A stretch of 40,339 bases of DNA from NCBI RefSeq assembly GCF_016744255.1, contig NZ_JADGES010000022.1, forward strand, positions 1 to 40,339, written 5' to 3'. Each line of letters starts with the position of its first letter. Position 1 is the first letter of the stretch. The notes under the pieces were generated by a model. It made no database searches and had not been told where the DNA came from. It worked only from the letters and a program-made list of their open reading frames with translations. This document shows positions 1-40,339 of this stretch, piece after piece. Source of the DNA: Maribacter sp. (lineage in GTDB: Bacteria > Bacteroidota > Bacteroidia > Flavobacteriales > Flavobacteriaceae). Made by a program: the position numbers and the translations under genes.

Positions 1-390
1 TAAATAGATTGCCCTAAATTTTCTTAAAAAACTTGCTGGAGCTCCACCATATCGCATTTCATAGAATTCTAAATCGGTATTCACATTAGATTTCCTCCAC
101 AACTTTGCATAAACAAAAACAGTTAATAAACCCGTAATTAAGAATGCCCACCATACCCAGTTACCAGAAACACCATTGGTTCTTACAATATCCGTAACCA
201 AATTAGGTGTATCTGTAGAAAAGGTAGTTGCTACCATGGAAAGGCCTAAAAGCCACCAAGGCATTGTTCTACCCGATAAGAAAAACTCAGATGAGTCTTT
301 ACCTGACTTTTTAGAAACAATAATACCTATTAATAAAACAATGGAAAAAAAACCTATGATTAAAGAATAATCTAAAGTGCTTAAATGCAT
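1..390 (-). CDS. Sodium:solute symporter (SSS family), N-terminal part
   Basis: Inner-membrane sodium-coupled transporter; only the first 130 codons are in the window and the gene continues past base 1. The start is the ATG at 388-390 (minus strand). The protein opens with a hydrophobic helix (DYSLIIGFFSIVLLIGIIV), followed by FFLSGRTMPWWLLGLSM and ATTFSTDTPNLV, the region around the first helices that carries the sodium site in SSS proteins. A second helix follows near residues 80-95, then a short cytoplasmic segment (NTDLEFYEMRYGG). This matches the SSS family used in Bacteroidota for sugars, sialic acid and similar substrates, but the substrate cannot be read from this part. The gene lies just downstream of an IS element and a broken ornithine cyclodeaminase gene on the same strand, so its original upstream neighbourhood may have been lost. 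Confidence 0.85.
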   Translation of the reverse strand, partial: MHLSTLDYSLIIGFFSIVLLIGIIVSKKSGKDSSEFFLSGRTMPWWLLGLSMVATTFSTDTPNLVTDIVRTNGVSGNWVWWAFLITGLLTVFVYAKLWRKSNVNTDLEFYEMRYGGAPASFLRKFRAIYL

Positions 391-578
391 AAAATGATGA
401 CTTTTATTAATCTATAAAGGTATAATTTTTTAATATACTTTTCCCTTCTATTCGCTAAACACCTTTCATCCTCCTCTTAACAACTCAAGAATTAATAGCA
501 ATAACTTAAACATTCGCCTGTATTTCTTCATCTATAGTAGGAGTTTCTAGATCCTTAATTATAGGTGTTTTTATTATC

Positions 579-595
579 AACCTGAGTTCGATTAA
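579..595 (+). repeat. Left terminal inverted repeat of the IS982-family element
   Basis: Reads AACCTGAGTTCGATTAA. It matches the reverse complement of 1573-1589 with one mismatch at the eleventh base. It marks the upstream end of the element, 87 bases before the transposase start. Confidence 0.8.
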
Positions 596-682
596 TAATA
601 TTTGATATTTTGGCATTAAAAAAGATAGATTTTCAGTAAATTAAAGTGTTGAAATTCAATTCGTTAATCTAAAAACCTATCT

Positions 683-1576
683 ATGATAATCTATTCTAAA
701 GTAACAGAAATTTTTTGTTTAGTTGATGAGTTTTGTAAGGAATATTCAGAATTAGTTGATAAATCTATTATTGGCAACAAAGTAAAACTCCCTTCTATAA
801 TGTCTCAAAGTGAGATAATTACCCTTGCTATTATTTTCCAATTAAGTGGTTTTAGAACCTTCAAACACTTTTATGTTTCCTATGTTAAAAGTCATATGAA
901 GAATGATTTTCCTAACAGGGTTTCCTATAATAGATTTACGGAGCTAATGTAACAGAATTTAATGCCCATGACTTTATTTTTAAAGACTTGCTGTTTAGGT
1001 GATTGTAACGGAACCTCATTTATCGATTCAACCCCTGTTAAGGTGTGTAAAAATAAGCGTATACATAACCACAAAGTATTCAAAGGTATTGCTACTACTG
1101 GTAGGTCTACTATGGGTTGGTTCCATGGTTTTAAGTTGCACATTATAATAAATGACAAAGGGGAAATCTTAAACTTTACTATTACACAAGCTAATGTAGA
1201 TGATAGGCAACCATTAAAGCAAGAACGTTTTTTAGACAAGGTTTTTGGGAAACTATTTGCAGACAAAGGCTATATAGGAAAGAATTTAATGCAAATGCTA
1301 TTTATTGATGGGGTGCAGTTAATTACATCGCTTAGAGACAATACGAAAAATTCATTAATGACCATGAGTGATAAAATACTGCTTAGAAAACGTTCCGTAA
1401 TTGAAACTGTAAACGATGAACTCAAAAATATCTACTAAATAGAACATTCTAGACACAGAAGCTTTGGTAATTTCTTGGTAAATATGATTACAGGCCTTAT
1501 AACTTATAGCTCTTTGCCTAAAAAACCCAGCATAAAATATGAAACCGTCAAAACAAATCAACTCGTTATGTTTTAA
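683..1576 (+). pseudogene. IS982-family transposase with two nonsense codons
   Basis: A full-length frame of 297 residues from ATG 683 to TAA 1574-1576, interrupted in frame by TAA at 950-952 and TAA at 1436-1438. There is no frameshift: the pieces 683-952, 962-1438 and 1439-1576 are all in the same frame and read as one transposase. The DDE-type catalytic residues are visible as FIDST, FADKGY and VIETVNDELKN, with the family pattern TTGRSTMGWFHGFKLH between them. At the second stop related proteins usually have Gln before VEHSRHRSF, so a CAA to TAA change is likely; the first stop may be the same kind of change. It is called a pseudogene because any product would end after 89 residues, before the catalytic core. 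Confidence 0.85.
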
Positions 1577-1589
1577 TCAAACTCAGGTT
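1573..1589 (-). repeat. Right terminal inverted repeat of the IS982-family element
   Basis: On the minus strand it reads AACCTGAGTTTGATTAA. It overlaps the last codons of the transposase frame (stop at 1574-1576), a compact arrangement typical of small IS elements. Confidence 0.8.
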
Positions 1590-1923
1590 ATTAAATTTTT
1601 GGCTTCTAATAGGGCGTTACTTCTTCTTTGATGGCATCGAGATAGATATAAACACCATTGATAGTTAGGTAGGTCGAATTGTTTGTTATCAGGACTTATC
1701 GTTACGATTTTCATCCCGCATCCTTTCCCAGATTCCAAGCAGGCATCAATAATAAAATAGAATCTGGTTTTGATTTTGGATTTGAAAAATCATGGTGATG
1801 TCTTTGAGGAATTATTGTGTTTCCTGAAGTAAATGCATACTTTAAAAGTTGAATTAGTTTCTTGAAACATCTGTTCTTCTTAACAAAGGTGTCATCTATG
1901 TGCATATAATTTTCCATGAACAA
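1590..1923 (-). pseudogene. Ornithine cyclodeaminase/mu-crystallin family, N-terminal relic
   Basis: On the minus strand from ATG 1921-1923 the first frame reads MHIDDTFV, TSGNTIIPQRHHHDF and LLLMPAWNLGKDAG, which is the N-terminal part of the ornithine cyclodeaminase/mu-crystallin family (NAD-dependent, amino-acid metabolism). After GKDAG one base is missing; a new frame continues with MKIVTISPDNKQFDLP, then shifts again to NGVYIYLDAIKEEVT, and after a further shift to LLEAKNL. Sequence similarity therefore continues through at least three frameshifts until base 1590, where the IS element begins. About 110 of the usual 310-330 residues remain, and the missing part is not on the other side of the IS. 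Both frame decay and truncation make this a clear relic. Confidence 0.75.
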
Positions 1924-2025
1924 ATTTACAAGAACCCGCTGTTTACATTCGGCAGATTTTGTAAAAAATTTTGAATTTTTGATGTATACTTTTTGTTTGT
2001 ACTTTCTTTCTGAATTTCAACAATC

Positions 2026-5000
2026 CTACAATCCATTTTTTGTCTCCTGATACTGCTCCTTGATTTTTCTTAACTGAATCTCTGCTAAATTCAAGTTATC
2101 CCTATGGGTTTGGGTAACCTGTGAAGTTTCTAAATGGGCATCAAATACCCGCTCAATCCTTTCCTTAATTCCTGGTAAATAATATTGGAATCTCTTTCTC
2201 TTGGTCTCATTCCCCATGAGTTGGTATTGCAATTGCAATAATTGCTGTCGTTTTTCTTCCAATTCTTGCAATTCTTCCATTTTATTGATTCCTTTCAGTA
2301 CTTGTTTTCTTTTTCCAATGGCATCTAAGGTTTCAGTTAATTGATCTTTTAATTCTTCTGCTGCCATGGAAAGTTTAGCTGCTTTTCCATAAAATTCAAA
2401 ACGATCCTTTGCTGGTCTTTCTGTAGTCATATCCAGTTCTTTTATGTTAAAACTTTGTGCAGAACTCAATTCACGTAATTTTCCCTGGTGTAATACAATC
2501 AATTGAACTATATATTTGTTCTCTGACACAAAATTTAGTGTTCTAGAATAATTTGCATCATCAGATTTAATCTTTGTGGATAAATCCCAATTCACTTCCT
2601 GAAACCCTTTTCTATTAGCTACTGGAATAATGGCCACATTCTGATTGTTCACATTGTTTATCCGTGCAAAGATTTCTGTATTATCCTCAAAATCTTCTTT
2701 TTGTAACGTATCGGAAGTAGGATAACTCCCATTATAATTTTGGTTTTGGTTTCGCATTCTAATGCTTGTCAAAGAGGGGTAACTCTTGTCCAGATATAAT
2801 CTGATCTTGACTCCGTACTCCGGATTGTCTGCACTAAAATGGTCATCTCCCAACGATCCCTTTCTGGAATATCCTATATCTCCCCGCTGAAAAAATTGCC
2901 ACGCATCTTTTATTGGGAATAAATGGTTCCCCGTAACATTTTGCACATCTCGCAATGGAGTATAATCATCTAGCACATAAATTCCTCTACCAAAAGAAGC
3001 GGCCACCAAATCATTTTCCCCTTGATGGATTTCCAAATCTCTAAAGGCGATTGTGGGTAATCCTCCTTTCATCTGCTCCCACTGACTTCCTCCATTTACA
3101 CTGGCATAGATTCCAAACTCTGTCGCTGCAAACAGTAGATTAGAATCCACATGATCTTCCACAATGCACCATCCGGAATGTGATACTCCAATTCCTCTAT
3201 TGATAGACGCCCATGTTTTTCCCAAATCCATGCTCTTTACGAAATAAGGCTTAAAATCACCTTCTTTGTGATTATTGAACACGGCATAAATGGTATTCGC
3301 ATTATGGTTGGATGTAAACACATCCGACACATACGCTTTTTGAGGCACTCCCTTTATATTGTCCGCGAATCGCCAAGAATCTCCATCATTCTCTGTTATC
3401 TGGATAAGGCCATCATCCGTTCCAGCCACAATTAAACCTTCTTTAATCGGAGATTCTGATAAAGATACAATAGTGCCATAAGGAGAGGTAAACACATTTT
3501 TATATACGGCTTCCGGTGGCCAGACCTTGCCCATTACCTTTCTGTTGCTCCTATTTTCACCCCTGCTCAAATCTCTACTTATGGGTTGCCAGCTATCTCC
3601 CCTGTCATCACTTTTAAAAATTCGTTGGGCTGCATAGTACAAACGCTTTGAATTATGTGGACTCAGTACCAAAGGAGAATCCCAATGCCAACGAAGTGGT
3701 TCATTGTTAAAATCCGGTTGGGGTTGAATGTCTATCCGTTGTCCGGTACGTTTATCGTATCTTACTATCCCCGCGTATTGATATTGTCCATAGACAATAT
3801 TGGTATCTTCAGGATCTACACGTGCTTGAAAACCATCCCCGCCTATGAGCACTTTCCAATCCCTATCGGTGATTCCGTGTCTAGTAGTATTTCTCACTGG
3901 GGCATATATTGTAGAATTATCCTGCGTACCTCCATATACATTATAAAAAGGTTTGGCATTGTCTATTCCTACTCTATAAAACTGGGTGATTGGTAAGTTG
4001 GAATGGTATTTCCATTTTTTTCCATAATCCCAGCTTTCATATATACCACCATCGCCCCCAACCATCTGGTAATTGGGGTCAGTTGGGTGAAACATCATCT
4101 CGTGTGTATCGCCATGCATGTTCCTCATATTGATACGATTAAATGTTTTTCCTCCATCCGTGGTACTATGAATTCTAACATCCATGGTGTACACATGATC
4201 AAAACGATGAGGATCAGGATAAATCTCTCCATAATACTGGGGATCAACCACAGTATGATTACTCATCTTCACCCAATTTTCTCCACTGTCTGAAGACCGA
4301 TAAAATCCACCTCCTTCGCTATTCACTCCTGGAATAAGAGCGTACAACACATTGGATTTTTGTGGCGATATAGCCAAAGCAGGACGGCCCCAATCCGAAG
4401 AAGGAAGCCCCGAAGTCAATTTTTTCCATGTTTTTCCACCATCCACGGATTTGTACATGCCTGTTTCCGGACCACCTCCTATAAGTATTCCCACATGGCG
4501 CCGCCGTTGGTATGATATAGCGTAGACAATATCCGAATTGGTAGGATCCAAGACCACATCCGTAACACCTGTATTCTTACTGATTTTCAGTACTTGTTCC
4601 CAAGTTTTGCCACCATCAACCGTTTTATACAACCCTCTATCACCTCCTTCTTTCCATAATGGTCCCTGTGCGGCAACATATACCGTATTTCCATCTCTAG
4701 GGTCAATCAAAATTTTCCCAATATGTTCCGATTTTCTAAGCCCCATATTGGTCCAACTCTTCCCATAATCAACACTCTTGTAGACTCCATCTCCCCAACC
4801 TACGGAGCGTTGACTCTGATTCTCTCCTGTACCCAGCCAAATAGTCCCACTATTCTTAGAATTAATAGCCAAACAACTCGTGGAAAAAGATCCATGATTC
4901 TCAAAAATGGGGGTCCATGTGGTTCCATTATTCTGGGTTTTCCATACATTGCCCGAAGCCACGGCCACGTACCATGTGCTCAAATCATTTGGATCTTTCT

Positions 5001-5136
5001 CAACATCTGCAATCCTTCCCGTCATAAATCCCGGCCCAATATTCCTAAAAGACATATTGGAAATGGCTTTTTTAGCAACTTGGGCATGGACAAAAAAAGC
5101 AGCAAACAAAATAGGTAGTACAATAATTTTCTTCAT
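2026..5136 (-). CDS. Secreted BNR/sortilin (VPS10)-like beta-propeller protein
   Basis: 1036-residue exported protein. Residues 1-18 are a signal peptide (MKKIIVLPILFAAFFVHAQ) and the start is the only reasonable ATG. From residue 30 to about 720 it carries repeated Asp-box motifs of the S/T-x-D-x-G-x-T-W type, for example SVDYGKSW, TVDGGKTW, SVDGGKTW, SSDSGENW, SWDYGKKW, SDDRGDSW, TENDGDSW and SMDLGKTW, the signature of BNR/VPS10 propellers. The last 130 residues are a long charged helical region, probably a coiled coil. Relatives are often labelled glycosyl hydrolase or sortilin-like, but no catalytic residues can be assigned and the ligand is unknown. It lies 131 bases beyond the peptidase operon on the same strand and may belong to the same uptake and proteolysis locus. 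Confidence 0.85.
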   Translation of the reverse strand: MKKIIVLPILFAAFFVHAQVAKKAISNMSFRNIGPGFMTGRIADVEKDPNDLSTWYVAVASGNVWKTQNNGTTWTPIFENHGSFSTSCLAINSKNSGTIWLGTGENQSQRSVGWGDGVYKSVDYGKSWTNMGLRKSEHIGKILIDPRDGNTVYVAAQGPLWKEGGDRGLYKTVDGGKTWEQVLKISKNTGVTDVVLDPTNSDIVYAISYQRRRHVGILIGGGPETGMYKSVDGGKTWKKLTSGLPSSDWGRPALAISPQKSNVLYALIPGVNSEGGGFYRSSDSGENWVKMSNHTVVDPQYYGEIYPDPHRFDHVYTMDVRIHSTTDGGKTFNRINMRNMHGDTHEMMFHPTDPNYQMVGGDGGIYESWDYGKKWKYHSNLPITQFYRVGIDNAKPFYNVYGGTQDNSTIYAPVRNTTRHGITDRDWKVLIGGDGFQARVDPEDTNIVYGQYQYAGIVRYDKRTGQRIDIQPQPDFNNEPLRWHWDSPLVLSPHNSKRLYYAAQRIFKSDDRGDSWQPISRDLSRGENRSNRKVMGKVWPPEAVYKNVFTSPYGTIVSLSESPIKEGLIVAGTDDGLIQITENDGDSWRFADNIKGVPQKAYVSDVFTSNHNANTIYAVFNNHKEGDFKPYFVKSMDLGKTWASINRGIGVSHSGWCIVEDHVDSNLLFAATEFGIYASVNGGSQWEQMKGGLPTIAFRDLEIHQGENDLVAASFGRGIYVLDDYTPLRDVQNVTGNHLFPIKDAWQFFQRGDIGYSRKGSLGDDHFSADNPEYGVKIRLYLDKSYPSLTSIRMRNQNQNYNGSYPTSDTLQKEDFEDNTEIFARINNVNNQNVAIIPVANRKGFQEVNWDLSTKIKSDDANYSRTLNFVSENKYIVQLIVLHQGKLRELSSAQSFNIKELDMTTERPAKDRFEFYGKAAKLSMAAEELKDQLTETLDAIGKRKQVLKGINKMEELQELEEKRQQLLQLQYQLMGNETKRKRFQYYLPGIKERIERVFDAHLETSQVTQTHRDNLNLAEIQLRKIKEQYQETKNGL

Positions 5137-5267
5137 ATTATATTTGGTGTTATTTTAATCAATTTCTCAATGTATTGTAAGTGATAAATTAAAAGATGTA
5201 ACTCATTAGGCCCTTGTTTTTTAGTGTCTTTTTGCAATTCGATTATCCAAATATATCAATATATATT

Positions 5268-5669
5268 TCAAAAATCTACCCAATCATTTTTTGATGATTT
5301 TTGTGATACTTTTTGCAAAGATTTTTTGATGTTTATCGTTTTGTTCAGGGCATTTCTTCCACCACTAAACATAAAAGAAAGAGAGGCTGTATGTGTTTCC
5401 ATATCAATAAAGTTGTAATCTGTATTATAGACTTTTGTACCCTTTATCGCTTGGAATGAATTTATACGATTGCCATCAACCTTAAACTCTAATATTCCTT
5501 CTGGCAAATCCCCCGAAGAATTGATTGTAATTGAAATCTCTAGTGCGTTTTCCGATACTGAGATTGGGTTCCATTCGAAAGAAGGTGTTTCCAAAACCTT
5601 GGATTCATCATCCTTACCACACGAATGAATTGTCAATATTGTCAATGTGATCAAGACAATTTTTTTCAT
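5268..5669 (-). CDS. Small lipoprotein of unknown function coupled to the M43 protease
   Basis: 133 residues with a lipoprotein signal: MKKIVLITLTILTIHSCGKDDE, Cys at 17 followed by acidic residues. The mature part is predicted mostly beta (ENALEISITINSSGDLPEG, FSGGRNALNKTINIKK) and looks like a single Ig- or fibronectin-like fold, but I recognise no family. Its ATG shares one base with the stop of the upstream metalloprotease gene (TAATG at 5667-5671), which points to translational coupling and a joint role, such as an accessory or immunity-type partner of the protease at the cell surface. That role is inference only. Confidence 0.7.
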   Translation of the reverse strand: MKKIVLITLTILTIHSCGKDDESKVLETPSFEWNPISVSENALEISITINSSGDLPEGILEFKVDGNRINSFQAIKGTKVYNTDYNFIDMETHTASLSFMFSGGRNALNKTINIKKSLQKVSQKSSKNDWVDF

Positions 5670-7201
5670 TAATTAAATGTTTTGGAGGTTTTTTTATTTA
5701 AACTAGCTATTTCAACAGTCCATGTTCCCTGGGCTATGTCGTCTATTATGAGCGTTTCTTCAAGTGATGTTGTGAATGATTGTTCAAAATCTGGTCCTTT
5801 CACAATAATGTTATGCGTGTTAATAATGGCTTTAATTTCAATTCTTCTTGTTATTTCTCCGGATGCAAATTGAAAGTTGTTTCCAGCATATATGTCATTG
5901 GAAGAAATCCATGTAATTTCAGGAAAATTAATTTTCGGTATCACCGTAATTGAAATTTCGGCGGAGTTGGATAATCCTCCGTGATTATAAGCAATGACCT
6001 TTACGATATGATTCCCTATAGCTAAATCAGACAAGGTAGTTTCAAAAGGGAGAAGTTCAACTGTATCAACCAAAATATCATCAACATAGAATTCAGCCTT
6101 ATCTACATTATCATTGCCATTTAAATCGGATATCGTTGTAGTTACCATAATCGACGTTTGCTCTTCAAAAATCGAATTATCCACAGGGTCGTTAATGGTT
6201 ACCTCGGGATTCGAATTTTCCCCTTTGGGTATCAGCAAACCTGTATCCAACAGATTTTGGGTCTGCCATAATGTTATCCTTGCCGGGTGTTGCAAGGCCA
6301 AAAGCATTCTGTTTACCTGACCTTCAGTAAACATTTTATAGCAGCCAGACGAACCATTGTATCCCATATAATTTTCAGTATTTACGAAATCTCCATCGCA
6401 ATTGGTGCCCGCTAAACATTTAAGGTTATGCAATCCATCTTCTCTCGGGGTATCATCAACCTCATCAGTTCCCTCACAACCTCCCTCAAAGGTATGTATG
6501 AGGTTTAACCAATGTCCGAATTCGTGAGTTAAAGTGGAAGCAAATTCCTTATCCGTATTTGTGGCTAAATAGGCGCCATTGTACACTACTCGGGCCAAAT
6601 TGTTATCGGACATATTGCTTATAGGATACCAAGCTAAACCAGAATTATTGGTAGCATCATCACCATACAAATCATTTTGGATATAAACATTCATATACTT
6701 ATAGTTATCCCAAGCATCTGCCATTATCTGACCATCACTACTGGATGAATTACCGTATCCGCTTTTTTCTGAATAATATACAATACCGGATGTTTGATTT
6801 CCATCAGGGTCTTTTTTTGCAAGCCTAAAAGTTATGTTTATGGATTGTTTAATAGAAGAAAACATACTGTTTACGGACCCGTAGTCGTCATTCAATCCCT
6901 GAAAATCTTTGTTTAATTCCTCTAATGCCCTTTTGATCAAGGCGTCGTTCACAGATTTTCCATTAAAAGATGAACCATACACATGGAATACAACAGGTAT
7001 TTGATAAGACATAGACTTATCCGTTGTATTTTGAGCTTTTGATTTTTTGTTAAAACTTTTATATTCCTTTTGAGCAGATATATTTTTTTGAAAGTAAATC
7101 TCGTTAACTTCTGAAGTTCTACAATTTACTTGGGATTTTATCTCTTGTAAAAATCCCCCTTGCGTTAGTAATATAAAAAATAAAACTACTTTAAATTTCA
7201 T
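5669..7201 (-). CDS. M43-family zinc metalloprotease (pappalysin/cytophagalysin type)
   Basis: 510-residue secreted protease. Residues 1-24 are a signal peptide, followed by a short propeptide-like region. The catalytic domain runs from about residue 65 to 305: HEFGHWLNLIH at 226-236 gives the extended zinc motif HExxHxxGxxH with His226, Glu227, His230 and His236, and NYMGY at 277-281 is the Met-turn of metzincins. Cys residues around it (CEGTDEVDDTPR, KCLAGTNC) fit the M43 family. After residue 325 there is an Ig-like domain (PEVTINDPVDNSIF to SNSAEISITV) and a further C-terminal beta domain of about 85 residues. It lies between the S9 peptidase gene (70 bases upstream) and a small lipoprotein overlapping by one base, so it probably supplies peptides at or outside the cell surface. 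Confidence 0.88.
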   Translation of the reverse strand: MKFKVVLFFILLTQGGFLQEIKSQVNCRTSEVNEIYFQKNISAQKEYKSFNKKSKAQNTTDKSMSYQIPVVFHVYGSSFNGKSVNDALIKRALEELNKDFQGLNDDYGSVNSMFSSIKQSINITFRLAKKDPDGNQTSGIVYYSEKSGYGNSSSSDGQIMADAWDNYKYMNVYIQNDLYGDDATNNSGLAWYPISNMSDNNLARVVYNGAYLATNTDKEFASTLTHEFGHWLNLIHTFEGGCEGTDEVDDTPREDGLHNLKCLAGTNCDGDFVNTENYMGYNGSSGCYKMFTEGQVNRMLLALQHPARITLWQTQNLLDTGLLIPKGENSNPEVTINDPVDNSIFEEQTSIMVTTTISDLNGNDNVDKAEFYVDDILVDTVELLPFETTLSDLAIGNHIVKVIAYNHGGLSNSAEISITVIPKINFPEITWISSNDIYAGNNFQFASGEITRRIEIKAIINTHNIIVKGPDFEQSFTTSLEETLIIDDIAQGTWTVEIASLNKKTSKTFN

Positions 7202-7271
7202 TATTTTAATTCTTTGTTATAATTACCCGATACAGTCAACACCCTGAAACGGTTGTCGTTATACAACTAAT

Positions 7272-9524
7272 CTACCATTCAAAATTCCAGATAGGTGTCT
7301 CGGCTTTTAAATGTTCCACAAAATAATTCCATCTTTTCTTCATGAAATAATTTCTGTGTTTTCCACCATAAATGTGTCTTTGACTGGGCAATATCAGGAG
7401 GTCAAATTCTTTGTCCTCTTTAATCAGCGCCTCGACCAATTTAAATGTGGCCGAGGGGTTTACATTATCATCCATACCTCCATGGACCAACAACAATTTG
7501 CCCTTTAAGTTTTTGGCGTTTGTAATGTTCGATACTTTGTGGTAGGTAGAATCTACAGGCCAACCCTGATACATTTCTGGCCACCAAGCTTTTTCCATTC
7601 TAAAATCATGATCTGCTGAACTTGCTACTCCAACCTTATACACATCTGGAAATGCTAACATTGCCCTTCCAGTATCAAAACCTCCGGCGGAATGCCCAAA
7701 AATACCAACCTTATCAGTATTTATCCACGAGTATTTTGCCCCTAAATGTTTGATGGCCAAAACATGGTCTTCTAAATTATTCCCCATATTCTTATAAGAG
7801 TGATTATGGAATTCCTTTGACCGTTTTGATGTTCCCAAACCATCAATCACCATAACGATAAAACCGAGTTCGGCCAATGCTTGATTACGAAATGCCCCAG
7901 AAAATCTTTCAGGAAACATGTGTGTGTGTGGTCCAGTATACGTATGATCGATCAATGGATACGACATTGAAGAATCAAAATTTGTTGGCTTCCAAATGGC
8001 TCCATAAATAGTAGTTTTACCATCTTTGGCGGTAAGTTCAAAAACTTCGGGGGATCGCCACCCTTCGGCAACTACTCTGGATATGTCCGCTTCTGTAATT
8101 TGTTTTATGATTTGCCCCGACCTTGCCTTTCGCAAAACAGTTTTTGTGGGCGTATTTATAGTAGAATAACTATCCACAAAATGTTTTCCATCAGCGGAGA
8201 ACGAAATATCATGGTTCATCAATTCAGGAGTCAACAGAGTAACCTTCCCTTGAAAATTTGCCTTATATAATTGGCTGTGGTATGGATTGTTCCCTTGTTC
8301 CTTTCCATTGGCAATGAAATAAATGGTTTCATTTTTCTCATCGATATATTCAATTCTGGATATGTAATAATTTCCACCGGTAAGAGAGGTTGTTTTATTG
8401 GTACGTATATCAAGAAGGTATAATTGACGCCAACCGTTTCTTTCAGAGAGAAATGCAATTTTTTGCTTTTCTTTCAAGTACCTGTATTCAAAATTGTCAA
8501 TGTTTGTACTGCTGGTTTCAGTCACTAATATTTGTTCCAAATTAGTGTTTAAATTTATACGCTTTAAGTACCCTTTTTTAAACCCACGCTCCAAGTAATA
8601 AGCTAGGGCGACTCCTGGCTCTTCGGTCCATTCCACGGAAACTGAATTTATATGAGTGCCTCTGGGCAGATTGGTTCTCACCTCACTTTTGCTTTCTACA
8701 TTGAAAAATACTGGCTTTACATGGACCATTGTGGTATCTCCGGGGGAACCTCTATAATAGGACAGTAATTTTGGGCGAAATAATGAATCGATACTATAAT
8801 CGAGCAAATACATTTTTTCTGCATGTTGCAAATCGACAACGTTTGTCGATATCCATTTGGAATCTTTGGACCAGTTTACATTAAAATGTTCAGGACGATT
8901 TCCATTTTCTCCTTCCATTTTCTCATACCAGCCATACAATGACCCATATTCATAATTTTTTCTTCCATCAAAACTCAATTGATATTTTTGTTCAGTTGTG
9001 GTTGACTTAATAAATAGATTATAGTCTTCTGCGTAAGCAATCCATTTTCCATCAAGCGATTTAGATTCAAAACGATTTTCCTCTTCCTCCTTTTCTTCAC
9101 TGATTCTAAGCTTGTAGGTTAACAAATCTAAAACATATGATTGGCCATCGTGTACAAATGAAAGTTGTCCTTCTTTAGGCTTCTCAATATCATAAAGCAA
9201 TAACTCATTTGCTTTTGTTTCTTTTTGGGAGAATTCATTTATGGCATTGGCGACTCTGTAATGATCAAATAAAAATTTTATACGGTATGTCTTGATATCC
9301 ATTGTTTTATAATAGATACCTTTCTCACTATGATCAATGAACCAGAACCCTGTATTATCCTTATGCCAATTTATCTGGGTATCAAGATTAAAAACCTTCT
9401 TGTTATTGTAGTTGGCATACAGATAGTCCACAGCTCTTTCGTAATCATTTGTGGTGATATCCTGACCCTTAATCGAATCTATTGATAATGCCATTAGGGT
9501 AATTAAAATGTATAAATGCTTCAT
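7272..9524 (-). CDS. Dipeptidyl-peptidase IV-like serine peptidase (S9 family)
   Basis: 750 residues, a typical length for S9 dipeptidyl peptidases. Signal peptide at 1-20, then a beta-propeller region to about 490 (for example FLSERNGWRQLYLLD and GKHFVDSYSTINTPT) and an alpha/beta hydrolase domain at 495-745. The catalytic triad is readable: Ser612 in GHSAGG, Asp685 in HGGMDDNVNP and His717 in SQRHIYGG. Enzymes of this family remove N-terminal dipeptides, usually after Pro or Ala, from peptides; this one is exported to the periplasm or cell surface. It opens the second operon of the locus, 281 bases and one terminator beyond the SusC/SusD operon, and probably trims peptides made by the neighbouring metalloprotease. 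Confidence 0.9.
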   Translation of the reverse strand: MKHLYILITLMALSIDSIKGQDITTNDYERAVDYLYANYNNKKVFNLDTQINWHKDNTGFWFIDHSEKGIYYKTMDIKTYRIKFLFDHYRVANAINEFSQKETKANELLLYDIEKPKEGQLSFVHDGQSYVLDLLTYKLRISEEKEEEENRFESKSLDGKWIAYAEDYNLFIKSTTTEQKYQLSFDGRKNYEYGSLYGWYEKMEGENGNRPEHFNVNWSKDSKWISTNVVDLQHAEKMYLLDYSIDSLFRPKLLSYYRGSPGDTTMVHVKPVFFNVESKSEVRTNLPRGTHINSVSVEWTEEPGVALAYYLERGFKKGYLKRINLNTNLEQILVTETSSTNIDNFEYRYLKEKQKIAFLSERNGWRQLYLLDIRTNKTTSLTGGNYYISRIEYIDEKNETIYFIANGKEQGNNPYHSQLYKANFQGKVTLLTPELMNHDISFSADGKHFVDSYSTINTPTKTVLRKARSGQIIKQITEADISRVVAEGWRSPEVFELTAKDGKTTIYGAIWKPTNFDSSMSYPLIDHTYTGPHTHMFPERFSGAFRNQALAELGFIVMVIDGLGTSKRSKEFHNHSYKNMGNNLEDHVLAIKHLGAKYSWINTDKVGIFGHSAGGFDTGRAMLAFPDVYKVGVASSADHDFRMEKAWWPEMYQGWPVDSTYHKVSNITNAKNLKGKLLLVHGGMDDNVNPSATFKLVEALIKEDKEFDLLILPSQRHIYGGKHRNYFMKKRWNYFVEHLKAETPIWNFEW

Positions 9525-9660
9525 TTTTAATGTTTGTATCAGTTTTTTTTAATAGAGTGGACTATAGTTTTTTAATGATTTTTCCAAATACAAAACCAAT
9601 ATGTTTCGTGAAACTTGTGGGCAATGAAATTCAATAACAAATAATAAAATAAGAGTATGG

Positions 9661-9689
9661 GAAAAAGCGCAGATTTTCTGCGCTTTTTC
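9661..9689 (-). terminator. Hairpin terminator after the SusC/SusD/lipoprotein operon
   Basis: Perfect 13-bp stem GAAAAAGCGCAGA / TCTGCGCTTTTTC with a 3-base loop, 117 bases past the stop of the lipoprotein gene at 9806. The T-rich 3' arm on either strand lets it act as a rho-independent terminator in either direction. It separates the SusC/SusD operon from the peptidase operon, which would then need its own promoter. A near match to the Bacteroidota minus-7 box (TGTATTTG on the minus strand, about 9582-9589) lies upstream of the S9 gene. Confidence 0.8.
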
Positions 9690-9805
9690 TCAAAAGCTAA
9701 CTCAAATCTAACTAACCAATTTTAATTTATATATTGTCGTAAATGTCTGTTAGTTTATAGTCAAATAGAGGTGAATAATCATAGTGCTCCCTTTGCTCGT
9801 TTTTA

Positions 9806-10603
9806 TTATTGCTTAGTAAACCTATAAACCGTTTGCCCAGGAATTCCACAATTTAGTTTGGTATCATCTGAAAAAACGACTTCAAATACTTCATCATTAT
9901 CTAAGGAGTAGATGGCATTGACCTCGGCAGGTCCAAAATAATCGACACCGTCACCACAATTACAATTGTTGAACTGAAACGGAACCACGATTTCATTGCA
10001 CACCAAATTAAACACAAACGTATTTGTAGTTGAACAGAAATTTGGAAAGTTAAATGTTTCAAAGGAGCGTGCGAGACCATCTCTTTTAAGTTCAACAACC
10101 GTATTATGGCTTAAGGTAGAGCCAGCCAAGAAAGTAGAAACCTGCTCAATAAGATACATACCAGTAAATAAAGTTTCATCGACCGGGCATACTTGAAAAA
10201 TACTAATGGTCAAATTTCCAGCGCCTACTAAATCGGCACTTTTGGATACCTGAACCACCAATGCTTTTGGCTCTGTGGTAAGATTGTTGTCTACTCCTTC
10301 TATGGTAAGCGTACCTGTATATGAGTTTGCCGGCACTACTATGGAACCTACTGTATATGTATCAGCCCCAGCAGTTGTCTCTTCTTGCACAATATCAACT
10401 TCAAAGGTTCTTTCTGATTGGCTGATACTACTTACACTGATGGTTGCCTCAATTAAGCCCGTACCATCAATAATTATTGGAAGATCCAACCGTGATTCCT
10501 CAAATGATATAAAGGTTTGGCTATTATTAAAAATTACTCTATCCTGTTCACAGGATACCAATAGGACACACACTATAATAAAACTTGCTATATATTTTCT
10601 CAT
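9806..10603 (-). CDS. SusC/SusD-associated surface lipoprotein
   Basis: 265 residues, lipoprotein signal MRKYIASFIIVCVLLVSCEQD with the lipobox Cys at 18. Residues 30-135 resemble a Calx-beta or DUF1735-like beta domain: alternating strands, then TFEVDIVQEETTAGADTYT and LTIEGVDNNLTTEPKALVV. The C-terminal part (140-265) contains several Cys (FCSTTN, LVCNEIV, NCNCGDG, NCGIPG) and probably forms a second, ligand-facing domain. It follows SusD by 17 bases and ends the operon, the usual place for a substrate-binding accessory lipoprotein. The ligand is unknown. Confidence 0.75.
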   Translation of the reverse strand: MRKYIASFIIVCVLLVSCEQDRVIFNNSQTFISFEESRLDLPIIIDGTGLIEATISVSSISQSERTFEVDIVQEETTAGADTYTVGSIVVPANSYTGTLTIEGVDNNLTTEPKALVVQVSKSADLVGAGNLTISIFQVCPVDETLFTGMYLIEQVSTFLAGSTLSHNTVVELKRDGLARSFETFNFPNFCSTTNTFVFNLVCNEIVVPFQFNNCNCGDGVDYFGPAEVNAIYSLDNDEVFEVVFSDDTKLNCGIPGQTVYRFTKQ

Positions 10604-10620
10604 GACACAATTTTTTATGG

Positions 10621-12126
10621 TTAATAGCCAGGGTTTTGTTGTTCACGTAGGCCAGGATTGGCAATGAGCTCGGCCTGTGGAATGGGCAATGTAAACCTAT
10701 GATCTGTAGCAGGTAATGAGCATGCCCCATTAACTCCAACAACATTACAATCCAAAGGATCCCGTAATACCCCTTGGTTGGCACGAGTACCCAAACGTTT
10801 TAAATCATGAAATCTATGCCCTTCAAAAGCCAATTCTATACGGCGTTCATTTAAAATAGCTGCAAAAGCCTCTGTTTGATTGGCGTATGATGGTAAAGGT
10901 TGTTCTGTTGTAAATCTGGCATCGCGTAATTGCTTGATATAAGATGCGGTAGAATTAGCTGCTCCATTAATATTATCGCCATCTGCCGCTACTTCTGCCA
11001 AAATCAATAACATCTCAGAAGATCTAAATACTTTTAAATCGTTCATTAACGGTTGCGTTTCAGATCTTGGATACTTATAAACAAGCAAAATATCTTCGTT
11101 TTCAAAATCTGCTGCATTTTGATAGTCTGGTGAAATTATAGATTCTGGTCCAACATTAACATTAAACCTAATATCATCTTCGTCCAATAAATTGAACAAA
11201 GATCTTCCTATTTCAAAAAATGGACCACCATTAATTGTTTCATTGGTAAAGGCAAACTTGGCGCCAGCCCTACTTTGGCTTGCCATATTAGATACGCCAT
11301 TACCTGCACGATCAAATTCATCACCTCTAGTACGTTCAAGCTTGAAGATAATCTCTGCATTACCTGAATCCAAAAACATATTGATATATTGCTCTCTAGA
11401 AGCTATAGGGTACCTATCCAACAATTGTTGCGCATAGGTGCCTGCCAAACCATATTGTCCACGGTATGTGGCCATACGTGCCCTTAGTGCCGTAATGAAG
11501 TCTTTAGATATAAAAGTGACACTGCTTTGTTCTTGCAATAAGCTTTCTGCTTTTTGTAGATCAGTTTCTATTAAGGAAAATACTTCCGCATTGGTATTAC
11601 GAGGAAAGGTATCACTTATTAAGGGTACAAAATCTACTGCAATAACCCCCAAAGCATTGTCATCAGTCAAATCTGTTGAATAATAAGACAACAACTTAAA
11701 GTGAGAATATGCCCTAAGCGCATGGACCTGACCCAATATGTTGTTATACTCTTCTTGCTCACCATCTTTCAAAGGAATGGACTCAGCGGCTAAAATTAAC
11801 CTAGTACCCTCATTTATTTCTTCATAACTTCTTTGCCAAAATGTGAAAGCGGGCAGAGAAGTAGCATCTAAGATAAATTGGTAATCATCTACTCTTTGTC
11901 CGCCACTTATAAACCCTACGGAAAGTTCATCTGTAAAGGTCGATGAATGTGCTATGTCCTGTACTAGATCATATTTAGTATAAACACCTATTAGACCATC
12001 TTGTAAATCTTGTAAGTTTTGAAAAGCTACATCGGTAGTAATACGGCCTACTTGGTCAATATCTATGGCATCTTCACAAGCTGTGAAAAGTGCCAGACAA
12101 AATATAAATTTTATTATTTTTTTCAT
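10621..12126 (-). CDS. SusD/RagB-family nutrient-binding outer-membrane lipoprotein
   Basis: 501 residues with lipoprotein signal MKKIIKFIFCLALFTACED (Cys17). The SusD N-terminal pattern DVAFQNLQDLQDGLIGVY is clear, followed by TPR-like helices (LGQVHALRAYSHFKLLSYY) and the C-terminal signature ILNERRIELAFEGHRFHDL, with GLREQQNPGY at the end. SusD proteins cap the SusC channel and hold the substrate at the outer surface. The gene starts 10 bases after SusC, so the two are co-transcribed and should form one complex. Binding specificity is not visible. Confidence 0.95.
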   Translation of the reverse strand: MKKIIKFIFCLALFTACEDAIDIDQVGRITTDVAFQNLQDLQDGLIGVYTKYDLVQDIAHSSTFTDELSVGFISGGQRVDDYQFILDATSLPAFTFWQRSYEEINEGTRLILAAESIPLKDGEQEEYNNILGQVHALRAYSHFKLLSYYSTDLTDDNALGVIAVDFVPLISDTFPRNTNAEVFSLIETDLQKAESLLQEQSSVTFISKDFITALRARMATYRGQYGLAGTYAQQLLDRYPIASREQYINMFLDSGNAEIIFKLERTRGDEFDRAGNGVSNMASQSRAGAKFAFTNETINGGPFFEIGRSLFNLLDEDDIRFNVNVGPESIISPDYQNAADFENEDILLVYKYPRSETQPLMNDLKVFRSSEMLLILAEVAADGDNINGAANSTASYIKQLRDARFTTEQPLPSYANQTEAFAAILNERRIELAFEGHRFHDLKRLGTRANQGVLRDPLDCNVVGVNGACSLPATDHRFTLPIPQAELIANPGLREQQNPGY

Positions 12127-12136
12127 TGTTATTTTT

Positions 12137-15100
12137 TTAAAATCCTATTTCAATTCCTAACGATATTATCCTTGGAGTGGGATATTGTCTTGTCTCGGTA
12201 ACACGTGATTCGGCATCATATCCTTTCCATTCAGAAAATGTTGCCAAATTTTCAGCAGAACTATATAACTTAAGATTTGTCATACCAGTTCCTTTCAAAA
12301 ACTTTTTGGGGAAAGTATAGCCGATATTCAAAAAACGTAATCTTAATAAATCTGAACTGCCAAGAAAACGGTCACTAGTATCCCTAAACGAGGTTCCATT
12401 GGTTGCTGTTAAACTAGGAATGTCTGTAATACGGTTATCTGGGGTCCAGGCATTGAGGATATCTGTGGATAACTGAAAATTAGTCAGGGCAAAACCACTA
12501 TTGATAAGTTCATAATAAATAATATCACGCCTATCAACCCCAATAACGTAACTCAACTGGGTGTCTAAATAAAACCCTTTGTAGTTAATATTGAAACCAA
12601 AACTTCCTGTTGCATCTGGGGTAGCGTTTTTACCTGTCCAAACAGCATCTGTGTCAGGATTTGGATTTTCCGTTAAATTGCCATCGATGTCTAAAAACAA
12701 CACATTACCATTACCAGGGTTTATCCCTGCATAACGTACTAGTTTTTCCTCAAATATTTTGCCTCCATTTCTACCTATGCCAAGTATTTCTCCTGTTTCA
12801 GATGGCAAGTTACTTAGCTCATTGTCATTGTAGTTACCAACAAAGTTCAACGTTAAGGTAAGATCATTATTTTTAACAAGATCATAATGCAATGCCCAAT
12901 CTACTCCTTTATTGGTCAAATCACCAGTGTTGGAATCAATTCCTGTTGTCCCATTAATTGCTGATATCTGTAAAAATTGAAATAAATCTTCGGTTTTTTT
13001 ATGATATACATCCAAACTACCTCTCAATCTTCTATTGAATACCTGAAAATCCATACCTATATTAGTCTGGGTCACTTCTTCCCACTTCAAAGTATTGTTC
13101 CCTATTTGATTTAAAAATAAAGAATTGGCATTACCATAGCCACTACTGCTCGTAGCGTAAAAAGATTCTGAAAGATCTGGAGATGAGAAATAAGTTCCGC
13201 CTCGAATTCTTTGATTTCCAGTGGTACCATATGATGCTCTTAATTTTAAATCATTGAATACAGAATCTTCCATAAAGTTCTCATTGGAGATATTCCAACG
13301 TGCGCCAACAGAATAAAAAGTTCCCCATCTGTTTGTTGCAGAAAATCGATAAGAAGCATCACGTCTTACTGTAGCAGAGATACCATATCTACTATCATAA
13401 TCATAGTCTACATTTCCAAAGTAAGAGAATAACCCTGCATCAGCCCTAAATGCATTGGCATCGTCTACAAAGAAATCATTATCGCCATTATCACTTATAA
13501 ATGCGCTATCATCTCCTGGGGCAAAATTCCTAGGGTTTAAACCTCTTGCAAAATAACCAAATCCGCGACGGAATGCCCTAAAGTATTCTGAAAAAAGTGT
13601 AGCATCTACCGTGTGTTTACCAAAAATGTTATTATAATTTAATGATAAATTGTTGTTAAAAGAAACATCCCTATTTGTATTCTGACTTTGAAAACCAGGG
13701 GTTACATTTCCAGTTTGTGCAAAACTAAGTGACCTATAAGAGTTTGGGGGATCTACTTCATAACTGGTTGTATGTTCATAATCCACACCCAAATTTATTC
13801 TTGCTGTTAAATTTTCAGCCAATTCATAATCGGCATTAAACCCTGCTATAACCTTAACTTCTTCCTCAAGAAATTCATAATTTCTTAACCTATCGAGAAG
13901 ATAAAGGGGGGTAAGCGCAAGAGAAAATCCTTGATTTGCCAAAGTTGCTCCATCTATATATTCATCTGGAGAGATATATGGAAGAGATGCATTTACTCCA
14001 TAAAGTAAGTTTGTAGTTACACCAAATGTACCAACATCGGTTGGAATGTTATTCTTAGAGTAATTTGCCGTAACACTTGTATTGTAGTTAAATCTACCAT
14101 TAGCAGAACTTCCGGTAAGGTTATTTCTAAAAGTAAAACGTTGCAAACCTGTAGTTTTAAGAACTCCTTCTTGTTCAAAATAACCTAAAGAAGTAAAACT
14201 AGAGGTGTTTTCACCGCCTTGAGCAAATGTCAAGGTATGATTTTGCGTTATGCCTGTTCTAAAAAACAAATCTTCCCAATCTGTAGTAGGTGTAGCATCA
14301 ATTTCCGCATCAGTCAGACCTACTCCTCTTCCTCTTCCGATTACATCACGTTCAAAACGCAAGTATTCTGGAGCCGACAGAAAATCATAGTCGTGATTTT
14401 GGAGTGTAGAAAAACTTTGCGAGCCTGTATACGTAATTTTTAGAGGTGAGTTTTTTACACCTCTTTTTGTTTTGATAACAATCACCCCATTGGCTCCCCT
14501 GCTTCCAAAAATAGAAGACCCAGCTGCATCTTTAATAACGGAGATAGATTCTATATCATTAGGGTTTAAACTTCTAAAATTGTCCTCATTGACAGGCACA
14601 CCGTCCATTAAAAAAAGTGGCTCTGTGTTACCGTTTATTGAACTCACCCCTCTTATTTGCACCGAGGAATTGGCTCCTGGCTGCCCACTACCGGTTTGTA
14701 TGTCCAAACCTGCAACTTGACCAGATAGCGATTGTACAAAACTTGCATTTGGTCTAGACTCCAATGCCTCGGAAGTAAGCTGTACGCTTGAAATAATAGA
14801 TTTTTCTTTGGCCACGGTTCGGTAACCTTCAACAACAACTTCCTGCAAGGAGGTGATATCCTCTTCCAAAACCACGTTAATGATAGTTTCATTGCCGATC
14901 ACTACCTCGTGGTTTTTCATTCCCAGATAAGAAAACACCAATGTCTGCCCAGATTGTGCTTGTATGGTATATCCACCATCAAAATCGGATATGACACCTG
15001 TTGATGTACCTTTTACAATTACGCTGACTCCTAACAAAGGAGATCCTAATTTGTCGAAAACTGTTCCTTGAATAGTGCTTTGAACCTGTTCTTTTTCTAT

Positions 15101-15475
15101 AATTTGGGTCTTCACACGTTTTATAAGGGATATTTGTTTATGGTCAATTTGATATAATGTTTCTGTACCCGAAAAAACTCTTTTCAGAATAGAACTTACT
15201 TTTTCCCTCTTTGCTTTGACGGATACAATTCTTTTTAAATTGACATCTTCAAGAAGATAAAGGAATCTGAAGTTTGTTATATCTTCAATTTCATCTATCA
15301 ACCGTTCAACAGTGATATTCTTCAGATCTATAGTGACTTTTGTACGTTGAGAATAACTTTCATTTGCCTGTAAAGCAAATATGGTGGTCAACAATAAAAG
15401 AGCGCTAAGTTTCATTTTTAAATCAAATTTGAACAAAGAAGTTCCATTCTCCTTTCGTTTCAGAAGATTTTTCAT
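12137..15475 (-). CDS. SusC/RagA-type TonB-dependent outer-membrane transporter with STN domain
   Basis: 1112 residues. Signal region 1-43 with an N-terminal extension typical of flavobacterial SusC proteins, then an STN domain at about 45-120 (VTIDLKNITVERLIDEI), a carboxypeptidase-D-like domain at 135-205 (GTVFDKLGSPLLGVSVIVKG), a TonB-box-like stretch QEVVVEGY at 211-218, the plug at about 220-345 (VQIRGVSSINGN, FLMDGVPV, SIFGSRGANGVIVIKT), and a beta barrel to the end. An STN domain in a TonB-dependent protein signals to an inner-membrane FecR anti-sigma factor, which matches the FecR gene 180 bases upstream and the ECF sigma gene beyond it. Substrate uptake with SusD is expected; neighbouring peptidases suggest peptides. 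Confidence 0.96.
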   Translation of the reverse strand: MKNLLKRKENGTSLFKFDLKMKLSALLLLTTIFALQANESYSQRTKVTIDLKNITVERLIDEIEDITNFRFLYLLEDVNLKRIVSVKAKREKVSSILKRVFSGTETLYQIDHKQISLIKRVKTQIIEKEQVQSTIQGTVFDKLGSPLLGVSVIVKGTSTGVISDFDGGYTIQAQSGQTLVFSYLGMKNHEVVIGNETIINVVLEEDITSLQEVVVEGYRTVAKEKSIISSVQLTSEALESRPNASFVQSLSGQVAGLDIQTGSGQPGANSSVQIRGVSSINGNTEPLFLMDGVPVNEDNFRSLNPNDIESISVIKDAAGSSIFGSRGANGVIVIKTKRGVKNSPLKITYTGSQSFSTLQNHDYDFLSAPEYLRFERDVIGRGRGVGLTDAEIDATPTTDWEDLFFRTGITQNHTLTFAQGGENTSSFTSLGYFEQEGVLKTTGLQRFTFRNNLTGSSANGRFNYNTSVTANYSKNNIPTDVGTFGVTTNLLYGVNASLPYISPDEYIDGATLANQGFSLALTPLYLLDRLRNYEFLEEEVKVIAGFNADYELAENLTARINLGVDYEHTTSYEVDPPNSYRSLSFAQTGNVTPGFQSQNTNRDVSFNNNLSLNYNNIFGKHTVDATLFSEYFRAFRRGFGYFARGLNPRNFAPGDDSAFISDNGDNDFFVDDANAFRADAGLFSYFGNVDYDYDSRYGISATVRRDASYRFSATNRWGTFYSVGARWNISNENFMEDSVFNDLKLRASYGTTGNQRIRGGTYFSSPDLSESFYATSSSGYGNANSLFLNQIGNNTLKWEEVTQTNIGMDFQVFNRRLRGSLDVYHKKTEDLFQFLQISAINGTTGIDSNTGDLTNKGVDWALHYDLVKNNDLTLTLNFVGNYNDNELSNLPSETGEILGIGRNGGKIFEEKLVRYAGINPGNGNVLFLDIDGNLTENPNPDTDAVWTGKNATPDATGSFGFNINYKGFYLDTQLSYVIGVDRRDIIYYELINSGFALTNFQLSTDILNAWTPDNRITDIPSLTATNGTSFRDTSDRFLGSSDLLRLRFLNIGYTFPKKFLKGTGMTNLKLYSSAENLATFSEWKGYDAESRVTETRQYPTPRIISLGIEIGF

Positions 15476-15526
15476 AATTTTATAGTGTGTTAATGTGGTT
15501 AAATGTTTGGTTTAATCACTTTATCT

Positions 15527-15558
15527 AAATCGGGAAATGTTAGCGCATTTTCCGATTT
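15527..15558 (-). promoter_or_regulatory. Strong hairpin between fecR-like and susC-like genes
   Basis: 13-bp stem AAATCGGGAAATG / CATTTTCCGATTT (one G-T pair) with a 6-base loop, in the 180-base gap between the anti-sigma gene and SusC, 52 bases before the SusC start. On the minus strand it lacks a good T-run after the stem, so it may be a partial terminator, a processing or stability structure, or part of the SusC leader. It would allow different expression levels for regulator and transporter. Confidence 0.55.
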
Positions 15559-15655
15559 TTCTTTATAATAAAGTGAACAATAAACCTTTCTATTTAATAA
15601 ATAGTTTTGTGAATTAGTTGGTTTATTTCATTGGCTGTTTGGTTGAATTAGGTTA

Positions 15656-16807
15656 TTATTTAAGAATGATTTTATTATCATTAATGGTGTAACTTATTCC
15701 ATAGGTATTCTTAAAATAGTTCAAGACCACCTCTATTGGCTCATTTCCAAAATTCGCGTTGAATTTTTTTTGAGAATATTCCAAGTTTTGATTTGTAATA
15801 CTAACATTATAATGCCTTTCTAATTTCTTTAAGATATTCTCTAAATTCATTCCTCTAAAAACTAGTTCCCCTTTCATCCATGAGGTATACACATTGGTAA
15901 TTACAGGCTTTGTAGAAATATTTCTTTGTTGCCTATCAAAACTTCCTTTAAAACCTGGTTCAAGAATAACAGCATCATTTTTTTCATTTACTTGCAGGCT
16001 TACCGAACCTTCCACCAAAACAACTTCTGTAGTTATATCTTCAGGATAATTGGAAACATTGAACTGGGTACCCAATACTTGAATATCTAAATTATCGGAC
16101 GTATTTACCGTGAAAGGTCGTTTGGAATCTTTAGCTACATCCAAGAAAACTTCTCCGACTAAGAAAACCTCTCTTTTACCTTCTTTTAAAAACCTAACGG
16201 GGTATTTTAATGAAGATCCAGCATTTAGATGGGCAATTGTTCCATCGGACAATTTCAATTCAAATCTTTTTCCATATGGAATAGTCAATTGATTGTAAAC
16301 TAATTTTTTTGATTCAATCTGTGAATTGTCATATCTCAATTGATTCCCCTTTTGTGTTCCTATTACATCGCCTTTGGTATTTAAAATCTTAGTGGTGTCT
16401 CCTTCAGAAAGTACCTCAAGATTTCCATTTTCAAGTTCCAAGGTTATTGTGTCCTCACTTGGAAAAGCTATATGCTTAGTATTTTCTTTAAAGAATCCTT
16501 GCTGATACGTATACCCGATGCCGAAAAGAATAGTTACTACCGCAGCATACTTTAAAAACTTCGATATCTTTAAAGTAATAATGGAACGTTTATCTTTTCT
16601 TATTTTTTTCAATATAGAATTCTTGGTTTTCTCTGTATTGAATTCGCTCATTATATTTTCAATTGCGTAGTTAATTTTCATATACTCATTGAATGTTTTC
16701 ACATCCTTAGAGTGCTCAAACCACAAGTTCAATTTATCCCATTCCTTCTTTGATATGGAATTAGTTAGATACTTTATAATGAGTTTTTCTATATTCTTCA
16801 TCTTCAT
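15656..16807 (-). CDS. FecR-family anti-sigma factor
   Basis: 383 residues. The cytoplasmic N-terminal part (1-84) would hold the sigma factor, one membrane helix lies at about 85-103 (YAAVVTILFGIGYTYQQG), and the periplasmic part contains the FecR domain (about 175-285: GKRFELKLSDGTIAHLNAGS, GEVFLDVAKDSKRPF, VLGTQFNVS) and a C-terminal DUF4974-like domain (FRGMNLENILKKLERHYNV, FGNEPIEVVLNYF). It senses the STN domain of its SusC partner and releases the ECF sigma factor. The sigma gene is divergent, across a 220-base gap, instead of the more common upstream position on the same strand. Confidence 0.93.
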   Translation of the reverse strand: MKMKNIEKLIIKYLTNSISKKEWDKLNLWFEHSKDVKTFNEYMKINYAIENIMSEFNTEKTKNSILKKIRKDKRSIITLKISKFLKYAAVVTILFGIGYTYQQGFFKENTKHIAFPSEDTITLELENGNLEVLSEGDTTKILNTKGDVIGTQKGNQLRYDNSQIESKKLVYNQLTIPYGKRFELKLSDGTIAHLNAGSSLKYPVRFLKEGKREVFLVGEVFLDVAKDSKRPFTVNTSDNLDIQVLGTQFNVSNYPEDITTEVVLVEGSVSLQVNEKNDAVILEPGFKGSFDRQQRNISTKPVITNVYTSWMKGELVFRGMNLENILKKLERHYNVSITNQNLEYSQKKFNANFGNEPIEVVLNYFKNTYGISYTINDNKIILK

Positions 16808-16832
16808 TTAAACAAAGTCATCATACCTATTA

Positions 16833-16840
16833 CAAAGCTA
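16833..16840 (-). promoter_or_regulatory. Possible Bacteroidota minus-7 promoter box for the fecR-like gene
   Basis: On the minus strand it reads TAGCTTTG, an exact TAnnTTTG match, 25 bases before the FecR start. A TTG lies upstream (16855-16857) but the 14-base spacing is shorter than the usual 19-21, so this is a tentative call. Confidence 0.4.
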
Positions 16841-17027
16841 TTTTATCATACCACCAATATTTTGACATTATTTTTGTGATTTAGCATTATTTTTTTCATA
16901 TTTAATGCATATTTCTATATTTAATACGTACATAATAAATAATTAGTTAATTAAACATCAGTTGATTTTCCATTTTTATAGAGATAGAGAACCATCTAAA
17001 TTGTACTATAAATAATCTAGTTCTAAA

Positions 17028-17627
17028 ATGATAGAAAACTTTAGTAATAATTCTAATTTAATTCTCTATTTAAAGAAAGGGAATGAAAATGCTTATGCCT
17101 ATTTAATAGATACTTATAATCACAAGTTATGCTTGTACGCTAACAGTTTGATGAACGATGTTTCTATTTCTGAAGATATAGTTCAAAACGTATTCATAAA
17201 GGTTTGGGAAAGACGCGACAACTTAAAAACAAACCTTTCTATAAAGAGCTATTTATACAAATCGGTTTATAATTTAAGTATTAATGAATACAAAAGAAAT
17301 CAATCAGTTACTGCCTTAGAAAAAAAATACATCGAAGAGTTAGACCGTATTATAGAAGACAAAGATGACGATGCACTGGAAAAATTGATTGGATTGGTTA
17401 AAGAAGCTATTCATGAATTACCACCAAAATGCAAAGAAATTTTTCTTTTAAGTAAAAAAGAGGGATTGACCAATATTGAAATTTCAGAGTATTTAAATAT
17501 TTCTAAAAATACTATAGAAAGACAAATCAATATCGCCTTTTCTAAAATTCGTGAAAATGTTGGTGGTAAAACCAATATTATACTTTTTTTATTGTTTGGG
17601 TTTTGTCAAAATTTAAAAGTAAAATGA
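17028..17627 (+). CDS. ECF RNA polymerase sigma factor (Bacteroidota FecI/RpoE type)
   Basis: 199 residues. Sigma region 2 spans about 8-80 (LILYLKKGNENAYAYLIDTY, SEDIVQNVFIKVWERRDNL) and region 4 about 120-180 (LPPKCKEIFLLSKKEGLTN, EISEYLNISKNTIERQI), joined without a sigma-3 region, as in ECF factors. It is divergent from the FecR anti-sigma gene and should direct transcription of the SusC/SusD operon after signal transfer through SusC. A short hydrophobic tail (FLLLFGFCQN) after region 4 is common in this subgroup. Confidence 0.93.
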   Translation: MIENFSNNSNLILYLKKGNENAYAYLIDTYNHKLCLYANSLMNDVSISEDIVQNVFIKVWERRDNLKTNLSIKSYLYKSVYNLSINEYKRNQSVTALEKKYIEELDRIIEDKDDDALEKLIGLVKEAIHELPPKCKEIFLLSKKEGLTNIEISEYLNISKNTIERQINIAFSKIRENVGGKTNIILFLLFGFCQNLKVK

Positions 17628-17837
17628 TTACCCCCGTACTCATTATTGATTTATTAAAATTGTGGAGTTACTAGATTTTTGCATAATCCTAAAATCCCAC
17701 AACTTTTGGACTTGATCCGAGATTTCTTACGGGATACCCACAGGGATACCTGAAATACTCAAATAGCTTTAATAGTTGACTTTTAATAAATTTTGGAATA
17801 CCCTTCAAAACCCTTTATAAAATGGGCTTAAAAAACA

Positions 17838-17863
17838 AAAGCTTCCGATTTCTCGAAAGCTTT
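17838..17863 (-). terminator. Terminator of the tRNA transcript
   Basis: Stem AAAGCTTCCGA / TCGAAAGCTTT with one mismatch and a 4-base loop. On the minus strand it is followed by a T-rich run, and it lies 14 bases beyond the 3' end of the tRNA gene. Confidence 0.7.
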
Positions 17864-17876
17864 GTATTTACTAGTG

Positions 17877-17950
17877 TGGTCCCACATGGGCTCGAACCAT
17901 GGACCCCCTGATTATGAGTCAGGTGCTCTAACCAGCTGAGCTATAGGACC
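17877..17950 (-). tRNA. tRNA with CAU anticodon, probably tRNA-Ile2 (else elongator tRNA-Met)
   Basis: 74-nt cloverleaf on the minus strand. Acceptor stem GGTCCTA pairs with TGGGACC (one G-U), the D arm has GCTCAGCTGGTTAGAGC, the anticodon stem CCTGA/TCAGG holds the loop CTCATAA with anticodon CAT, and the T arm has GGTTCGAGCC. The discriminator is A and CCA is not encoded. CAU tRNAs can be initiator Met, elongator Met or the lysidine-modified Ile2. The initiator is unlikely because pair 1-72 is a normal G-C pair. Pairs C4-G69 and C5-G68 match determinants known for the E. coli lysidine synthetase TilS, so Ile2 is favoured, but this rule may not hold in Bacteroidota. Confidence 0.93.
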
Positions 17951-17965
17951 CGCAATTTGCGGTTG

Positions 17966-17996
17966 CAATATTACTACTTATTTTATTATGTTGCAA
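17966..17996 (-). promoter_or_regulatory. Likely promoter of the CAU tRNA gene
   Basis: On the minus strand TTG (17994-17996), 20 bases, then TAATATTG (17966-17973; consensus TAnnTTTG with one mismatch). The spacing matches the Bacteroidota housekeeping promoter, and it ends 16 bases before the tRNA 5' end. Confidence 0.5.
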
Positions 17997-18011
17997 GGAA
18001 ATTCGCTGCTT

Positions 18012-18413
18012 CTATACTATTTCTTGACACAATTCTATTAAAACTCCATTGGTTGTTTTCGGGTGTACAAACGCAACTAATTTATTATCAGCTCCTTTTT
18101 TTGGTTTATCACTTAAAACTACGAATCCTTCTTCCTTCAAACGTTCTATTTCTAAAACAATATCTTCTACCTCAAAAGCTATATGGTGAATACCTTCTCC
18201 CTTTTTTGCTATAAACTTGGCGATTGGGCTGTCTTCTTTGGTAGCTTCTAATAGTTCTATCTTATTAGGCCCTGTTTTAAAAAAAGAAGTTTTAACCCCT
18301 TCAGATACTACATGTTCCTCTTTATAACAGGTTGTTCCTAATAGTTTTTCATATAAACTATTAGACGTTTCTATACTTTTTACAGCAATGCCAATATGTT
18401 CAATTTTCTTCAA
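18012..18413 (-). CDS. mce: Methylmalonyl-CoA epimerase (VOC fold)
   Basis: 133 residues, the normal length. Interconverts (R)- and (S)-methylmalonyl-CoA in propionate and branched-chain catabolism; cytosolic metalloenzyme. It begins IEHIGIAVKSIETSN with the first metal-binding His, has HHIAFEVEDI in the second half with another metal ligand, and ends with GVLIELCQ carrying the Glu of the metal site. The start is a TTG at 18411-18413, because the homology begins exactly there (KKIEHIG) and no ATG or GTG fits. The gene is divergent from rbfA with 70 bases between starts. Confidence 0.92.
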   Translation of the reverse strand: MKKIEHIGIAVKSIETSNSLYEKLLGTTCYKEEHVVSEGVKTSFFKTGPNKIELLEATKEDSPIAKFIAKKGEGIHHIAFEVEDIVLEIERLKEEGFVVLSDKPKKGADNKLVAFVHPKTTNGVLIELCQEIV

Positions 18414-18471
18414 AATGTTACTTATTTTATATATGAATATAAGGAAAAACTAAAGTACTCCATTTTCTACG

Positions 18472-18479
18472 TACTTTTG
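18472..18479 (+). promoter_or_regulatory. Possible minus-7 box directly before rbfA
   Basis: TACTTTTG fits TAnnTTTG exactly but ends only four bases before the rbfA ATG, so a transcript from it would be almost leaderless. No clear TTG lies at the minus-33 position. Confidence 0.35.
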
Positions 18480-18483
18480 TACC

Positions 18484-18876
18484 ATGGAAACGCAACGTCA
18501 GAAAAAAATAGCCGGAGTAATACAAAAAGATATTGTAGATATTCTACAACGCGCAGCAATAGATGGTGGACTTACAGGAACTTTAATTTCTGTCTCTAAA
18601 GTAGCCGTAACAAGTGATTTGTCTATAGCTAAGGTATATGTTAGTATTTTTCCAAATAAAGGTGCAGATGAACTTTTAAAGGGAATACAATCTAACCAAC
18701 CCCTAATAAAGCATGAGCTTTCGCAACGTACCAAAAATCAGTTACGAAGAGTTCCAGAATTATTATTCTATTTAGATGATTCTTTAGATTATATAGAGAA
18801 AATAGAAAAGTCTTTAAAAAGAGAAGAAAATCCTATTGAAAATAGAGACCTTTTAGAAAAAAGAAAAAAATCTTAA
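18484..18876 (+). CDS. rbfA: 30S ribosome-binding factor RbfA
   Basis: 130 residues, typical for RbfA. Small cytosolic KH-fold protein that helps 16S rRNA 5'-end maturation and 30S assembly. It starts METQRQKKIAGVIQKDIVDI, and ISVSKVAVTSDLSIAKVYVS and the AxG-like ELSQRTKNQLRRVPELLFY are characteristic, ending in DDSLDYIEKI. It is followed after 3 bases by the permease gene, an order often seen in Flavobacteriia. Confidence 0.95.
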   Translation: METQRQKKIAGVIQKDIVDILQRAAIDGGLTGTLISVSKVAVTSDLSIAKVYVSIFPNKGADELLKGIQSNQPLIKHELSQRTKNQLRRVPELLFYLDDSLDYIEKIEKSLKREENPIENRDLLEKRKKS

Positions 18877-18879
18877 CTA

Positions 18880-20085
18880 TTGAATTTTCCATTATACATC
18901 GCAAAAAGATACCTGCACTCTAAGAGTAGTCAAAATGCGGTGAATATTATTAATTTTATTACTTTTTTAGTTATTGTTATTGGCTCCGCAGCATTATTCA
19001 TTGTTTTATCTGGTTTTGCCGGTTTAAAAGAATTTAGTCTATCTTATACCAATACGATTGATCCCGATTTAAAGGCAATACCAAAAACGGGTAAGTTTTT
19101 TTCTATTACTCCTGAACAAGAAAAGCAACTTTCAAAAATTAAAGGTTTAACCTTTTACGCCAAGGAGTTAGAAGAAAAAGTATACCTATCTCACCAGCAA
19201 AAAAACCATATCGCTTACATAAAGGGGGTTGACTCTACTTTTACCAAAGTAACTGGAATAGATAGTACCATACAATATGGCAATTGGTCTATTAATAACG
19301 AAAAAGGTGTTACTGGTATTGGTATAGCAAACTTATTAGGCTTATCTATTAACCAATATAGACACCCTTTAGTGATTTTGGCTCCAAAGCCAGGAAAAGG
19401 AAATACTTCGCAATTAACTTTAAAAGCAAAACCATATAACGAGCTCCCTTTATTAATGAGTGGGGTTTATGTTATTGAAGAGAATATTGATAAAAAATAT
19501 GTTTTTGCACATCTTCCCTTAGTACAAGCTTTACTTGAAAAAGACAGCACGAAAGTATCTGGAATAAATTTTAAAATTTCAGATGCTGTTACTAGCGACG
19601 AACTAAAAAGTGAAATTGCCGCTATTATACCTAATGTGATAATTAAAAGTAGAAAAGAACTAAACAGTACGCTCTACAAAATGTTAAACACAGAAAATTT
19701 AGCAACCTACCTTATTTTTACTTTAGTATTAATTATTGCTCTTTTTAATGTAGTCGGAGCCATAATTATGATGATTTTAGATAAACAACAAAACTCAAAA
19801 ACCCTTTACAATTTAGGAACAACCATAAAGCAACTTCGGAAAATATATTTTTTACAAGGAATTTTAGTTACAAGTCTAGGCGGTTTTATAGGTGTTCTCC
19901 TAGGTTCTATACTAATTGGCTCACAATTAGCTTTCGGATGGTTAAAAATTACACCTACCTTAGCCTATCCTGTGCAATACGATATAATTAATGTGGTAAT
20001 TGTTTTGGCAACTATTGTGGTTTTAGGAGTATTAGCATCTTTAGTTGCGAGCAGTAGAATTTCTAAAAAACTTATTACGGCCTAA
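18880..20085 (+). CDS. LolC/LolE-type ABC transporter permease (FtsX/MacB domain)
   Basis: 401 residues. Inner-membrane permease of the lipoprotein-release/FtsX group: one N-terminal helix (about 22-45, FITFLVIVIGSAALFIVLSG), a periplasmic domain of about 220 residues, then three helices at about 272-300, 320-348 and 365-390. It starts with TTG at 18880 (translated NFPLYIAKRYLHSKSS, the normal N-terminus of this family), three bases after rbfA, implying co-transcription. The ATPase partner is not in the window. It may release lipoproteins to the outer membrane, but FtsX-like permeases vary in substrate. Confidence 0.88.
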   Translation: MNFPLYIAKRYLHSKSSQNAVNIINFITFLVIVIGSAALFIVLSGFAGLKEFSLSYTNTIDPDLKAIPKTGKFFSITPEQEKQLSKIKGLTFYAKELEEKVYLSHQQKNHIAYIKGVDSTFTKVTGIDSTIQYGNWSINNEKGVTGIGIANLLGLSINQYRHPLVILAPKPGKGNTSQLTLKAKPYNELPLLMSGVYVIEENIDKKYVFAHLPLVQALLEKDSTKVSGINFKISDAVTSDELKSEIAAIIPNVIIKSRKELNSTLYKMLNTENLATYLIFTLVLIIALFNVVGAIIMMILDKQQNSKTLYNLGTTIKQLRKIYFLQGILVTSLGGFIGVLLGSILIGSQLAFGWLKITPTLAYPVQYDIINVVIVLATIVVLGVLASLVASSRISKKLITA

Positions 20086-20130
20086 TAGCCCCAAAAGTAA
20101 TACGGAATCTTTTTTGTCTGCGCCCTCTCT

Positions 20131-20775
20131 CTATTTTCTACTTACACTATTTTTTCGATTCACTTTTCTTATCCAAAAACTTATAAAACTCGCACCTATT
20201 ATACCTGGTATAAACCAGCCATAAAAACTAGGAAAAAATTGATTGACGACAACAAATGCTGTTGTAGCGGAGATATAACCGCCAATCATTTTTACCAAAT
20301 GTAATTTTAGCCAACTATCTTTTACTTTAATAGGGTTTTTATACAAAATTAAATCCCGAATGGAGAATAGGATTCCAATAATTGCGAACACACAAAGAAC
20401 AATATGGATACTTTTATTCCAGATAATGGGTAGAAAAATCATTAAAATTCCCGTAATAATCATTACGATAGAAATCCATTTATCTATCTGAAAATTATGG
20501 TTTTTGTTTTTAAATCTTAATGCTCGTTTACCCGTTAGAATAAAATAGAGGCTAAAAATTCCGACAGCAAATAAAAAGGCACTATGATGATTCGGAAGAA
20601 ATGCAACTATCATTGCGGTAATCGCAGAAATTAACATCGTGTAATAAAACACAATTCCAGATTTTTTATGAATTGCAAGTCCCTTCTTTGCAACCATGGA
20701 AACAAAACCAGCTAAAAGTGCAATTCCACCAAATACTGCGTGAGTATAAATAAGAATTTTAATCGTTTCTTCCAT
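20131..20775 (-). CDS. Multi-pass membrane protein, DUF2306-like
   Basis: 214 residues with about six to seven predicted membrane helices (IYTHAVFGGIALLAGFVSMV, GIVFYYTMLISAITAMIVAF, AFLFAVGIFSLYFILTG and others). The pattern THAVFGGIALLAG, then GLAIHKKSGIVFYYTML, is like the DUF2306 family of putative inner-membrane proteins with His residues in the first helix and loop. No function is known. It converges on the permease gene (46 bases between stops) and is separate from dusB on the same strand by 141 bases. Confidence 0.75.
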   Translation of the reverse strand: MEETIKILIYTHAVFGGIALLAGFVSMVAKKGLAIHKKSGIVFYYTMLISAITAMIVAFLPNHHSAFLFAVGIFSLYFILTGKRALRFKNKNHNFQIDKWISIVMIITGILMIFLPIIWNKSIHIVLCVFAIIGILFSIRDLILYKNPIKVKDSWLKLHLVKMIGGYISATTAFVVVNQFFPSFYGWFIPGIIGASFISFWIRKVNRKNSVSRK

Positions 20776-20916
20776 ATAATTTTCTATTGATAGAACGATT
20801 ACAAGTTCCGTTACTTTGTTAACGGTTTATATTTTTTAGTGCCGATTTGTTACATTATAGGGACAGGCTGTCTTATACAACTACAAAATACACTTTTTGA
20901 GCTTTAGATTTTTAAG

Positions 20917-21912
20917 CTATCTAAGAAATTCAAAATCTCCAAATTTTTCTAATACGTCGTTAAAAGCAGCAAACACAGAGGCTGAATCATCGCTAGTAAC
21001 CATTTTCATGCGATGTTCTTTAAAATCTGGAATCCCTTTAAAATAATTGGTATAGTGCCTTCTAGTTTCAAATACACCTAATTTTTCCCCTTTCCAATCA
21101 ATCGCCATTTCTAAATGTCTACGTGCTGCAGTAACACGTTCTTCCATGGTTGGTGGTGCCAAATATGTTCCTGTTTCCATAAAATGCTTTACTTCCTTAA
21201 AAAACCAAGGATAACCAATACTCGCACGCCCAATCATTGCACCATCTAAACCATATTCATCGCGCATTTTTACGGCTGCTTCTGGTGTATTTACATCCCC
21301 ATTACCAAAAACAGGAATATGCATTCTCTGGTTGTTTTTTACCGCTGCAATTTGTGTCCAATCAGCATCGCCCTTATACATTTGTACTCTTGTTCTACCA
21401 TGAATTGCAATTGCTGCACAGCCTACATCTTGCAAACGCTCTGCAACCTCTACAATTTTTATAGAATCGGTATCCCATCCTAGCCTTGTCTTCACTGTAA
21501 TGGGTAGTTTGGTATGCTCTACCATGGCTTTAGTTAAAGAGACCATTAAATCTATATCTTTTAAAATACCAGCACCAGCACCTTTACTAACCACCTTTTT
21601 TACAGGACAACCAAAGTTAATGTCTATAATATCTGGACCCGATTTTTCTACAATCTCCACAGAACGAAGCATGGAATCTAAGTTGGCTCCAAAAATCTGA
21701 ATTCCGACTGGGCGTTCCTTCTCATAAATATCTAACTTCATTACACTTTTTGCAGCATCGCGAATTAATCCTTCCGAGGAAATAAACTCCGTATATACTA
21801 CATCTGCCCCTTGTTCTTTACATAACGTACGGAAAGGTGGATCACTAACATCTTCCATAGGTGCTAGTAATAAAGGGAAATCTGGTAATTGTATGTCTCC
21901 AATTTTTGGCAT
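20917..21912 (-). CDS. dusB: tRNA-dihydrouridine synthase B
   Basis: 331 residues, TIM-barrel flavoenzyme reducing uridine to dihydrouridine in the tRNA D-loop using FMN and NADPH. LLLAPMEDVSDPPFR at the start, catalytic Cys102 in NFGCPVKKVVSKGAGAGIL, KTRLGWD with Lys141, IHGRTR with His171, and GNGDV and GAMIGRASIGYPWFF near the FMN phosphate site are all as in DusB. The C-terminal helical domain carries RRHYTNYFKGIPDFK. It is divergent from the Lgt-like operon, with only 61 bases between starts. Confidence 0.96.
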   Translation of the reverse strand: MPKIGDIQLPDFPLLLAPMEDVSDPPFRTLCKEQGADVVYTEFISSEGLIRDAAKSVMKLDIYEKERPVGIQIFGANLDSMLRSVEIVEKSGPDIIDINFGCPVKKVVSKGAGAGILKDIDLMVSLTKAMVEHTKLPITVKTRLGWDTDSIKIVEVAERLQDVGCAAIAIHGRTRVQMYKGDADWTQIAAVKNNQRMHIPVFGNGDVNTPEAAVKMRDEYGLDGAMIGRASIGYPWFFKEVKHFMETGTYLAPPTMEERVTAARRHLEMAIDWKGEKLGVFETRRHYTNYFKGIPDFKEHRMKMVTSDDSASVFAAFNDVLEKFGDFEFLR

Positions 21913-21973
21913 GCTGCAAATTTACTACTATTACATTAGCTGTAAAAACAGAAAATGCTACTATCTTAGTCCT

Positions 21974-22747
21974 ATGTTTTTATCCTTTTCTATTCCGTAC
22001 GAGCCCATTCTATATGGAATAAAGATTAATATGCACCTTGTGTTGGAGTATTTAGCCTTTTTTATTGGGTTTCAATATTATCGTTTTTTACGAAAAAAAA
22101 GTGCCGATTTAATATCTTCTACCAATCGCTTGTCAATAATTATTGGAGCCATATTTGGTGCTTTATTTTTATCTAGGTTTGTCGCATTTTTTGAAAACCC
22201 TGTATTACATTATAACCAAGGTTGGCTTTCTATTCTTAATAACAAAACCATAATGGGTGGTTTATTCGGTGGCCTTTTAGGAGTAGAGCTCGTAAAAAAA
22301 AGAATTGGAGTAAAAACATCCTCAGGGGATCTTTTTACTTTACCTATAATCCTTGGTCTTATAATTGGCCGTTTAGGCTGTTTCTTAGCGGGGACCAATG
22401 AATTTACCTATGGTATTGTAACCAACAGTTTTCTTGGTATGTCTTTAGGAGATGAATACCTTAGGCACCCTATTGCCCTTTATGAAATTGTCTTCCTTGT
22501 CTTTCTTTTTGCCCGTATTAAATATCTTAGAAAAAGAAAGAGTGCTTTGGAGAATGGAATGCTTTTTAAAATTTTTATGATTGCCTATTTTTCTTTTAGA
22601 TTCTCTATAGAATTCCTAAAACCAAATCCGTTTCTATTTTTAGAGCTTAGCACTATTCAGTTTTTATGCCTAATTTGTCTTTGCTATTACTATAAAACCA
22701 TATTAAAAGGAATATCATATGCCTACAAGAAATTACACCTATTATGA
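21974..22747 (+). CDS. Lgt-like (prolipoprotein diacylglyceryl transferase family) membrane protein lacking the HGG histidine
   Basis: 257 residues, polytopic. Start at ATG 21974 rather than an upstream ATG at 21893, which would overlap dusB. The Lgt signature is recognisable: IIGRLGCFLAGTNEFTYG (131-147; Arg133 matches the essential Arg of the GR motif), RHPIALYE (164-171) and FRFSIEFLKPN (208-218; Arg209 and Glu213 match the Lgt RxxxE). The position of the conserved HGG motif reads MGG (94-96), so a histidine important in E. coli Lgt (His103) is missing. True Lgt transfers diacylglycerol from phosphatidylglycerol to prolipoprotein; this paralogue may use a different acceptor or lipid. It overlaps the next gene, a radical SAM enzyme, by 29 bases. 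Confidence 0.82.
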   Translation: MFLSFSIPYEPILYGIKINMHLVLEYLAFFIGFQYYRFLRKKSADLISSTNRLSIIIGAIFGALFLSRFVAFFENPVLHYNQGWLSILNNKTIMGGLFGGLLGVELVKKRIGVKTSSGDLFTLPIILGLIIGRLGCFLAGTNEFTYGIVTNSFLGMSLGDEYLRHPIALYEIVFLVFLFARIKYLRKRKSALENGMLFKIFMIAYFSFRFSIEFLKPNPFLFLELSTIQFLCLICLCYYYKTILKGISYAYKKLHLL

Positions 22748-24110
22748 TTTTACATTAAGCCTTTGCCCTGAATGTTTAAGAAGGGTCGATGCTAAAATTG
22801 TTTTTGAAAATGATAAGGTATACATGCTTAAGAATTGCAAGGAGCATGGTAACTCTAAGGTTTTAATAGCAGATGATATAGAGTACTATAAAAACATAAG
22901 GAACTATAACAAGGCTTCTGAATACCCAAATACTTTTAATACAGAAACGCATTATGGCTGTCCTTACGATTGTGGCCTTTGCCCCGATCATGAGCAACAT
23001 TCTTGTCTTACCGTAATAGAGCTTACCGATCGCTGTAATTTAACCTGCCCTACTTGTTATGCATCTTCTTCTCCTAGTTATGGTAGGCATAGAACTTTAG
23101 AAGAAGTTAAAAAAATGCTCGATGTTATTGTAAAAAATGAAGGAGAGCCAGATGTAGTGCAACTCAGTGGTGGTGAACCTACTATACACCCTCATTTTTT
23201 TGAAATTTTAGATTATGCTAAAACCCTACCTATTCGGCATTTAATGCTCAATACTAACGGAATTAAAATAGCCAAAGATTATGCCTTTGCACAGCGCTTA
23301 GCAACCTATACTCCAGATTTTGAAATCTATCTTCAGTTCGATTCTTTGGATAATAACGTTTTACAAACTCTACGTGGTGCAGATTTAGCCGAAACCAGGT
23401 TAAAAGCATTAGAGCACTTAAATAAATTAAACCTATCTACAACCCTTGTGGTTACCTTACAAAAGGGGCTTAACGACCATGAAATGGGTAAAACCATTGA
23501 TTTTGCTTTAAAACAAAAATGTGTTCGCGGAGTTACCTTTCAGCCCACACAAATTGCTGGTAGACTAGATAATTTCGAGGTAGACGAAAACAGAATAACA
23601 CTCACCGAAGTACGTAGAAAAATATTGGAGCAATCCCCTATTTTTGAGCCAGACGATTTAATCCCTGTACCTTGTAACCCAGATGCTTTGGTGATGGCTT
23701 ATGCCCTAAAAGTAGGAGATGTAGTAAGTCCGTTAACGCGCTACATTAATCCAGAGGATTTATTAAATGAAGGAAAGAATACCATAATTTATGAGCAAGA
23801 CCCTGAATTACATGGTAAAATGATAGATCTCTTTAGTACTGGTAACTCTGTAGAAAAAGCTTCTGAAAATCTAAAAAGTATACTATGTTGCTTGCCCGAA
23901 ATTGATGCTCCTAACTTAGGGTATGATAACCTCTTTAGAATTATAATTATGCAGTTTATCGATGCTCATAATTTTGATGTTAGAGCCATTAAAAAATCTT
24001 GTGTACATATTGTAAATAAGGACTATAAAATTATTCCTTTTGAAACTATGAATCTCTTTTATAGAGATGATAAATTAGAACGTTTAAAAGAACTACAAAA
24101 CGAAATATGA
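22719..24110 (+). CDS. Radical SAM enzyme of the tetraether-lipid-synthase (Tes/MJ0619)-like family
   Basis: 463 residues, soluble. An N-terminal small metal site (Cys16, Cys19 in LCPEC, Cys40 in NCKEHG) is followed by the Tes-type cysteine cluster GCPYDCGLCPDHEQHSC (Cys81, Cys85, Cys88, Cys96), the radical SAM motif TDRCNLTCPTC (Cys106, Cys110, Cys113), and GGEPT at 151-155. The C-terminal part has SILCCLPEID (Cys390, Cys391), FDVRAIKKSCVHI (Cys428) and IIPFETMNLFYRD, matching the tail of the same family. Archaeal Tes joins two lipid tails through unactivated carbons; the bacterial relatives are largely uncharacterised. The start overlaps the Lgt-like gene and the stop overlaps the next gene (ATGA), so the three are one operon. 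Carbon-carbon coupling or alkylation of a lipid is a reasonable guess, not shown. Confidence 0.85.
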   Translation: MPTRNYTYYDFTLSLCPECLRRVDAKIVFENDKVYMLKNCKEHGNSKVLIADDIEYYKNIRNYNKASEYPNTFNTETHYGCPYDCGLCPDHEQHSCLTVIELTDRCNLTCPTCYASSSPSYGRHRTLEEVKKMLDVIVKNEGEPDVVQLSGGEPTIHPHFFEILDYAKTLPIRHLMLNTNGIKIAKDYAFAQRLATYTPDFEIYLQFDSLDNNVLQTLRGADLAETRLKALEHLNKLNLSTTLVVTLQKGLNDHEMGKTIDFALKQKCVRGVTFQPTQIAGRLDNFEVDENRITLTEVRRKILEQSPIFEPDDLIPVPCNPDALVMAYALKVGDVVSPLTRYINPEDLLNEGKNTIIYEQDPELHGKMIDLFSTGNSVEKASENLKSILCCLPEIDAPNLGYDNLFRIIIMQFIDAHNFDVRAIKKSCVHIVNKDYKIIPFETMNLFYRDDKLERLKELQNEI

Positions 24111-24325
24111 TGAATATAATTTTCCCTTTAGAAGTTGGAAACCTGGATGGCCTAGTTACGTTTCTTTTTGCCATTATGTTTGGCCCAGCAATTGTACTTA
24201 TAATAATAGGTCTTATTTTAAGAGGCAAAGAAAAACCAAAAGCAGGTAAGGTACTTTTTATATTAGCAGGTGTCTATTTATTAGTTAGTTTAGGCGTTTG
24301 TGGAGGTTTAATGGGTGCGTTTTAA
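24107..24325 (+). CDS. Small two-helix membrane protein of the Lgt-like/radical SAM operon
   Basis: 72 residues, unknown family. Two hydrophobic helices at about 14-38 (TFLFAIMFGPAIVLIIIGLI) and 48-70 (VLFILAGVYLLVSLGVCGGL) joined by a basic loop (RGKEKPKAGK). It starts inside the stop of the radical SAM gene (ATGA, 4-base overlap), so it is translationally coupled. It could anchor or assist the soluble radical SAM protein at the membrane. It ends 3 bases from the convergent outer-membrane protein gene. Confidence 0.7.
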   Translation: MMNIIFPLEVGNLDGLVTFLFAIMFGPAIVLIIIGLILRGKEKPKAGKVLFILAGVYLLVSLGVCGGLMGAF

Positions 24326-24328
24326 GAA

Positions 24329-26728
24329 TTATATTCTTCGGCGTTCCGCATTATGCTTCGACTTTTTATTGTTTTTTATCTTTGAATTTCCAAACTTATA
24401 CCTAAATCCCAAACTAAAAAGGCGTGTTTCCCTTCTTGTGTAGGTCGAGTTATTTTGATCGCCATATACTCTAGATGCAAAACGTGCATTGTCCCTAAAA
24501 ACATCAGACATACCTAAAGAAATACTCGCTTTTTTATTCCACAATGTTTTTCGTATTGCTATACTTAAATTACTGTAAGCTTCCGAACTAGCATTACCAT
24601 AAATTGTAGGAGCATAATACACATAATTTACATCTACCATTAAGCTCTTATTATCTAATAATGCAAAACTATTTCTTGTTCTAAATAACCAAGACCAGAT
24701 ATCTCTTGTTAATAAATCGCCAGAACTAAAATCTACAAATTCATGCTCTTTATTTGAAATAGATAGTAAAATATAATTATCCCAATAATTAGTTACCTTT
24801 TTATTAAAAGAAAAATCTACTCCATAAAACGTATTTCTATCAATGTTATAACTAACATACCTTAATAAATTAGAGGTATTATCTTGAAAAACTTGTTCGC
24901 TAAAATAATTTTTCTCTACCATATAAAAGACCTCTACATTGTATGCCTTTTTTAAAGTATATTCTAAGGCTATATAGTTTCTAGTGGTTGGCAATAAGTT
25001 GGGATTACCCTCTATCACAGAGTTATTACTTTCGAAATACTGGAAAGGGTTAATCTTATTATACCTAGGTCTTTTAATTCTTCTAAAATAATAGAACCTT
25101 AAATTATGATCTTTACTTGGAACATAATTCAAAGAAAAGGAAGGAAATAACTCTAAATAGCTCCTCTTTGTTTTACTGGGGTTAGTATCTAAATCTCCAA
25201 GTGTTTCGGTATACTCTAATCGTAATCCAGTGTTTAATTTAAAATTCTCCCAGCTAGAGTTAAAACTAGTATACCCCGCATAAATATCTTCATCATACAG
25301 AAATACCCCTGCTTCTGTTGGGTTTATCCCAGGTTGGTTACGATCAAAACCTTCTTGTTTTATAGTACTCTTAGAATATATTCCCGCAAAACGAACCCCG
25401 GCTTCAAATCTACTAGCTTTACCAAAAGGGGTTATATAATCTAATTGAGCATTATACAGGTTTATCTTCTGATTAGAATCTGTCGTAAAATTATTAGTTC
25501 CCGTAGATTCTCCTAAATCATTAAAAAAAGTAGTATTTAAATCTTGTCCAATTTTTGCATCGTAAAAAGTATAGTGTGATCCAAAGGATATTTCTGCTCC
25601 TTTCTTATTTAGCTTCCTAACCCAATCTACATAATATGCAGTATTAAAATAATCTCTATCACTAAAAATAAGTGATTTAAAGCTAGAATCTAAGGCATCA
25701 TCTGTATAATTAACATCTGTATAAGTATCTTTTAGATTACTATATTTTGGTGTAAGAGCATTAAGACTAGACAAACTAATCGTATTTTTTTTGTTTATAT
25801 AATAATCAAAAAACAGGCTTAAATTATGTTTATTCTGTTTGGTCGTAGAGTTTTGGTTGGCTGTCCAATCGGAACTTGGGCTACCTATGTAATTTGTTTT
25901 ATCTGTAAACCTAGTAATATTTTTATTTCGACTAAAACTATAGTTTACAGAAAAATCAGTTTTTTTTCCCTTAAAATAGTGATCCGTACCCAAGGTATGC
26001 TTTGCAAAAACACCCTGTTTGTATGTATTATAAAGAGATCCATTATAACCCGATGCTAAATTTTTGCGCATTACAATATTAATGAGCATTCCTCCTTCTG
26101 CACTATATTTTAATGGTGGGTTGGTAATTACCTCAATAGATTCTACATTACTAGCACTAGTTCCAGAAAGTAAATTATATAAATCCTCAGTGGGTAGATT
26201 AACCTTTTTATTATTAATCATAACCCCGATATTATCTTGCCCCTTAATTTGTAGTTTATCTCCTGAGATAAGAACAGAAGGAGTCCTTTTTAAAACATCC
26301 CAAATATCGGAATCTGCCAAAGCAGTATTGGCAATATTAAACACCAGACGGTCTGCTTTTCTTTCTAACCTAGGTTTTTGTAGTGTAACCACAACCTCAT
26401 CTAAGTTTTGCTCAGATAAGTTTATTAGTATAGAACTTATTGTAATGTCTCCATTGATTTCTACAGAAATAGATTTAGAGGTGTTTCCTATATAACTAGC
26501 CTCTACATAATAACTGCCTTTTGCTAGTTTATTCAGCTTATAACTACCATCTTCTTCTGTAGAAGTTCCACGTAATAAAACAGAGTCTAAAGATTTAATA
26601 ACCACTGTTGCATAAGAAATAGGGTTTTTATTACTATCTAAAACAATACCAGACAAAGAATAATCTTGAGCAAATGATATCTTAAGAAAAGAAAAGAAAA
26701 GAAAAAAAGTAAGGTATAATCTTATCAT
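24329..26728 (-). CDS. Outer-membrane beta-barrel protein with carboxypeptidase-D-like domain (TonB-receptor-like)
   Basis: 799 residues. Signal peptide 1-20, then a carboxypeptidase-D regulatory-like domain (about 22-110: SGIVLDSNKNPISYATVVIK), a plug-like region (about 115-220: LDEVVVTLQKPRLERKADRL, LKRTPSVLISGDKLQIKGQD) and an OMP_b-brl_3-type barrel to the C-terminus, ending in a barrel strand (ETRLFSLGFRYKFGN) and a lysine-rich tail. The family is common in Flavobacteriia, and its substrates are mostly unknown. It is a single gene converging on the radical SAM operon and divergent from lepA. Confidence 0.88.
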   Translation of the reverse strand: MIRLYLTFFLFFSFLKISFAQDYSLSGIVLDSNKNPISYATVVIKSLDSVLLRGTSTEEDGSYKLNKLAKGSYYVEASYIGNTSKSISVEINGDITISSILINLSEQNLDEVVVTLQKPRLERKADRLVFNIANTALADSDIWDVLKRTPSVLISGDKLQIKGQDNIGVMINNKKVNLPTEDLYNLLSGTSASNVESIEVITNPPLKYSAEGGMLINIVMRKNLASGYNGSLYNTYKQGVFAKHTLGTDHYFKGKKTDFSVNYSFSRNKNITRFTDKTNYIGSPSSDWTANQNSTTKQNKHNLSLFFDYYINKKNTISLSSLNALTPKYSNLKDTYTDVNYTDDALDSSFKSLIFSDRDYFNTAYYVDWVRKLNKKGAEISFGSHYTFYDAKIGQDLNTTFFNDLGESTGTNNFTTDSNQKINLYNAQLDYITPFGKASRFEAGVRFAGIYSKSTIKQEGFDRNQPGINPTEAGVFLYDEDIYAGYTSFNSSWENFKLNTGLRLEYTETLGDLDTNPSKTKRSYLELFPSFSLNYVPSKDHNLRFYYFRRIKRPRYNKINPFQYFESNNSVIEGNPNLLPTTRNYIALEYTLKKAYNVEVFYMVEKNYFSEQVFQDNTSNLLRYVSYNIDRNTFYGVDFSFNKKVTNYWDNYILLSISNKEHEFVDFSSGDLLTRDIWSWLFRTRNSFALLDNKSLMVDVNYVYYAPTIYGNASSEAYSNLSIAIRKTLWNKKASISLGMSDVFRDNARFASRVYGDQNNSTYTRRETRLFSLGFRYKFGNSKIKNNKKSKHNAERRRI

Positions 26729-26777
26729 GTAGAATTTTCGACAATGTGGTAAATATAAATAAATATTACAAGAAATA

Positions 26778-26871
26778 ACCTACAATATATGTAGTTTATT
26801 GTAGGTTGTGGTGCTTTTTTCTTAGGAGATTGTTATCTCCAAACTTATAAATAATAAGGACTTAACGTCCT
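26778..26871. repeat. Three consecutive small hairpins between the barrel gene and lepA
   Basis: ACCTACAATA/TATTGTAGGT (26778-26787 and 26797-26806), GGAGAT/ATCTCC (26825-26830 and 26835-26840) and AGGAC/GTCCT (26857-26861 and 26867-26871) lie in the 261-base divergent gap. They are upstream of the likely lepA promoter, so they are not in its leader. Their role is unknown: transcription-factor sites, or leftovers of a lost terminator. Confidence 0.4.
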
Positions 26872-26916
26872 AAAATATTTATAGTCAGGGCTTAGATAGC
26901 AGTATTTAAATTAAGC

Positions 26917-26924
26917 TATATTTG
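26917..26924 (+). promoter_or_regulatory. Likely minus-7 promoter box of lepA
   Basis: TATATTTG, an exact TAnnTTTG match, 65 bases before the lepA ATG. No perfect TTG is found at minus-33. A transcript would begin near 26930, at the left arm of the long inverted repeat. Confidence 0.5.
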
Positions 26925-26976
26925 CAATTGCATTTCTTTGCCAGAAATAAAATTGGTAAAAAATAAATGCAATTGC
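26924..26976 (+). promoter_or_regulatory. 12-bp inverted repeat in the lepA leader
   Basis: GCAATTGCATTT (26924-26935) and AAATGCAATTGC (26965-26976) are perfect inverted copies 29 bases apart, the second ending 13 bases before the lepA ATG. In RNA this would form a long stem near the start codon; in DNA it could bind a dimeric protein. The left arm touches the predicted minus-7 box. Confidence 0.5.
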
Positions 26977-26989
26977 TCATTTTGCTCCT

Positions 26990-28786
26990 ATGAAGAATAT
27001 TAGAAATTTTTGCATCATTGCACATATTGATCACGGTAAAAGTACATTAGCAGATCGATTGTTAGATTTTACTGGTTCTGTAACCGATCGTGATAAAAAA
27101 GAACAACTACTAGATAGTATGGATCTAGAGCGAGAACGTGGTATTACCATTAAAAGTCATGCCATACAAATGGAGTATACTTATAAAGGAGAAGAATATA
27201 TTCTTAACTTAATCGATACTCCTGGTCACGTAGATTTTTCTTATGAAGTTTCTAGGTCAATTGCTGCCTGTGAAGGCGCGCTATTAGTAGTAGATGCTGC
27301 TCAAAGTATACAAGCCCAAACTATATCTAATTTATATTTAGCATTAGAGAATGATTTAGAAATAATACCAGTTCTTAATAAAGTAGATTTACCTAGCGCA
27401 AGTCCAGAAGAAGTTACAGATGATATTGTAGACCTTTTAGGGTGTGATGCAGAAGAGGTAATTCCTGCCAGTGCCAAAACAGGTATAGGCATTGAAGAAA
27501 TATTAGCTGCTGTTATTGAACGTATTCCTCCACCCAAAGGAAATTTAGATGAATCTTTACAAGCTTTAGTTTTCGATTCTGTTTACAATCCTTTCCGTGG
27601 TGTTGAAACCTATTTTAGAGTCATAAATGGCGAAATAAAGAAAGGGCAAAAAATAAAATTTGTTGCTACGGATAAAGACTATTTCGCCGATGAAGTTGGC
27701 ACTTTAAAATTAGAACAACAACCTAAAAAAAGTATTAAAGCTGGTGATGTTGGATACTTAATTACAGGTATAAAAGATGCTCGAGAAGTAAAAGTTGGAG
27801 ATACCATTACAGATGCTGCCAAACCAACTCAAAATGCTATTGCTGGTTTTGAAGATGTAAAACCAATGGTTTTCGCGGGTATTTATCCTGTAGATACAGA
27901 CGAGTTTGAAGAATTACGTTCCTCCATGGAAAAACTACAGCTTAATGATGCTTCTTTAGTTTTTGCTCCGGAAAGTAGTGCTGCTCTAGGTTTTGGATTT
28001 AGATGTGGATTCCTTGGAATGTTACATATGGAAATTATTCAAGAACGTTTAGAACGGGAGTTTAACATGACTGTAATTACTACAGTACCTAACGTTAGTT
28101 ACCATGCATTTACAAGAAAAGACCCAGAAACGCCTTTAGTTGTAAATAATCCAACAGATTTACCAGATCCATCTAGTATTGAACGTGTGGAAGAACCATA
28201 TATAAAAGCTACCATAATTACAAAAGCCGATTTTGTTGGGAATGTAATGTCTTTATGTATTGAAAAAAGAGGACAGATTACGAACCAAACTTATTTAACT
28301 ACAGAACGTGTTGAGCTAAATTTTGATATGCCATTGGCAGAAATAGTTTTTGATTTTTATGATAGATTAAAAACAGTTTCTAAAGGATATGCTTCTTTTG
28401 ATTATACACCAATAGGAATGCGCCCTTCTAAATTAGTGCGTGTCGATATTTTACTAAATGCGCAGCCCGTAGATGCTCTTTCTGCCTTACTTCATGCTGA
28501 CAATGCAGTAGACATTGGTAAGAAGATTTGTGCAAAACTAAAAGAACTTATACCAAGGCAACAATTTGATATTCCTATACAAGCTGCTATTGGTGCCAAA
28601 ATTATATCCAGGGAAACCACTAAAGCTCTGCGTAAAGATGTTACTGCAAAATGTTATGGTGGAGACATTTCTCGTAAACGTAAACTTTTAGAGAAACAGA
28701 AGAAAGGTAAAAAACGGATGCGCCAAGTAGGTAATGTAGAAGTGCCTCAAGAAGCATTTATGGCAGTATTGAAACTCAATGATTAA
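26990..28786 (+). CDS. lepA: Elongation factor 4 (LepA), ribosomal back-translocase GTPase
   Basis: 598 residues, full length. Cytosolic or membrane-associated translation GTPase that acts on stalled or mispositioned ribosomes. G1 [15 protein letters not shown], switch [11 protein letters not shown]3 [13 protein letters not shown]4 NKVDLP and G5 ASAKTGIGI are all present, then domain II, the EF-G-like domains and the LepA-specific C-terminal domain ([20 protein letters not shown], ending [16 protein letters not shown]). It is a single-gene unit with its own promoter and a strong terminator. A decayed second copy of its 3' end is found at 38143-38211. Confidence 0.97.
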
Positions 28787-28791
28787 ATAAT

Positions 28792-28828
28792 AAACCCCAA
28801 TAGAAAATTAAATTTTCTATTGGGGTTT
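28792..28828. terminator. Bidirectional terminator between lepA and the convergent small gene
   Basis: Perfect 18-bp inverted repeat AAACCCCAATAGAAAATT / AATTTTCTATTGGGGTTT with a single base between. The A-rich 5' side and T-rich 3' side let it serve lepA (plus) and the gene ending at 28861 (minus). Confidence 0.85.
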
Positions 28829-28860
28829 TATAAAATAGCTATCCTAATTTGGCAATTATT

Positions 28861-29292
28861 CTAATGCCTTAAAATATATGTTTCCATTTTGGCTTTGGTC
28901 ATGCCTATTAGTTTTGAGGCGTTTTTACTATAAAAATTGAGGTAAGAGAAGTTCTCACCTTCTTTGGTAGATAATTTCATAATCACAAAACTTTCTGAAT
29001 CATAAGTAATCACATATAAACCTATTGGATTAAAAAACACCGGTTTGCCTATGCGGGTGCTCTCTTCTGCTTCATACTTATAAATTGCTGGCATACATTT
29101 GAAACAGGCGGCTACTAACAACATTTTGGTGCCATTGGCTTCTGCATACTGCATTACTTTTGTTTTAGATTGGCGATCTGCAAATAACATTTGGTAAGTA
29201 CCATCTATATTTTTTGTAGCAGTTTCCTGCCCATAAAAGACTCCTATACAAGATAAGAATATGCCTAAAACAATTTTTTTTATGGTATTCAT
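28861..29292 (-). CDS. Exported protein of unknown function
   Basis: 143 residues with a signal peptide (MNTIKKIVLGIFLSCIGVFYGQ, cleavage near residue 22). The mature part includes a CFKC pair (residues about 63-66) in LLVAACFKCMPAIYKYEAE, followed by mixed beta and helix. No family is recognised; a redox or metal role for the two Cys is possible but unsupported. Its ATG shares one base with the stop of a 50-codon gene just upstream (TAATG). Confidence 0.7.
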   Translation of the reverse strand: MNTIKKIVLGIFLSCIGVFYGQETATKNIDGTYQMLFADRQSKTKVMQYAEANGTKMLLVAACFKCMPAIYKYEAEESTRIGKPVFFNPIGLYVITYDSESFVIMKLSTKEGENFSYLNFYSKNASKLIGMTKAKMETYILRH

Positions 29293-29444
29293 TAGTTTTT
29301 ATTTTTGTTTGTTATACCTCTTAAGTAAATGATTTTGCCTTTTTCATTAAACTCTTTTTTGGCATCGAATACAATTCTTAAAATTGGCTCTTTTCTTTGG
29401 ACTCGGTTCTTTCTAAAAAACCTTTTTATAAACATGACTGACAT
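29292..29444 (-). CDS. Small basic 50-residue protein upstream of and overlapping the exported protein gene
   Basis: Encodes 50 residues starting MSVMFIKRFFRKNRVQRKEP and ending GKIIYLRGITNKNKN; rich in Lys and Arg. It ends in TAATG shared with the next gene, a classic reinitiation arrangement. It lies after the terminator at 29461-29492, so it would be the first gene of a two-gene unit. No family is recognised; it could be a real microprotein or only a leader peptide. Confidence 0.5.
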   Translation of the reverse strand: MSVMFIKRFFRKNRVQRKEPILRIVFDAKKEFNEKGKIIYLRGITNKNKN

Positions 29445-29460
29445 TTAAAAAAAATAGAAA

Positions 29461-29492
29461 TAAAACGCTTAATGTTTCCATTAAGCGTTTTA
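29461..29492 (-). terminator. Terminator after the 363-residue exported protein gene
   Basis: Perfect 14-bp stem TAAAACGCTTAATG / CATTAAGCGTTTTA with loop TTTC, 83 bases past the stop of the gene at 29576. Confidence 0.8.
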
Positions 29493-29575
29493 TATAGGTA
29501 CTCTATGTGATTTTCTATTTAAAAGAATTTAAGGAGTAGAATGTCAAATAAACACGAAACGTTAGATACCTTTTC

Positions 29576-30667
29576 TTAATTTACATTTATCGTTTTTCCA
29601 CAACCTGAATTCTTACTATACACTTTTTGGCTTGTAGAGCTATAGGCATTACTCCCACCAGATTTAGTTATTATTTGTATATAAGCATCCTGACTACAAC
29701 TCCATGATGCTGTACTACCAGCATTTATTTTTGTTCCTGGATTACGGCTACCACTAGTTCCAACATAAATAGCACGACCACTATTATTACGAAGTGTTAC
29801 CGTGTTTTTTGACTTAGCTCCTTGGTAATTTCTTTCGTTTTGTTCTTTTCTTCTTTGAAGATCTTGCCATTCTGGAGTAGCTTTAACAGAATCGTTATAT
29901 CTTTTAGCATCTGCCCATTCCGCATCTCTTTTTGCTTTTTCTGCCGCTTTAGCTTCTTTTGCTTTTAATACGATTGCGTCTCTAGATTTTAAAATATTTT
30001 TATCCGATTGCTTTTCTTTTGCAGTTCTAGCATCTTGTTTTGCCTTCATTGCTACTAGATAATCAGTAATTAATTTTCTTAGATTCTGACTTTGTAAAGC
30101 TTTATGTTCTGAACCATAATTAGCTTTTATAACAACACCACCAGACTTCAATTTTTTAAGCTTGTCTTTAAAAGAAAGTTTCTTCTTCTTTTCTGCCTTT
30201 TTTTGTTTTCCATCATTATTTTCCACTGAAGCACCTTCTTTAATATATACATCATCTATACTAGTATAAGAAGTACCCTCTTCAGAAACACCTTTAAGAA
30301 AAAAAACATAATCACCTATGGCAACAATACCGTCTTTATTAGATGTAGATCTAATTACACTTTCATAAGGATAGCCTTTACAGGTAAAATTTCCTTCTAC
30401 TACATCAATCGTACTTGTTTTTCCTTTTTTATCCCCTTTATCTACGATAGCTGTAATGCTATAGCCTTCACCAGTAGAAAGTGTTTTAAGTTCAAATTTT
30501 ACAACAAACTGTCTGTCTCCTATTTCATAGACTCCATCCTTATCAGTATCCACAACAGCTCTGTATTCTGTATATTGATCTGTAGTGGAAATATTTTCAA
30601 ACAAACTTTTTTGGGCTGTTGTAATCGCAGAAATTAGCAATATAGCCGCTATCATTATTTTTTTCAT
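29576..30667 (-). CDS. Exported three-part protein with lysine-rich helical middle, unknown function
   Basis: 363 residues. Signal peptide 1-18 (MKKIMIAAILLISAITTAQ). Residues 25-145 look like a beta domain (YRAVVDTDKDGVYEIGDRQF, GDYVFFLKGVSEEG), with a DTDKDG stretch that resembles a calcium loop. Residues 150-290 are extremely rich in Lys, Ala and Glu and probably form a long helix or coiled coil (KLSFKDKLKKLKSGG, KEAKAAEKAKRDAEWADAKR). Residues 290-363 form a second beta domain with two Cys (SWSCSQDAY, NSGCGKTINV). No family is recognised. The design, two beta modules on a helical stalk, would suit a surface or periplasmic structural protein. Confidence 0.75.
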   Translation of the reverse strand: MKKIMIAAILLISAITTAQKSLFENISTTDQYTEYRAVVDTDKDGVYEIGDRQFVVKFELKTLSTGEGYSITAIVDKGDKKGKTSTIDVVEGNFTCKGYPYESVIRSTSNKDGIVAIGDYVFFLKGVSEEGTSYTSIDDVYIKEGASVENNDGKQKKAEKKKKLSFKDKLKKLKSGGVVIKANYGSEHKALQSQNLRKLITDYLVAMKAKQDARTAKEKQSDKNILKSRDAIVLKAKEAKAAEKAKRDAEWADAKRYNDSVKATPEWQDLQRRKEQNERNYQGAKSKNTVTLRNNSGRAIYVGTSGSRNPGTKINAGSTASWSCSQDAYIQIITKSGGSNAYSSTSQKVYSKNSGCGKTINVN

Positions 30668-30734
30668 TATTGTATTTTTTTTATAGAATTATATACCACT
30701 CGTATAGTACAATCGGTATGATTTTTTATTTTAT

Positions 30735-32825
30735 TTAAAAAGAAGGAAAACAAGTACCAGTTCCCGTTTGTGGTATTTGATTAGAGGTTAAGGCTGATCC
30801 AGTTTCAAAATTAGTACAGCTAGTTACATTACCAACATCCCAATTCCCTAAGTTTTGACTAAAATTGGTAGCATTAAAAAACATGTAGCTCACATTAGTT
30901 ACTCTACTTACATCCCAACTACCAATATTTTGATTAAAAGCGGTAGCTCTATTAAACATTCCTGTCATAGTGGTTACTTTAGCTACATTCCAGCTACCAA
31001 TATCTTGGTTAAATGCGGGTGCTTGGTAAAACATATTGGTCATATCGGTTACACGACTAACATTCCAATTACCAATGTTTGCATTAAAATTGGTAGCGAA
31101 ACTAAAGGTTTGGTTCATATCTCTTACATCACTAACATCCCAAGAAGAAATATCTCCATTAAAGGCGGATGCATAATTAAACATGCGATCCAGTTTTCTA
31201 ACAGCAGCAACATTCCAATTATTTAAATTCTGGTTAAAAACAGTAGCATTAGAAAACATCTGAGACATAATGGTAACCTTACTTACATCCCAAGCCCCAA
31301 TATTTTGATTAAAAGTGGAAGCACCACTAAACATGAAGCCCATATTGGTAACATTACCTACATCCCAACTACTAAGGTCTCCGTTAAAAGAAGTAGCACC
31401 AGTAAATAATGAAAACATATTGGTAACGTTGCTTACATCCCAACCATTAAGATCGGCATCAAAAGAAGACGCAGTTCTAAAAGTTCCTGCCATACTAGTA
31501 ACTGCAGCTAAATTGGGCACATCTGTAGCGTTGTTCGTTAAGTTATTACAACCAAAAAAGGAATACTCCATAGATTCCCATGCATTAGCACCCCATTGTT
31601 CTATGGTTTGTATTTTCTCTTTATCCCCACGGTCGTAAAAATAAATGGCAGGGAATGTACCTGTAATCTTTACCGTATACGTGCCTGGAGTTGCATAACC
31701 ATGAATGACATCGCCTGTTTGGCTTGTACTTGTATTACCATCTCCCCAATCTACAGCATAGTCGTAAGTAAATGTATTGTTTGTTGGGATAGTAATAGTT
31801 GCATTAGCAACTGTGGTTTCCCACGTAGTAATAAATTCTGTACCAATAGTTGGCGTTCCTTCATTTACATCGGTAACATTAATGGTAACAGTTACTAAGG
31901 TATTAGAAACTCCATCGGCTACCTGAACTTCTACTGTATATTGGGTGGCAGTTTCGAAGTCTAAGCTGTTGTTTGCAGTTAAAGAAATATCGCCATTATT
32001 TGTCCCAATACTAAAAAGACCATTGGCATTATCTGTAAGACTAAACGTAAAACTACTATCTGCATCACTTGCACTAATAGAACCAACTATAGTGTTGCTT
32101 GCAATGTCTTCTGCTACTGTAAAAGGCCCACTGGAAACGATTACTGGAGCTTCATCATTTACATCTTCTACAATAATATGCATATTTGCTGAAGCCGTAA
32201 AGCTACCATCTGTAACCGTAACGGTTACATCAAAATTACTAGTTGTTTCCGCATCTAATAATTGTCCTGATTCTAGTTTTATGCTATTACCGTCCATAAT
32301 AAAGGTAGTACTAGCATTGGCTTCATTGGTTATGCTATAGGTTAATGCGTCGTCATTAGGATCCGTTGCTACAACTTCTCCAATAGTACCATTAGCTGCC
32401 AAATCTTCAGCTATTGTAAAGGTTTGCGCTACGATTTGCGGTGCATCATTTTCATCAACATCAATTACATTTATGGTTATTGGTGCTGATGCTGTTAAAT
32501 CTCCGTCAGACACCCAAACGGTGATGACATGGCTCGTTGCTGTTTCATAATCTAAAGAAGCACCAGAAACAAGGCTTAAGTTCCCTGTTGTAGAAACTTC
32601 AAAAAGATTATTATTATTTGTAGTAATACTGTAAGTAAGTGTATCTCCTTCTGGGTCTGTTGCAACTACGTTACCAATTAGCGTATTGGCATCTAAGTCT
32701 TCTGTAGCATTATAGCTTTGACTTTTTACTATTGGCGCCAAATTTTTTGGCGGATCCTCGTCTTTAGAGCAGCCAATAAAGACGATTACTAACAATAGGA
32801 TTAGTGTTTTAAAATAATGTTTCAT
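30735..32825 (-). CDS. Surface lipoprotein with cadherin-like domains, PKD-like domain and BspA repeats
   Basis: 696 residues. Lipoprotein signal with Cys19 (LVIVFIGCSKDEDPP). Three cadherin-like domains at about 30-126, 127-226 and 227-322, each with a TDPEGDTLTYSI-type calcium motif and ITINVIDVDEND at its end. A PKD-like module follows at about 328-400 (YDYAVDWGDGNTS, GYATPGTYTVKITG), then nine BspA/DUF285-type 25-residue repeats at 441-665 (for example FNQDIGSWNVAKVTTMTGMF). Such proteins act in adhesion at the cell surface. The N-terminal part is a paralogue of the next gene upstream. There is no clear T9SS sorting domain. Confidence 0.88.
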   Translation of the reverse strand: MKHYFKTLILLLVIVFIGCSKDEDPPKNLAPIVKSQSYNATEDLDANTLIGNVVATDPEGDTLTYSITTNNNNLFEVSTTGNLSLVSGASLDYETATSHVITVWVSDGDLTASAPITINVIDVDENDAPQIVAQTFTIAEDLAANGTIGEVVATDPNDDALTYSITNEANASTTFIMDGNSIKLESGQLLDAETTSNFDVTVTVTDGSFTASANMHIIVEDVNDEAPVIVSSGPFTVAEDIASNTIVGSISASDADSSFTFSLTDNANGLFSIGTNNGDISLTANNSLDFETATQYTVEVQVADGVSNTLVTVTINVTDVNEGTPTIGTEFITTWETTVANATITIPTNNTFTYDYAVDWGDGNTSTSQTGDVIHGYATPGTYTVKITGTFPAIYFYDRGDKEKIQTIEQWGANAWESMEYSFFGCNNLTNNATDVPNLAAVTSMAGTFRTASSFDADLNGWDVSNVTNMFSLFTGATSFNGDLSSWDVGNVTNMGFMFSGASTFNQNIGAWDVSKVTIMSQMFSNATVFNQNLNNWNVAAVRKLDRMFNYASAFNGDISSWDVSDVRDMNQTFSFATNFNANIGNWNVSRVTDMTNMFYQAPAFNQDIGSWNVAKVTTMTGMFNRATAFNQNIGSWDVSRVTNVSYMFFNATNFSQNLGNWDVGNVTSCTNFETGSALTSNQIPQTGTGTCFPSF
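30831..31505 (-). repeat. Nine tandem 75-base repeats encoding BspA repeats
   Basis: Each unit encodes exactly 25 residues with the pattern V-T-x-M-x-x-M-F-x-x-A-x-x-F-N-x-x-I-x-x-W-D-V-S. All nine have the same length although they differ by many substitutions, so length is under constraint or repeats are exchanged by recombination. Confidence 0.8.
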
Positions 32826-32856
32826 GTAACTTAGATGTAAGCGGTTTTATTTATAA

Positions 32857-32885
32857 TAAGGAGGAACAGTAGTTGCCCCTCCTTA
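32857..32885 (-). repeat. Hairpin between the two cadherin-type lipoprotein genes
   Basis: TAAGGAGG / CCTCCTTA, 8-bp stem with a 13-base loop, in the 99-base gap. It has no T-run on the minus strand, so it may be a processing or partial termination site that sets different levels for the two genes. Confidence 0.4.
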
Positions 32886-32924
32886 CTTGTTTTGGTATAG
32901 AAAAATTTTATAAGACTGATTTTA

Positions 32925-34943
32925 CTATGGGATATTGTTAAAAGTTATTTTACGAACCAATCGTTGGGTTCCATCGGTATCTCCAACATATAAATTACCA
33001 TCAGCATCTATAGCGATTGCATTAGTAGCGTAAAAAGAAGCCGAACCAAAACCACCATTCGTAATTTGTTGCGTGCCTGTTCCTGCAACAGTTGTAACTA
33101 CGCCACTAGGGGTTATTTTACGAATTCTTTTATTTCCACTATCACTTACATATACATTACCTGAAGCATCTACAGTAATACCATTAGGGCTACTAAACTT
33201 AGCTGCTGTACCTGTACCATCTGCAAAACCAGGGCTACTTCCTGCTAGTGTACTTACCACACCACTAGGTGTAATTTTACGAATACGGTGGTTTCCTTGA
33301 TCGGTTACATATAAATTACCAGAACCGTCTATAGCGATCCCAAATGGGGTATCAAATTTAGCGGCTGTACCTGTACCATCTACAGAGCCATCTCTATTCA
33401 TGGGAATAGGATCATTACTACCTGCAAAAGTACTGACTAGTTTTTGTGGGGTGATTTTACGAATATTTTGGTTAAGCCTATCCACCACATACAGATTACC
33501 ACTGGCATCTGCTACTGTTTGTGTCGGATTATTAAACATAGCAGTAGCACCATTGCCATCTACATAGCCTCTGCCTGTTCCGGCCCAAAAACCTACATGA
33601 CCAGCTGTAGTTACTTGTCTTATTAAATGATTTCCTGTGTCTGCGGCAAAAAACCGACCTAAATAAGTACTATATGTAAAACCTGAAACATAGTCATAAC
33701 TTGCAACAGCTGCACTACCATCGTTTGAGTTGTCATTACCACTTCCTGAAAACTTAGTAACGGCTGCCGTAGAAACATTAATTTTTCTAATGGTGTTGTT
33801 AGAAGCATCTGCAATATATAAGTTCCCTGAAGGGCCCACAATTATGTTGGCTATGCTTCCAAACTTTGCTGCTGTACCGATACCGTTAGTATCGCCTAAT
33901 GTTGAACCTGCAAAGGTAGTAACCGTTATGCTACTGGCATTTTCTACAACATCGGTAACATTAATGGTAATGCTCTCAGCAGATACTGCATCGCCATCAG
34001 AAACATTTACAGTAAGCGTATGGCTGGTAGCTGTTTCATAGTCTAAAGTTTTTCCTGCAGCCAAGCTAATTTCTCCATCATCATTTATTTCAAAAAGATT
34101 TCCTGGGTTTAAAGGAAGAGAATAGATAATGGTATCCTCTTCTGGGTCTGTAGCATCAATAGTACCAATAACTACTGTATCGGCAATATCTTCTGCTACA
34201 TCGTTAATTACAGAGCCATCGCCAATTACTGGTGCTTCGTTTATATTGGTTACATTGATAATGATATCTGCAGTTTCGGTTAAAAGACCATCACTAACTT
34301 CAATAGTTAAAGTATAAGATGTCTTTGTTTCAAAATCTAGAGCATGTCCTGAAGCAATACTAAGTTTACTAGAATTTTGGTTCAACAACTCAAAGATAGG
34401 TGTTGAATTTGAAGAACTTACAAATGCATTCTGTGTAATGCTATAGCTTAAGGTATTACCGTTGGCGTCACTAGCTATAATATCCGCAATTTCTATGCCA
34501 TGGTTGGTGTTTTCCGCCACACTAAAGGTTTGTGCTGCCATTACTGGCGCTACATTTTCGTCTACATCTATTACATTAACCGTAATGGTAGCTGTTGCTG
34601 ATAAATCTCCATCGGATACTTGTACTATTACCGTATGTGTTGGAGTGGTTTCATAATCTAAAGAAACTCCTTCCAATAAGCTTAGGTCTCCTGTTGTAGA
34701 AATTTTAAAAAGAGCAGGAGTTATTGATCCTGAGGGGGCTGTAATACTATACGTAAGTGCATCCTCCTCTGGGTCTGTTGCCACTATCCTGCCTATGATA
34801 TTATTAGAGCCCAAATCTTCAGAGAAATTAAAAGTTTGTGCTTTAATAACTGGAGCCGTATTTACTGGGGCATCGTCATCTTTACCGCAGCTAAAAAGCA
34901 GTGTTAGAACTAAAATTGAAATGGTTTTAAAAAAATGTTTCAT
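32925..34943 (-). CDS. Surface lipoprotein with cadherin-like domains and NHL-repeat propeller
   Basis: 672 residues. Lipoprotein signal with Cys19 (LVLTLLFSCGKDDDAP). Three cadherin-like domains at about 30-340 (VATDPEEDALTYSI, ITVNVIDVDENVAP, TDPEEDTIIYSLP), then a six-bladed-type NHL propeller from 345 to the end, with blades such as NLYIADASNNTIRKI, NLYVVDRLNQNIRKI, NLYVTDQGNHRIRKI and NVYVSDSGNKRIRKI. NHL propellers bind proteins or glycans. Its N-terminal half is closely similar to the BspA-containing protein 99 bases downstream, so the two arose by duplication followed by swapping of the C-terminal module. Confidence 0.88.
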   Translation of the reverse strand: MKHFFKTISILVLTLLFSCGKDDDAPVNTAPVIKAQTFNFSEDLGSNNIIGRIVATDPEEDALTYSITAPSGSITPALFKISTTGDLSLLEGVSLDYETTPTHTVIVQVSDGDLSATATITVNVIDVDENVAPVMAAQTFSVAENTNHGIEIADIIASDANGNTLSYSITQNAFVSSSNSTPIFELLNQNSSKLSIASGHALDFETKTSYTLTIEVSDGLLTETADIIINVTNINEAPVIGDGSVINDVAEDIADTVVIGTIDATDPEEDTIIYSLPLNPGNLFEINDDGEISLAAGKTLDYETATSHTLTVNVSDGDAVSAESITINVTDVVENASSITVTTFAGSTLGDTNGIGTAAKFGSIANIIVGPSGNLYIADASNNTIRKINVSTAAVTKFSGSGNDNSNDGSAAVASYDYVSGFTYSTYLGRFFAADTGNHLIRQVTTAGHVGFWAGTGRGYVDGNGATAMFNNPTQTVADASGNLYVVDRLNQNIRKITPQKLVSTFAGSNDPIPMNRDGSVDGTGTAAKFDTPFGIAIDGSGNLYVTDQGNHRIRKITPSGVVSTLAGSSPGFADGTGTAAKFSSPNGITVDASGNVYVSDSGNKRIRKITPSGVVTTVAGTGTQQITNGGFGSASFYATNAIAIDADGNLYVGDTDGTQRLVRKITFNNIP

Positions 34944-35267
34944 GGTCTATTGTAAAAATTGATTGTTTACTATTACAAGTACCTGAGTACATCTTATTTG
35001 CAGAAGTACTGTACTCAAATATCTAATTAGGAAGTTTTAAAAAGAATAAAATCTATTTGTGTATAAGCATCAGAATATTGATTTAGGGTTCATAAAAAAA
35101 TTAAGTAGGTTCTCTGAGTGTAAAAATGATAAAATAAAGAACTCTTGTGTAGCGCTACTTTACGAAAGGGTATTTTGAACTTATGAAAAGAAAGTCTTAA
35201 CGTAAAAAGCCCAAAAGCAATTTTAAAAAATTGTTTTTGGGCTCAATATTAAAGACAGTAAAGGCTC
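34944..35267. other. 324-base intergenic region, no gene
   Basis: AT-rich and without a plausible coding frame. It contains the inverted repeat TGAGTAC/GTACTCA at 34984-34990 and 35011-35017, about 40-75 bases upstream of the NHL lipoprotein start, and the terminator of the two-component operon at 35209-35242. The repeat could be a regulator site for the cadherin-type genes, but this is not established. Confidence 0.5.
35209..35242 (-). terminator. Terminator of the LytS/LytR-type operon
   Basis: Stem GCCCAAAAGCAATTT / AAATTGTTTTTGGGC (one G-T pair). On the minus strand it is followed by a T-run, 26 bases past the response-regulator stop. Confidence 0.8.
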
Positions 35268-36017
35268 TTAAATACTACTTACTATTTTTAAAAACTCTTC
35301 TCGCTTTTCTTTACTGATAGATACTGTTTTATCATTGTCTAAAATAATGTAACCCCCATCACTCTTTACATATTGTTTTATAAACCTAAGGTTGATCATA
35401 AAGGAGCGATGTGGCTTGTAGAAGCATGGAATATTTATAAGTAAATCTGCAAAATATTTTATAGGCTTACTTATTAGTATTTTGCTTTTATCAATAGTAG
35501 TAATACTTGTGTACATACCGTCTGCCTCAAAAACAATAATGTTTTTAAGTTCAACAAACTTAATACCATCTGCTACTGGCAGTCCTATTTTCTTAAATTC
35601 ATCTAAAGAAAGGCTCTCTTTTAATTCTTTAAGCCGAAGGTTAAGTTGTGATTTTCCGACTAAGGCAATGCATTTCTCCACCGCTTTTTTTAATTGAGCT
35701 GCCCGTAATGGCTTTAGAAGATAATCTACTGCTGCTAACTCAAATGCTTTAAGAGCATATTCTCCATAAGCAGTGGTAAATATAATTTCAAAGTTAATTT
35801 TATCCTTATCTATAAAATCTAGTATTTCTAGCCCGGAGTGCTCTGGCATTTCTATATCTAAAAAAACAAGTTGGGGCATTTCTCTTTGTATGAGCTCTAC
35901 TCCATCTAGTAAATTACTGGCCGTAAAAATCTGTTTAATTTCTAAACAGTTTTCTTCTAATAAAACCTTTAGTAGGTTCCTAGCTTTTGGTTCATCATCA
36001 ATGATAATTGCCTTCAT
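35268..36017 (-). CDS. LytTR-family response regulator
   Basis: 249 residues. Receiver domain 1-120 with acidic pocket IIIDDEP (Asp7, Asp8), phosphorylation site Asp54 in VFLDIEMP and a conserved Lys in DYLLKPL. A LytTR DNA-binding domain occupies about 148-245 (ADGMYTSITTIDKSKILISK, FYKPHRSFMINLRFIKQY). The gene starts 3 bases after the kinase stop and is certainly co-transcribed. LytTR proteins bind direct-repeat sites; the adjacent adhesin-like genes on the same strand are the nearest candidate targets. Confidence 0.95.
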   Translation of the reverse strand: MKAIIIDDEPKARNLLKVLLEENCLEIKQIFTASNLLDGVELIQREMPQLVFLDIEMPEHSGLEILDFIDKDKINFEIIFTTAYGEYALKAFELAAVDYLLKPLRAAQLKKAVEKCIALVGKSQLNLRLKELKESLSLDEFKKIGLPVADGIKFVELKNIIVFEADGMYTSITTIDKSKILISKPIKYFADLLINIPCFYKPHRSFMINLRFIKQYVKSDGGYIILDNDKTVSISKEKREEFLKIVSSI

Positions 36018-36020
36018 TAT

Positions 36021-37865
36021 TTATGATATAATTGGTATGTTTAAAATAATTTTGGTGCCTATTGGTTTTTCGCCTTCGTACAAATCTATCGTTTCAACGC
36101 CAATCTTTTTTGTTGCACTGTCATTAAACAGACTTAAGCGTTCTTGTGTAGCTTTTTCTGCAAAAGACTCATGCTTATTTCGCAGTTTTTTACTTAACAT
36201 AACCCCTTTTTTTCTTCCGATACCGTTATCTTCAACAATACAATTAATAGTACCTTCCTTTCCCTTTGTAAATGACACCACTAATTTTCTCTTCCCTTTT
36301 TTATGTAAAAGTCCGTGTCGTATAGCATTTTCTACATAGGGTTGTACCATCATTGTAGGTATGCGTAGAGTAACATCGGTCAATGCCTGTGCTAAAGTAA
36401 TATGATAGTTAAAATCATCTTCAAAGCGTAAGCCTTCTAAATCTAAATATATCTCTAAGCTTTCTACTTCATCTGCTATAGATATACTACCTGTTTCACT
36501 ATGTTTTAAATACCTACGGATTAAATCTGCAAATCTGCCTAAATATTCACTAGCTTCATTTTTTTTATTGGTTACAATATACTCTTGAATGGAATTAAGC
36601 GTATTAAAAATAAAGTGAGGATTCATTTGTGATTTTAATGCTTTGAGCTCGCTCTCTTTATATTTTTTCTCTAGTACTAGTCTTTTTTGCGTCTGCATCA
36701 ATTCAGTCGCTACAAGTTCTGCCTGTTTGGCCGTTTTTAATTTTCTAAAATAAAACAATGAACTTAAAGCTATTAGAATAGCTATAGTTATAGCACTAAT
36801 AAGATAGTTTCTGTTCTGTACACCCGTAGCTTCTGCAAGTGCTGCTCTGGCTTCAGCAGCATCTTTGTCTGCGGCAATACGGTCTGTTTCTAATTCTACT
36901 TTCATCCGACTAAATTTTTTTTCTCTATCTTCTTTATTTGAAGTGTCTTTACTTGCACTTAAAAGCTCTAATATTTTAAAAGCCTCCTCATAGTTACCCA
37001 TATTTACTAATATTTTTTTTCTAGTTTCGTAGGTAAGGTTTAATCCTGCAGAGTATTCAAGAGCTTTATATGCTACTAAAGAACTATCATTATACAAAAG
37101 TGCCTTTTCGAATTTTTTTTCTTTCCGATAGCCTTTACTTAACATTAAATAAGAATATCCTAATATGAAATGATTCTCTGAATTACTAATCTTCATCAAC
37201 CGCGTAGCCTCTTTAGAAGACTTAATTACTATATCTATATTTTTATCCTTTTGTAAATAGGATTCAGATTGACCATTAAGACTGGCGCATATATTAATAG
37301 TATCCTTGACTGCCCTACTATATACTTCGGCTTTCTTCATCTTTGACAGAACTTCTACTAAACTTTTGTTTATTCCAAGATATACGTAACCTATCGCTAG
37401 ATTAACCATTGCCAAATTCAGAGTATCGTTTACTTCTTTAGAATAGTCCTCAGATTTTTCTAAATATTCTAGAGCAACTTCATACTGTTTAGTATCAAGA
37501 AATGCAACACCAATGTTATATCTAATACGACTAAGTATGCTATGCATCTTAAGTTCTTTAAAGACATCTATTGATTTTTTATAATATTCTAAAGATTTAC
37601 CTTCATATCCTCTATTGTTATACACAACTGCAAAATTGTTAAACGCTTGACCTTTTCCCTTTAAATAATTATGCTTCTCTGAAAACTCTAGCATGTATTT
37701 AGCTACGGCTTCAGAAGCATCTAAATCTGTATTCCATAGACGTTTACCAAGTAGAGCTAAACTGTCTACTTTCTTAATAACCATGCTATCTACCGCAGCT
37801 ATTTTTTGGGGAAAACAGAAGTGACAACTCACAAAAATAGTCAAAAGAAGAAGTGTTTTTTTCAT
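36021..37865 (-). CDS. LytS-type sensor histidine kinase with TPR sensor region
   Basis: 614 residues. Signal-like start 1-20 (MKKTLLLLTIFVSCHFCFPQ), an exported TPR-repeat sensor region of about 35-300 (NNRGYEGKSLEYYKKSIDVF, YNIGVAFLDTKQYEVALEYL), a helical linker, one membrane helix at 353-373 (NYLISAITIAILIALSSLFY), and a His_kinase domain with phospho-acceptor His417 in QMNPHFIFNTLNSIQ and the HATPase part (PTMMVQPYVENAIRHGLLH, VEDNGIGR). It pairs with the LytTR regulator 3 bases downstream. The signal is unknown; the periplasmic TPR region suggests protein or peptide sensing. Confidence 0.94.
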   Translation of the reverse strand: MKKTLLLLTIFVSCHFCFPQKIAAVDSMVIKKVDSLALLGKRLWNTDLDASEAVAKYMLEFSEKHNYLKGKGQAFNNFAVVYNNRGYEGKSLEYYKKSIDVFKELKMHSILSRIRYNIGVAFLDTKQYEVALEYLEKSEDYSKEVNDTLNLAMVNLAIGYVYLGINKSLVEVLSKMKKAEVYSRAVKDTINICASLNGQSESYLQKDKNIDIVIKSSKEATRLMKISNSENHFILGYSYLMLSKGYRKEKKFEKALLYNDSSLVAYKALEYSAGLNLTYETRKKILVNMGNYEEAFKILELLSASKDTSNKEDREKKFSRMKVELETDRIAADKDAAEARAALAEATGVQNRNYLISAITIAILIALSSLFYFRKLKTAKQAELVATELMQTQKRLVLEKKYKESELKALKSQMNPHFIFNTLNSIQEYIVTNKKNEASEYLGRFADLIRRYLKHSETGSISIADEVESLEIYLDLEGLRFEDDFNYHITLAQALTDVTLRIPTMMVQPYVENAIRHGLLHKKGKRKLVVSFTKGKEGTINCIVEDNGIGRKKGVMLSKKLRNKHESFAEKATQERLSLFNDSATKKIGVETIDLYEGEKPIGTKIILNIPIIS

Positions 37866-38371
37866 TTTATAAGAGGGGCTATCTTAAATCTCATATAGAT
37901 GGTCACTACATGTAATTTCTTTAATATTGGTTAAAAGCACCTCTAAAAATGAAGCCTATTTAATTTTCAAATATACACTCTAGATGTATATAATATCGAA
38001 GTGAACTTATATAAGGCTTGTTTGAGCTTTTGAAATGACCAAAATAAGATATTTACAATCTTATATTAATAGGTATGATTCAGGATTATTCTATAAAATT
38101 AGTGTAGTAATCTATTCGGTGAACATACGCTGTTATAGAAATAAAAAGAACAGAGTAAGTAAAGTAGAAGTACCGCAAGAAGCATTTATGGTGGTATTAA
38201 AGCTGAATGATATTTACTCCTTTATTTAGGATACAGATTAGTCGATATACCAACAAAGAAATTACTCCTAACATACAAGGAATAAAAGCATTGTTAATAA
38301 TATTTCTTTACGAGTATAAAAAAACTAGTATTTCTTCCTATTTTTGCTTCCCCCAATTATCCCCCGATATT
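37866..38371. other. 506-base gap holding a lepA relic, otherwise no gene
   Basis: AT-rich. It contains the decayed lepA 3' fragment (separate entry) inside a short open frame from 38035 that I do not regard as a gene. The left part presumably holds the promoter of the two-component operon, though I find no convincing TAnnTTTG box. Confidence 0.5.
38143..38211 (+). pseudogene. Relic of a second lepA 3' end
   Basis: Encodes [23 protein letters not shown], shown here in two parts: KKNRVSK, then [16 protein letters not shown], which matches 15 of the last 16 residues of the intact LepA at 26990-28786. The DNA differs at several third codon positions (gtg/gta, cct/ccg, ttg/tta, aaa/aag, ctc/ctg), so it is not a recent copy but the remains of a diverged lepA. 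The lepA stop codon is lost and the frame runs on to 38229. Nothing upstream looks like LepA. Confidence 0.65.
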
Positions 38372-38602
38372 ATGACATTATATATTGCTCAGTTTACCGC
38401 TACACACAATATTATTCAACTAGAAGAGCGTTCCATATTTACTTGGAGACAAGAAAGTGGAGAAATTGATGAATCTATGCTAATAAACAAAATTAAAAGA
38501 GAATCTTCTATTCACTTTTTTCAACTGGTTGCTGGCGCTAACTACGAAATAAATGAAAAAGATATTACGGTAACCATTAATAAAGCTCAGCCTTTTTCTT
38601 GA
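38372..38602 (+). CDS. Small protein of unknown function
   Basis: 76 residues from ATG 38372 (MTLYIAQFTATHNIIQLEER to TVTINKAQPFS). An upstream in-frame ATG at 38207 overlaps the lepA relic and adds a low-quality N-terminal stretch, so the shorter start is preferred. Mixed beta and helix, acidic, no membrane segment, no family recognised. It is followed by a strong hairpin terminator shared with the convergent lipoprotein gene, which supports it being a real transcription unit. Confidence 0.55.
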   Translation: MTLYIAQFTATHNIIQLEERSIFTWRQESGEIDESMLINKIKRESSIHFFQLVAGANYEINEKDITVTINKAQPFS

Positions 38603-38656
38603 TTTCTATTAAAGTAAAAATTATGCCTCTTTTTAAAATATGATAGGTTAAAAACT

Positions 38657-38688
38657 AAAAAAGCGACTTTACATAAAGTCGCTTTTTT
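38657..38688. terminator. Bidirectional terminator
   Basis: Perfect 15-bp stem AAAAAAGCGACTTTA / TAAAGTCGCTTTTTT with a 2-base loop, between the convergent genes ending at 38602 and 38707. Confidence 0.85.
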
Positions 38689-38706
38689 AATATGGTAAAG
38701 AATACG

Positions 38707-38958
38707 TTAAAACCCCGAAGTACCAGCACATATATTTTTAACAAATGCTTCTGGAGTAACACCATCTAAGTCTTCTTCTGTATAGGTTGTCGACTGTCCT
38801 AAAGTTTTAACGGTAACAGTACCGTCTCCATTATCGCATCCCTCTATTTTAATTCCTAATACTTCACAAGAGTTACATTTTTTATCATCGTCATCTTTAG
38901 AGCAGCTAGTAAAACTGATAGTAGCGGCTAATGTCATAAATAATAAAGCTTTTTTCAT
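38707..38958 (-). CDS. Small lipoprotein of unknown function
   Basis: 83 residues. Lipoprotein signal MKKALLFMTLAATISFTSC with Cys19, followed by SKDDDDKK. The mature part has further Cys residues (KCNSCEVLGIKIEGC and VKNICAG) that could form disulfides, and a short acidic region (TEEDLDGVTPEAF). Such small Cys-containing lipoproteins are frequent in Flavobacteriia and uncharacterised. Confidence 0.7.
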   Translation of the reverse strand: MKKALLFMTLAATISFTSCSKDDDDKKCNSCEVLGIKIEGCDNGDGTVTVKTLGQSTTYTEEDLDGVTPEAFVKNICAGTSGF

Positions 38959-39112
38959 AATAAAATTTAGTTATTGGTTATTAAATGATTTGAAAAAAGA
39001 TAACGAGTGCTTCCTAGTTATATTTCTAAAAAGCCCTTAATTTATAAGTAAATGTTGTGAAATCACTAATTTCAGACATAAACTAACATTATAGCATATA
39101 TTAAATTGAAAA

Positions 39113-40339
39113 TTATGTAAAAGATTTTCCCAAATAAACTAGCTTAAAACCCTCTGTAACAATCCCTTTTTCTTTACCGTAAGAAGAAATAATTTCGATA
39201 TTACCTTCTAAATTTTTTATAAATATGGGTACTATATGCTCATCTGCCTTTGTTATTTCTATTAGTTTAGTATAATGTTCAGGGCTTGTTATTTCTATCT
39301 CATTTATAGTAGGAAATTTTCTTGCGGTTTCTGTTAATTTTACAAAATCATCGGTATGCGAAAAAAGACCTTCATGAGGATTATTTTCTGGATTATTCAT
39401 TTCGTCTCCAGTTACCAACCTAAAGGCACCATTTTCACCAAATTGTTTTTGAAATTTTGTAATAATGTACTTATTAATATCCGAATTACCTGTTAGAGCC
39501 ATTAAATACCCCATATCGTTTAATTCAATATTATCCATTAAACTATCCGAGTAAATATTAGATACTAGTGCTTCTAATCCTGCTCCTTTGGCTTTTTCTA
39601 TATTAGATTGGTTATTATCTATAAGCACAACATGCCGCTGGTTTTTAAGAAGATAACTCGCAATTAATCTAGAAACATCGGAGGCTCCAATAATTAAAAT
39701 TCCTTCCGATTTTTTTAAAAACACTCCAATTAATTTTGCAAAAAAACGAGCCGTTGTAGCGTTTAGCAAAACAGTTCCTAAAACAATCATAAAAACCAAA
39801 GGTGTAATATACTCAGCGCCTACTTCTCCTTTAGCTAAAAGCTTAGAACCAAATAAAGAGGCAATACCCGCGGCTACAATACCACGAGGACCTACCCAAC
39901 TGATAAATAATTTTTCATTTAGTTTTAAATTAGAACCTTGTGTACTTAAAAACACCCCCAAAGGACGTATTACGAATATAATTACTGTAAAAAGTGCTAC
40001 TGTTTTCCAGTTATATATTAATTCTAAATCGCTAATGTTAATATTCGCAGCTAAGAGTATAAATAATATAGAGATGAGTAAAATACTCAAAGACTCTTTA
40101 AAATAAAGTAATTCTTTAAGGTTAGGAAGATTAATATTCCCTAAAACAAGTCCCATAACTACTACTGCCAAAAGTCCCGATTCATGGGCAAAAACATCCG
40201 AAGTCACAAAAACTAATAATACTATAGACAGGGAGGCAACATTTAATAAATAATGAGGGATTAATTTCTTTTTTATAGCAAAGGTTAGGGCGTGAGCAAA
40301 GGTAAAACCAAAGCTAGTTCCAAAAAGAAGTATTTTGCC
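39113..40339 (-). CDS. CPA-type Na+/H+ antiporter with TrkA-N domain, N-terminus outside the window
   Basis: At least 408 residues; the frame is open to the window edge and membrane helices precede the GTG at 40205-40207 (for example LLNVASLSIVLLVFVTSDVF), so that GTG is not the real start. The membrane part carries helices typical of the NhaP/CPA1 group with the motif ISWVGPRGIVAAGIASLFG. A cytoplasmic RCK/TrkA-N domain follows (about the last 210 residues), starting ILIIGASDVSRLIASYLL, where the usual GxGxxG is replaced by GASDVS, and continuing VVLIDNNQSNIEKAK. It exchanges Na+ or K+ for protons across the inner membrane, probably gated by nucleotide. Confidence 0.88.
   Translation of the reverse strand, partial: GKILLFGTSFGFTFAHALTFAIKKKLIPHYLLNVASLSIVLLVFVTSDVFAHESGLLAVVVMGLVLGNINLPNLKELLYFKESLSILLISILFILLAANINISDLELIYNWKTVALFTVIIFVIRPLGVFLSTQGSNLKLNEKLFISWVGPRGIVAAGIASLFGSKLLAKGEVGAEYITPLVFMIVLGTVLLNATTARFFAKLIGVFLKKSEGILIIGASDVSRLIASYLLKNQRHVVLIDNNQSNIEKAKGAGLEALVSNIYSDSLMDNIELNDMGYLMALTGNSDINKYIITKFQKQFGENGAFRLVTGDEMNNPENNPHEGLFSHTDDFVKLTETARKFPTINEIEITSPEHYTKLIEITKADEHIVPIFIKNLEGNIEIISSYGKEKGIVTEGFKLVYLGKSFT

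Follow-up and report, generated by a model that had tools for sequence, protein, structure and literature searches.

A conserved set of genes, coding for an Lgt-like transferase, a radical-SAM enzyme from a sister family of Tes and small membrane proteins with a cysteine near their tail, recurs in many bacterial phyla. We tentatively read this set as a dedicated protein-lipidation system, in which the Lgt-like enzyme could well lipidate the tail cysteine while the radical-SAM enzyme tailors the lipid chains. The window, by which we mean the whole stretch of 40,339 nucleotides analysed, comprises positions 1-40,339, forward strand, of contig NZ_JADGES010000022.1 of Maribacter sp. (GCF_016744255.1). 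Three successive ORFs in it overlap by 29 and 4 bases, and their coordinates bear out what the first-pass annotation had reported:

21974..22747, + strand: Lgt-like transferase gene from group A in this system, 257 aa (Pfam LGT, 2e-22)
22719..24110, + strand: radical-SAM gene, 463 aa, from a family that is sister to Tes and GDGT-MAS (PDB sequence match 7tol, E 2.2e-68; model TM 0.81 to 7tom/7tol)
24107..24325, + strand: gene of a small membrane protein with two helices, 72 aa, the proposed acceptor of the lipid (tail Cys kept in all 23 homologues identified by similarity)

An alternative in-frame ATG for the Lgt-like ORF lies at 21893, and the start at 21974 was adopted because homologues begin near it. 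A literature search found no description of the Lgt-like/radical-SAM/Cys-tail set, in agreement with the earlier remark that no system of such composition had been described.

Conservation of the gene set

The Lgt-like and radical-SAM genes lie together, on the same strand, in 70 of 80 related loci, a pairing that spans 15 phylum-level labels, and among 199 genomes from the window's family the two enzymes occur in an identical set of 24. The pairing is more than chance, because it is seen in so many loci from many phyla and because it follows one presence pattern within the family; the trees of the two enzymes, moreover, show matching splits. Conserved synteny was the test that the first-pass annotation had named, and its claim that the three genes form one functional unit is supported by this linkage and by the common presence pattern.

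The Lgt-like gene was not found at 10 of the 80 loci with a radical-SAM gene. At L096, L104, L114, L127, L165 and L172 the sequence stops about 0.4 kb or less from the radical-SAM gene, on the side where the Lgt-like gene would be expected; L116, L148, L153 and L173 have longer flanking sequence and still no Lgt-like gene. A search of the phylum gave the Lgt-like gene at 24 of 26 new loci (2 of these cut by the locus edge), and it was absent from L062 and L071, wider regions included. In a genus mate (G152) both enzymes have been lost, but an intact small ORF remains. An Lgt paralogue (G000:C77) was considered as a second set and rejected, no radical-SAM gene being present among the neighbouring ORFs listed.

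The Lgt-like enzyme

The first protein was rightly assigned to the Lgt family, as its match to Pfam LGT (PF01790) reaches 80.1 bits with a cut-off of 24.9, whereas against the lgt equivalog model TIGR00544 it scores 35 bits, under the cut-off of 118.9. A PDB sequence search with it gave no match at E 1 or better. Residues were counted in 73 Lgt-likes (69 from scan loci and four family rows), with L098, whose Lgt frame is split, left out of both the count and the Lgt tree:

22253..22255, + strand: Met94 codon, at the position of the essential His103 of E. coli Lgt (His in 0/73; V 55, M 7, T 5, I 3, L 3)
22370..22372, + strand: Arg133 codon, E. coli Arg143 equivalent (Arg in 73/73)
22379..22381, + strand: Cys136 codon, Asn146 equivalent (Cys in 71/73, Asn in 2/73)
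22598..22612, + strand: Arg209 to Glu213 codons, E. coli Arg239 and Glu243 equivalents (Arg in 73/73; Glu in 42/73, Asp in 31/73)

In E. coli numbering, the family thus shares with Lgt the LGT domain, Arg143, Arg239, Tyr235 and Glu/Asp243, and the two arginines kept in every member are those of the donor site, whose role in E. coli Lgt is to hold PG and to activate it (PMC4728403). It differs from Lgt, apart from the equivalog score, in the loss of His103 from all members and of Asn146 from all but two. His103, of the HGGL motif, is essential in E. coli Lgt (PMC4728403, PMC8689077), where it is placed at the peptide thiol (PMC4728403).

These losses bear on the explanation that the gene is an ordinary second Lgt, a spare copy serving the usual lipoproteins, in its neighbourhood by chance. 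The Pfam match would suit such a copy; the lost residues, however, the equivalog score, the two other LGT genes of the same genome, both scoring higher, and the linkage with a radical-SAM gene across phyla make it highly improbable.

The radical-SAM enzyme

The second protein matches Pfam Radical_SAM (4.6e-27) and the zinc ribbon PF23545 (4.9e-20). The comparison of its predicted structure with archaeal Tes, suggested in the first-pass annotation, aligns the model over its full length with GDGT-MAS (MJ0619; TM 0.81 to 7tom/7tol, with 30% identity in the structural alignment), the only full-length match among the solved structures listed; the model has a pLDDT of 82, with residues 370-396 of low confidence. 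The motifs are as follows:

22764..22847, + strand: rubredoxin-type motif C16-X2-C19-X20-C40-X2-H43, with the GDGT-MAS spacing (three Cys in 35/35 aligned, His in 34/35)
22959..22991, + strand: N-terminal cluster motif C81-X3-C85-X2-C88, plus H91 (35/35 aligned)
23034..23057, + strand: SAM cluster motif C106-X3-C110-X2-C113 (35/35 aligned)
23673..24002, + strand: candidate C-terminal cluster cysteines C319, C390, C391 and C428 (C319 and C428 in 35/35, C390 and C391 in 30/35)

The Tes cysteine layout ascribed to this protein therefore holds for the rubredoxin, N-terminal cluster and SAM motifs, but not for the region of the C-terminal cluster. In GDGT-MAS the rubredoxin spacing is the same and the N-terminal cluster motif has C73, C77, C80 and a His (PMC9433317). 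The C-terminal cysteines differ, and C319, C390, C391 and C428 are candidate ligands of the C-terminal cluster in the window protein. Ile431 aligns with Tyr459 of Tes, a position with Tyr in none of 35 relatives, whereas Tyr459 is conserved in 1,000 archaeal Tes homologues, although dispensable for activity (PMC9433317). Met411 aligns with Met439, the labile residue of the C-terminal cluster of GDGT-MAS, and Met is found there in just 26 of the 35.

The protein was rejected as a true Tes, since it scores 291.2 bits against the Tes model NF045702 (cut-off 450; three relatives 316.5, 296.5 and 233.4) and its clade of 85 rows is set off from MJ0619, L077 and L079 with a support of 100 in a quick tree; it differs from Tes also in that its branch is linked to genes for an Lgt-like enzyme and for small Cys-tail proteins. 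TrsS, a radical SAM (seleno)protein (NF045646), gives the protein's best NCBIfam score, over most of its length, but was rejected as well, the 327.4 bits falling under the cut-off of 490 (relatives 359.4, 329.5 and 307.2). Two more distant plasmid relatives, which we take to be of the TrsS type, adjoin a methyltransferase gene, with no Lgt named there. The earlier assignment to a Tes-related radical SAM enzyme is upheld by the fold of the model and by the position of the enzyme in a clade of its own, sister to Tes, and not among enzymes known to act on something other than lipid. By analogy the enzyme may act on lipid, though the substrate of Tes is no proof of that of its sister clade.

The fold is also an argument for a free-lipid pathway, close to the reading of the first-pass annotation. 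Here the coupling or alteration of acyl chains would fall to the radical-SAM enzyme and the remodelling of a free lipid's head group to the Lgt-like enzyme, with the small proteins serving as non-lipidated subunits or adapters. Membrane-spanning lipids are made by Tes (PMC9433317), and the loss of His103, which sits at the peptide thiol in Lgt, would be expected if no peptide thiol is used. Such a pathway, however, leaves unexplained the one cysteine position shared by the last helices of unalike small proteins, and we consider it rather unlikely.

The small Cys-tail proteins

The 72-aa protein matches no Pfam or NCBIfam family over cut-off, and its profile (A2) matches 26 of the 199 family genomes, 23 of them also with both enzymes. 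Two of its features are of importance here:

24221..24250, + strand: basic loop RGKEKPKAGK ahead of the last helix, expected inside (from the sequence)
24299..24301, + strand: Cys65 codon, proposed lipid attachment site, context SLGVC-GG (tail Cys of homologues)

One to five small Cys-tail membrane proteins adjoin the enzyme pair at 62 of 80 loci; they are often unalike in sequence, with a last helix running to a cysteine near the tail. Ten of them from other lineages gave no NCBIfam match over cut-off, and for several more, compared with both Pfam and NCBIfam, the sole such match was a zinc ribbon in L119. The rule defining the Cys-tail design was drawn up after inspection of the first loci; it picks out 59 of 67 first small hydrophobic ORFs versus 7 of 184 control membrane ORFs, and 10 of 12 eligible cases in a hold-out of 14 loci. 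No small Cys-tail ORF is found by this rule at 18 of the 80 loci, of which some are truncated or rule failures and some are neither, whilst nine loci have at least two, those of L133 overlapping in different frames. The first-pass idea of the third protein as a mere membrane anchor is disfavored, as unalike proteins sharing the cysteine design occupy the same place elsewhere; rather, the small protein looks like an acceptor, since it occurs in tandem copies and varies in sequence while its tail cysteine hardly ever changes.

In 65 of 76 small proteins the loop preceding the last helix carries a net positive charge, and in 58 the tail is free of K and R, a charge bias which would place the cysteine outside and is the sole basis for this proposed topology. 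C-terminal sorting systems, such as GlyGly-CTERM with rhombosortase, also rely on a C-terminal membrane helix with a special motif; the tails, mostly free of K and R, set the small proteins apart from them, and no rhomboid or sortase was noticed in the neighbourhoods read. In lipobox lipoproteins, as in the small proteins, a basic loop precedes a helix that runs outward and has the cysteine at what should be its outer end, but in the small proteins that helix is C-terminal, not N-terminal. A standard lipobox, i.e., an N-terminal signal with [LV][ASTVI][GAS]C (consensus from PMC8689077), was rejected, the strict form occurring in 2 and a relaxed one in 5 of the 76, and the motif of the window protein being LGVC in the last helix. 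Membership of NF058595 ('lipo-invert') was rejected too (12.5 bits, cut-off 37), and none of 395 genomes from the phylum has a match to this model over cut-off.

Small, variable and tandem-copied genes adjoining a radical-SAM gene could also point to a RiPP-like pathway, where the small proteins would themselves be the substrates of the radical-SAM enzyme and would receive a lipid from the Lgt-like enzyme, the product being a lipidated peptide that is perhaps cleaved near the cysteine. Lipidated RiPPs made via the lipoprotein pathway are already known: the DAG-RiPPs, RiPP-lipoprotein hybrids with small gene-encoded acceptors and a metalloenzyme, as here, though those described in PMC12636315 depend on an N-terminal signal together with the ordinary lipoprotein pathway rather than on a dedicated, linked Lgt-like gene. 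Against this pathway, the full-length fold match is solely to a lipid enzyme among the chains listed, and a Pfam scan of the window's radical-SAM protein shows no peptide-recognition domain. In addition, the tails after the cysteine are hydrophobic and variable in the window's family, where conservation covers all helices and not the tail alone, and neither protease nor exporter was seen among the neighbours read. We regard it as distinctly unlikely.

Even less probable is a redox or metal-binding role of the cysteine, with the small proteins anchoring the radical-SAM enzyme at the membrane or passing it electrons and the Lgt-like enzyme having an unrelated lipid role. The small gene of group A usually comes directly after the radical-SAM gene, and some small proteins contain a zinc ribbon (L119 by Pfam), but neither role is well served by a lone cysteine that faces outward in hydrophobic surroundings, and 30 of the 76 have no second one.

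A possible mechanism and its implications

Lipidation of the small proteins could proceed as follows. The small protein would insert so that its basic loop lies inside and its last helix points outward, bringing the tail-side cysteine to the outer face of the inner membrane, the site of Lgt action. The Lgt-like enzyme would bind a phosphatidylglycerol-type donor via its conserved arginines and move the glycerolipid onto the cysteine in thioether linkage; its site for handling the thiol would be an altered one, lacking His103 and carrying a cysteine at 146. From the inside, and in a presumed order of steps, the radical-SAM enzyme may abstract hydrogen from the donor lipid's saturated acyl chains and couple or otherwise modify these, as its sister Tes does. 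The end product would be a small protein on a tailored lipid, perhaps chain-coupled or membrane-spanning. In favor of protein lipidation we count the enzyme linkage, the matching trees, the Cys-tail counts, the charge bias, the donor-site arginines and the full-length match, among the structures listed, to GDGT-MAS only; against it, His103 in 0/73, Asn146 in 2/73, the rarity of the lipobox, the 18/80 loci without a small Cys-tail ORF by the rule and the genus mate G152.

It is tempting, if doubtful, to go further and see here a second phylum-spanning protein lipidation in prokaryotes, whereby a His103-less Lgt relative puts a radical-SAM-tailored, possibly chain-coupled or membrane-spanning glycerolipid on an outer C-terminal cysteine of small multi-helix proteins, stapling the protein to a lipid that may cross the bilayer. 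If true, lipoprotein lipidation would have a parallel system under 15 phylum-level labels, with its own transferase, C-terminal Cys acceptors and a lipid-tailoring radical enzyme, and a hitherto unassigned branch of the Tes superfamily would gain a substrate class. In one published survey, bacterial proteins with E < 1e-50 and identity >20% were named 'Tes homologues' and put forward as the source of membrane-spanning lipids that serve as climate proxies (PMC8941075); bacterial Tes hits are reported again in PMC11868695. Our results are a warning in this respect: because the window protein matches MJ0619 with an E of 2.2e-68 and 30% identity, the Lgt-linked branch may be included among them.

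The gene set in the window and in its family

Three overlapping open reading frames had been placed at 21974-24325 by the first-pass annotation, and they lie where it put them, all on the forward strand and with the overlaps it gave (29 bases between the first and second genes, 4 between the second and third):

21974-22747, + strand, ORF, gene of protein 1, Lgt-like transferase
22719-24110, + strand, ORF, gene of protein 2, radical-SAM enzyme
24107-24325, + strand, ORF, gene of protein 3, small membrane protein

Protein 1 is a member of the LGT domain family (2e-22); protein 2 falls in the radical SAM superfamily and also carries a zinc ribbon (PF23545, 4.9e-20); no family exceeds a cut-off for protein 3. 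Since two other LGT genes of the same genome score 186 and 165 bits, as opposed to only 79 for that of protein 1, the latter is not the genome's ordinary lipoprotein enzyme; a PDB sequence search with it gave nothing at E 1 or better. The closest named sequences to protein 2 are from Flavobacterium (82% identity). Another Lgt paralogue of the window's genome, of the GRFGCFNAGCCYG type (L175 4576-5373, G000:C77), adjoins genes resembling lipoproteins; the ORFs listed around it include no radical-SAM gene. On the opposite strand of the window, an outer-membrane beta-barrel protein gene (24329-26728, -; OMP_b-brl_3, carboxypeptidase-regulatory-like domain) ends 4 bases past the small gene, and has the same position in the genus mate G152.

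Protein 2 is matched in 25 of 199 genomes from the window's family, at full length or nearly so in 24 and as a short remnant in one (G072), and strong matches to protein 1 (at least 247 bits) occur in exactly those 24, the next score being 40 bits. The small-protein profile A2 matches 26 of the 199. These are 23 of the genomes with both enzymes, the two remnant cases (G072 and G152) and G003, which is 80% complete and has neither protein 1 nor protein 2; in the 24th genome (G113) the pair is adjoined by a divergent small protein whose tail contains a cysteine. From this shared pattern of presence, therefore, the three genes have mostly been gained and lost jointly in this family. Nine genomes have two or three copies of the small protein, all adjoining the radical-SAM gene by coordinates. 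In G152 a natural deletion removed most of proteins 1 and 2, leaving stubs of both ends and an intact small ORF:

L177 8816-9211 (window 22087-24035), deletion scar in G152, small ORF of 71 aa, 79% identical

G152 and G003 count mildly against the idea that the small protein strictly depends on the enzymes. The G072 remnant (L091 6695-6967) is a short piece of the radical-SAM gene with a trace of the small protein after it, and is located ahead of LepA, as is the full set in the window.

Distribution across phyla

At E 1e-20, a phylum-level search found matches in 34 of 395 genomes; in three of these the likeness is only about 30-33%. An Lgt-like gene lies nearby in 24 of the 26 new loci, two of these being cut by the locus edge. 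Scanning a genome collection with an 11-sequence alignment yielded at least 568 relatives, the best 80 of which were studied, a sample ranked by likeness to a query of group B (sets with the Lgt-like gene downstream; those of the window's kind form group A). An Lgt-like gene is present in 70 of these best 80 loci, on the same strand in all 69 measured. It lies upstream in 48 of them (by mechanical start codons, the two genes overlap in 28 and are separated by no more than 30 bases in 37) and 0.6-2.9 kb downstream in 21. By their titles, these loci carry 15 phylum-level labels (Bacteroidota, Bacillota, Chlorobiota, Ignavibacteriota, Acidobacteriota, Elusimicrobiota, Omnitrophota, Actinomycetota, Thermodesulfobacteriota, Pseudomonadota, Chloroflexota, Kiritimatiellota, Moraniibacteriota, Minisyncoccota and Woesearchaeota), many resting on single binned genomes in which a contig could be misplaced.

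The typical order in group B is radical SAM, ICMT-type methyltransferase, DUF4395 membrane protein, Lgt-like and small protein, the two middle names being given by Pfam in one locus, L099, where these genes (7377-8472; the membrane protein with a Cys-rich tail) lie between the radical-SAM and Lgt-like genes. Groups A, B and Ktedonobacterales separate in the same way in the radical-SAM tree and in the Lgt tree. A Persicobacter megaplasmid also carries the set; more distant plasmid relatives of the radical-SAM protein, in Halorarius and Mycolicibacterium, each adjoin a methyltransferase gene, and no Lgt is named in the incomplete gene tables of these two loci.

The small Cys-tail proteins

The third gene is a design, not a single family. 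All 23 homologues from the window's family, which were picked by similarity, retain a cysteine close to where helix 2 ends. Other lineages have short membrane proteins, sometimes in tandem, that vary in sequence and also in length (from 53 to 204 aa among 76, with a median of 102). Their layout is a basic side, a stretch of uncharged residues (median about 20; range 3-53), the Cys and a tail of 3-22 residues. By one rule, at least one Cys-tail ORF occurs in 62 of the best 80 loci and two or more in nine (overlapping frames in L133; five in one locus). The first hydrophobic small ORF downstream shows the pattern in 59 of the 67 loci possessing such an ORF by the rule, 13 having none; among control membrane ORFs taken from these loci it occurs in 7 of 184 (4 of the 48 with 80-210 aa). 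Five of the eight misses have a nearby Cys-tail ORF that the rule passed over (L103, L105, L120, L136, L147); three have none close by (L114, L138, L163). Because the rule was drafted after inspection of these loci, it was applied unchanged to 14 loci from previously unused genomes: 13 have an Lgt-like gene, 12 were eligible and 10 match. The new loci are not near-copies of earlier ones, the highest likeness over the radical-SAM gene being 93%. In the Bacillota group, all 19 aligned proteins have the Cys, but the rule had pre-picked 17 of them, which leaves two as independent.

The residue at -2 from the Cys is G, A or S in 69 of 76, with small or branched residues at -1. A strict lipobox fits 2 of the 76 and a relaxed one 5, so that the likeness to the lipobox of lipoproteins is one of place only. 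Some of these proteins have an N-terminal zinc-ribbon-like stretch (L119 4501-5115, by Pfam; L107 9243-9692, by eye), and 15 of the 76 end in His, many as N-F/L-x-x-H-like tails past the Cys (L144, L148, L160, L166-L168 and similar loci).

The two enzymes

When 73 Lgt-like proteins are aligned to E. coli Lgt (E. coli numbering), Arg143, Arg239, Gly142, Gly145, Gly150 and Gly154 are kept in all, Tyr235 in 72, and position 243 is always Glu or Asp. At position 146, 71 have Cys and two have Asn; none has His at position 103, which is Val, Met, Thr, Ile or Leu. Passages of PMC4728403 and PMC8689077 propose that Arg143 and Arg239 hold and activate the PG donor in E. coli, and place the essential His103 at the peptide thiol, Asn146 being needed too. 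The simplest reading of these alignments is that donor chemistry would be as in Lgt and the acceptor handled differently; the acceptor may even be an altogether different one.

The radical-SAM protein matches GDGT-MAS, the archaeal tetraether lipid synthase Tes (MJ0619), at E 2.2e-68. Along its full length, its AlphaFold model (35 sequences; mean pLDDT 82, pTM 0.86; 370-396 unsure) matches the Tes structures 7tom and 7tol (TM 0.81); none of the remaining 48 chains listed exceeds a TM of 0.40 by query length. The spacing of the rubredoxin, N-terminal-cluster and SAM motifs is that of GDGT-MAS, whereas the C-terminal part differs, having C319, C390-C391 and C428, Ile in place of Tyr459 of Tes, and I, S and E where MJ0619 has three cysteines. 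The protein falls below the Tes and TrsS cut-offs, as do three relatives (Clostridium, Paenibacillus, Pontiellaceae). In a quick tree, with MJ0619 a partial row and several long branches, 85 rows of the family stand apart from MJ0619, L077 and L079 with support of 100. These last two, from same-phylum genomes, have radical-SAM genes grouping with MJ0619 (6864-8321 and 7420-8895, respectively), which are possibly true Tes homologues; no Lgt-like gene is among the neighbours listed.

A possible lipidation system

The genes of the set almost certainly function jointly, and the best-supported reading, to which as a whole we give slightly less than an even chance, is a lipidation system in which the small protein would be the acceptor. 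Since the last helix of the small protein would go from the basic loop to the Cys, this residue should sit where Lgt works; the Lgt-like enzyme, its donor site retained, would lipidate it, and the Cys is the probable acceptor. The radical-SAM enzyme, having a lipid-acting fold, would act on lipid chains, moderately likely as its substrate. It is for the helix direction, the kept donor site, the acceptors varying in all but the Cys and its setting, and the lipid-acting fold that lipidation is preferred, these degrees of likelihood being judgements. By analogy with Tes only, the tailored lipid may be chain-coupled or membrane-spanning. If its chemistry is as proposed, the set would resemble lipoprotein lipidation in how it works, yet stand outside that pathway.

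We know of no system composed of an Lgt-like enzyme, a radical-SAM enzyme and a small protein; searches of open-licence PubMed Central with particular words found no description of it, and one could exist elsewhere. According to PMC9433317, the InterPro family of Tes also includes bacterial homologues whose role is unknown, and bacterial homologues of Tes are considered potential lipid producers in PMC8941075 and PMC11868695. In group B, the ICMT-type gene suggests an additional methylation.
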